Below are positions 1 through 64,000 of a DNA stretch of 64,000 bases, in pieces. The translations under genes and the position numbers were made by a program. The notes under the pieces were generated by a model that saw only the letters and a list, made by a program, of their open reading frames with translations, searched no databases and was not told the origin of the DNA. The DNA lies in assembly GCA_025201365.1 (NCBI GenBank), contig JAIXMF010000001.1:1116001-1180000 (forward strand), in the 5' to 3' direction. Source of the stretch: Syncephalis plumigaleata (taxonomy: Eukaryota > Zoopagomycota > Zoopagomycetes > Zoopagales > Piptocephalidaceae). Position 1 is the first letter of the stretch. Every line of letters starts with the position of its first letter.

Positions 1-2711
1 AATAGGCCGCTTCGACCATCGTAGCCGATATCCTTGTCTTGCAGTACATTGGCGACAAACTGTAGATCGCGACCGTAATCGCATGAGGATCGCCATGCAA
101 TTACGAAACACGGCTCATGACGTAGTGGTCGTCGATTATCACCGACAATATCGTAAATGATAATACCAATAGCACGAGTGGCCATTGGTGTAATACTAAA
201 TTCGCCTGTGGATGAATGAAAGGGATGAACACTATCGTCTAGTAGATTGGCATTACAAGCAATGGAGTAATGCCGGCCATTTACGAGTTGATAGCGTGGA
301 TGTCTATTATCAATACAAACGAATACGTGTGATGGCATTAAGGCAGCTGAACGAATTAACAATAATAACATTCATGATTAATAACATATTAATGTGTAGT
401 ATTAGTGTTAAATTCGACTTACATTCAATTGGACATTTCTAAGCATTGTCGTTCATATAATAATCATAGGCTAATGTTAATCAAAGCGATTAATTAGATA
501 GCAAGTCGCTTACCTTGCTCGATGTAGTTGGAGACTGTCGAATGCCCAGTGACAGAACGGGAATTGTTTCTAGACTCATGTGAGCATCTACAGCTAATGC
601 TGGATCCAACTGTAGCGGTGGTTTATTCACGAATTGCGATCGTGATGTAAGTTTCTGCGCGGGTTGCGGTGGTTCGCTCGCATTAATCTCGTGCGCCCAA
701 TGAATTGCTCGATTTCCCTGCTCGCTTCTAGTTAATGCGGCCAACACCAGTAACATGTAGCGATTCTGCGCCTGAGATGAATCGGCAAAGCTGACATTAT
801 TAGTTGCTAGGAATTCCGCGCTAAATGTCAAGCGTTGTCGTCCGGCTAATACGGTCCAGTTGATGACGAGAAACATTTGTGCCACCGTCTGGTTGGATGT
901 GGCATTCTCACGAGGTCCAAGTACTGATTTTGCCGCTCTAAGTGCACGAACAACGCTAAACTTCTTTTTTAGAGTGGTTTGCTGGCCATTGATGTTGATA
1001 TCACGATTACACGCCAATGGTGATGCTTGCACCGAGATGGGTCGGGACGCGACTGTGTAAGCATTATGCACCTTGTAGATGATATGCCCCGAGAATAGTC
1101 GATTCTCCATGTTTACTTTAGATACCGCGGTTAGGATTTCACCCGGTGCAATTTGACGTCGAATGATGGCCTGGTGGAATGAGTTGATATAGGCACCACT
1201 ATCACATTGCTCTAGTACAACTTGTGGATGCGTGTTTTCTAATAGTATAATAATTCCCGGTGTTGATGAATGAATCGAGTATATCAACTGGGATAGCTCA
1301 CGCTCACGAGTCACCTCATGGGCACCGGCCAATGTTTGATGACTAGTGCCATCTGTTAGATAATCGATTACACTAGTATTTCCCGTGTTACTTACTTGAA
1401 ATCATTCTTAATGGGTAACCATATGGGTTTTGACAAACTGCGACATCCAATATCCTCGGTAAACTCTAGAAATACCGAATTAAGATACGGTGCTCGTACA
1501 TACGCGCTAATCGCGAATGGTACGCCTAGTAGTTCTCCCGAGAATTTACGTCGACCGATAATCATAGTTGGATCGGTGCTTAGTCGTTCGAATTCATTGA
1601 GGGCAAATGAAAATACACGTCGTCTTATTACTTCCTCCATTCGTATATCCGAGTCGGTAGATATGACATCCATGTAGAATCGACTCTTTCCCTTGGTGTT
1701 GATATCCCATCCAACGAGGATATACATGGTGATTGGCGTGTATGAGGCGAGGAAAACTGCATCCGATGTGGAGGACGCCACCACCAACGAGTATATCATA
1801 CCGCCACGAATACGACCATTAGAGGTCGGTTGCAACAAATATTGACAGAAACTACCGCTGGTCAGCGTGGTATTTGCCGGCATACAATGAAGATTCCCCT
1901 TTTCCATATTGAATAACGGCTCTATTAGATGAATCTTCGAGTGTTCGCTATAAATCATGACAGTCGGCAGTTTCTGCTCTAGAATCGTGGCAATCTCATG
2001 ATGAGACGGTAGTTGTTCGGTTATTTTTAATGGATCTAGATTGTAAAGGAATAAAGTGAAAAACATAGAAATAAGCACATTGCCAAACACTGTATCAAAT
2101 CTATCTGTACTACCTAGCTGAATTACTTCGTCTTCCTCAAATGGCATTAGCACTAGTGGTTCCGTCACTAATTGTGTACCCGTATCGAATACACCATCGA
2201 ATAATTCGATACGCATATTGGTTTGCTTAGTATTGCCCATGGTTGCCACCACCGAGAAACATATATTATTCGGCAGCAGGATGTTGCGCTGTAGCATGCC
2301 GTGTTTCTCGCCAGCTGTCTCCGAAATAAGCCGTTTGAAATGACGTCGTAGCTCGTTTTTATCGATAGGAAATGCATCATAGTTGGCCTCTATCACCTCT
2401 AGCCAACAGAAGCACTGTCCGCTTTTTGAGATCTTCCACGCAACAAAGAGGAATAAACGAGACGATAGGGGAGCGCCCGTTTGCTGCGTCAGCCTGTAGA
2501 GCAGGCAACCAGTACATGCTGTAATCGTAAGATCAGTGCCGAATTTAGCGCTACATGTCGAGTTGGCCAGCACTGCTGCGCTAGGTGGTCGAAAGCACTG
2601 ACCAGAGGCAGCATGGTAACGCAAGTTACGGAGCTCCAAATGGGAGTGTCGATTGACCACATCCACCTGAAGCTCACGATAGCAACTGGCGCGAATTGCC
2701 TTGGAAAACAT
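1..2711 (-). CDS. Tandem beta-domain protein A (partial, 3' end outside window)
   Basis: I do not recognise this gene by name. It encodes successive copies of a domain of roughly 150-200 residues that opens with a V-x-I/V-x-N-x-H-P-like strand, then a G-x-I/V-x-Y strand, then a hydrophobic strand ending in W (for example LYRLTQQ, then LFLFVAWKI). Four copies are visible: about 2711-2150, 2140-1396, 1342-514 and 346-1, the last running off the window. The order matches domains 1-4 of the plus-strand gene starting at 4100, and the second copy ends in KPIWLP as its counterpart ends in MPIWLP. Proposed introns are 1343-1395, 439-513 and 347-422, with a 16-base exon between the last two. The start is the first ATG in frame, just before the first domain. 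No signal peptide or membrane segment is obvious. The strand pattern recalls the cytolysin/lectin beta-sandwich superfamily, but that is a weak inference. Confidence 0.75.
423..438 (-). other. Predicted 16-nt microexon of protein A
   Basis: On the minus strand a 16-base segment lies between an acceptor (TTAG) and a canonical donor (GTAAGT). Skipping it leaves domains 3 and 4 out of frame. Including it joins phase 0 upstream to phase 1 downstream and gives the residues KCPIE plus a split Ser. The two flanking introns are about 75 bases each, the usual size here. The plus-strand paralogue reads through the same region without an intron. Confidence 0.5.
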
Positions 2712-4099
2712 AAATGTAAAGCGTTTTTGACGAAACAGCAAGCGTCGTCAAGACGATGCACTGTAAGCAATCCAGCGGGAACAATGCGACAATAGTAGAG
2801 GAATAGGATGAATATACGAATAGCGAGAAAGAGAGAGAAGAAGAGGAGAGAAGAAGATAGCGAGGAGAGGAAGTGACAGTGGAAATATAATGAAAGAATG
2901 AAGGAAAAAATGGAATAATCCACAAATGGATAAGACTAAAAAACAGCAATAGTAGCAGTAATAGCACGTTATTTCATAACACGCACCATTCTACATTGTA
3001 TACTTTGGCAAGGCTGGGTAAACGTGTTCACTGACTAGTTTTAACTTATAATAATACTAATGAGTCAGTATTAGAGAAGGATGATAATTTCAACTGATGT
3101 ATGTACGACCCAGTGCGTTGCATGCAGCGTGATGGCGAAGAGTCGTACTGTAAGCGTATCTACTGTCATAACCATTTGACATTCTGAATATCCATATAAC
3201 CCATAGTGTAACCAAAGATGGTTAAAATACCACGAGATTATATATTTTAGAATGGCAGGTAATTACAGAAGCAACTAGAGAATGCTACTAACCAACAAGA
3301 ATGTATTTCCAATTCTTGATGATGTGCTTATCTACAACTTCTATGTAGATATATCTACGTGTACATGAGTGATAGTAGTAGTAGTAACAAGTAAACAAAT
3401 GTTTACGAATAGTTAGATTCCGACTAAAACTCAGTTATACGTACATTGTTAAACAAGCATAATGATTTATTAATGAATTAACGAATGAATTAACTGTTTA
3501 TGCAAATAAAGTAAGAGAAAACATAGACTTGCTTGCTAATAATACAATGGCTTGTCGTGAGTGAACAACCAGGAACAATAAAGGTAATACAAATATTAAA
3601 TCAAAGGGCAGCCACATACACTTACTCAATGTAGTTTATTGTACACTCTATTATTATGATCTATCCATGTCTATTGCCGAGTGCTCACGACACCATACAC
3701 TTTCCCTTCTTATCTCGTCATCTTGTCTCTATCATTGTAGTTGCAATTTCAGGCTGTTCTCCTCCACGTCAGGGCCAAGTACAACGGCCACTAATGCTCT
3801 TGCTGTAGTAACTGTGTATTGCTCTCGCTGGTTTGTATAAACATTCCCGCCTGCTCCTCTTCTCCTCTTACTCTCTCTCGCTCTCTCTCTTTATCAATCT
3901 TTCTTTTTCCTTTTGTTTCCTTCGTCATTGTCTCTTTATTTCCGCTCATTTCCTTTACTTGTTTATCATTCCACTTCCTACTTTAATAGCGGGGCGTCAC
4001 CGTTTTGATGCACATCATTGTTACATTCCCGCTTAAACTAAAAGTACATACGCTGGCATATACACGTATACACATCCGCTATCGACACGCTGTCCTATT
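2712..4099. promoter_or_regulatory. Shared spacer between divergent paralogues
   Basis: This 1.4 kb stretch separates the ATGs of the two head-to-head paralogues and holds no convincing gene. Each side carries a pyrimidine-rich tract on its own sense strand shortly upstream of the start: about 2820-2875 (read on minus) and about 3840-3965 (read on plus). Such tracts are common in fungal core promoters. The middle is AT-rich without clear repeats. A bidirectional promoter is inferred from layout only. Confidence 0.5.
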
Positions 4100-7000
4100 A
4101 TGGATTTTGGCGGTGTAATCAATGGAGTTGCATTGGGCCTTATGGCCATGAACGATGCTCGCTTCCGAGAAGTGAAGCTCGTCATTGTTAATCACCATCA
4201 GGAGCTCGAGCTGCGTGGCATGCGATACATACTGCTTAATGGTCGTTGCAGTCGGGCACCACACGCCACCGTGCCGGCCGATGGAGTCAGCATCGTGGCG
4301 GGCCGGTATAACGAGAACGAACGTGTCGCCACCTTCTGCACGGACCTAACCGCCTTTCGTACTCGAGGCTGTGTCGTCTACAAAATCACTCGTAAAGGCG
4401 GCCAGTCCTTACTCGACGGCAGACTATTCGTCATTATTGGATGGGACGTGCCTTTACGCGGCGCCAATCAATTCTTTCTAGAAGTAGTGAAAGCGGACTT
4501 TCCTACATTCCCCGATGACCGACAAGAGCTGCAACTGCAATATTCGCATTTGGCTAGTAGCAAATCAAGCGGAGCTAGTGATGTATTATTACGTTATCTT
4601 CGTCTACAAGATGGTATTACGGTACAAGTGGCGGCAACCATGGGTACAGCCAATGTTACCGATCTACGACTAGAGCTGTATGATGATCCTGCAAATGATA
4701 GCCCGTATCAACGACCCATTACACTTACGCCGTTGCACGTCATGAGTAATGGACATGATTTGCCATCATTAGCCATACCAAATGGCACGCCTATCGTAAC
4801 TAATACTGGCACTACGAACGCAGGAGGTCCTTTCAATAACAACAACAACAGCAATAATGGTAGACAGAGTACTAGTATAACACCGCCATGTTAGTCGCGG
4901 ATTCCACGAGTAATGTCGTGCCATCAAGTGTGCGATTACGAAGAAAAATCCAAATCGACATACGTAATCAACACTCGGATATTCTTTTGTGTGAAGCGCA
5001 GCATGACGTAACGAAAGGTGGCTGCCAGCAAGCACCCGATGCTAGAATACGACCAGGAAATGCTAGCAATGCCGAATTTCGTACAGCAGTCTATGGTGCC
5101 GGTCGCGGTTGGATTATCTACCAGCTAACGAGGGCCAAAGATCGTGTTTGGCAGCGACGTATTTTCTTGGCCATCGCCTGGGATGTTCCGCATACAGGTA
5201 TTGGTAAATTCCACATGACTGTATTCCAGGTGGATCACAAAGAGTTCCCGCACGATCATAATGAACGTGAACGTATATTCTCGCTAATGTGGAAGGAAAT
5301 GATGATACGCGGACACGGACAACGAGTATGGGCGGGCGAGCTTATGCCGGGTATTCGTTTCATCCTGTCGACGAGTGTAGCTGGCGGTAGTGCGGCGCGA
5401 TTTACAGTTAATCTCGATCATGAGCATGAAGATCGTAGCATATCCATGCCTATATGGCTACCGCCGTATAACTTTTTCACGTAAGCTACGCGTATTTCAT
5501 GATAACGAACTGATAACTAATCGTATATCCTTAATCATCCACCATCCATAGATATCGTACTCATTTCGCCGCTTCTCAAATACGAAAGCTATTGGAGGCC
5601 GCCAGTAATCCACAACGGAACACACTCGGCTACACCGGATTCTTTTCCATGTTCGTTCTCATTGAAAATGCGCACCCTTCAATTCCGCTTCGTTTGTGTT
5701 CGATCGACTCGAGGTCGAAGGGCGCTCTTCGCGAGGAGGGCAGTCTTGGCGTGTTACGTTCCGGTGTACACGATATTTTATCAGCATTTGTCGGCGAATC
5801 CGAACGATCACTTATGGGTCATGCCGTTTACCAAGTGGCGGAGAACCTCGTACTAGCATCATCATCGCATATACCGGCCGAGACATTATCGCCCAATAGC
5901 ATGGATAGTAGTGGCCAGCAACGACTTTACATCCTAGTAAGTTGGATGGCACCTACTATCCCGCAGATTCGCTACGGTGTCGAGTTCTTTACCGCTTACG
6001 ACGACGAACGCCTGACTAATAGCTCTGCCACACGATCGTTATTCTTCGTTCTGGCCGCGCTAAGTCGTGGCTATCGTGGTCATCGTATCACTCGAATGGT
6101 GTCGTATAAAGGGGAGCCACGCGCCTTGCTAGTTCAAGGCTACCTCAGCATGGATGACAACCCGGTGTTGTCGATGAACTTTGGTCCCGTTACCGACACG
6201 ACAGCGGCAGTTCAGCGTCGTTCCACATTTGGCGGTGTGACACAAGGGCGTATGCCCACTCAGGTGCAGTTCACTCTGGAGAATCTACATCCCTCCGTAA
6301 GATTACAGGCGGGACGCTTCTATTCGGTCAATAGTAATATTATAGAGGATTTCGATCGTGCCTTACTGCCATTTGGTAGGGCTGCCGGTCTAGTTGCCGC
6401 CGATCCATCGGCCACTTCATCGGCAGGCGTTGTCATGTATCAGATTGTTGATTTGGAGGGAAGACCCGTGGAAAAGTCGCCACATCTTATTATCGCCTGG
6501 CGTATGGCATTGGATAACGGCAGTGAAGAAATTCGTTTCGTTACTGATGTGCTGCAAGATGTGGACTTTGGCGAAAAGGATCCGGCAGGTAATGCCATGC
6601 TCTCCTTGCCGAATCTCTACAGCGTGCTAATGCGCGGACGCGACAAGAATGGTCCACGTGGCAGTTACGCGGTAGAAGAGGAGCGTATCGGTTTCCTAGG
6701 TCGATGGAAGAATCGATCCGTCTACTCGGTGACTTCAGATATCAATATTGATAAATCGAAGAATATCCTACATGCCACCATTGGTTTCTCAAATGAAGTT
6801 CAGGTAGGTACTAGATGTATATTGTATATTATAATTATAATAGTAATAGCAACAACTGATACTAAATGACAATATGACGACTATAGGGTGGACGACATGC
6901 ATCGGATAATTTGAGTATAGCTAGTGGAGAAACTGTTGCACCATCCATTGGTAAGTAATTATTGCTACTACCACCACCAACAATAATAATAATGACAACG

Positions 7001-9772
7001 AACATGTTTCTTCGTTATAGCGCCGGATGAAGAAGTGGATCATCCAACAAGTCCTCCTCCTGTACCTGCTATACCATCAATGGCTCCTAATCCAATTTAC
7101 TGGCATCCACCTCGATCTACTTCGCTACCGGCACATAGACTGCTACAGCCTATAATCAGATCGCCGACACTCGCTATTATTACGTTAGATTTGCATAATC
7201 TACACGCGGGCGTACGATTATTATACCCGCATGCTTATGTGGTCCAGGGTGAACCGGCAATATTGCAAATAGTAATCTTGATTTGGGAGATCAGCTACGT
7301 TGCGAGTTTACATCCTCCACAAATAGCAATGGCACCACAGAGGGTTTTATTATGTCAGCCGTGGAGGATAAGGAGATGAAGCTTACCACGAACACGTACC
7401 TGGCCATCGGTTGGCGGGTCACGCAAACGGGCGAACGCTCCTATTTCGCCAATGCTGTTCAGGTGACGTTTGACATGCACGAACGATTCGCAACTCATGC
7501 CGGTCGTGACAAGTTCTTCCGACGACTGGCCGACACCCGGCTACTCGGTGCGGGCGGTCATGTTCGACAGCGTATCAAAGTGGGCAGACTAAACCTCGCA
7601 CTTATCGGACGATTATCGCGTGAATCCGATCCAGGCCTGCCTTGTCTCTGCATCAAAGTGATCGATCCGAGTGATGCGTCATTGCTGCGACAACGAGCTG
7701 ACTCGTTACTATCGTTGAATGCAAGTATAACGAATGATCTACAAGATGGTACGCCACCCTCCATAGTGGAGCAGTATCATAATCAGTATCCACCGGAGGA
7801 AAAGGATATTTACCTTGATCCTAATCCCTCGGTACGAGGCCAGGCACCAAGCAGTCGAATGTTGCCACTATCCGATAGTAGATCCGAAGTCTCATCACAT
7901 CCTTTCAGAAATACCATATCTGCTATTCATACTACCACCACCACTGCTATCACTGCTACTGCTACTGCTACCACTACTGCTGCTGCTAGCATGAGCAATT
8001 ATCATAATAGTAATAATGCGGGGGATCTAGTGGTACCTAAACGACAAACGATTACGGGCGATGTAAAGTATAATCGTATGAAATCACGTCCACTACCTGA
8101 ACCACCTGTTCGTACGAATTCTGACACCAATCTATCAGTTCTATCCAACAAAATGACCAATATGACGGTAAATCCGCCAAAGGTCCAAGACACACCTGAA
8201 ATACTGATGAATTGCTTGCTCCCATAAGCACAATCACCGCCACAACTACTGTCAATGACAATAGTGGCATTCATAATAGTGTCATCGATCGGGCGAGTCA
8301 AGTGGTGCCCACCGAGGCTAAAGAGCAGCTTAGCGTAATATTCGCTATACGTAACATGTTGACCAATATCACCCTACAACTGGTGGCGTGTCAAGCGGTC
8401 GAGGGCATGTGTACGCGTTCGTTAAGCGAGCAAGTTGACCAACGGAATAGAAACGAGGATAGTGCCTCGTTCTCGTCGTCCACTCATTTATACGATGCGG
8501 CCACCAATGAGGCCATGGTTAAACTCGAGGGTGTTATCGCGTATAACATTTGCTATACTGATGGTACACCATTGCCACGTCCCGTTCTACTGCTTATTGG
8601 ATGGCACATGTCAAAGAAGACTCCCAACCGACTTTTACTGGAGATTGTTAGTCTCGATCCGAAGCAGCAAATACCCAATGCGACAGATCATCGTCTCTGG
8701 AACGAGATCCTCCAAGGACTTGAGGCCATGAGTCGCTTCTCCTGCTACGGTGCAGTCGACATGGAGATTGGCATTGATCACCAACGACAAATAGAAATTC
8801 AAGCCAGCTTAACCTCGGGTTCCAATGCCAAATTACGTATTAAGCTCAAGGAATTACTATTAAATGAGGTAGCTATTCTTTAGATTATTATGCGTTAAAT
8901 ACACGTTTACTAATGCAATTACTACAGCGATTGATGAATTACAATTCCCATTACCATTTAGCGAGATTATCAATGGTAGGATTCTTCTATATAAATGGGA
9001 ATGTACATTAATCTTTTGTTGTTTATTTGTTAAACTAGACACACTGCCCGATCCAGTTTATGTTATGATTGAAAATCGTCATCCATACCTATTGCTCAAA
9101 CGAGTGGAATGCGCCACCATTGTAGGTGATTGCATTACTGAACCGGCCGTTATGATCATTGCCAATGGTGGACGTGGAAGTGTCACGTTCTCGTTTACGG
9201 CGGCTTCGGCATCTGCACCGGCAGCGTGTGTTGGCATGCTACTCTACGCACTCGCCTGGCCGGATGGCCAACTACTCGCAAATCATCCGCATCTACTGAT
9301 AGCCTGGCGAGCTGAAGGTGCGAATGAAGAGCGTGAGTTCTTTGCACGCTTTATCGATAAATCCTCACCCGACAACCCTGATCAATTTGTGCTGGTCACC
9401 AATGCGAGAACAACTAACGAGCAAGAGAACACATTGAAAGAGTCGCAAAAGCTTTACTCGAACGGTAGTAAATCACTAGTACAGCAATTGTTCCAACTGG
9501 TCAATACTACGGGTATGGCGACAGCAGGCCGTATGTCATTGCATCGATCGATGGTGGGTAAGATTGAAGGTCTTCCCGTATCGCCCGATGGCAACCATGC
9601 TACCACGACGACTTCCTCCCCTTCAGTGGCCGGTCTTGAACTGCACGTTCAGGGCGACATGTCACGCGAGGGTGCGGTTAATCTAGTGGTGGTTATCGGG
9701 GAGGAGATGCTCAAACGTTCCGGCACTACTGCCATGTCACCACGACGTGATCATCGAGCTACTCTTATTTAA
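4100..9772 (+). CDS. Tandem beta-domain protein B, about seven domains
   Basis: Full-length paralogue of the minus-strand gene starting at 2711. Seven copies of the same domain can be followed: about 4160-4740, 4940-5470, 5650-6190, 6260-6800, 7165-7700, 8310-8870 and 9050-9740. Each has an N-terminal strand such as VIVNHH, IDIRNQH, VLIENAHP or VMIENRHP, then a G-x-V-x-Y strand, then a strand ending in W (IIGWDVP, AIAWDVP, LVSWMAP, IIAWRM, AIGWRV, LIGWHM, LIAWRA). Thr/Ser/Asn-rich linkers separate later copies. Clear introns are 4860-4894, 5481-5551, 6804-6886 and 6951-7020; the joins near domains 5-6 and 6-7 are not settled. No transmembrane segment or signal peptide is evident. Function is unknown; a cytolysin/lectin-like or other ligand-binding beta-sandwich is the best guess, at low confidence. 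Confidence 0.75.
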
Positions 9773-10172
9773 TGTGATTACGCGTTTGTACGCCAGTAAT
9801 CCCAGCTAATGTATTGTATCTGTGTTATTTCTTCGTATTGTTAGTTAATATTAATAAACTGAAGTATCTATAATATAACAATGATCTATTGTATATTATC
9901 ATTACTAGAATGAAGTAACTAGTTACAAGTCATTATGCTTACATTGTATTGCATCTACCGTCTAGTATCATCTACTGTTTATTCAAGGGTAAGTTTAGAT
10001 ATATCATTAGTTGAAGTAATGAATCCAATGAAACGAATCGCTTTTTTCCCTTCATGTCGTCATCATCTAGATTAGGCATGTTGTACTGCTTTACCGTTCT
10101 AGCCAGCCTGTGCACCTAGGAGATTACTGTTTTTAGCCAGGCTAGCAGCTTCTAATCTTAGAGACTGCCTAT

Positions 10173-10192
10173 ACACACACACACACACACAC
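10173..10192. repeat. CA dinucleotide microsatellite
   Basis: Uninterrupted AC/CA run of about 20 bases in the gene-free region. Confidence 0.9.
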
Positions 10193-10288
10193 TCACATAC
10201 ACAGCTTTACCTGTAAACCAATAGTAGATTTGCATCAATGACTGCAGTATCATGCATGTGTCACTATCAACCTACTCTCGACCTTTTT

Positions 10289-10318
10289 CTCTCTCTTTCT
10301 CTCTCTTTCTCTCTCTTT
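10289..10318. repeat. CT-rich microsatellite
   Basis: Tandem CTCTCTTT-type units, about 30 bases. Confidence 0.85.
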
Positions 10319-11922
10319 CGCTATTGATAGCATCGAATCATATTGACTATTTTATTTGATCTGCCAGTGAGGCCAACCCACATGAATAAATTGGCATTTC
10401 AACCAATTACAGATTAAATGATAAAACAACGCACAGGTAAATTGGCATCGTTCGTTTCTGTAACCATCATCTGCAGCTGCTTGTTTCCTCTCAGGTACAT
10501 CATCTCACAGCGCGCTCAAGGCGGTCATCCAACCTCACTGGCGTCTTCGTACTTCATTTCCATAACAAGAGACATTAAACCGGATCACTGCCGATGGCGC
10601 ATTTTTAGTGCAGATATGCCTTTGCCATGTGCTTTGTTCAAAAGAAAAAAAGAAGGCGAGCAAGAAAGCAAGAAAGCAAGAAAGCAAGGAGAGCGAACAG
10701 TCTGGAACGTGTAGGTTCGACAAATGCCGAGATGGTCTATTCGTCAATCTACCATGAAGCCAACCGGTATTTGGAGTGACGCGGATGAAGTATACACCGG
10801 ATCACGACTGGAAACATGGAAATGAAAGAGGAGGTGAGAGAGCGAGAAAACCATTTGTCCTTCCCGAAAATGGTCAATATGGCTAATGCTGTGATGAGGG
10901 ATGAAATGACACGTACACACACACACACCAAGTCCAACTCGATTAAATTTGGCACTACGTGAATTCCCGCTGATCTCATTCATGGGATAGAATGACATGT
11001 CTATGAGGATACAGTACTACGTCACATAGCTACTACTACTACAGCATTATTGCTATCACTATTACTGTTCTTTATTTTTATTAATAAACAAATAAATAAT
11101 CTAGTATTTCATATACATTTTATCTTTGTTTCAATAGCATATGTAATGTCTTGTTCACTTGCTTGGCAGCAACAGGGGGGAGTCCTCATTCCCGTTACGG
11201 AAACAAAAGGAAACCAACTGGTGTTAACCAAACAATAGGATACATGGTCATGACGGACAATACACGTTTGGTGTTACCCGAGAATCCATGGGGTCAGCTG
11301 AACTCCTTCATATGCAGTGACTGGCAGTATTCGTTGAACAGAGCAAGTGAACCGTCAAATTGATCAATTCAATGCTTGTACGCCAGTACACAGCTAGCAT
11401 CGATGTAAATGTCCACTTGCCCGAATCATTTCAGGGTCTTGTACGCCGCTATTCTGTGTGTGCTCATCAACTGCGGAAATAGTAATGATAGCTGCTAAGG
11501 CGCTATCCCTCATCATTCCATCAAAGGCATATTGGCCTGCTTGTAAACCAAATAGAGCACAACTATGCGCAAAGCTTATCCGATAACTATCGTAATATAA
11601 TGTGTATACCTGTAGCCTATTTTCCCCTTTTCATGTTTATTATTGTAATTGTAATCGTAATTAAGTGGAGAGATACGCTTAATACTGATCATAACAATAA
11701 ATGAATTGATGTTTATTTTTATAGATTTTTAGATTTACTCCACGCCAATAAGCTGGATGACCAGACACTAAAAAAATACACATCCCCACGCGGCCATTGC
11801 TCATCTGCGCGCATATCCCCTTTTTTCTTCCTCTTTCGTCAGTGGCTCCTTTTACAGACTCACTCCTTTTTAGCATGGTTCAATGCGTGAAGCGTATCTC
11901 TATGTGTGTGTATCTGTGTGGA

Positions 11923-11947
11923 TGTGTGTGTGTGTGTGTGTGTGTGT
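11923..11947. repeat. GT dinucleotide microsatellite
   Basis: Alternating GT run with a few interruptions; it gives a run of Cys/Val codons in a spurious open frame. Confidence 0.85.
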
Positions 11948-12310
11948 ACGTGTCAGGTGTACGAGGTATGGTCGTGAGACGTGAACAAACGTAGAAAATG
12001 ACACACGCACACATATACGCGCATAGAGAGAGAGAGAAAGAGAAAAAAGAGGAGATAGTATAGGGCAGGCTCGCGAACCAGTACAGGTTTATTATGTAGT
12101 GCATCTGGAGGTCACTGTCTCCGTCATCCTACACCCCCCTAGTCCAAGTTATCTCCGGTTATCATCGTAACATTGCTATTATTACAATTGCTGTTATTGC
12201 TATTGTTGTTGTGCTTGTGCATCTACTTGTCTCTGCCGACCTTCCCCTGAGTGTATGCAACATGTCGTGGTAGCTGTAGCAAGTAATAGTTGCTTCTGCT
12301 TATTCTGATA

Positions 12311-12364
12311 CTACTACTGCTGCTGCTGATACTGCTGCTCTGCTACCGCTGCTGCTGCTGCTGA
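12311..12364. repeat. GCT trinucleotide repeat, imperfect
   Basis: Imperfect (CTG/GCT)n tract of about 54 bases in non-coding DNA. Confidence 0.8.
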
Positions 12365-13294
12365 TTGCTCCAATGCTAAGGTTAACTCCATCAATAATAA
12401 GCACACCCATTTACGTTGCCATTTTCAAAGCTGCGCGTTTTCTTTCTCTTTTATTCGTTTTTTTCCTTACCACTTTTCGCTCTAGTCGGCGGTGGTAGTC
12501 TTTCGTCACATTGATTTTCCCTTCATTCATTCTCATATTTTAGTTATACTCATATTGTTTGTTCACTCGTTGCTCAATTCCTTCCGCTTCCTCCACTTCA
12601 TCAACCACTTGCTCATCCCATTCGTCTATATTGACGCGGGCATTATACTGGTCTTCTCCCTTCTACAACCATATACAAGTCATTGCGTGTTTGTGTGTGG
12701 GTGTGGCATTATTATTATTATTATTCGCTTAGTGTCGGTAACAGACTACATACAAGGTCAGTAATGTTTTATTTAACAGTCTGAGTATTAAGTACAACTC
12801 AGCGTCAACTATTTTATTATTATATAACTAACCTATTATATTATTACAATTATAGTCTTTTTTGATTGAGATCTAGTTTCTTTTCATTCTACATAAGCTA
12901 CACGCGAGTTTGCTCCTATTCTAGTCGGTGACATTTCCACGTCATTGAATAGCAATTTATTACCGTTAGCCTGGATATTTCGTCGTCGTCGCCGTTGTCG
13001 TCGTCGTCTTTTCTTCTTCTTGTATACTTTGGGCTGGTCAACTTGTATCACCCGCGGAACTACACCTAAGCGGTGACTTGTCATTCGTTTATTGTAGTAT
13101 TGGCTATCTCTCTCCTCTCCTCCTCTATTCAAGTAGCGTGTTTAGCCGTACTATTATTCAACATCACGACTGTATCCAGTATCCTGGTATAACCGAATAG
13201 CATTGTACTATCAGTGTTTCTTCCTACTTCTTTTTTGTTGAATTGTTCATTTACCGATTTTTGGAGATATATCTAGTATTCGTGGTGGTACACC

Positions 13295-16200
13295 ATGTCC
13301 GGTAAGTCACCTATTCCTCTTGTTCTCAATCCAGTGCAATACTTGCATTGTTGATGCGCGAGTATTCATGCAAAAAAAGTATATCAAGTGGTTGCATGGT
13401 ATTACTACTACTGCTACTACTACTGTTACTACTAGTAGTATTGATATCAATAGCAGCAACAACAACAATGTCTTTTACGCGTGCATCTTTGCCCTTAGTC
13501 AAAGGAGGAAGCGATAGAGATAGGGGGGAATGTTTGAACGAGAAGCAATTATCTCTCAACTGCTCATAGTCATAGTCACAGTCATCATCATTCATGTCGA
13601 CAACATGGTAGGACAAATGTCCTTCTGACTATTTGGCCTGTTAAATCTATAGACAACAGGGTAATGCTCCCATTACATGTATGCACGTATCCTCCTACGG
13701 CAAAATGTCCAAGAGATCCAGCTGTTCTGGCCTAATAATGATTGGATGGAAGGGCAGGCCAATCAGGATTCAAATGGAATTAAAGTGTTACAGAAGTGGA
13801 AATGGGGCGCGCCATCATAATAGCTGTGTGTCTTGTCGGAGTTTGAATACGAACAGTAACCAGTATTTATGCTGGCTCCTTCAATACACTGACCATGACT
13901 ATTGTCGTCGTCGTCGTCGTTGTTGTTGCTGCTGCTGCGTACGTCGTGCCAATTCAACCTTTGATACATGTCGTATACATGTGCTCATCCATTGTGTGTT
14001 TGTCAATTCTTTGCATGGCTGTGAATGATTGAATGAGTACGCGTGCCTTCCACTCTCCCTCGTGACATTCATTACAAGTGTTTTAATGAGAGATTACTGG
14101 TTGGAAGGTGAAAATATGAGGGGATGGAACAGTCATAGGTACCTTTACTGCTGTGTGTACGCACGCTCCAGTCGCATAAACAGGTTGGAATAATTTGTGG
14201 CGACACATTTGACTAAGCCCCGATACGATACAATGACGATATATTGGAATGAGAGTAATAACCAGTAATCCTTACTAACCAGTTATCTTACGGACATGTC
14301 ACGTACATACATGTACACTGTTGATTTGATTGTCATTCTTTTCCATGATATTACAGATGATTATCAGCAACAGCGACTCCCGTCGTTTAAGGAGTATTTC
14401 ACCGCAGACACGGGTAGTTCATTGTTGACAGCGGACGATACGCTATTGCATCAACGTAGAATGTCAGGACCTCGATTAGATCCCGTATCATTTGATCAAT
14501 ACAATGCAGGGTCACTGCCATCTCCTCCTTCTGCTTCTCAATTAAAGGGGCTCACCTGGCAATCCGGCTCTACAATGACTACCTACAGCAGTGATAGCAG
14601 TCATAGTAGCCGTAGTACAGGCTATCCGTATAACACAATGATACCATCATCGTCATCACAACACCAACAGCACCAACAGCAACAGCAACAGCAACAGCAT
14701 CATTCGATCAACAGTAGGGAGTCTGATTATACTATTCCGGAATCGCAGAGTTTACTCTCTCGTTCTCATTCCATGCCTTATTTGAATTCACGGGCTAGTG
14801 CAACATTTATTCATCCTGATTCTCAGGTAAAGGCAACAACCTCCGCTACTACAATTCCAACTAGCCTATCCGGTGCTTCGTATGCTCATCAACATCAACA
14901 TCACAACATCAACAACATCAACGACATCAGCATCAGCGTCATCTTTCTCAAACTCATTTGTCACCCCTTGAACCATCGACACATCAAGGTTCCATGAGTC
15001 CTACGGAAACGGCAATCCTATCGCAGAATGGTACACCATCCTCTATGATCTCCTCTATTAGCACAACAGTTGACAATACGTCAAACTCATTGACTAGTAT
15101 TGGCCATTATCAGCTGGACTAGCACCACTACCATCATCCACGGGATACAATACATTTCCACCTCGTGGTTGGACGGGTGCTCGTCGTGGTAGTGCGCCTG
15201 CACTGGGCCAATATCAACGAATGCGTCTCTCTTCATTACTCGAGACGTGTGATGAGCAACAAAATGGTGAAGCTATCAACGAGGATGAAGCGTCGTCATC
15301 GTCATCGTCATCATCAGGTATAGTTGGATTATCTGAATCATCTGTATCACTTAACGAGCATGCTATCAATGGACATCGACGTGTACGTGAAGAGGGTACA
15401 CCACCATTAACACCGTCAGAGTCTGCATCACGCTTACCAAGTATTAAATACTTGTTGAATGGCGAGAGTCAAGCGACCGACTCTAGCTGGCTGCCTAGTA
15501 GTCCAGAATCCGACTTTTCCGGTCATCCTTCCTCACTGCCATACGTCTATCCATCCATGACTAATGTTATGGATAGATCACCTGTCATGCAAACACAGTG
15601 CAGTCCATCATACATGGCCGATTCCTATGCACCTGTTAGTCCGCTTACTACATCTGCATCTGCATCAAATAGCGGCACTGCATCGCTACCTCACCACTAA
15701 GACTTGTTCGATCCTTGACTCGTCCGGCATCTTCGCCGGCACTATCATTGGTCGCAGGCTCCACCCCTACCAATGCAATGCGTCGTAATTCCACGGTGTC
15801 CACCATTTCAGGTACACCCATGTATCGTAGTGCGGGTACCGGTGGTATCTCGCCGTCATCAGCTCATGTTTGTCCCATTTGTCAGCGACGCTTCAATCGG
15901 GCGGAACATGTACGTCGTCATCAACGTGTACATACTCAGGAGCGACCCTATTCCTGTTCATGGGCCGGATGTACGCGTCATTTCGCGCGTCGCGACAACC
16001 TAGCCCAACACGAGCGTACCCATGAACGTCGTGCTGAACGTCGACGACAAAAGGCATTGTCGCGCGGTGAAAAGGTGTTCACTAATCATGCACCCATGAG
16101 GCGAATGCCACTTGCCTCCGATTCATTGGCGTATGCTGAACTACCACACTCCTTTGATACGTTTACCATCTCGGAATATCCACATGATGGCAGCAGTACG

Positions 16201-16359
16201 GGTGGTCATGTTGTATTGGCTAATCACGCCAACAATGAGGTGAATTCACCGCATGATTATACAAGCAGACCCGCGGTATCGCCCTCTAGCATGTCTATGT
16301 CACTTGGCAACTCCTCAACAACGGCAGCTGGCTTTGCCTCAACTCGTGTACTTGTCTAA
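13295..16359 (+). CDS. C2H2 zinc-finger transcription factor, Msn2/4-type
   Basis: The C-terminal part carries two adjacent C2H2 fingers at about 15868-16030: C-x2-C-x12-H-x3-H (CPICQRRFNRAEHVRRHQ...) and C-x4-C-x12-H-x3-H ending in FARRDNLAQHERTH. The HTQERPYSC linker and the R-x-D-N-L-A-Q-H recognition helix resemble the Msn2/Msn4/Seb1 stress-response family, which binds CCCCT-type elements; the same target here is an inference. Upstream is a long Ser/Thr/Gln/His-rich region with acidic patches, usual for activation domains. The best start is ATG at 13295 in a CACCATG context: a 7-base coding exon spliced over a 1,055-base intron to 14357 gives MSDDYQQQRLPSFKEYF. Another intron is likely at 14828-14931, and one at about 14,970-15,115. 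Near 15,690 the frame changes, through either a very short intron or a one-base error. Confidence 0.85.
13302..14356 (+). other. Unusually long first intron of the zinc-finger gene
   Basis: The donor is GGTAAGT directly after ATGTCC and the acceptor is TTACAG before a long conserved-looking exon. Phase 1 at both ends fits. At 1,055 bases it is over ten times the usual intron size in this window. It contains ACT/CAA-type simple repeats and a small palindrome near 13609-13622. Confidence 0.55.
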
Positions 16360-16701
16360 CCAATTTATGAGGTTAGCACTTTTCCATATCAAGATATGAC
16401 TAGTTTTTTGGTCCGGTACCATCTACTAGTATCACGATTATTACCACTACTACAATTGATGCTATAACAGTTGTAATACGATCTTTGTAAATAGGATGTT
16501 TTCATTACTTATTATTATTATTATCATCATCTATCTTCTTTCCTTTAACCCGTTAATGAATAGCAACGAGGTTTCATGTATTGGATTTACCATTTTCTCT
16601 CTTTCTCTTTCTCTCTCTTTTTTATTTCTAGCATGTTGCAATCATTCATTTTTGTCGTTCCTTTTAGTGCGATTTTCAAAGCAACTGTAGGCTCAGGGCC
16701 G

Positions 16702-16733
16702 TCTTTCTTTCTTTCTTTCTTTCTTTCTTTTTT
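16702..16733. repeat. TTTC tetranucleotide microsatellite
   Basis: Seven to eight TTTC units in a row in the 3' flank of the zinc-finger gene. Confidence 0.9.
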
Positions 16734-17516
16734 GGCATGTGGGCATACGCGACAGCTAGCTTTATTCTTTATGTTTCATGTGTCGCATGCTAAGATCAAC
16801 TTTGCGATAATAGCTACAGTTGATTTCGCCTATATATCAACTAAACGAGGATTTCAGTTAACGCGCACTGTCAAAGTTGATTACGAGACATTTGTTTGCA
16901 TATTTAAATCAACAATTTTGTTTTACGCTATAATCTATAGCATCTACACGTACACGTATATATACACACACACCATTTTAAATTTGTTCTTCTTTTACAT
17001 TATTTTCATTATCATAAGTATTAGTATTAGTATTAAGTGAATGACATATACAATAATAAATATTTATTTGTTTTCTGTGTTTTCCCTACTAAATAACGGT
17101 CATTACTATCGTGTTACTTGGTGATACCTAGATACAATCATCATGATGGTTACATTCACCATTGACAAGTTACGTGATTCATGTCAATGAGTTTAAAGGA
17201 GTATCAATGACCATCTATCCATTAATTGTTGGTTCGTTCACGCATGCATGCATATATATATTTGTATATTGAAGATCATCTTATTGATACGAATGTCAAT
17301 AGACAGTCTTACTAGCTTATTTGTATTAATAAATGACAACTTAGTTGATGGCCACGTTACACATCATACTGACATTACATTAAACGATATCAACTTACTT
17401 GTCTTCTTCTTGTTACTCGACTATACCCTATACTGCAGTTGTGCTTGCCATCTTTGTTCAAGTACAAGTCGTGTCTTCGTTAACTTGCTTCGGTACAAAT
17501 ACAGGGGTTTACCTTT

Positions 17517-17585
17517 TCTTGCCTATCTGCCTGCTTTTGCCTATCTGCCTGCCTGCTTTTCTGCCTGCCTGCTTGTTTGTTTGTT
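17517..17585. repeat. TGCC/TGCT-rich tandem tract
   Basis: Imperfect GCCTGCCTGC and TATCTGCC units followed by TTTG units; non-coding. Confidence 0.75.
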
Positions 17586-17996
17586 ATGGCTATGCAAGGG
17601 GAAATCTAGCCTGTTATTCATTTGTATATCAAGGGAGTAAGTAAGCCGATTGAGCGATACGCTGGATGGCAAGGAAGCACGGGCCCCTTGCTCCTGACCT
17701 CCTTGATATAGTCGGTTCGATATCACCCTCGGTCTGGTGGCATCATGGCGTTTCGTGCGCCATCTCTAGGTTAAAAATAATAAATGTACTCAATGTAAGC
17801 TAAACTTTGTTGTAACGCGTTATTTCCTCTAATTTACTGTCGTGCCCGTAATTACGCAAAAAACCAAGCGTTCAGCTATTACTTTTGTCCTAATTTCCTA
17901 TTAAACAGCCACAGCCAGTAGATTATCCTATCATCTTGTCCATCTATTGTTATTTATACGGCCACATCAAATACTTTACTTCGTGAAGCGTAAAGA

Positions 17997-20900
17997 ATGG
18001 TCGTTTATAACACGGCGGCCATCTCGGCCATCTTCCTTGCCATGGCCGGACTGGCGTCAATTAGCCTAACTGTCGTGCCCAGTGTGCTTGCCTCGCCACT
18101 CCCCGAGATTATCGTCATACCTAATCGCACGCAACAGCGTTCGGGTAAACCGTTGCCAGCAAAGATACAAACCACCGCTGGCAATTTCAAAAGGCCGTTT
18201 ACATTCACCCGTGCGGTAACGGAGGACAAGCGACCCGATGGTTTGGTACCAACCATTACCAAATCCATTGGACTGGGACAACTGCTTAACCCGCTGTTAA
18301 CCGAGGGCGGTGTTGACAGAAACGTCCACGATGTATTCCAACAGCAACAGATGGATGGTATCGACACGGATACCGATGAGACATCATTGGAACAAACGGA
18401 CAATCCAGAGGATATGCGGATTCCCGACATAGTGGACAATAACTCCAGTGTCAGCGATGCCGTGTAAGTTGAATCATGTATTTGCTACTGTTCCATGTGG
18501 ACTAAAACTGAAATAAACAGCACTCCGTCTAATAATGAGCAAGAAGAGAAGCCTATTCTCGTTAAAAGTGAGTAGATCATGAATGTAATGGTTATAGCAG
18601 AGAATACTAATCTCGTCAATGTAATTAGTCCGAAAGAACAAGTCACTCATGAGTGGGACTGCACCAGAGCAAACAGATCTCGTGTAAGTCAACTGGAGTA
18701 CAAATGATTGCCGCTAACACGCTTACATATTATGATTATTATCACTCGCTAGTTCATCAGCTGGAGAGAGCGCTGGTTTATCGCCCGATTATGACGAGCC
18801 CGAGTATGAGCGCAAGCCACATTATCACGGCTATTATGCCTCCGGTCCTTATGATTCTTATAATTATAATACTAAAAAGAAGACCAAGGACGAGGATGAT
18901 GACGATGCTTACTTGTTGCCCGAGTCCGGTGTCGCTGGTGAAAATGACATTGACGCGAAGACCAATAAGCCAAAGGAGACTCCTACACCCGTAACGAAGC
19001 CTGAATCACCACCAGCTCCTTGGGAGGAGGAGGAGACATCGACCCCACCAAAGGAGAACTACGATCCGGAACCTGTCCCGGTACCAACGGCACCCATTGA
19101 TTACCCGGAAGATCCGTATCCGCCACAAGTAACGGATGAGCCAAATGAACAAGACATCGAGCCAACGTTAACACAGCCTGGGATAGTTCCTAAGGAGCCG
19201 AAATACCCACCATACGAACCAGAGCCCAACTATGCACCAGAAGAGCCAGTGGCACCACCAACCGAATTCGATCCCAACTATACACCAGAAGAGCCGATGA
19301 CTCCGCCATATCAGCCAGAGCATAATGCAGAACCTGAGGCCCGACGTCCCCACCATACCAGCCAGAGCCCCATTATGCACCGGAAGAACCAATAGCGCCA
19401 CCGCATGAATGGGAACCCAATTATGCGCCAGAAGAGCCAAAGTATCCACCGTCTGAATTCGAGTTCAATACAGCACCAGAAGAGCCGAAATACCCACCAT
19501 ACCAACCAGAGCCCCATTATGCACCAGAAGAGCCAGTGGCACCAACAACCGAATTCGATCCCAATGCAGAACCTGAGGGATCCATGATACCGCCATACCA
19601 GCAACAGCTTAACACGGCACCTGAAGAGCCAATGGCTCCACCAACAGAATTCGATCCCAATGCAGCGACAGAAGAGCCAATGGAGCCACCATTCCAGCAA
19701 CAGCTTAACGTGGCACCTCAGCAGCCAATGATTCCTCCATACCAATCACAGCATAACATGGAGCCTCAAGAGCCGCTAACGCCACCAGCTGAATTCGAGC
19801 CTACGGGAGAACCTGAGGAATCAATGGTGCCACCATTCCAACCAGAGCCCAACTATGTACCTGAGGAATCGGAAGCTCAACCCTCTCCACCACAACTGTA
19901 CGTGGCACCGGAAGAGCCTATGGCTCCATCACCCGAATGGGAGGCCAATACCGCGCCAGAAGATCCAATGGCACCACCATTCCAACCAGAGCCCAATTAT
20001 GTACCAGAAGAGCCAATGGCACCAACAACCGAGTTTGATCCTAATATGACATCAGAGGAACCGATGACACCACCATCTGAACTCGAGTCCAACGTGGAGC
20101 CCGAGGAAGCAACGACACCGCCATTCCAGCCGGAACTTAGCGTGACACCTGAAGAGCCAATGTCTCCACCATCTGAACCGCAAGAAAACCCGTATGTGAG
20201 TTCACCAGCTCCCAATCCAGGGTCATCCATTCCATCGGTTCCAGAGATTGCGGTAGATCCTCCAATAAATCTGGTGGCCCTGCCTACTCCTACGGAAGCT
20301 GTAGCTCCAAAACCCATTGGAACTAACGCACCATCAAGCCAGAAACCAGCAACTACTAGTGTACCAGCTGCATCATCTGGCACGCCACGACCAGAAGCCA
20401 CCGTTCCAGCAACCGCAACACCAAGCCCAGCTGCCATTGCCAGTCCCACACCGGCACAGTCACCGCTTACTATTGCGACGCCTACCCAGCAAAACCACAG
20501 CTTATTATTGCCACGCCTACTCCAGTACTGCCACAGCTTACTACTGCCACGCCTACTCCGGCACAGTCACCGGCCGTTACTACCCCAAGCAAAACAGATG
20601 ATAAGGTAGTTGCTACACCAAAGCCAGATGAAAAAAAGACTTTAGTTGGTTCTGACGCACTATCTAAGGTACCAGAAGGTAGCTCGCAAACTGGAATTTC
20701 TTCGGAAGCAACGACTGCACCACAAGTGGCAAACACCAACATGGACTCGTTCCCAGGTATGATTTCGCCAACGGGTCACTTCCCACATCCGGTGTTCAAC
20801 CCACATGACTGGCATCCTCAGGCGGGTAAGCCTCACCTTCCACCACACGCCGGTGTTCTACCCTTTCAAGAGAGCATTGAATTTGATCATCAGCATCATC

Positions 20901-21442
20901 ATCATCAGCATCAATTTGATGGTCATTTCTATCCACCCTACGGTCATGGCAACCCGCACTACGAATCCGAAGCATTTGGCCACTATCCACACAAGCCAGC
21001 ATACGGTCCAGGAGAGTACCCATCACCATATCATCATGGACACTTACCTTATGGCTATGGAAAACCGGAACACGGTCCCGTTCATCATCCATACAAGCCA
21101 TTCCACGGTGCTGGTGTATTCGGTAGCATTGCTCACGGATATGCTCCACCTTATTATTATGGTGGTGGTGGTAAGGCACCTGGTGGTTTTGCTAGCAAGA
21201 AACCAAGTTATTACAACACGCCTGCTTACTACCAAAAAGATGGCAACAAATACTATAAGAAGTATAATGACGAAGGTGACGACGATGACGAGGATGATGA
21301 TGACGACGACGACGAGGATGGTGAACATGATGTAGCCGATGGTAGCAACTACTACAGGGATAACAAGGGCCGTAAATACTCACGAGTAGGCAAACCACGT
21401 CACAAGACGGCGAAAAAGCATCGTCGCATGAAACACGCCTAA
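17997..21442 (+). CDS. Secreted Pro/Glu repeat protein with His/Gly/Tyr-rich and acidic tail
   Basis: No known family recognised. The N-terminus (ATG at 17997) has a hydrophobic core (AIFLAMAGLASISLTVV) ending in SVLASPLP, a good signal peptide. Small exons follow, joined by introns at about 18466-18521, 18572-18630 and 18684-18752, all in phase. From about 18950 to 20180 the protein is a tandem array of Pro/Glu units of the EEPMAPPTEFDPN kind. A Thr/Ala/Pro-rich stretch follows, then from about 20800 a His/Gly/Tyr/Pro-rich part (HHHHQHQFDGH, GYGKPEHGP), a Lys/Tyr patch, an Asp-rich run near 21280-21325 and a basic end (KKHRRMKHA). It is likely a cell-wall, adhesive or matrix protein. The reading frame shifts by one base at about 19340 and 20485, both in CCC runs within well-kept repeats. 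Confidence 0.8.
19195..20180 (+). repeat. Coding tandem repeats, Pro/Glu units of about 13-17 residues
   Basis: Repeated units of the form P-E-E-P-x-A/T-P-P-x-E-F-x-P-N alternate with P-Y-Q-P-E-P-N-Y-x type units. Conservation at protein level with synonymous change shows that the array is translated and not freshly expanded. Confidence 0.85.
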
Positions 21443-21874
21443 ATGGATGAGGCCGACTGCATCATACTTAACAAGTCGCGTCAATCCACGGGAACAACAA
21501 TGTGCCATTCTTACCAAGTGTGCAAGTACCCATATCATTTATATACGCAAACATGCACACACACACACGTATGAATCGCATTGTTTTTCTCTATTTCTTA
21601 AGGGATGCCTTTAATATAGTTAATTTAGTAGCGTTCTAGTGTCCTTTTCTTACATTTACTTACTATACAAACGTAGAACAGACATTATTACGTCGAATGA
21701 TAATAAATATATTGTTACAAGATAATAGTAGTAGTCTATTTGTGTTCATTCCTTTTAGTAATCTATTACATTTTATTACCAAGGCCGACAAGGAAATTTA
21801 AACTAATCTTGTCTCTGATCATGCCACTCGAATCAAAAGAAAGGCAAACATATAATTATAGTAGACGATACAGT
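21443..21874. other. 3' spacer between convergent genes
   Basis: About 430 AT-rich bases with a short CA run near 21556-21568. It holds the 3' ends of the secreted protein gene and of homocitrate synthase; AATAAA-like sequence occurs near 21700. No gene seen. Confidence 0.5.
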
Positions 21875-23366
<1,492 letters not shown>

Positions 23367-24189
23367 GGTAGTAATGACTGTACTGGGTTCACTTGAAATA
23401 CAACAGTAATGACAGTGCGTCTTGATAGAAGGCAAGCTATAGTAAAAAAAGTGCGGTAGACGAAGTGGAGTGAGTAAAGAAGGCAAAGGAAAAGCTGAAA
23501 AAGACACTATCGCTTACTTCTTATAGCTGAAACCAAAACCCGTCGCAGGTCCATCATTCAGTTTCTTTATTTGAATCCATCTCATCTTGATTAGATCCAG
23601 ATCAACGCAGTCATTTCCTTTGTATTCTGGTCGGAGATGGCTGCGGTTAGAAACTTCCTATTTCCTTCCTTCCTTCCTTTCTTCCTTTCTTCCTTGCCTG
23701 CTTTCTTACTTCCTGTATCCCTTTATGCATCTCTGTGACAGATGAACCGGTCAACTACTATCGTGACATGATAATGATAGTGGTAGTGGTAGTGCAACTG
23801 ATAAACGAACTGATATAACATGCAGCTAGATTATACCAATCCAACGAATGTTCTAATTATAAATAATCTAATGGATTGGGGTATTGCAGGTGGTTAGAAG
23901 TTAACTGAACCGTGTATTATTACAAGTAGCAATGATCTTATAACATAACTAATAATGATATTGTATTATTATTGAGAGTGAACTACTAATAATTAGGACA
24001 ATAAAGTGAAGTAGTTCATTTAGTAAATCTAAGTCTCACGTGATCCATTCAATATTCACATTTATTTGTATGCACACACACACACACACATTCGCGAACA
24101 ACACAAACCAATTCATCTTTATTACCACCCTTACCCTTTATGCTATTTAAAACAAAAAGTAATCTTTGCGTATTGTAAATCTAAGCATA
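23367..24189. promoter_or_regulatory. Divergent promoter region, homocitrate synthase / MBF factor
   Basis: About 820 bases between two divergent starts. It has a pyrimidine-rich CCTT tract (about 23655-23715), a GGTAGTGGTAGTG patch near 23780-23795, and a CA run at 24072-24090 shortly upstream of the MBF gene. No coding region or recognised binding site. Confidence 0.5.
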
Positions 24190-27120
24190 ATGATCTACAC
24201 GGCCGTCTACTCGAGTATTCCTGTCTATGAGATGATGTGTAGAGGGATAGCTGTTATGAAACGACGTTCTGATCACTGTCTCAATGCTACGCAAATACTT
24301 AAAGTGGCCGGTATTGAGAAGGGACGACGTACAAAGATACTGGAACGTGAAGTGTTAACCGGCGAACACGAGAAGGTGCAAGGAGGCTACGGCAAGTATC
24401 AAGGCACTTGGGTTCCATTTCAACGTGGTGTTGAGTTGGCGCAGCAATATGGCGTTGAAGCCTACTTGCGACCGTTGTTTGACTATCAGCCCTCGCAAGA
24501 CGACGGTAGTATTGATAAGACACCCACGAAAGAGCAGGCAATGTCAGTGCTTCATCGAAACAAGGGCACGGTACCTTCTCAGTATACAATGTCACCAAGT
24601 GCATCAATCATATCTACACGTAGTAGTGGCGGTGGCAGTACTAGTAATCGATCTCAGGAAAAGAAAGCTTTATCATCATCTGCTAATACGACAACAGGCT
24701 ATACAGCTAAATCACATCATCGTCAATCAACATCATCTTCTGTAACTAGTAATCCTAATATCAATATCGTTAATAGACCAGCTTCATTCTTACCGTTAAG
24801 AACAACATCTACAACTACTGCATCATCGGCATCAGCATCATCTATAGCTCGTCAACGACAACCATCGTTCATCTATTCAAATGCAAATACGCTTGATACA
24901 TCATCAGAGTTACGTTCTTTGCCATATCACAGCAACAACAGCAACAACAACAACAGCAACAACAGCAACAATGTAAATAGTTCAGCAGATACAGCTTTCC
25001 GTTTAAAGAGGCGTAACAATAGTATGACAATAGATCATGATGATAATATGGAAACTGCAGATCAAAGTAATAGTCATATACACTCACTGTCTACCGATGA
25101 GACTCTTCTATCCAGTCCATCTAATAGTGGCAATAATCACTTGTACTATTCTACTGCAGGTAATGCGAAACGAGCTAGAAGGACGAGTCATGATGAAGAA
25201 CACCGTCATCGTCGCAGCAGTTGACAGGGTCGCCTCGTACGGTACGGCCATCATTTCCACCTTTATCACCGGTGCCATTTACACCGACTATCACACTTGG
25301 TGCAAATTCGACACTAGCAAATACGCGTATTAATGGTAATGTCTCTAATAGTAATGGATAAAGTACGATTGATTGATTAATACTGGTTACATTGATAGAT
25401 CATGAACATTCCGATGAATTGACATCCGATGAGCTTACCGCCTCGCAACAGGAAGCGGCACTGGCCAACAAGGATGAACAACGGATTGCACTCATGTCGA
25501 TATTCCTAAGCGATGATCCTAATCATATGCCGGAAGTGCTACTTAACGAGGATTCACTCAATGTGCTAGACGTTAATATTGTTATCGACGATCAGGGTCA
25601 TTCGGCCTTGCATTGGGCAGCTTCATTAGCGCGACTTCAAGTAGTTCGATTGCTATTAGCTCGTGGTGCAGATGTAATGCGTGTTAATTACGCCGGTGAA
25701 TCCGCGCTCATTCGAGCCGTACTCGTAACGAATAATTACGAGCGAGATACATTTCCACAATTATTACGTCTATTAGGAGCATCGGTCCTACTACGCGATA
25801 GTCGTAATCGAACGGTTTTTCATCATATTGCCCTTCACGCCGGTATTAAGGGTCGTGTGATGGCGGCACGCTACTACATGTCCTGTCTATTGAGCTATCT
25901 CATTGAAGAGGAGGATAGCATTATAGGAGAGGAGGGTGGGCTCCCTCCCTATTGAACGCACAGGACACTAATGGCGACACTGCCTTGTGTGTGGCAGCCC
26001 GTGTCGGTTGTCGTATGATGATGGAGCAGCTCATTGAAGCGGGTGCCAGACGTGATCTTCATAATAAATACGATCTAGGTCCTGATGATTTTGGTGTAAT
26101 AGGAAATATGGTAAGTGATGTCTGCATTTATCTATTTATTTATCTATTTGTATTAATAACAGTTAGGATACTGTGCTTACGAACAAGCCACTCGACAATG
26201 ATGATCATACCGATCGATCGAGAAATGATCCACGTACACGTACTACAGCTGGAGATGCACGTAGTCGTGAATTACTAGCGGGTAAGTGAGACATCATCAT
26301 CATCATCTATTACTATTGCTGTCAAGTAGCACGTAACACTAATGAATAACACTTACACACTCTAGTGGTGGAGCGCTTGGTAACCGATATGGATAATGAT
26401 TTCGACACAGAGTTACGTATCAAGAAGGAGCAACTCCTAGAGGCGCAACAGCGTGTAAGGGAGGCCTCCCATGAATTAGCGAAAGTTCGCGGAAAAGCAC
26501 ATCAAGTACGAGCACGTGGTCGATATCTTTCACAGTTGAAAGTACGCGTCAATACGTTAACTGCACAATTGAAAGAACGAGAAGAGAAAGGAGAAAAGAT
26601 ACAGATAACAAACGAGGAACATACACGCGAACATTTATCGACACTACCGCTGGCCGAGTTACGCCTACAGCTTGAGGTGTATGAAGCACGAGACGTGGTT
26701 TTAAAAGAACAAATCCAGCAATTGTCCACACGGGATCGAGCCGCAGAGAAGGAGTCACGCTACCGTCGTCTAATTGCTGCATGCTCTAGAGTGCCATTAA
26801 CAATGGTTGATCAACAATTAGACACGCTCACCACGGCGGTAGAAAGTGACGGTGACGCATTGGACTTGGAACGCGTTGAAGATTTCCTACGTAATCTTCC
26901 TACATCTATTCGATCACCATTTCATAATAACCCTAGTAATGGCAATAAGGAATGCACACCTGTTGATGAGCCAGCCTATCATTTGTCCTCTCAAGGCACA
27001 GACACTATTATGGATATAGCTGGAACACAAGATTCTATCGTTACGAAAACAGAACTGGACATGTCTGATCATGACTCTATCACTGATGAAGATTTAAGCA
27101 TACCACTTGAAGTATCTTGA
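24190..27120 (+). CDS. MBP1: MBF/SBF-type cell-cycle transcription factor (APSES + ankyrin)
   Basis: Contains an N-terminal APSES DNA-binding domain at residues about 1-100: YSSIPVYEM, AVMKRRSDHCLNATQILKVA, KGRRTKILEREV and HEKVQGGYGKYQGTW. A long Ser/Asn/Thr-rich linker follows, then an ankyrin block (GHSALHWAASLARLQVVRLL, LIRAVLVTNN, FHHIALHAG, GDTALCVAARVG), and a C-terminal coiled coil (about 26365-26800). This is the Mbp1/Swi4/Res layout; the family controls G1/S genes with a Swi6-like partner. ATG 24190 is the first ATG and gives IYTAVYSS directly. Introns include about 26111-26177 and one before 26366. Between 25170 and 25392 an exon join is unsettled, and near 25940 one base appears to be missing between two ankyrin-encoding frames. 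Confidence 0.93.
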
Positions 27121-27928
27121 TATGTTTCTATACTCTCGTATTATTATTATATTATTATATTATATTGTTGTTAATAAACATAGAATGCATTACAAAAAGT
27201 AAAATCATAATAGCATTTGATTCCGAAGTCATCCGGTATGCATTTAATGCAACAGGTACACTTTTTAAAATTACAAGTTCACACACACACCACACCCATA
27301 CACAGCGAGTTTATTTAAAAGCCACACTCGTACTTTCCTTATCATACACTTTTTCTTTCATTAAAACAATTATTGTGCGCGCGCCCTACTACTTGTTGAA
27401 CACATCCATCTACGTATAACCAGGCATACGTCTGTATTCGATTGGAATAAGCGACCTACACTACTACCATCTATTTGAAGGATATATTCTGTTTTCACAC
27501 GCTCTTTTAGCAAGAAATACTTGAGATCTCGTGTTTCACTGTAAGTAAATAGTAGCGTGTATGTCTATCTGTATATATGCATGATCAAGCGATGAACTAG
27601 TAGTTTGTTGATGATCGGTATACTCGGTCGATCAGTTGCTTTGATGCTACGATAGAGATCATAGCATATAGTCATACTATATTCAGTATTGATTAGCAAT
27701 CTTCTAGTCGTTACGGATGAATATTGCTAATCAAGAAATGCTTAGCCAGTGTTGATAAACCTTGTTCACTAATCCGATCCTTTCTCTTACCGTTTGTTCT
27801 CTATGTTATTCTTTGTGGCTTCTTGCTCACGCTAGTCTTGTCTACCACTTAATAGCGTGGTTGGACCTACTTCTTTTACTATCAAACACAAACCCACACA
27901 CACACACACACAGACACACACAGACACC
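27121..27928. other. Intergenic region upstream of DEF1-like gene
   Basis: About 800 bases, AT-rich at the left, holding the 3' end of the MBF gene and the promoter of the next gene. A CA/GACA tract (about 27894-27926) abuts the next start codon and probably lies in its 5' UTR. No gene recognised. Confidence 0.5.
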
Positions 27929-30900
27929 ATGTCAACCATAGCAAAACAATCACATCGTCACCGTTCGGGTGGAGGTCCACGTCAAGAGGAACCAGATAAC
28001 ATACGCTCACTACGTCGACTATATGGTCGAGAACTAGGCACACTACGTGAAATGTTTGTAGAGTGGACAGATGAAGATCTATTACAAGTATTACAAGAGA
28101 CAGATGGCCAATTAGATACAGCTGCCATGCGTATCAGTACCGGTAATAAACAGCCCGCTTTGTCTTGTTGTTGTTCTTGTTCTTGTTCTTTTTGTTCCTC
28201 CTCCTCCTCCTCCTCCTCCCCTTTAAATCATTGTATTAATCTTGTTGTATCTCGCGGCATATAGGTCAAGCGTCACAGTGGGGTCAGGTCAAATCGAAAA
28301 AGACGAAAAAAGATGAATACCAACGATCCTCCACATCAGCAGCATCTCGAGGTACTACAGGTAGTAATCAGTTAAGTAGCGGTTTCCAAGCATCATTGGC
28401 CGCAGCCACAGCAGCACAACAACAACAATCGTATTCACATTCGTCTCCGGCATCTACTACCACTACTACTACTACCACCACTGCCCCTACATCTTCACAC
28501 ACATTCAATAACCATGCTAGCAATGCGGGCACGAATTCAAATTATGGCACACGATACCAAAGCGGTACCAATCATCCATCATCTAATCAACATTCACATC
28601 GAGGCGGTAGCTCGACATCTGGCCGAGGACGAGGCGGTAAGCATGAATGATACCGCATACGGAACATTGTATAATAATCACTATTATTATTAGGATATAA
28701 TGGTCGAGGTACACGACAAACACATGGCACAGCCAATCCTACATACAAGTCTAATGGTAAGTGATTATTTTGTATAGTAACTAAATTGATAACTAACTTT
28801 CTATCTATGTTATTATAGATATCAATGACACATCGGAATGGTCGACGTCTCATCATGTATCCAATAATTTGACAGAGGTCTCCGATGCACAATTACCACC
28901 TGATGTACCTAAACCAGTCGATCCACCAAAGGTGGCACCAACGCCATCAAAACCATCATGGGCACAAATTGCAAGGTAATTGAATTGTAGTATAAGGAAA
29001 TAGTAAATGAAATGCGAATGAATCCTAACTTTTATATGTATATGTTAATTGCATATCTAGGCCGGCAGCTAAACCACCTACCGTTAAACCTGTTACTCCT
29101 ACAGAAACGAAATCTGCCAGCACTACTACCTACTACTAGTACAGCAGATAAATCATTGGCTAATAATAGTAATAACAATGGTATAAATACCACAGCAGCA
29201 CCATCCACATCCAATAAACCACCGTCGTCAACTGCAGAAGGTGGTACACCCAAAGCAGACAAAAGAAGAAGGCCAAATCTTCGACTACGACGACAAATGA
29301 AAAGAATGACGAATCAGCGACTAGTCATAAGTCGACACTTGCATCATCATCATCGCCATCATCATTATCTACAGAAGCAACGAATAAGAAAGCATCTGCA
29401 GAAGAAGCACCAGAACTGCAACAGCGTAGAAACAACGGCCAAAGCTAAACCGTCATCATCGACATCAGCAGTGGAGACAGCGGTCGAGAAAGATACAACT
29501 ACCGAACCTATTTCTGTACAAACATCATCTAGTGTATCTCAATCGACATCAACTCCTGCTACCGCTGCTACTAGTGAGACAACCGCTACACCTGCTGCAC
29601 GCCGATTGAAACAAGATGCCGCTGTTGTAATGCCAAGTGGACAATCTCCATTTGAACGTTTAGGTATGCAGTTCGGCAGTCTATGCCTATCAAGTTCCAC
29701 GGCAGATGATGCGAAAACAACATCAAACCAAGAAAAGTAAGTATTTATAATTGCTATTACTATGATAGTGGTAGTCATGATGCTTAAATAATCGATATTA
29801 ACCTGTTACAATGATAATAGAGCGAGTACCACCACAAATACTACTGCTACATCCAAGCTACCATTGTCCACATCAACAGGCAGTCCATCCTATTTATCAC
29901 ACGATACACCTGTTACTCCGGATTACTTGGAACAATCTGCTATTAGTGCTGCTGCTGCTGCTGCTGCTACTAGTGCCACTGCATCTACCACGGCTGCTGC
30001 TGCTCCATCTACATCATCACCTGTTGTAGCCACCGCTACAGCAAAATCACAGCGTGCATCGGTATCTCCTAAAGTGGCATCACCAGCTGTTCAACAGGCA
30101 ACTGCAACACCACCAGCATCTACACCTGCTGCTACACCAACTGCAGCAACAACAACAACAGAAACAGCAACGGCAACATCCACTGCTACATCACTTCCAA
30201 CTGCTGCCAACATGAACGCTATTAATCCATTGATGGCATCCATGGCTCATTTGTATGGTCAACTTCCAATCTCTCAATTGCCACCACAAATATTAGCCAG
30301 TCTCGCTGCTAGTAGTCTTGCTAATACGCCACAACATACCCTAGCTGCAATGATGGGTAATAACGCGTTTAACATGAACCAACCACTATCCACGAATGAT
30401 TTGTATACCGAGGCACAACGTGCTATCATGATGGTAAGCAACTATCCTATATGTTAATCATTAAATATTAACATAATAATACTCTTTATTAGAACTTTTA
30501 TGCTGCCAATGGTGGCAATCTAATGAACCTACCGGATACTGCCAATACAGCCAATGCCACTGCTAGTCCATTAGCGGGTAATCTTGGTGCTGCTAATACA
30601 GCAGCAGCAGCAGGTTATGGATCATTAAATAATCCGTTACAGCATCACCCATTGTACCACTCAAAGTACCCACAAGGTAGCACGATGCACACGGCCAACA
30701 CTTCAAGTAACCCATTGTCTACCGCTACCGGTTCATCAATGACAACACTCTACCCGATGCACTATCCACTGGTGGTATGACAGGTATCAGTAGTGCTACA
30801 CCAGGTGCCAATAGTGCCACCGGTAGTAATACTACACTACGGGTAACATGCCATACTATCCGTATTACTATATGCCCAATCATCCACATACACATCACCC

Positions 30901-32062
30901 ACATCAATTCACTACACCCAGTTATCAACAAGCACCGCCACCACCACCACCAAATGCAGCAGCAGCAGCAGCAGCATCTCAATACATGAACAAGTCAATG
31001 TATCCAAATACCAACATGTTCGGTAGTAGTCATCCATTACCACATCATATTGCACCATCCATGTATCCTACAGGACCTGGTGCATCCACCATTAATGGTG
31101 TTGGCAATAATCTGGCATCACCTACTACAGGTGGCACCGGTGCAGGTAATCCATTGTCATCATCCACTCATACAAGTAAATCATCAACTACTGCATTAGG
31201 TGGTAGCACAAGTAACACTACTACCAATCCATCTAATACTAATACTGCTACTGGTGGTTATGGACAACCACATCACCATCACCATCATCATCTTGGTCAA
31301 CAACAACCACAACAACAGCAACATCATCACCATCAACAACAACAGCAACCTCATCATTCTCATCATTCTCATCATCATCAAAGCCAACAGAATCAACATA
31401 GCAGCTTCAACACACCCAACTATCAATCTTATGGTGGCTATGATGAATTGAATATGAATATCGATTATCGTTCATTGCAACATCCATCACAGCAATCACA
31501 ACAGCAGCAACAACAACAACAGCAACAACAACAAACATCAACATCTGTTCAATCATCAGGTCAACAATCCTCACAATCAACGGGTAATCCAAATGCTGCT
31601 CATGCCATGCATCACTTTCTATCCTCTCAATCGCAGTCACAATCATCGTCATCAGCCTCAGTCTCATCTAATTACATGAAGTCTGCATCAGATACCATTT
31701 ACAAGGGTTATAGCAGCAGTAGTAATGCGAATACTAATCCAGGTGGTAGTGGTCACTCTACTACGAATTACTATCAGACAACACAACAACCTGCGTCTGC
31801 TTCAATTCAATCACACTCACAACAATCATCGACACAAGGTCCACCACCTACGCAGTCTAGCTCACAGACTATTTACACGTCCGTCTCATCTTATAATCAA
31901 CATGCAAGTGGTGGCAACATTCCACCTGGTTTCCCTTCAGGTAGCTCGGTGAATAGCGGTAATCCAGCGGGTAATCTGCCCTCTAATCCTACCGGTCATC
32001 CCACTCATGTCACACCAACACGTATGCCTCATGGACCAACACAACCTTATTGGCAAAGTTAA
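27929..32062 (+). CDS. DEF1: Def1-like CUE-domain protein
   Basis: Residues about 25-75 form a CUE-type ubiquitin-binding helix bundle (RELGTLREMFVEWTDEDLLQ, LQETDGQLDTAAMRIS), followed by SQWGQVKSKKTKK. In yeast, Def1 helps polyubiquitylate stalled RNA polymerase II and also acts at telomeres. A short conserved KPSWAQIA motif is present before the intron at about 28978, and the remainder is very rich in Gln, His, Ser, Thr and Ala, as in known Def1 proteins. Exons start 27929-28142 and 28265-28636, with small introns at about 28637-28692, 28758-28818, 28977-29060, 29737-29820 and 30434-30492. The reading frame flips in several low-complexity places between 29100 and 31000, some likely one-base errors and some introns. 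It is convergent with Atg11, only about 180 bases away. Confidence 0.85.
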
Positions 32063-32243
32063 TGGATATATTGTTTATTATGAAGATGATGACTATCTAG
32101 ATAACATACGTACGTACAAACAAACAAACAAACAATAGTAGTAATTATATAGGTATAGATAGATAGGTATGTATGTCTATTTCAAACTAGATAGAATGGT
32201 AAACATTTTATAAATCACAAATGAATAAAGTAGTATTTGTTGT

Positions 32244-35200
32244 TTATGGATTAGTGGTTGTGGTTGTTGTATCATTAGAAGAAGAATCATGAGATAATAA
32301 GGGTGATGATGGTGCAGATGATGATGATGATGATGATGATTGTGCAGGTGGTGGTTGAGATCGACGACTAAGTAATCTACGTAAACCACTGGCTGTAGTT
32401 AATGGTATTGAAGAAGGGATAAAAGTAGAGGATGAAGGTGTATCAGTAGTACTAGTAGATGTACTAGTATTAGATGTACTAGCTAACATAGACATGGGTC
32501 TAGTTCGAGTCTTTGTAGATCCAGTAGATTGACCTACAAGTCTTGTGGGTGGCATCGATGAAGTACGTGGTGGTCTAGGTGAGGTGGGTGACATGGGTAA
32601 TGATGCCGATGATGAACTACGACTACGTGTAATGGGTGTACTCGTCATCATCATACTTGATTGATGTGATGATGATGGCAATGATATTGGTTCCTCTTTA
32701 ATCATCATGGATGTAGTAGTAGTATTACGAGGAATGACACTAGTAGACTCGCTACTCTTTCTACTATGATTATTGATTGTATTCATAGTATTTGTCAAAT
32801 CTTGAGATAATTGACTACTTTGTGTGCGACGTCGTTGATGTGTACCTCCGTTGTTTCTGATCGACTTTTATGATATTTAGCTTCAATTAAATAGTAATTA
32901 GTACTATCGGGTAAATCAAATGGATTAGAGGATGGTATCTATAGTATTAATTATATATATATAATGTTAGTATACAAATGTAATAGATAATCAAATAATA
33001 CTTGCCTCTAGATTGACTTGTCGAGGTAATATTTTCAAGATTTTAGCAACAATCCAATCACGTTTCCTAATAATCAATTAATAACCATAATAGTAGTAGT
33101 CAATTAGTATACTTACCGTGTATAATGTTCAAATCGTTCTGTAATATGTAAAAAGTAATGAGGTGCATCAATGTTAAAAGCGGCCCATGCATTAGGATTA
33201 CGTGTAGGTAGGAATAATACAAGATCATTAACCTTGAAACTATAATCAATGTCATTAGATATTACTACTACTGTTATTATTACTGTTACTTACTTGCGGA
33301 AGGTAATACTATCAGCCAATCTACCGTGTAATGCTAGTTTATCCTCTATTCAATATTATACAAATAGATTAATGATTAATAATACACTATTAGTATGTCA
33401 TTATGTCATTTACCATAGAGTTGTGATTTTCATTACGTAAATGTTGCATTTCCTTTTGTAATGAATTCGACCATTGATGTAGTTTCGGTACAAGTTCATT
33501 CAGTGCAACTGTTGTTGTTTCAGCCGATAGACGAGTCATTTCTCGATAGAGATCAAGTAGAGCATCTCGTGAACGTACAAGTGGTGCACTATTACTACTA
33601 GTAGTATTACTAGTAATAGTATCCATGTCAATGGGTGTTAAAGGTGATATAGGAATACGCTTAATTAATATTTCTATAGAAGATGTCATCATGGATGTCT
33701 CCTCTTCTGTTCTATTAAACCATGGATTAGGTAGTAATAGATTGTTACTGTTGTTATTGTCAGGCTTATCAGTTGAATCATTTGCAATACATGTATTGTC
33801 ATGTTCATAGGTTGACGTGTCAATGAGAGTAGACAAGTTCTTCAATTCAGACATTGTCATCATATCCTTGATACTCTATCATTAATGATGTATGTTAGTA
33901 TAGAACAAATAATATTGATTTATATTGTTACCTGATAATGAAGTTGTAACTGTTCACAACTCATACGACATAACATTTCCCATTCCTCCAGTTGATCATT
34001 AGCTTCTTTAAGTGCCAATTCCAATGTAGATTTCTAAATTGTTACAGTGTAATTAGAGCTATTGATCTATTTATATATATATATATATTACCGATAATGT
34101 TCATCATATGAGCAAGTAACTCATTTAACAAGTAGGAGAATTGCTCCATTACTATTGCTAATGTAGTAGTTGTTGTAGTAGTGGATTGTATTGTTGCTCT
34201 ATCTTTACTAGCCATCTATATCAGTATTGTGTTAGTACTATCATGATAATCAAGTAACAACAACAATAACACTAACCTTTAATCGATCATTAATGGTGGA
34301 TGTCCATTGATCTAGATTATTTTGTACACTCGTTAAAGTGGATGTCATCTATTTTAGATTGTATGAGTATTAATTGACTATTCATTATGTATATTATTAT
34401 ACTAGTGTTACCTCAGTATTCTGCACTTTATATTCATCTAAATTGCTATGAACAGTAGACATCGATTGCTCGAGCATTGTACATTGATTTGTTAGCTTAT
34501 ATAATCATTCATTATACTGGTTAGTGAGTATCGAGTCAATATTAATAAATACACTTACTCGTTCAATAGTAGCTTGTTTCCCTCTTCTTGTCTAGCTAAT
34601 TGTTCTTTTAACTGAAATATACGATTGATATTCATTAATTGTTCATATCATATATATCAATCACTTACCATATTGTTCTCATTATTAATCGTTCAATGGT
34701 CTGTTGTTGTTCCATTTCCTATTAACAATAATTAGGGTTATTTAAGTAATTATGTTGTATGACATATCATTGAATAACTTACTCTAGATTGCATTGACTG
34801 GTAATCATTCTCAATCTTTGTATATTGCTGCTTTAACGTGTCATAACGTTCCTTTTCCTCATTCAACTCTTTCTGCACCATCTCCATTGTCAAATGGGTT
34901 GATCCTAATGAGGGTGGACTCTCACTACGTGGTGGTTGTGGTGTTGGGTCAGAATGACAGAACTATGCATATCTGACTAGAACGATAGTTTTGCTGTAAC
35001 AAGTTCTCTAATGAACGAATACGAGCCTCGTATGTCTATCATTGATACATGAATGTCAATACATGTATATATCCACTACAAACACTAGTAATTACCTTAA
35101 CTTTCTCAGTTAATGGAGTAATCATCTCCTCTACTGGTGAATTATGACCACTACCCCTACTTGTACTACGACTACGTGCTGTGCCATGACCACTACCACG

Positions 35201-37905
35201 TATTGATAGTTGTGGTGTAGTTGATCGATTTCGATTGACATTTAACTGAGATCCGAATACATTGGCCTTTACTACAGCTTCCGCTATAATAAGTAGATAT
35301 ACGTTGGTTAGTAACATCTTAATGGTGTATATCACTTGATAGCACTAACATTTATCGAGTCCTCCTATATGCCAATATTAGTATTATTGTATAAGTATAC
35401 TCAATCATTGTATTTACCTGTTGATGTTTTGTAGATGACACGCTCGAAATCTACCGGTAGATTATCCAATTGATGCATCATTTTAAGCATTGTTGCATGC
35501 AACTTATTAATACTGAGTAATGGTGAATCATTGGCACCTCCTGTTTCTGGAGTCATTTGACTCTTAAGATGGACAGATCCCGTTCAAATGCTAATAGATA
35601 TGTTGTTATTATCATTAATCATTCAATAGATGTACACTTACCATTGACATCTTGTTTGTTAACATAGGCAATGATTCATTACTCGCTAGATTGGTGGATA
35701 TCTCATATTGCGGTGGTTTATCATCAATACCTATAGATGTAGTATTGTTAATAACATTGTATCTATCATTTATTGTCTTACTTACCGGGAATACTGAATG
35801 GGATATACTGTCTAACCTCTGAGGCAAAGTTCTCCGTCTCTTCAATTCTTGCGATCTTACTTTAGCCATAGCTTCTGCTAATTCACCCGCTACTCTAAGC
35901 ATGACCTGTCATGAATATTATTAGTTATATTCGATCATCTATTCATAGTATTGATGTAGTACCTCGGTGTACTCGTGACGTCGTGCAATCTCTACTAGAC
36001 ATGCTCCCTTTATGGGATATTAGCAAATTATTATATTACTATCTTTGTATTACACTTACATAAGCGATAGGCATACGATGAATATGTAGAAGCATGTTAT
36101 ACTTTTCAGATTGTTCCGTAATTGCCACATTTAAATGGTTCAAATGTGGTGAGAGTGCAGCAATACTAGATTGAATTCGTGACACTTGCTGTAAACGATT
36201 TAGTAATTCAATAGTCAAGTGGTGCTAGTAATGAATGATATTAGTTACACGTTACATTAGAACGAGGTAAGATTGACTAGTTACCTTTGTTTGTACAAAT
36301 CGATCAACTGCATCACGAATAAATTGATCGTTTCTTTCACAAGCTACGTGGATATCATATATATTAGTAAATGTATCATAATAGGTGCAGTATTCATCGT
36401 GAGAGGTGAATCACTCACCCATTAGATATTCATGAGTGTGTATATCGACCAAGTGTTCAAATGCTGTTATTTCTCTCCGCCAATGATGGAGGTGCAGCCA
36501 ATAGATCGTTCATCATACTCTTACTACGATGATAGTCTATGTGTAGAATATTAGATGATTACTGTACTGACTATGATAACTCATTATTATATTACTACAT
36601 ACCGCGTTCAAATACCTGAGCATGTTGTTCCAATTGTTGCATTCGTACTTCTGTTTCATTAAGTGCAATATCCAATGAGGCAAGACTAGTCAATCGATAT
36701 TAGACGATGTGATCAACATGTATAATAATAATCATACTTACTCGATGCTTAATGGTTTTCTTTGTTCAAGTGTATTGCTATCTTGTATATCACGTACAGT
36801 ATTCGTGACTAGTTTCATCTCATCCATAACTGATTCTATTGATCATATTAGCAATCATTATAATATATATATATATATATCAATTATAGAGACTAGTATT
36901 CTTACCATGATGATCAAGACAGGCACGCGCTGTATCACGAATGACTCTTCTACGACGAAATCAATTAGATGAACCGACTTGGTAACATCGCGTGCCAATA
37001 CTCCATCCGTATCAACGAGTAATGCTTGTGAATAGTAATTGACGCTAATGTCTTCATATCTGCTTGAAAACTAAATAGAGATACACAAGTTATTTATCTA
37101 TCTATTTATGTATCATTTAGTCATCATACCTTCGTAATAAATTATCACGTTTTGTTAATTCCTTTTGAACTGTAGTACGAAGTTGCTCGAATGTCTGAAT
37201 GACCGTACTACACAATGATACCGTTAATCTCTCGTCATTTATATACCTGATACCGAATGTCCTACCTGACATGACTGTGTAGATTTCTTTGTGCTACACC
37301 AAGTGCCATCACTTGCATGCGCTGTTCCTCTACAAGTTGTTCGCAATACGCAGCATTGACGATAGCTGCACGCGCATACGCCTGACCTCGTCGATGATGA
37401 TACCAGAATAGTTCGGCATAAGCATCACATCGTTCGCGAACAGAGCCACGCTTGGCTCGTTGTCGAAGTTGGCCAATTGCTCTGGTGTATCCTCTATTTA
37501 CATAATAATGATTATTATTATATATATTAAGAATGGCTTGCTTGCTTGCTTACCTTGTTGTTCAACCTGTTCAAGTTCCGGTGCCTCCACTAGTCCTTCC
37601 CCACCACTCTCACCGACAAATAGTTGTCGATCGTATACTAGTATAATGAAGTTATCCGATGTAGAGAATGTTATCTTAGGCGATGCTGACGGTGAGTCTG
37701 ACCACACTCTACTGGTTTCAGAGGTTTGTGTACGCTTCAAGTGTTCCTCCCGTAAAGGATCGCCATCACTCGTCATAACAATCTGATCGCTTACGGGTAC
37801 TCCTGTCATTTCAGTGATAACATCTTGGAATTCACCAAGTGTTGTAACATTGGCTAAGATGGGCGAGACAATCTCTCGACCTGTCTCTGCTTGGTAGACC
37901 AACAT
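32244..37905 (-). CDS. ATG11: Autophagy scaffold Atg11
   Basis: Scaffold for selective autophagy that binds cargo receptors and Atg1 at the phagophore assembly site. The first exon encodes a ubiquitin-like start ([20 protein letters not shown]), as in fungal Atg11. The next has the family motif [20 protein letters not shown] followed by N-L. Many small exons over 33.4-36.7 kb encode helical, probably coiled-coil sequence. Near the C-terminus the diagnostic Atg11/RB1CC1 domain is clear: [10 protein letters not shown] (about 33230), [17 protein letters not shown] (about 33165-33210) and [19 protein letters not shown] (about 33005-33060). A Ser/Thr-rich tail (32244-32800) follows with no known motif. 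Introns are numerous (at least 15) and short, several with TA-rich runs. Exact joins in the coiled coil are uncertain. Confidence 0.92.
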
Positions 37906-38345
37906 GATTCCAATAGCAGTAGCAGTACTTGTAGATATACTACTAGTCCAGTGTATTCACACTTGACTACTCTCTTCTAATACAGACTACTTGTAGAACT
38001 ATAGTGATTGCTCAACTAATATATAGATAATAAACTTAGTACAAAGTGGTCGAAAAGTAAGAAGGAGTCGTTGAAATAAAAAGCAGAGTGACTGTTATGA
38101 AGGGATATGAGTGTGCTTGTACGTTGTAATGCCACAGGTGTGAAGCATTCATTCATCATCATCATAAACAAGAATGATGTCGATTTATTACAGGCTTACT
38201 TTTTTCCTTCTTCACCTTCCTCTTCCAAGAACAACTGCTTCACCAGGTGTGTGTAGACACGCGTATACACGCTAAGAACAACAATAATTGGTTTCTAAAT
38301 AGAATACAGTCTATTTATTATATTGTTTTGGTTACTGTAACAACC
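37906..38345. promoter_or_regulatory. Divergent promoter region, ATG11 / PTRHD1
   Basis: About 440 bases between divergent starts. There is a pyrimidine-rich patch near 38200-38225. No recognised binding site and no gene. Confidence 0.45.
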
Positions 38346-38946
38346 ATGACGACAGCAGCAGTAACAGCAGCAGCAGAACCGCTTACTATGTTTGTCATAG
38401 TACGTAAAGATCTGGTCAAGGTGAGCAGGAATGAGTGTATATACGTGTATATGTATGCATAACCAGTATCTCGTTCTATTATTAGAGTTTGGATTGGCCT
38501 ATAGGCGCGCAAGTATATATACAATGATAAATGGCGATAAATATCGTTTTACTTATTACTATTACGCTTATTATAGTGTCATGACTCAAGCATGCCATGC
38601 GGCTACAGCGGCATTATGGGAGACACGTCATTTACCGGATACGATAGCCTACATGGATGATCTACCTAACATGCATAAAGTAGTGTTGGAGGTATGCATA
38701 TGCACTGCACAATGAAAAGTATATGTACACACGCACATACTACTATGCTAACACGCATTCATCTATCATTAGACGAAATCGCTAACTAGCCTAGAGACAG
38801 TTAGTGAAAAGTTAAAGACACTAGATGTCCAGCATTATCGATGGATCGAGCAACCAGAGAATCTATTAACGTGTATTGCCACACAACCAACACGACGCAG
38901 CGTAATACAAGAGGCTATCAAGAAGTGTCAATTATGGCGAAACTAA
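38346..38946 (+). CDS. PTRHD1: PTRHD1-type peptidyl-tRNA hydrolase
   Basis: Four exons (38346-38420, 38486-38508, 38577-38691, 38773-38946) encode about 128 residues. They contain FVIVRKDL, SLDWPIGA, VMTQACHAATAA, HLPDTIAYMDDLPNMHKVVLE and HYRWIEQPENLLTCIA. This is the Pth2-fold subgroup seen in human PTRHD1; the QACHAATA helix and WIEQPEN are diagnostic. Pth2-like enzymes cleave peptidyl-tRNA, though the activity of the PTRHD1 branch is less certain. The start was chosen as the first ATG; a second Met lies just before FVIV. The second intron needs a GC-AG donor to keep the GA-VMTQACHAA frame. Confidence 0.9.
38509..38576 (+). other. GC-AG intron in PTRHD1 gene
   Basis: The donor reads GC|GCAAGT, the strong consensus seen in GC-AG introns, with acceptor TTATAG. 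Using the nearby GT (38512) instead gives a frame that destroys the conserved QACHAATA helix. The 68-base length is typical of this window. Confidence 0.7.
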
Positions 38947-39009
38947 TACACGGCATTTATTACTGATTATTATTACGAATTAAAAAAGTGTAGACAACTG
39001 ACGAGTAGA

Positions 39010-40221
39010 TTAGTGACGTAAACGTTTACTAGATCGTCTAGTCGCCACTATACTGACTTCATCATCGTCTTCCTCTTCTTCCTCTTCATCCGATAGGATT
39101 ACTGTTGTCGCTTGAGATAGCTGACTAGTATTATAGCTATTACTTCGTGTTACTTGACTTTGATATGTATTGTGATTCTTTAAGGAAGAATCTGCCGCCC
39201 TAGGGCCAATATGTGTGGTATGCGACCATGGCTTCTGGCAAACAGGACATTTATGCGCACTCTCTGGTCGAAAGTATCGTTGAGCACAATGATAGTGTAA
39301 ACGAGCATCGCATCGTTCATCATCACAACGTTCACCCTAATTGATTAGTAGCAATAGCAATAGCAATGAAAGATATAGTTAATAGATTGTTATCATTGCA
39401 TGCTTATTGTATCTATACCTTGCTAATAATATCCATGCAAAGAGTGCACTCCTTAAGTAGCAAGTATTCATCTTTGAGTGATGTTTGCAACTCTAGTAAT
39501 GTACGAATACCTAATGCATAATAGCCATTGCTGCAATAATAGATGAATAACAAGTGGTAGAACATAGTCAAACAGTATAGATTACCTAGAGTAGGATAGC
39601 CATCCATCAGTGATGAATCTCTTCAATAGTGCTTCCGTGTTAACACGCGTCATCGTAGGTGGTGAATCATTAAGAGCTTGTATACTAGAAATAGCATAAG
39701 CCTCGCTGTCAGGTTTGATAATCTTATCCAGCTATTACGTATTAGAGATGAGGATGTTATTATTGTCATTATATCAATTGATGCTTACTATTTTCTTAAA
39801 GTATTGCAACTCTTGCGACGAGTAACCTGTTGCGTATTGCGCTATTTTATCTCCATTCGTGTTGACCTTGATCGTGTTGTTGCGGCAATGGTTATTTATC
39901 TACAACTAAATGATGAATATCTCGTGTACTTACTAAAGCCCAACAAATCTCGCCTGTGTCTTCGTTGCTCGCCTTACGAAATTCAAGATCGTATTTATCA
40001 ATGCCTCTATTTAGTTCGGCAATAAAGTCCAATAATCGTTCCTCATGATAAGGAACTATAAGTGGGATTAGAGAACAAGCAGCTAGATTCCGTTGTATTT
40101 TACCTTGCGTAACCTCACAGACACGTCTAAACAACTCGTGTGCCTCCTTCTCAGTGAACAACTGAGTGGCAATACAAGCTTGTAGGAATGCACGATGCGT
40201 ATTACTGAATTGTCCTGCCAT
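39010..40221 (-). CDS. NSE1: SMC5/6 complex subunit Nse1 (RING-like)
   Basis: Nse1 is part of the Nse1-Nse3-Nse4 subcomplex of SMC5/6, acting in DNA repair, and has a variant RING with E3 activity supported by Nse3. The N-terminal exon gives MAGQFSNTHRAFLQACIATQ and a winged-helix-like region. The C-terminal part holds the zinc ligands CTLCMDIISKGERC, then C-x-A-R-L-H-Y-H-C, then CPVCQKPW. A Ser/Thr tail with an acidic run (DEEEEEEDDDE) and a basic end SSKRLRH follows. Introns are about 39337-39419 and about 39530-39590, with at least one more near 39730-39920. It is convergent with PTRHD1 at 63 bases. Confidence 0.9.
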
Positions 40222-40739
40222 AACGAAGAATGGTGAGTGCGTATTTTGATTTTTGAAACAAAACAAATAAAACAAACAAAATAAAATAAAATCTAAATTA
40301 CGCGTTCATCACACAATAGGCATGCACATTTAATGGAATGTAATACGTTTATTCGCGGTAAACTGGTTAAATAGTCATAATAAAAAGTATCGATCAGTTG
40401 ATCTGTAACGATTGGAAACAAATAGATCAGCTTAAAAGAGGAGAAAGCCGTAATAATAATAGCTATAATAGTAATAGTAGTAATAGTAATAAATGTTCAA
40501 TAAGGTGAACATTATACGGTGTATGAACAGTGTGATAACAGGGATGTATAGAGAGAGAGAGAGAGAGAGAGTAGTAGTACACATCGACATCGACAGAAGA
40601 AGAGGAAACGCAAAGAGGACATGATATATGTTTGTTGTTTGTATAGATGTATGTACGTGATGAGGAAGAGAATAAGGAATGAATGAGATGACAAGGCCAA
40701 AAAGGGCATTACCATCCATTGGAATGATTGAATTCTGAC
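40222..40739. other. Spacer with GA microsatellite
   Basis: About 520 bases between Nse1's start and the stop of the next minus-strand gene. It holds AT-rich ATA/ATT repeats near 40440-40490 and a GA run at 40551-40571. Some open frames are simple-repeat artefacts. Confidence 0.5.
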
Positions 40740-41205
40740 TTATGCCATTCGACTGGAAGTAAGGGCAGGAAATAGTTTGGATCGTAGTTGTTGCATACTG
40801 TAGGTTTGCGAGTAGCGTGTAGGTACCGGATGAAGTTTGGGATTGTCCGCGTACTCGAATGATTTCATTTGTGATTTCTGACTCAGTGCTTCTTCCTCTA
40901 TTTGCTGGCGAATCTTATCTATATGACATAGACATCAACTCGATTAGTGTACAGTTCAAATAGTAAACTATTAGCAGATATATAGTCTATGACTTACCGA
41001 TATGACTTTGTGATGTAGGTGACAAGGGCAATATCGGCGATAATGGTGACATTGGTGGTGAGGGAGGTGGTGTGGCCACTATCTCTCTCCTCTTAGCCAT
41101 CTTATCAGATTGATTCATCTCCTCTGTAACTGCCGTACTGGCAGTAGCATTAGTAGTGGCAATCGAGGCAATTACCGACAACGAGAATTGATGGAAGCGC
41201 ATCAT
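40740..41205 (-). CDS. Small Ser/Pro-rich protein, unknown
   Basis: Two exons (41205 to about 40998, then about 40919 to 40740) give about 129 residues. The first holds PPPSPPMSPLSPILPLSP after KMAKRRE; the second starts in phase with DKIRQQIEEEALSQKSQMKS and ends SKLFPALTSSRMA. Several S/T-P sites could be CDK or MAPK targets. I recognise no family. An alternative start is the Met in MAKRREIV, which would remove a Thr/Ala-rich N-terminus. The donor GTAAGT and acceptor ATAG support the intron. Confidence 0.55.
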
Positions 41206-42659
41206 TATTCAGCAGTTGTAACAAGGGTAACACGTATAACTGCAATTAGTATCTAATGGCGAGTAGGTAGCCACGAAAGGAAAAGCGTGCCTGCACGAAA
41301 ATAACTCGAATAGTCACGATTGATCGTGGTAATAGTAGTAATAGCGACGTATATGTAGCGTATAGAGCAAGTGAGGGCGGATATTACGATATTAGGTGGT
41401 GACAATGAGATGACAGATGCGAACAAGTGATGATCAACTAGAATAAAGTAGATTAACTAGATTGAATTAAATCCTACATGCAGGTTGAGTCGAGTGACGG
41501 CGAATACAAGAAAGAACACATCCGTTGGAATGGTAATATTATTAGAGAGGACTAGTCGGATAGTTAGGCGAAGGGAAGGGACATGGGAAACGAGTAGTAT
41601 TTTATAATCAGAGGCGTGTTACGTTTACAATCCTTTGTAACGAGCAAATGTATTCTATATTATAGTCTATTATGGCAAAACGCCTCCTTGAACACATTGC
41701 TTAATCATGTGCACTCATCCATCATTCATTCATGCTCATTCTATGTGGATGTGTATATGCGGGACAGGCCTCAACCAACAAACCCCACAAGATGGTGAAT
41801 GTAGAAAACAGAAAGTTGTGCACCTTCGGTTCCACAGCTTGTATGAACGCATGAACCGGTTATTAGATCGCATGTATGGTAGTTGATTCGATAAATGATC
41901 ATACAACGTCCTCATGTGTGGAATATGCCAAGTAAATGCTTCTATGAGTTTCTCTCTGGAATAGCATGGTGTGTATGAAGCATGCTATTCCAAACGAGAA
42001 CATGCGGTAACTGCAAGGGAGACCGCACGATTCAATAATTATCCTTATCATCGTTATCATCATAGCATGCCAAAAAGAAATAGAATGTGCCGATTCAATA
42101 GCGGTGAACAGGTTTACCTTGAGCATGAAGTCAATGATGTCCAGACCTTGACGTCATAAACGAACGAGTGTCTAGTGTCTAGTTATCGCATGATGAACAC
42201 AAAGACATTTGCACGGCATTTCATTGTAATCACAGCATGCCAGTCCAATAAGACACCGGCTAAATGATGAAGCTGACTATGCGGCAAAAGGTAAATAGAT
42301 ATGGTGCGTATGTCTGTGTACATTTGTGTGTGGAACTGAAGGCTAAACTGCTTGTTAAATGGTCGAAAGCAATCAAGTAGCGTTTCAAATATCCTGTTTG
42401 CTGAGGTCAACCGATACCGGCTAGTTGCAGAGAGAGAGAGAGAGAGAGCATTGTAAATATGCTTGCATAATCGGAATATTCCAGCGAAATGCAATTACTT
42501 GAATGGTTTCAGCATACCTATATGGACATGCTACTATTTCCTCTTTTACTTCAACTGTATGAATGATGGATTTACTAGTAGAATAAAGTGGATTGGATAA
42601 ATGTGATGAGGTCATTTATTGTTTTCTTCCCTCATAATACCTGAATAGTTAACGCTCCT
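41206..42659. other. Intergenic region, about 1.45 kb
   Basis: Lies between the divergent starts of the small Ser/Pro-rich gene and phytochelatin synthase. It contains a perfect 11-base inverted repeat at 41958-41991 and a GA microsatellite at 42429-42449. Short open frames have no recognised homology. Confidence 0.5.
41958..41991. repeat. Perfect 11-bp inverted repeat (hairpin)
   Basis: Arms GGAATAGCATG (41958-41968) and CATGCTATTCC (41981-41991) with a 12-base loop. No T-run follows and no flanking direct repeats were seen, so it looks like neither a transposon end nor a Pol III terminator. Confidence 0.8.
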
Positions 42660-44464
42660 ATGACTACTTCTACTCTAAAACGCTCATTCTTCAAGGTAGA
42701 ACAACAACTACAACTAGTATTGGAATATCGCATAGCAGATGTAGTAACTTGTACCTATCTACATATAGAGACAATTACCTACTTGTCTCGTGTCATTCAC
42801 ATCAGACAGAGGTCGTGAACTATTTCGTCATGCACTCGACGAGGGCAATGCCGAGGTCTACTTTACACTAGCCGGTTGTTTTGCCACACAAGACGATCCA
42901 GCCTGTAGGTAGTTATGTCGTAGCATGCACTAATATTGTATTAACATGATATCGCTATGCTTAGTCTGTGGCTTATCCACCCTATCGATTGCGCTGAATG
43001 CATTGGAAGTGGATCCACTACGAATATGGAAGGGTGCTTGGCGATGGTATGTATAATTATAATGTATACTAGGTAAATACTAATCGATTGCAATGAATAC
43101 ACGGATATAGGTTCTCTGATGATATGCTTGATTGTTGTAGAAGGTTAGTGGATACACAATTGAATGAACCATCATCATATAAATATAACATTGCATCGAT
43201 CCTTCTAGTCTCAAGGATGTACGCGAGAATGGAATTACATTAAGTGAATTCGCTTGTATTGCCCGTTGTAATGGACTTGAAGAGAGAACCATATTTGCCG
43301 ATGACAATGCGTGAGTCTAATTGTCATCAATGTCATTGGATGAATTCAATACTAATCATCCTACTAATATTGCAATTCTAGATCATTAGAACAATTCGAA
43401 CAAGATATTCAACGGTAATGTCCTTATCATTCGGTAGTCTCTGTCGTCTAATCGTATACATTCCTATTGTTATATCAGTGTGTGCGCCACTAGAAATCAA
43501 ATCATTGCCATTTCCTATTCGCGTGCCATCCTCCAACAAACGGGTACTGGTCATTTCTCACCGATCGGTGCCTATTGTGCCAGTCAGCGAATGGTACTTG
43601 TACTTGATGTAGCACGATTCAAGGTAATATCATGCTTCTATGATGCGTGTAGTTACATGTATTTGCAGTGTATTAATACACGATCACTCTACTTGGAATG
43701 TCGCTTATACTTCTTTAGTATCCAACCTATTGGGTTCCAATTGAGCTGCTATGGGATTCACTAAAACCAATTGATCCTACAACCGGTCGACCTCGAGGCT
43801 ACACCATCTTATCACGTCGATCATCGAGTTATGGTGACCCATACTGGGTGCAACTTAATCTGGACAAGTATACATGGGCCAACATTCTACTTACACTACG
43901 TGATGATCAACGTGAAGACAAGGAAGTAGCAGCGATATCGTTGCATTCCGTATTGAAAGCGTTAATCAGCGCATTTCCTACTCGTGTAGTTCATCGACGT
44001 GCACTACCATCCACTAATCTACTCGATGAACCTATACTTGCTAGTGTGTCCAATGAAATGAATAACCCTAATCATACAATAACAGAATCATTAGAGGAGA
44101 TCAGTGTGGTTGACACATCTAATGATGAAGGATGTATCAACAGCTACTAGCTGATATTCAACAACAATCGACTATCTATCAAGCTGTCAAGGCTATTTAC
44201 ACGCAAGATATCATGACTACATCCACATCATCCAGTAATAGTACTAGTAATACAGAAGAATCCATTACACTTGCAACACTCATTCCTCTAGCTATGGTGC
44301 AAGGTATCTCTGGTCTCTTGTCGGCCAGTTCACAGGTTAAACTATGCACACTGGCTAATGGTTGCGGTGTTGATATGTCAACCGATTGTTGTAGTAAATC
44401 AACGCCAATTATCATGTCAGATCTCTTGAAAGGGAAGTCATGGCCATTCGAGATCAACTTGTAG
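42660..44464 (+). CDS. PCS: Phytochelatin synthase
   Basis: Glutathione gamma-glutamylcysteinyltransferase makes phytochelatins for cadmium and other heavy-metal detoxification. Eight exons are joined in phase: 42660-42695, 42769-42904, 42965-43046, 43111-43143, 43209-43310, 43382-43414, 43479-43623 and 43719 onward. They give [39 protein letters not shown] (catalytic Cys), [42 protein letters not shown] (catalytic His) and [11 protein letters not shown] (catalytic Asp). All three triad residues are present. The C-terminal regulatory region (about 44000-44464) is less conserved, with a Cys cluster DMSTDCC. A one-base frame change near 44127 joins the end of the last exon to the in-frame continuation beginning YQQLLADIQ. 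Confidence 0.93.
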
Positions 44465-44667
44465 CATTGACAACGCTAGCATTGGATGAAGGCTCATTCC
44501 ACCAAGTCTAGTTGCATGAATCAAATCGATCTTGAATCCAACAGGAATACTGTCATAGTACTCGTGTGCCTGTACTATGACACTAAGCAATAATAAACAT
44601 TTCAAATCATTTCCTATTTTTATTTCCTCGCTCTCTTTATCTAAACACTTTTTCTTTGTCATTCGTC

Positions 44668-45365
44668 ATGACTACAACCACTACTACAAAACAGCAATTA
44701 CTCAATGAATACTTTGCTGCATTTGAATATCAGGGTCAGTTTACGCTAGAACAGTTTGCTAGTTACTTTCCACCCGAGTATCAGTAAGTGTTTCGATAGG
44801 GATATTGTATAAAAAGTAATCTCGCGTAACATGCTACGTAGACAACATGGTAGGGTTAAAACCCTCTATAAGGAATACACTCAATGGCGGAATAGTGTAA
44901 AAGCATCGCTTAATAGGAATATTGAACAAGAATGCGATGAAAATGATCCACAAAAGATGACGCCAGTATTGCCATTGACGGCAATAAGTACGACCAAGGT
45001 AATATAAATTATTACTACTACTACTACTACTACTATTACTACTGACATTTATATACTAGGATATGGAACGTCAACCATTAGCGGAAAGTGTTAGGACACT
45101 CAATAAAGCTAAGCAACAATTGTTGAAACAGCAACAACAACTGAATCAACAATGTGAACATTATTTGCAAGAAATGACCGCGTAAGTAGATGGAAACAGT
45201 AACAACAACGTCAATCGTAGTATACATGATTAACTAACATAGTAAATAATGAAATCTAGTATGGGTGATGCCATCGATACCATGACAGTGGATACTGTAG
45301 ATTTGAATGTACTACCACTTGAATCATTACAACAACAATGGGCTCAATCTAATCATATAGCATAA
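44668..45365 (+). CDS. Cnl2/Nkp2-like kinetochore protein (candidate)
   Basis: Four exons (44668-44783, 44842-44998, 45060-45181, 45260-45365) join in phase to about 166 residues. The N-terminal part has FTLEQFASYFPP, then VKTLYKEYTQWRNSVKASL, and NRNIEQEC. This pattern of a LEQF-x-x-x-FP strand followed by a helix and R-N-I-x-x-E fits the Cnl2/Nkp2 family of the inner kinetochore (CCAN). The second half is Gln-rich coiled coil. The match is by eye and of moderate strength; other small coiled-coil kinetochore subunits remain possible. Confidence 0.6.
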
Positions 45366-45452
45366 CTTCATATACGTATAAATAAATGGATATTTCAAAA
45401 GAAGCAAGAAAGCTAGTTAATGTAGCAACCATCACTTCTTTATTCCTATAGG

Positions 45453-45528
45453 AATGCGTATGTGTGCGTATGTGTGTGTGTGTGTGCATATGTATGTATT
45501 TGTGTATTTGTGTGTGTGTGTGCGCACT
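45453..45528. repeat. GT-rich microsatellite
   Basis: Alternating GT with GTATGT and GTGC interruptions in the short spacer between the kinetochore candidate and eIF2 gamma. Confidence 0.8.
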
Positions 45529-45599
45529 TGTGCATACTACTAAAGCTTTTTAAATCAAAACATCGTGTGCTCTACAACAACATCCTGACCAATTCACAA

Positions 45600-47503
45600 T
45601 TAGGCATCAACACCGATAGACACACCACGAGTAATCTGGCCCCAACCGATTAATCTAATGAGATAATTACATAGTATAATAGTAGATTAGTAAATAGAAA
45701 TGACTATTAATTACGCGTGTACGTATAACTTACCGCCAGTGCTTGTCAATACGACGACTAAGTGCGATCTTTTCACCAATTTCCGTACAGGCCGGTGCAG
45801 TTAGTTGAATCTTGGCCATATCACCCTTGACACTCATGACTCGACCACCGGTGGAGGTACTACCGATGTTTACCATGAGTACTTCATTCTTGGCCAATTT
45901 TTGTACCTAATAAATATGAATATGAATATCCTATATCTATCTATCTATCTATCTATTTATACGTATTAGTTACCTTGGCTTGTTTCTTATCTTCAGTTTT
46001 AACACCCAATAATCGACGAAGTAAGAAGAAGTTGACTTCAAGATCCGTGTAGATATCTGGCAATTTGCCTACTGCACCCAATACTTGACCCACCAATCGA
46101 TCAGCTCGGCATAATGTTGGATCAATCATGGTACCGACACCTAGAATATTGATTCAATTACGTATTAATAACAATATGATGTACATTATATATTATATTG
46201 CTTACCAATCAAACCACCCGGTACTGCAAACTCCAATCGGTTGTTTTCAGCTAATAGAGTAATGATACGCGAGAAGATGGGGCGGCATCGAATACGACCC
46301 TCGCCATCTTTGCTTACAATACCTGGTCGAACTTCGATTTCATCTCCCAACTAGTTGATTGATTTGCATAATAAATTAGTCAATGTCATACATACATACA
46401 CGTAAATGTGCATTCTTTACCTTGAGTACACCGGTAAGAATACTGCCACCAGCTACACCACCCTTAAGGTCATCGACCTCAGCACCTGGCTTGTTAACAT
46501 CAAAACTACGGATGACGATAAGACGAGGCGAGGAGGTAAAGTCGCGTACTGGAATTGGGATACGCTTGACGATATACTCGTTGACAGCATCGATGTTGTA
46601 TTTAAGCTGAGCGGAGATGGGTACAATAGGTGCGCCATCAGCGACTGTACCCTTAATAAACTCGAGAATGGTTTTGTATTGTTCCTCGGCTGCTTGTTGC
46701 TTCATTAAATCAACCTTATTCTGCAAGATAATAATATGACGCAATTTCATAATCTCAATGGCTGCCAAATGTTCACTTGTCTGCGGCTGTGGGCAAGGTT
46801 CATTACCGGCGATCAAAAGCAACGCGGCATCCATAACCGCTGCACCGTTCAACATAGTTGCCATAAGAATGTCGTGACCGGGACAGTCAACAAATGAGAC
46901 ATGACTATTAATGAGGATAGATTAATACATGTATACCAGTTAATGTGTTATCGCTATTACCGAAGCAACTTCATGGTACCAGTGCAACCGGGACGTTCGC
47001 ATGGTGGATCATCCTCCTTGTCACTACGATACGATTTGTAACAACCGGGACGTGGACAATCATCGCTATCGCATTTGTAGATCTGTTTATCAAGAATGGT
47101 AAGCTCACTAATATGACAAGGAATATGCTTATATTACGCTTGCACACTTGCCTTTGCATTGGCATAACCGAGCTTAATCGTAATATTACGCTCCAATTCG
47201 TTCTTGAAACGAACAGTCTACGCAATGACTAGTAGTTAGTATCGTGCATACTAGAGTGTTTCCCGATCCACGTACCTGTACACCGGAGATAGCTTTTACT
47301 ACGGTAGATTTACCGTGAGCTACGTGACCAATAGTACCTATTTGATAAAAGTGTTTGTGGTTAGATTCATCAAATCATCATATCGTTTATTCTATCAATA
47401 TTAGCAGTTTCCTACCGATATTGATGGTGGCCTGACGAGAAATAACCTCGGGAGACAACGGATTAAGCGTTGCAGGATCAATTGCTAGTGCAGTGTCAGC
47501 CAT
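45600..47503 (-). CDS. GCD11: Translation initiation factor eIF2 subunit gamma
   Basis: GTP-binding subunit of eIF2 that carries initiator Met-tRNA to the 40S subunit. It starts [20 protein letters not shown], then [16 protein letters not shown] (P-loop), a zinc knuckle with [11 protein letters not shown] and [14 protein letters not shown] (G3), LQNKVDL (G4) and [12 protein letters not shown] (G5 region). A small last exon (about 45600-45654) supplies the conserved end LIGWGQI after RIDKHWR, giving the normal family length. Introns are about 47402-47415 upstream of the P-loop exon region, about 47223-47276, 46906-46960, 46361-46420, 46142-46204, 45908-45973 and 45655-45732; ends are approximate. 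Family identity is certain. Confidence 0.97.
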
Positions 47504-48101
47504 CTTGTTCTAGATGTCGTATACAATCGGTAGATATAGTAGAGAACTACGCGTCAATAACAATAACACAATAGTAATAATAGCAATAGTAAGAAATAAT
47601 AGCCTCAGCACGGCGAGAGAGCCAGTACAAGAAGATAATCGCAAAAGAGCAAAGAGAGGAGGGACGATCAGCAGCAGCGGTGGGTAAACGACGACGCAAT
47701 AGTCACCTTGTCTGATTTATAGAACAGAGCAACACAACTGTAAATAATAATGACAGTAGTTGTAGTAGTGGTGGTAGTAGTGTGGAGACACGATAGACTA
47801 AAATCTTTTTAGCAAAAAAAAGTGAATACTAATTTATCTCCTAATTACTGTGCTTCATGAATTAGAAACTATACAGTTTTCAACTGTGTCTATGTCATAT
47901 TTTACCAAGTTGGATACAGAATACGGCGACTTGTTATTTCATTACATACGCTATTGACCTGACCTGGACCTATTCTTGCTTCATTTATTTGACTTACTAT
48001 CTATTTGTGAAGGAATCCATGGTATGTTTACTAAGAGTAATAATAAAGATGATAGAAAGATAACTTTTGTTTTAAAGGCAACTAGTGATATACTGACAGG
48101 A
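47504..48101. promoter_or_regulatory. Divergent promoter region, GCD11 / LAMTOR4-like
   Basis: About 600 bases between divergent starts, with GTA/GTG-rich repeats near 47755-47785. An open stretch 47976-48101 upstream of the chosen LAMTOR4-like ATG could be a longer N-terminus or 5' UTR. No other gene seen. Confidence 0.45.
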
Positions 48102-48513
48102 ATGGTAGAAATGCCGAACGTAGTTGGTTCATTGGTGACAACGCATAGTGGCGATGTTATTACGGTAAGCATTGAATAGGCAAAGGAATAACAAGCTGCA
48201 AATATTTACTTGACGGCATTATCGAACAAATCAAGAGTACGGGTGAACTTGTGGAAAAGAAGGATTCTCGTTTATTATTACTGGGATTACTACGTGATGT
48301 AAACGGTTTATTGACCAAGGATCCTGAAACGACGAATGCAACATTAAATCGTTTAACAAGTAAGTTAGCTTGAATTAGTATTCATTCGATTGATGCGTGT
48401 ACACTAACAATGCGCGTATGCTCTCTTATGCAGTTAATGTAGGAAGTGTGGAGTTGCAAACTACGCTCGATGAGCAGCATATCTATTTGGTAAAAAAGCG
48501 CTACGATGCTTAA
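48102..48513 (+). CDS. LAMTOR4: Ragulator subunit LAMTOR4-like (roadblock fold)
   Basis: Three exons (48102-48164, 48236-48359, 48434-48513) give about 88 residues, close to the 99 of human LAMTOR4. It reads MPNVVGSLVTTHSGDVITST, then GELVEKKD, a helix LLLLGLLRDVNGLL, and ends VELQTTLDEQHIYLVKKR. This follows the LAMTOR4 pattern (IP-x-x-L-G-x-L-V, G-x-V-x-x-S-x-G-D/E-L, final strand V-F-V-V-K-R). Such proteins anchor Rag GTPases and TORC1 at the lysosome or vacuole. All exon phases agree. Other roadblock proteins are possible. Confidence 0.65.
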
Positions 48514-48774
48514 GAGTCTAGCAATGATGTGGTTGTCATTCGTAGAATATCACGCTATTCTACTCGCTGATGATGAGACATGATTACATGTTGTATTTAC
48601 GATGCAGTACTATATTGTTTAAAGGGTAAATAAAGTATAAAATAAAGCTTTAATATTCATACGTTATCACTATGGCATAAACAACGGGGAACACGCTATG
48701 CACGTTGGCAGCGATGTTAAATTCATCAGATAAAGAAAACATGATAGCAACATCAAGCAATTCGATAGAAATGC

Positions 48775-51109
48775 TTAATAACCAGCATAAGCATTCGAGC
48801 TATTGTCATTGTAGATGTTGGCAGTATTTGCGCTGGTGCTGTCGACTTGGGCAGGTGTAGATGTAGGTGGAGTGGTCTCATAAATGTCCACTGCACCTTG
48901 ACTGGCTACTTTTTGATACGTATTCTGGTTAGTAGCAGGTGGTGGTGGTGGTGGTGTGGACGCGATGTTGGTAGCTGGTAGAACGGCAGCAGCGGGATAT
49001 TCACCATAGGCAGGATGACCGGCAGGATAAGGTGTGGCGTATTCGACGGACACAGGCTCATCGCCATAGACATCGCTACCAGCCGAGGATGGCAGGCTAG
49101 ACTCGTAAACATCCGTGCTTGCCGAGTCTACGGCAGACGAGGTAGTGTTGCATGGTTCCGTACCAGCTGAGATCGTCTCTGTGTACTTTACAACAATGAC
49201 GGTCGTCTTAGTGACAGGCTTTGTAGTATCGCAATCGCATGGTTCCTTAGTCTCGCCCGTACTCTCAGCATCAGCTGGAATAGGAGCTGGAGGGGAAACT
49301 TGAATAGGAGCAGGAGCAGGAGCAGGCTCTGGCATTGGAACCGGATCTTGGGCAATGTAGTTAGTACCGCTGTAGATATCTTCACCTGATGGAACACTAT
49401 CATCACATGGTGTTTCTTCCACTGTGACCGGGATTTGCTCTACAATTGGAGCTGGGATTTGCTGTACAACTGGAGCTGGAGCTGGAGCCGTGTAAGTGTC
49501 AGGAGTAGAGTATGTATCGGCACCAGAAGAAATGGTATCATTGCATGGTGGTTCTTCAACTGTAACTGGAGCTGGAGCCGGAGCAGTGTAAGTATCAGCA
49601 CCAGAAGAAATGCTGTCATCACAAGATGTACACTCAGTTGGAGTAGTAACAGGAGGTGGAGCAGGAGCTGTGTATGTATCGGCACCAGAAGATACAGTAT
49701 CATTGCATGGCGGCTCTTCCACTGTAACTGGGGCTGGAGCAGGAGCAGTGTATGTATCAGCACCAGAAGAAATGCTGTCATCACAAGATGTACACTCAGT
49801 TGGAGTAGTAACAGGAGCAGTGTATGTATCGGCGCCAGAAGAAATGGTATCATTGCATGGCGGCTCTTCAACTGTAACTGGAGCTGGAGCTGGAGCAGTG
49901 TAAATATCAGGAGTAGTATAAGTATCGGCACCAGAAGAAATGCTATCATTGCAAGATGTACATTCAGTTGGAGTAGTAACAGGAGCAGTGTATGTATCGG
50001 CGCCAGAAGAAATGGTATCATTGCATGGTGTTTCTTCTACTGTAACTGGGGCAGGAGCAGGGGAAGTGTATGTATCAGCACCAGATGATACAGTATCATT
50101 ACAAGATGTACATTCAGTTGGAGTAGTAACAGGAGCCGGAGCTGGAGAAGTGTAAGTATCAGCACCCGACGATACAGTATCATTGCATGGTGTTTCTTCC
50201 GCTGTAACTGGAGCTGGAGCTGGAGCTGTATAATCATTTGCGGTGTAAGTATCAGCACCAGAAGAAATGGTATCATCACATGGTTGTTCTACAACTGTAA
50301 CTGGAGCTGGAGCGGTTGTAGCGTAGGTTTCTGCACCGGATGATACAGTATCATTGCATGGTGTTTCTACAGTTGGAGCTGGAGCCGTGTAACTAGTATC
50401 ACTATAAGTATCAGCACCTGAAGTGGTGGTATCGTTGCATGGCGTCTGATTGTTAGTGCTACCGCCATAGGTGCCCGTTTCATAGACATCCGTGCTAGCA
50501 TTGGTGTTAGTACTGGCACTACCACAGGTAATCTTGACATCCGGCAAGATTTGCCAGAAATCCTTGGCACCACCCACTACCACAGCACGAATGATCGAGT
50601 CTTCACATCGATCAGGTGTCCAGGTGAAAATGGCATTGCCTGGTTTGGGATCCGGTGACGAGTGCGTAATTACACCGTTTGCACCAACCGTTAAATCAGC
50701 GTCACAGTTGGGTTTATTGGATTTGAATCCCTCTGGTATGTTAAAATTGCCATTACGGATCTTGTCATTATTGGCACCTTGCACATACATCAATAGACCT
50801 CGATAGGATGCGGGATTCTGCAGTAGGATCTGCATCGGCTGACCAACCTGGAAGGTCGTCGACTGTGGAACAAGTCTAAATTAACATATGACAAATGCAA
50901 ATAATGTTCATGGTAAGTATACGATTAATCGCCACACACGCTCTCCTTCCCATTATTTACCTATATCCCAAGTCTTGACTCTGACCTCCCATCTTTGCGA
51001 TACGTTCTGAACGAATCACACATGCCGGAGCACCATTGGGAAGCGCAACTGCAGCACTGACCAAAATCAGTGTTTGCACTGCAACAGCATAGTTTTTCAG
51101 TAAATGCAT
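48775..51109 (-). CDS. Secreted Reeler-domain protein with Cys-repeat tail
   Basis: Two exons (51109-50961 and 50875-48775). The N-terminus MHLLKNYAVAVQTLILVSAA is a signal peptide followed by LPNGAPACV, the typical start of a Reeler domain. The domain continues with PMQILLQNPASYRGLLMYVQ, GNFNIPEGFKSNKPNCD, ITHSSPDPKPGNAIFTWTP and FWQILPDVKITCGS, to about residue 190. After that come about 13 imperfect units of C-N/D-D-S/T-x-S-S-G-A-D-T-Y-x-A-P, then Pro-rich sequence and an ordinary C-terminus ending SSNAYAGY without a GPI-like hydrophobic tail. Reeler domains occur in secreted, often defence-linked animal proteins and in some fungi. Cell-surface or wall localisation is inferred. Confidence 0.88.
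49350..50460 (-). repeat. Coding tandem repeats, Cys/Ser/Gly/Asp-Thr-Tyr units
   Basis: About 13 units of roughly 22-30 residues share the core C-N-D-T-I-S-S-G-A-D-T-Y followed by TAPAPAPVTVEEP-like linkers. Units alternate between P-C and C-T-S-C starts, so single and paired cysteines alternate. Period multiples of three leave other frames open over the array; those are shadows. Confidence 0.88.
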
Positions 51110-52803
51110 AGTGGAGACGTAAATGAACTAGTGTTATGAGAGAAATGCAGTCGCCGCCAGGGCGATATGTATCAATTGATAGGGATGAAAGTGTAGAGAG
51201 AGAGAGAGAGGGAGAGAGAGAAAAAAGAGAGGCGAATGAAGAAGTGAACGGTCAGTCGATATAATCCAAGGCGAAATGGGTAGGAGGTGGATGCGTTTAT
51301 ATATGGAATTGTCGTGGAAGTCTCAATTGATGTGAATTTAGGCGGGCGGCAATTTGTAGCTGGGTCGTTTTTGGTTTGGCAATGTAGTAGTAATTTGGGA
51401 AATCCAATTATCTAATGTGGTTGTTTGAAAAGAACGTTGTAGTCAAGAGCGTAACACGATCAAAAAAAGGCAAGTCAATGTTGTTCAATGATATAAAGAT
51501 CGAACAATAAAGGCATATATTTGAATTGATAAATCGTGGAAATAGTAGTTCGTTGCATGTAGCGGTGAGGAGGCAATCTCGTTGTATACATGAAATGTGT
51601 CCATTTTATGTCATTAGAAGTGCGTCATGGAACATATACCGGTTAATTTCCCGATTACCAATAGTAGAACCGGATTTATAATAGCAATTATCCTTACTCC
51701 TTATTTGGCAATCAGAATTACCTAGTATATTGTTGCATAAAACACTCCGAAAAATGTTAATTCAATCAATCTAAATGCCGCATATTTACCACTCAGTTTG
51801 GAGCGAGATATCAAGTAGTTATTCCATTAGAAGCGATAGAAAGCTTAAATCGTATAGTATTTGTGTGCATGTATGTATAAATTAAACGCATGGCATTAGA
51901 AACACGGGTGAGATCTATAGTTAATCCACAGGTGTCGCTATTTCTTTTCATGAAACATCAACTGATAGCCGGAGTGATCATTGTAACAAATGCGACTTTT
52001 ATTACTTTTCATGGATTATACCAGATGCAAGTTACTTGTTTTGCTCGCACTATCAGCGGAATACAACGAGAATGTAGAGATTGACTCGTTCGAACAATAG
52101 AAATAGCATTACAGTTATATTTAGCATTTTATGGATGTGATACAATCATAGAAGAACCTAGTCGAATCCATACGATTGCCAAGAATTCAAGCATCTTGTT
52201 ATTTATAACAACTAGAGTATTCATACAGTATTGTTATATAAATATATAGAGTGTACAATAATAATAGTCACTCTATTTGATTACCTAGAACTTATCTTAC
52301 TAATACAAGTTAATATAAATAAATAGATATTATATCCATACAATATACGTATATATTGATCAACAAAACATATGAAATGTAATTAGCAGTAAGATACAGC
52401 GGTAATATGTTTAAATTACTTTATTAGCAAATTTATATCGAATTACATATATGATCATGTTATGACATTCTAATTTCATGACACATCTGCTGAACGACGT
52501 CACACGTGTTGACAAAAGACAAATTATGAGCCATGATTGGTAAGTGGAAAAAAAGAAAGAGTCATCATCATCATCATCATTATTATTATGGTTCCGTGAT
52601 GTGATGTGATGGTGGATCCATATTCATACGCTGTCCTCTGTTTCTTTCTCTGTCATTATTACTATTATTGTTATTACTATTGCCGCTCTACACTATTACT
52701 GCGTTATTGATACACTTATGCAGATCACCATATTACGATTTGTTCTCTGTTCAGATTAGTTTATTTCGTTTCTCTTTCTGTTTCTTTTTTGTAATTATTC
52801 GTC
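51110..52803. other. Intergenic region, about 1.7 kb
   Basis: Between divergent starts of the Reeler gene and the RING gene. A GA microsatellite (51195-51230) reads as a CT tract on the Reeler sense strand. The middle (52080-52480) is very AT-rich. A T/C-rich tract (about 52740-52800) precedes the RING gene. Short frames have no recognised homology. Confidence 0.5.
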
Positions 52804-55800
52804 ATGCAGCCACACCAACCGTATATTGAACAATCGAGTTCACAACAACCACAACAGCAGCAATCGCAACAACAGAACAGCAACAACAACAACAACAATC
52901 ATCGCAACACCATCGTGCCGACAAGCCACGTATGGCTAATGGAAAACAACCAGCTCACCGATCGTACGATAAGCCATACTCCAGTCATGTCGGTCGTTCT
53001 AAACAACGAGCATTGCCTGACGTGCTAATGCTCAAATCGGAGAAGGTTCTTTGCTTCTGTGGTTTACCTGCTACACGCACGGAATCACCGGATATTGGTG
53101 GTGTATACGATTGCCATTTTATGAACACTACGTTTCTGTCGGATAGCACGTCGAATACGTGTGCAGGGGGGATCCAACTACAAAAAGGGCTGCAGGCCAG
53201 TCGACGTGTACGCGTGGCAGAGACAGCGAAACGTTTACTAGGTGAATGCAGTCAGTATAACAATGGCGTTGGTGGTGGATCCTCCTCGTTTACAATACCT
53301 GAACTGAAATCGAGAGACACATTCCCAACTTGGAGGCGAATTGGCAATCGCATCCTGATCGTGAATCCCCACCTCTACCTGAATTACACGCGCGTTCTAT
53401 GCGAAATGCATTGCGAAAACACTGGGAGAAAACGATAGATCCGCCTGTTTGTAGTTTTCACGTTCATGAAGACGCGTGGGATGAGATTCGTGAACAAGAG
53501 TGTGCCTGGTATGATTATACGTGTAGTAAAAATCGTCCGAGTAGCTCGAATGAGCCATCGCTTATACGTCCATCGGAAATCTATCCGAGACCGGCCTATG
53601 AGAACACGGAGCTGATGTTGTGCCCCTGGTTCAATGCTACTTTCTGTATTGCTTTTCGCGCGTTCTCCCGTGGACCACGCCGAGTCATGCAATTACCAAC
53701 GTGCTATTGCGGTGATCCAGTGGTGGAGGATCGTGAGTTTCCAGGATCGTGCAATGGACGACGCTATCGATATGTATGCAGTCATGCTAAGGAAGGTCTA
53801 CCGAATCGATGTGCCTGGATTCTATGGGCCGAGCATATACCCTTTGAACAGCCGCAGCATTTACGACATCCCGTGGGTCCTGTCAACACTAATCCCGAGG
53901 ATAATCAGATTCTCAATGAACGTCGTACTTCATTACATGATGTAAGTATACAATGTTATCACATTTATTTAGCTAACAATTAGACAAATAGAATAATGGA
54001 GGGATTGCTGGTATACATGTCAGACCACCGGATCCAATTGTTACCGGATCCACCAGCAATTATCATGGTTCTAGAGATCAATGCGTGCAAGCACCAATGT
54101 CCTCATTAGCGATGTCATCTACCGTTCAACACCAGGCTAGCGAGCAATCCCCAATAAGTGATGAGGATGGACCGGTATGGATATCGAATAGTAATCAAGT
54201 TGCACCGTCAAGACGCAAGAAAGCGAATACTACTAATAGTACTAGTAATAGTAATCATCAGGTGGAGACATCCAATGATGTTGTTAGTCAACAGGCAAGA
54301 GCGTCTACTTCCTCGAGTCAATCCTATTCACGACGAGGTGCATCATCGAGTACACAAAATATAAGTGCTACTACCAGTGGTTCAGCGAATAATGAAGTAG
54401 ATTCGTCATCATCACTAACTAATGGCACTGCAAGACGAAAGAACAATAAGAAAAAGAAGCAACCTCGTAATCAGTATGGTGAAGCAGCTTATACAGAACG
54501 TGTGCACAACCATTCCAATTCCACAAGTAACAACAACAACAACAATAGCAGTAACAGTAGTGAAACTAATACAACAAGAGAGACGCGTCAATCCAGAACA
54601 CTCGTGTCAACCGCAGTTCAAACGACACGTTCACGCACGACAAGCGAGGAAAGAACAGCGTCATCTAATGCACATGTACCTATATCTGATTATAATTACC
54701 GTCCAATACATCTACTTACCCACCACATTCTACGTCCCCTTTGGCTGCAACTTATACCAACAATGCATCAACATCAGCAACATCAACACCAGCAACATCA
54801 GTACCAGCATCAACATCAGTATCACGCACTCATGGATATGGTTACAAGTCAAACACGCATCATCGAGGTAATAATGCCAATGTTAATGGATATGGTATGG
54901 CACCTACATCGTCGCCATTATCACCACCACCACCACATCATCATCATCAGCAGCAGTAGCAGTAGCCACAACATCAAATGATGTAGCTATATCCTCTTCA
55001 ACACATTCTAGTATGACAGTAATGGATACAAGGAATACAGCAACATCTCCTCCAAATCGTACACGAGGGTTTAGTCAGTCATCGAATAATCCTAATTATG
55101 GTAGAGTCAATGTCATATTACCTCCACCTATTGAACCTACAATATCTGAAGTAGTAGATACTCGTACTCATTACACTACAACTACTCTGAATAATGATGA
55201 ATCTGATTCTAGTTATAGAAATCGAAATAGTCATCGTAATTCTACTACTACTACTACTACTACGAACAATAGTAATAGTAATACTGCCTGTAATCATTGT
55301 AATTGTCATTTAGAATCACGTCAAATAATCGATCTTCTGTTATACATGAATCACGAGAGGAATCCACCAATTATACTGGTCAATCAACAACACATTCCTC
55401 GTATTATCCTTATAACAATAATGTATCTACAGAGGAAGAAACGAGACGTAATTCAACTCGTTGGTCGAATCAATCTACAGAGCCACCGTATGCCTCAGGG
55501 TCAACTAACGATCGTGCCAATAATGCTACTGCAACAGCTACTACTACTACTACTACTACTAGCTCGTTTACGCGTACTGCACCGCGTGGACGTGCACCAT
55601 TACCACCACCCTTACCCGATCCAATTGTGACTAGTCGTGAATCTGTAGCGGTAAACATGGGATCTAACATGGGAGTATCTACATCTACATCTACATCGAC
55701 TGCAACAGTAGCTACATCTACAATGCCCCCACCCATACAATCATCTAATCCCGAGGATATCCCATTACCCATTGGTATTGACGCTCAACGAGATGCTTTC

Positions 55801-56289
55801 CGTCGTTTACAAGAGGAACTACTACAGATGAAGCATACCAATCGACGATTACAAAATGAGAATACTTACTTGCATCAAGTGAATGAGCAATTAGAGAGTA
55901 CTCATACGGAATTATTACAAATGACACGTAATCAATTAGTACATCTCGATAGTAATACGATATTGAATAGTAATACTGCCACTACTGCCACTACTACTAC
56001 CAATATTACCACTAGTATGAATGAAGGTGAAGATATTGCTAATAACACTAATGCCGCCAATGTTACTACTCTCTCATCAACGGGTGTCAGTTCACTAGAG
56101 GACAATGCATCTCAAATATCCATTCCTACCGAGTGGCGTTGTCGTATTTGTTATGAGCAACCAATCTCACAGGTTATCATACCATGTGGACATGCTGTTG
56201 CCTGCGAGAATTGTGCACTCTCCTTTAGTGATCACTGTTGCGTATGTCGTAGTCCTATGACACAAGTCATTCGCTTGTATTTTGGTTAA
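52804..56289 (+). CDS. Cys-rich protein with C-terminal RING finger
   Basis: The C-terminus (about 56135-56289) is a RING of the IAP/MGRN kind: CRICYEQPISQVIIPCGHAV, then C-E-N-C, and C-V-C-R-S-P, ending VIRLYFG, so ubiquitin-ligase activity is likely. A coiled coil (LQEELLQMKHTNRRLQNEN) precedes it. The N-terminal half has two related Cys/His modules: CFCGLPATRTESPDIGG...CHF with CSFHVHEDAW and ECAWYDYTC, and CPWFNATFC with CYCGDPVVEDREF and RCAWILWAEHIPF. I do not recognise these as a named domain. Between them and the RING lies Ser/Thr/Asn-rich disorder. Introns are about 53255-53317, 53941-53990 and about 54867-54955. One-base frame changes seem present near 52870, 54715 and 55310. Confidence 0.75.
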
Positions 56290-56657
56290 TGTGAAGCAGA
56301 TCTATTTTATTTTACTTTATTTTATATAATAATCAATGAATAAAGATATCAATGAATATCAATGAGTGAGTGAGTAAGTGAATGAACAAACAAATGAATA
56401 ATGAATAAATGAATGCGCGCCTATATATGAGCTTATATATATATATGTGTGTGTGTGTGTGTTGTGTCTTTATCTTACAGACATACCCCATCTTGTATCA
56501 TTATAATGAGCGTGTACTATAATACGCTACCTTCATCATGTAGGATGATGATGATAATGATAATAATGATCAAGTAGATGGGAGAGAACAAGAAGAGTGT
56601 GCGTCTATCCATACATATATAAATATGATATTCCTCTTGTGTATATATCATCTTATA
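56290..56657. other. 3' spacer between convergent genes
   Basis: About 370 bases, AT-rich, with AATGAATGAA-type repeats (56330-56410), a TA/TG run (56436-56463) and an ATAATGATAATAATG patch. No gene seen. Confidence 0.5.
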
Positions 56658-59600
56658 TTAATGGAAAAAGTAACTACTTTTACTGACTGATTTAACATCA
56701 AATTGACCACGCGGAGGTAATGGTGGGAATTCAATGTCAATCCATGATGATTTGGAAGTGATAGCAGTAGTACTTGTAGTAGTAGTAGTACTTGTGGCAT
56801 TATCGGTAGTAGCTGATATAGTATCTATTGGGGTCATTTCTTCATCTTCATCTGGATGTTCATCTGCTGGAGCCATTGGATCTACTATTGTTGTTGTTGT
56901 TGCTTCTGTTGATGTGCTATCACTGATATCACTAATAGTAGAAGTATCTTCAGTGGTGAATAATGCTTGCATATCATTACTATTAGTATCAGTGGTAGGA
57001 ATGGTAATTGTTCATCTGTCAATTCCGTGGCAGTATTTATCGATTTATCCGTAGATGGTTTACCAAGAATACTGGCAGGCATCTTATAACCGGCATATCG
57101 TTCAATAAATTCATTACGTAGATTCTCCATAATGGGTTGACTATGCAATTCGATGAATTGATCACGTAACAGTGCACTCATCATGTCAATATCACAAGCG
57201 TGTGTCCAGTAACTATCGTGTACGGCAGCGAATGTAAGACCATGCTTCTGACAAGCGATAGCTGACAAGATCATATGTGTTGCATCGAGTGAATGAACAA
57301 AATTGGGAGGGAAGGCTGTACGTTGTTTCTGCGCATTCACCGGTGTCTCTACATTGGGATCGGATACTGTAATGGATTGTAACACGGTTCTTACCTAATA
57401 TTACAATGATCAGTATGTTTGCTAATGGTAATAGTAACAAGTAATACTTACTAATCTACGATTACTCTTACGATAGGGTTGTACAATAGGTAGACCCAAT
57501 GGTGTGGTCCATATAACACTTGTCATCAATTGATTACGTCGATTATTGGCACTACTACTCCTAGTGGGTTTGCCGCTAGATTTCTTAGTAATTGTTTTAC
57601 TAGTCGATTTCTTGTCGGTAGATGTTTTTGCGTCAATTGCTTCATTTGGAATACTCTTTGCGATACGTCGTGCCGATTCACTAAGCCAATCTTGTAGGGC
57701 GCGTGCACCTTCAAACATCTCGCCTAACGAGTTAAACACCTGATGCGTTAGATAGGTGGAGTAACGCCAGATATTCTCCTCTGGCAAGTCATCCAGTTCC
57801 TTTAGTCGATTAGCAATTTGATCGCGTGCCCCGACAAATGTGACACCGTACACGTTAGTCATGACTGTTTGTTTGACAATCTATTATAGTTGTAATGGTG
57901 AATATGATAAGTTATAGTGCAATGAGTAATCGATCAATCACTATTACCTTTCGATTAATCTTGCCCTTGAGCGCTACAGCCTCCTCGACTCCGTTGGCTG
58001 CCTGGTCATCAATGGCCTTATTAACGAGGTTACAAACACCGGTGTACACATCTTGAGGGAAATCTGATGGTAGTAGATTAACCTGCGTGGCACCCTGTAC
58101 ATCACCACCTAATGCGGCATAATGTTGTAAACCATTACAGGTACCATCCTAAGTAGTATACAATATTATAGTTGATTAATTGATTGGTAAGTTATGATAG
58201 TTTGCATAGTATCGTGTACAATAATCCTACCTGATGAATGGGCAGACGACTCTTGTATTCCAATGGGTTAGGTGATCTTAGAGCCTCTGTTAGTTCAACA
58301 CAAGCAGCCAGGGCTTGCCAGGCATCTTCTGCCTTGAGCCACCATTGACGTCCCTATTATATATATATATATATATATATAGATTAGTAAATACACATTG
58401 ATATCAATGGCTACTTACATGAATAGGATTATCAGCTGAATCAAAGATATCCTCCAAGTGTAGATCTACAAATTGAATACGCTCTGTAAATGAATGTCTA
58501 TAAACAACCAATACAGTTAGTTAATTAGTTAGCATGTCAATTATTAGTTGTACTTACTTATCATAACCGGCTAAACTGGCAAGTTGAATCTTTAACCAAT
58601 TCAATCCCTTCTCTCCTAATGGTTTACCCTCGGCAAATAGCAGTAGACCACGACAAATATCATTGCCTAAATGATTGAATAGCGGTGGAATGGGATAGGC
58701 ACGTCCTCGGAAGTCAAGATTATGCGGGAAGTAGATAGTCTCGCCTACAAACTGAATAATAGTATGGTTATTTACAATGAATATTAGTCATTTATAGTAA
58801 GGGTAGTCACAGTTCTACTTACAGATCGAGCAATTTCAATCTTGTAATTGACATCACAACGTTGCGAGTGATGATTACGGAAATCGGTTTCCAATTCTTA
58901 ACTGAACTATGCCATTTACGTGTTTCCTCATAGTTGTCGGGTTTAATCTCAGGTTTAGGCGGTAGATCAAGACTCTCCATTAATGATGGAATACATGGAT
59001 ATTCTTTACCAGAATTCCATGCATAAAGTGCAACATTAGGATTTTCTCATTAATCATCCATGGTGTACTACCCAGTACATCTAATCCATTGAGTACATGA
59101 CCGATACGTCCCTGATTCGATGCCTCTTTAAGGTAGCGATATTGCTCGGGTGATTCTTTAATACGCATACACACACCTAATAATCGAGTTAGATGTTAAC
59201 TTATTATTACTAATGAGTATTACTACGTACTATGTTTTGACAAGTAACCGCCACTATCGAAGCGAACCCATGGTCTTGGAGTACTAGCATAGGCAACATA
59301 CGTGGATCCAATGCTTCTTTAATCGAGTCACGTGAAAACATCTCAGACAACTTGGGATGCATTCGAATGGCACCCGTTCGATGACCTTGTGCAAATATAT
59401 AGGTATGGAAGAATGCATCGGTCTCAATTTTACTATGTTTCCTCATAAATATTAGTATGCTACATTATTACTAATGTTATATAAATATACTTGCGTTATA
59501 GTATTTGTTGCAGGATCTTTTTGTGTTATTGGGATTTTAGCCACAGTCATCAGCAATGAGGAGAGGAGTGATCCCAGCTATATTGATCGGGTGGTTAGAC

Positions 59601-61583
59601 AACGGCATCACTAAATGGTAGTTCATGTCTAGTTACCTTAATGCGTACTGAGGTAGGCCAGTTAGGTAGCCAGTTTTCATTGGGACTATCAGCTAGTACT
59701 TTGGCCTGTTTTTCACGCTCATCAATGTCAAATAGTTTGCCCGATGAGTAGAGCGCGTGTAGATTCATACGTTTTGCTTTCTATTAATGTAATGAGTATT
59801 GGGCAAACCTTGATATAATAACAATAACCTACCAAGAAACTATTATCCTTAGCGCGTAGTTGTTCCGCGCAGTATTCTTGTTCGATGGCGCGTCCCACCT
59901 CGGATACCGCTCGAGCTGTCTTCATACCACCAACAATACCACCAGTGCTGTGTAAGCGTAGCATATGTTGAATGGTCAATATAGATAGGCGTTCCGCGTC
60001 AATGAGAATGATAAATGGTGCACACACATTGCGTGTTGTTTCTTTTTTGGCTAATGACAATGTAGATAAATACATAGATACATATAGTTAACTCTTTGCA
60101 ATGCTATCACACTTTGTCGGTAATCACTTACTTCCGATAACTTGATAGGCTCGCGCTTGTTCCTGTTGAATAAGCGGACCAACTCTTGATGCCATTGCCA
60201 CATTAATCGTCGGATTGAGATAGAACTCATCTTCATGCCGACAAACTGTTCATCGCTAGCGGATTTCAATCGTTCAATCGATGCCAATAAAGCTTGTTCT
60301 TCTAGACGTAGCTGACGTTCATACCGATCGATATCCTTGGCTGCAATCGGATCTAGCGCACGTTTCAGTAGACGTAATCCCAATACCTATTATGTAATGT
60401 AACATAATGTATAAGTTATATTGACAATAGAAAGCAAGTCATTATAGTTCAACTTACATTCGTAGATCGTGCCTCTGGTAGATTATTAGGTGAAGATGTA
60501 GGAATATCAATGGACTTTATCGGGCTATTTGACGGTTTAATCGCATCCAGCATATCTACAGTAATATTGGATTCTTCAGGTTGCTTTTGTATATCGAGTT
60601 TACTGGCTGTCTTTCCTTTTTGTCGAAATAACTAGTGGCAATATAGAATAAATGTCAGTTCAATGTGTCATGTCTATAATGGTAAAGCGTAGTGTAATTA
60701 CATTAAGTGCTTTTAGATCCTCGTCTGACAAATGTCTATTAGCGATTAAAGCATTAATGTCGTGACCTTCTTTGAGTAATTCCCGTAAAAGAAGCTTAGC
60801 GGTACCCGTTGTTTTATCCCTATTGTTAGTAATGTGAATATAGCGACAATGATTAATAAGAAATACTCAAATCTACTCGTTTATCTTCGACAACTACTTA
60901 CCTAAGCATACCCTTAATGAGAATTGCATAGGTGCTAATGTTAGGCTTTGCCCCGGATTTCTTCATATCATCGAACCAGTAAAGTGCTTGACGCGTATTG
61001 GGTCGACCCTTCTGCATGATGTACGCCTCGATGAATGCATTATGCAGATTAGTATCGATGAAACGCGATTGATGAATCGGTTTATTCTTCGTTATGTGCT
61101 TCAAGATAGTATGCGCACGATCGATATGACCACTCTTTAGGCAGACTAGCATGATGGCGATTTGCTCCTCAATATCCGGCATCTTCTTGCCCATAAATAT
61201 CTGATTGGATGGAATAACCAATGGCTGTTCTACCGATTGCTTGTCTGTTACAGTAGATGCCATGTTGGATGCATCATACTGATGTGTCGTATGAATGCTA
61301 TCAGCTGGTATAGTTGGCAGTACTGGTTGCTGTTGTTGCGGCAGCTGTTGTGGCTGTATCAACGGTGTGGCTGCCGCAGATTGATGACGCTTCAACAACA
61401 TGACAGCAGGTGTTCCTATAGCGTGACCATCGATTGTCGAGTCATATCGACGCTTAGGTCCTACATGACCACTTATCGACCATGTACTACGACGAATAAT
61501 GTAAAAGTAGGAGTGGTAGGAGTTGTTGTAACGAACTCTTTGGAGATTCGTTTCGTTTGACGGTAGATCCACTGGGAAAGCAT
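56658..61583 (-). CDS. RPO41: Mitochondrial DNA-directed RNA polymerase
   Basis: Single-subunit T7-like polymerase that transcribes mitochondrial DNA. Motif A is [20 protein letters not shown] (about 58080-58145), with a catalytic Asp. The finger motif has [20 protein letters not shown] (about 57800-57895), and motif C is HDSYWTHA (about 57205-57230) with the second catalytic Asp. The conserved end is [11 protein letters not shown] and SSYFFH. The N-terminal domain carries a PPR-like stretch ([20 protein letters not shown], about 60930-61000). The start at 61583 gives [14 protein letters not shown], a basic mitochondrial presequence; joining it to the main frame needs one frame change near 61500. 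About 14 short introns occur, one holding a TA microsatellite (58358-58381). Between motif C and the C-terminus lies a Ser/Thr/Asp-rich insertion. Confidence 0.95.
58358..58381. repeat. TA dinucleotide microsatellite in RPO41 intron
   Basis: Pure TA run of about 24 bases inside a short intron. Confidence 0.9.
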
Positions 61584-62546
61584 TATGGACCACCAGGATC
61601 GTTTCTTGTATACTAAATATGTCTCTATACACGCAGCTATGCCAGATTCTCTTCGTGAAAATGACCTAACAACGTTAAAAGAAACAATACATCGAACAAG
61701 CAAATCAAAGTGTGAGTGTGTATGCGCGTGTATGTGGAGTAAGAAATATCTCCGTGCATATAAAGCGCGATTAATAAAATAAAAAAATAAAAAAAATAAA
61801 TTTCCCAGTCTTTATTTTATGGATCTTATAGTGTACGATCTTCATACATATTCCTGCTTGATAACTAGTAATGCATACTAGAATAGTAAATGAACTGGAT
61901 AGAACATAGTTTATACAATCATTAACAAGCTAATCTTTTTATTCTATTAGTATATCTATCTATCTGTTTATTATTACGAATATGATACATTAGCAGTTGA
62001 CATGTATCTTATAATATTCTATCCTCATTACAAATGCTCATCTAGTGTATACAGAATACGAGTAAATTATTCCTATAACATTTACGTAAAAACTAGCAAA
62101 TATAAACTGTGATCCTTCTTTCCCATCCTTATTGGTTCTCACGTGGACCAATACTTCATTTACACACACACACACACACTTCCCTTATTCCTCACATTCC
62201 TCACTCACCACTCTCGTCCCTTTATCAAACCTTCACCACCTCCTTCTCTCTCATTTTTCTCCTCTATTGACCAGTTCACCCACCCACTCAAACACATAAC
62301 TTTTGTGAATGAGCGTGTGCGTGTGTGTGTGCGAAGTGAGTGTAAAAGCTAGCGTAATAAGTTCAAAGTGTTTAACAAGGGTTTCCACCCCAAACCAACA
62401 ACGACCACACCTTCAAAAATCGAATAGTCAACACGGTTTATCACGATTATTGCGCTTCTATAAATACGCTCTGTGGTAGTTTCCCTGTTTTCTTGATTAT
62501 TACGCACTTCAATTGCTCAGGGACACGCCACTTTATATAGTGCATT
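61584..62546. promoter_or_regulatory. Divergent promoter region, RPO41 / SNF2-like
   Basis: About 960 bases between divergent starts. A CA run (62162-62179) and a long C/T-rich tract (about 62178-62300) lie upstream of the SNF2-like gene. The A-rich AATAAAAAAATAAAAAAAAT region is at about 61775-61800. No gene seen. Confidence 0.5.
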
Positions 62547-64000
62547 ATGAGCCAACAGCCACCCACGGTCCCGTTGACCGGTATGGGCGGGCAGCAGACA
62601 TCGGTCAATCTGACTGGTCCACTGACAGCAGATAAGATCAGGGCGATGATCTCGGTAGGTTTATGCTTATAAATTAGATCAACTGCTAAAAGGGCACGAT
62701 CGACTAACTGTCCACGGTAATCACACGGGCATTATTGAAATATAGGCGGTTCAAGTGTTGGCACTACAAGGTGCAACCGAGCAAAATAATGCGGAATACG
62801 CGCGTCTAGTTAGTATTCTTCATGCTGTGCAACAGAACGCACAATTACGCGCCCCTGCTATGACCGGTAAGTTAAATGATGATAGTAAGCGCAGATAGAT
62901 GTAGTACATTTGTAGGATGACTTGTTAATAATACATATGATTGTATAATTTAGGTCAAACGAGTTTAACGGCTCAACAAGCAGCTTTACAGCAACAACAG
63001 CAACAGCAGCAGCAACAGCAACAGCAACAGTTGCAACAGCAGTTGGCTCAGAATAATGCTATGGCAACATCATTACAAGCCGTAACTTGTCAGCCACTCA
63101 AGCTGTACCAATGTCCTCCGGTGCTACACCTACTGCTGGCACACCAGTTTCATTGGCAAACAGTAACACGCCAGCTAATGGAAGTAACAAGACAAATGTG
63201 AATACGGGCAACAATGAAGCAGCTCCATTCTCGCAATCTCAATTGGATGCATTACGATATCAGATATATGCGTTTAAACTGATCGCCAAGAACATGCCAG
63301 TACCCGATCAATTGCAAAAGATGATATTCAACCTGAATGGTGGAGCAGATATGTCCAATGTAGCTGGTGCTCTACCTGCTGTCAGTACTGACAAGGTACC
63401 ACCTGCTGTGGCTAAAATCGCCGATACAGCACAGGCATTCCATGCGAATATGGCACGACAACAACAACAACAGCAAGCACAGCAACAAGCACAGCAACAA
63501 CAACAACAACAGCATCCATCTTCAATGCCTCGTAATCTTGCTGGTGCCGTTGTCGATAACTTAGATGCAGCTGACTCGACCATTACATCGTATACAAGTC
63601 CATATTCGTATCTGCAATCGCGTATTCCATTCCAAGCGCATGCTTCTCGTCAGCAACGACTTCTTGTACCGGCCATCCTACCTGTCGGTCTTAGCCCCTT
63701 TGAAATGGCACAAGAACGCGAACGACGAGTTAGATCACGCGTGCAATATCGTATTGAAGAGTTGGAATCATTGCCCAGCAATATAGCCGATACACCATTC
63801 ACAGGAGGTAACGCCCAAGTTGAAGACAGTGATGGTAGCGATGATAGCAATCAGTCTCAGTCTCCCGTACCGGCAAGTGCAAAACTACGTGCATTGATTG
63901 AATTGCGCGCACTACGCCTACTTGATCGTCAACGACGTGTAAGTTATAGCATGGCATGTATACACGAGTACGAGTATGATATCTAATCATTATGCATTAT
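62547..64000 (+). CDS. SNF2: SWI/SNF-family chromatin remodelling ATPase (5' part)
   Basis: N-terminal part of a Snf2/Sth1-type ATPase; the helicase domain lies beyond the window. Exons start 62547-62654, 62746-62866 and 62954 onward, ending at a donor after RLLDRQRR (about 63938). It contains a QLQ domain (FSQSQLDALRYQIYAFKLIA, then K-N-M-P-V-P) and, further on, the conserved block VQYRIEELESLPSNI and LRALIELRALRLLDRQRR that precedes the HSA region in Snf2/Brahma proteins. PolyGln tracts flank the QLQ. A one-base frame change near 63085 links the Gln-rich frame to the QLQ frame. Snf2 and Sth1 cannot be separated from this part. Confidence 0.9.

What the first reader, a model, noticed from the sequence alone, without database searches (positions are those of the whole stretch)
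1..9772. Head-to-head pair of collinear multi-domain paralogues of unknown function
Two large genes diverge from a 1.4 kb spacer and encode the same domain series in the same order: domains 1-4 of the minus gene match domains 1-4 of the plus gene, including the KPIWLP/MPIWLP end of domain 2. This implies an inverted duplication of a whole multi-domain gene, kept side by side, rather than independent domain expansion. Seven copies of one domain in a single protein with no recognised partner domain is unusual and is the best candidate here for an undescribed system.
Basis: partly seen in the sequence, partly recalled or inferred. Interest (0 to 1): 0.75.

Follow-up and report, generated by a model that had tools for sequence, protein, structure and literature searches.

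The report
Tandem actinoporin-like proteins in mycoparasitic fungus
Two neighbouring genes of a fungus that parasitises other fungi carry five and seven copies, in fixed order, of a domain predicted to fold like sea-anemone pore-forming toxins, an arrangement we did not find described.

The parts
2190..2711 (-). M gene domain 1 with start codon (MFSK...); predicted actinoporin-like fold
   Evidence: orthologues P0001, P0002
2036..2113 (-). probable in-frame 78-nt intron of M between d1 and d2
   Evidence: GT-AG, absent from the orthologue P0002
1410..1973 (-). M gene domain 2, ends KPIWLP; followed by phase-2 intron (1343-1395)
532..1269 (-). M gene domain 3, with internal insert; preceded by a linker (1270-1341)
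1..338 (-). M gene domain 4, N-terminal part; it runs on to L002:7802; domain 5 (L002:6968-7468) and the stop (to L002:6839) lie left of the window
2712..4099 (.). 1388-bp spacer between the two start codons
4100..4687 (+). P gene start codon and domain 1
4927..5466 (+). P gene domain 2, ends MPIWLP; followed by phase-2 intron (5481-5551)
5556..6197 (+). P gene domain 3 with the helix before it; in a low-confidence model the helix superposes on the actinoporin N-terminal helix region
6249..6797 (+). P gene domain 4
7161..7675 (+). P gene domain 5, with a frame break at about 7257-7258
8190..8220 (+). second frame break or unresolved intron between the d5 tail and d6
8317..8853 (+). P gene domain 6
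9038..9772 (+). P gene domain 7, C-terminus and stop

Best explanation
M and P are two members of a Syncephalis multi-gene family whose proteins are fixed series of divergent domains with an actinoporin-like fold (a beta-sandwich flanked by helices). The fold of d1 rests on a confident model (chance it is right about 0.93); for the other domains it is inferred from homology, with d3 modelled at lower confidence. The ordered series was duplicated as a unit several times (position-wise clustering, shared intron). Function is inferred. The aromatic lipid-head-group patch is missing, and the N-termini checked show no consistent amphipathic or signal-like segment. I therefore think the proteins most likely work as multivalent binders: several non-identical actinoporin-like domains in one chain bind glycans or lipid head groups on a membrane at once. 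They would stay in the cytoplasm or be released without a classical signal, as fungal fruit-body lectins do (recalled), and serve defence or recognition in contact with the host fungus. The stated confidence is for fold and function together.
Against: There is no binding, localisation or expression datum. No sequence search connects the family to actinoporins or lectins. The modelled pre-d3 helix lies where actinoporins keep their pore-forming helix, so pore formation is not excluded. P's N-terminus is fairly hydrophobic, and only a hydropathy count, no signal-peptide predictor, was used; C223, C124 and C79 N-termini were not checked. The loop of the aromatic count was located by secondary-structure order, not by a residue-level structural alignment, and 33 of 38 rows have Trp at that column. 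Only two domains were modelled, one at low confidence.
Confidence: 0.42

Rival explanations
1. Pore former: the chain supplies several actinoporin-like protomers at once and the helices before d1 and d3 insert into a target membrane (host hypha or predator).
For: Closest PDB matches are actinoporins, pore structures among them; the pre-d3 helix superposes on the N-terminal helix region of bryoporin, FraC and equinatoxin II (model residue 1 on chain residues 8-11); the FraC and bryoporin pores are octameric (PMC4351601 and PMC9526159, passages) and P and C46 have seven domains.
Against: Aromatic membrane-binding patch absent, and a FraC double mutant in that patch is inactive (PMC4351601, passages). 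M has about 10-13 residues before its first strand (model strand starts at residue 11), whereas FraC's transmembrane helix takes residues 4-29. Only 4 of 24 pre-domain segments have a moment reached by 25 or fewer of 500 shuffles (C2 d1, P d3, C46 d2, P d5), with no pattern by position. Domain numbers differ between members.
Confidence: 0.18
2. Intracellular structural or trafficking scaffold: the series forms a fixed assembly on an internal membrane of the fungus itself, not used against others.
For: Domain positions are distinct and kept across paralogues, as in fixed architectures; no signal-like N-terminus in four of the five genes checked; purifying selection in C46/C266.
Against: Database hits were Syncephalis only, unlike core trafficking machinery; but those searches reach only close relatives.
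Confidence: 0.2
3. M and P arose from each other by a local inverted duplication and share a promoter.
For: Head-to-head position, collinear d1-d5, M1-P1 and M3-P3 pairings, not rejected (AU p 0.13).
Against: P2 and P4 pair with C46; best gene tree does not join P and M; M is 68-74% identical to orthologues in other species while M-P is 29%, so any such event is older than these species; the seven-domain form is shared by P and C46, not M.
Confidence: 0.3
4. P is a decaying pseudogene, so the pair is one working gene plus a relic.
For: Two frame breaks. At the first, a 41-nt GT-AG stretch seen by eye would keep the frame but would drop residues that look homologous to M d5; nothing clean was found at the second. 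No P orthologue among protein hits.
Against: 951 aa of P d1-d5a splice open, the other domain exons are open, and the domains keep the family's Trp. Single-base assembly errors would look the same. The own-species M protein is also missing from the hits, so absence there is weak.
Confidence: 0.25

Closest known systems
Actinoporins (FraC, equinatoxin II, sticholysin II, coral Fav, moss bryoporin)
   Same: Predicted fold, including beta-sandwich and second helix; for P d3 also the N-terminal helix region, at low confidence.
   Different: No Pfam or PDB sequence match; several domains per chain instead of one; aromatic lipid-binding patch missing; no consistent amphipathic N-terminus.
Fungal fruit-body lectins (XCL, SRL, ABL, BEL)
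   Different: Lower structural score than actinoporins; single-domain, 141-145 residues in the PDB rows; no sequence match; sugar sites not examined.
HET-lectin-fold allorecognition proteins (Podospora BH)
   Same: A domain distantly related to FB lectins inside a larger fungal protein (PMC10890737, passages).
   Different: One lectin-fold domain fused to a HET domain; no HET domain found here.
Nakanori, thermostable direct hemolysin, aegerolysins, Cry34
   Different: Lower scores; no sequence similarity found.

Membership tests
Actinoporins (PF06369) | Actinoporin beta-sandwich with flanking helices | tested here: met
Actinoporins (PF06369) | Sequence match to the family profile | tested here: not met
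   Pfam-A listed up to E 10 for 9 window pieces and 9 family proteins or ORFs, none to PF06369 (filters drop most matches above about 0.1). The genome search with PF06369 was silent, but so were its 14 controls, so it says nothing.
Actinoporins (PF06369) | Aromatic phosphocholine/membrane-binding patch in loop L3 and helix 2 | tested here: not met
   Nine residues after the conserved Trp column: mean 0.24 W/Y/F over 38 domains; helix-2 region 0-2 W/Y in 36 of 38, 3 and 4 in the others. Loop located by secondary-structure order.
Actinoporins (PF06369) | Free N-terminal amphipathic helix that inserts | tested here: inconclusive
   4 of 24 pre-domain segments stand out from shuffles, without pattern; the pre-d3 helix superposes on the actinoporin helix region but is internal.
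Actinoporins (PF06369) | Single-domain ~20-kDa protein | tested here: not met
   Five domains in M, orthologue P0002 992 aa partial, P0003 828 aa.
Actinoporins (PF06369) | Sphingolipid-dependent oligomeric pore | not testable with these tools
   Needs protein and liposomes.
Fungal fruit-body lectins | Sequence match to an FB-lectin profile | tested here: not met
   No FB-lectin family among Pfam matches listed up to E 10.
Fungal fruit-body lectins | FB-lectin fold | tested here: inconclusive
Fungal fruit-body lectins | Sugar binding | not testable with these tools
   Needs glycan array.

The most novel reading that the evidence does not exclude
A pre-assembled pore or ring in a single chain: the non-identical actinoporin-like domains of one protein (or of an M-P pair made from one divergent promoter) pack side by side as the protomers do in an actinoporin pore. 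The hetero-oligomer would then be genetically fixed in order, with only some positions (d1, d3) carrying insertion helices. This would be a mycoparasite weapon or host-interface channel unlike any actinoporin in the papers I saw.
Probability: 0.1. Interest if true: 0.88.

Novelty: new variant of a known kind. Interest (0 to 1): 0.6.

Why it matters
Described actinoporin-like proteins are, as far as I know and as far as the papers I saw say, single-domain toxins or lectins that assemble from identical copies. Here an early-diverging fungus strings five to seven different ones in a fixed order kept across a gene family. If the domains bind membranes or glycans, this is a new design principle for the fold and a candidate molecular interface between mycoparasite and host, a little-studied relationship. 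It also gives a fold to 'hypothetical proteins' of three Syncephalis species that sequence searches leave blank.

Tried and rejected
Sequence-only identification failed: Pfam, NCBIfam (four window pieces, one insignificant EutH row at 0.055), PDB by sequence and profile (best rows E 0.38-1, chance). Viral structure library: three rows at E<=1e-3, uncharacterised giant-virus proteins (best 5.5e-6), no help. PF06369 in the own genome: nothing, but controls silent too. A consistent amphipathic helix before the first domain: not supported. Whole orthologues in the structure alignments misaligned the later domains, so window domains alone were used. pN/pS for C223 against C250 (0.54) is inflated by a frame difference and alignment ends; not relied on. 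That P ends after d5 and d6-d7 is a third gene was set aside, not excluded, because C46 has seven domains in the same order.

Papers: searches (20 of 21 listed; 20 of 71; 12 of 18; 0; 3; 1; 8 of 168) showed no tandem multi-domain actinoporin-like protein in titles or starts of abstracts; in PMC5762905 (passages) 'tandem' is mass spectrometry. Two searches concerned Syncephalis only. PMC1559445 (AF-domain superfamily) is not held, so the most relevant older paper was not checked.

Rows and choices: nine of the 38 rows of the domain tree were placed by gene position although the profile matched them weakly or not at all (C223_2, C223_7, C373_3, C373_4, C2_3, C2_4, C124_3, C79_3, C79_4). Left out of it: C79 d1 and d2 pieces, a C124 d4 fragment, L044 and the near-copies. 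17 of its 35 inner branches are open and most end branches are long. d2, d4, d6 and d7 are not single groups (4, 4, 2 and 3 changes). The 39 profile matches (recounted) include overlapping loci, the C250 near-copy and the 12 seed domains, which match by construction.
Full report
WHAT IS THERE. The window is G000:C1:1116001-1180000 of a 32.6-Mb assembly. I infer that it is Syncephalis plumigaleata: a family member on contig C373 (969,484 bp) matches protein BDF22DRAFT_743938 of that species, on a contig of the same 969,484 bp (P0003). Other genes in the window fit a fungus: a homocitrate synthase piece and a KilA-N factor (APSES type is my recall). Two large genes diverge from start codons at 2711 (-) and 4100 (+). 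The minus gene (M) splices over six exons to 1174 aa with no stop. The S. pseudoplumigaleata orthologue P0002 lacks 26 of these residues, and an in-frame GT-AG stretch of 78 nt (2036-2113) accounts for them, giving about 1148 aa. Its fifth domain and stop lie left of the window. The plus gene (P) has seven domain copies. 951 aa up to the middle of d5 are open after splicing; two later frame breaks remain unexplained.

COLLINEARITY. M and P align over d1-d5 at 29% identity. On the 38-domain alignment P1-M1 is 36%, P3-M3 27%, P4-M4 31%, P2-M2 21% and P5-M5 20%, while P-M pairs of different number lie at 10-25%; P2 is nearer M1 (25%) than M2. An intron a few codons after the PIWLP-like end of d2 has phase 2, read by eye, in M, P, C46, C373 and C223; C2 differs. 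In the domain tree d1 rows form one group (74/77), d3 and d5 need two changes each, d2 and d4 four, d6 two, d7 three. The d4 rows of M, P, C46 and C223 form a 99/97 clade. Over all positions the labels need 12 changes (least possible 6) against a shuffled mean of 25.6, 0 of 200.

THE PAIR IS PART OF A FAMILY. Own-genome searches with profile scans find related genes on C46 (seven clear domains in the same order, none of them in the seed; near-copy on C266), C373 and C2 (two clear copies each and two more that are weak or unmatched; C2 has a copy on C139), C223 (three clear; copies on C360 and C250), C124 (three clear) and C79 (two places; the one near 211 kb has in-frame stops when read in one frame). 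That is nine loci including M and P, a lower bound. In a d1-d4 gene tree of 10 rows {P, M, C46, C223} separate from {C373, C2, C79} at 95/97; within the first group P+M is not recovered (AU p 0.13) and P+C46 is not rejected (p 0.45). M orthologues are 68-74% identical in two other species and C373 orthologues 59-61%, so these duplications are older than the species. C46 and C266 differ with pN/pS 0.25, which indicates constraint. Three database searches returned 1, 2 and 3 proteins, all Syncephalis, but they reach close relatives only, so wider absence is not shown.

HOW IT MAY WORK. In actinoporins a patch of aromatics in loop L3 and helix 2 is crucial for membrane binding (PMC9526159, passages; a FraC double mutant of it is inactive, PMC4351601, passages). 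Here the nine residues after the conserved Trp column hold on average 0.24 W/Y/F over 38 domains. FraC's transmembrane helix uses residues 4-29, but M has only about 10-13 residues before its first strand, and 4 of 24 pre-domain segments stand out as amphipathic, without pattern. A hydropathy count shows no signal-like stretch in six of seven N-termini from five genes; P is borderline (1.99). The fold is thus kept while the classical lipid site and secretion are not evident. My committed reading is a multivalent glycan or lipid-head-group binder, FB-lectin-like in use, cytoplasmic or unconventionally released, in defence or host recognition. Shown: domain series, family, predicted fold of d1. 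Inferred: fold of the other domains, binding, location, biological role. Pore formation stays open, mainly because of d3.

COMPARISON AND NOVELTY. The fold is known; the architecture (five to seven different actinoporin-like domains in a fixed order, kept across a family) I did not find in seven literature searches (open-licence papers, listings partly capped). Nearest in fungi are single-domain FB lectins and HET proteins with one lectin-fold domain (PMC10890737, passages). The single-cell genomics paper that includes S. pseudoplumigaleata (PMC6784888, passages) has no occurrence of 'lectin' or 'pore-forming'. Hence: new variant of a known kind, interest 0.6.

Noticed in passing
window 7250-7260 and 8190-8220: Two frame breaks in the plus gene; assembly indels, unusual introns or early decay.
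   Followed up: partly
G000 contigs C266, C360, C250, C139 against C46, C223, C2: Near-identical second copies of family loci, which looks like alternative haplotypes or assembly redundancy in this genome.
   Followed up: partly
L044 (C79 near 211 kb): A further family member with in-frame stops in a single-frame reading; either introns or a decaying copy.
   Followed up: no
window 48778-50880 (-): A 701-aa open frame without any Pfam match at 1e-3.
   Followed up: no
window 18736-21439 (+): Long proline-rich repetitive reading frames; another proline-rich frame sits upstream of the C46 paralogue (L014:3-689).
   Followed up: no
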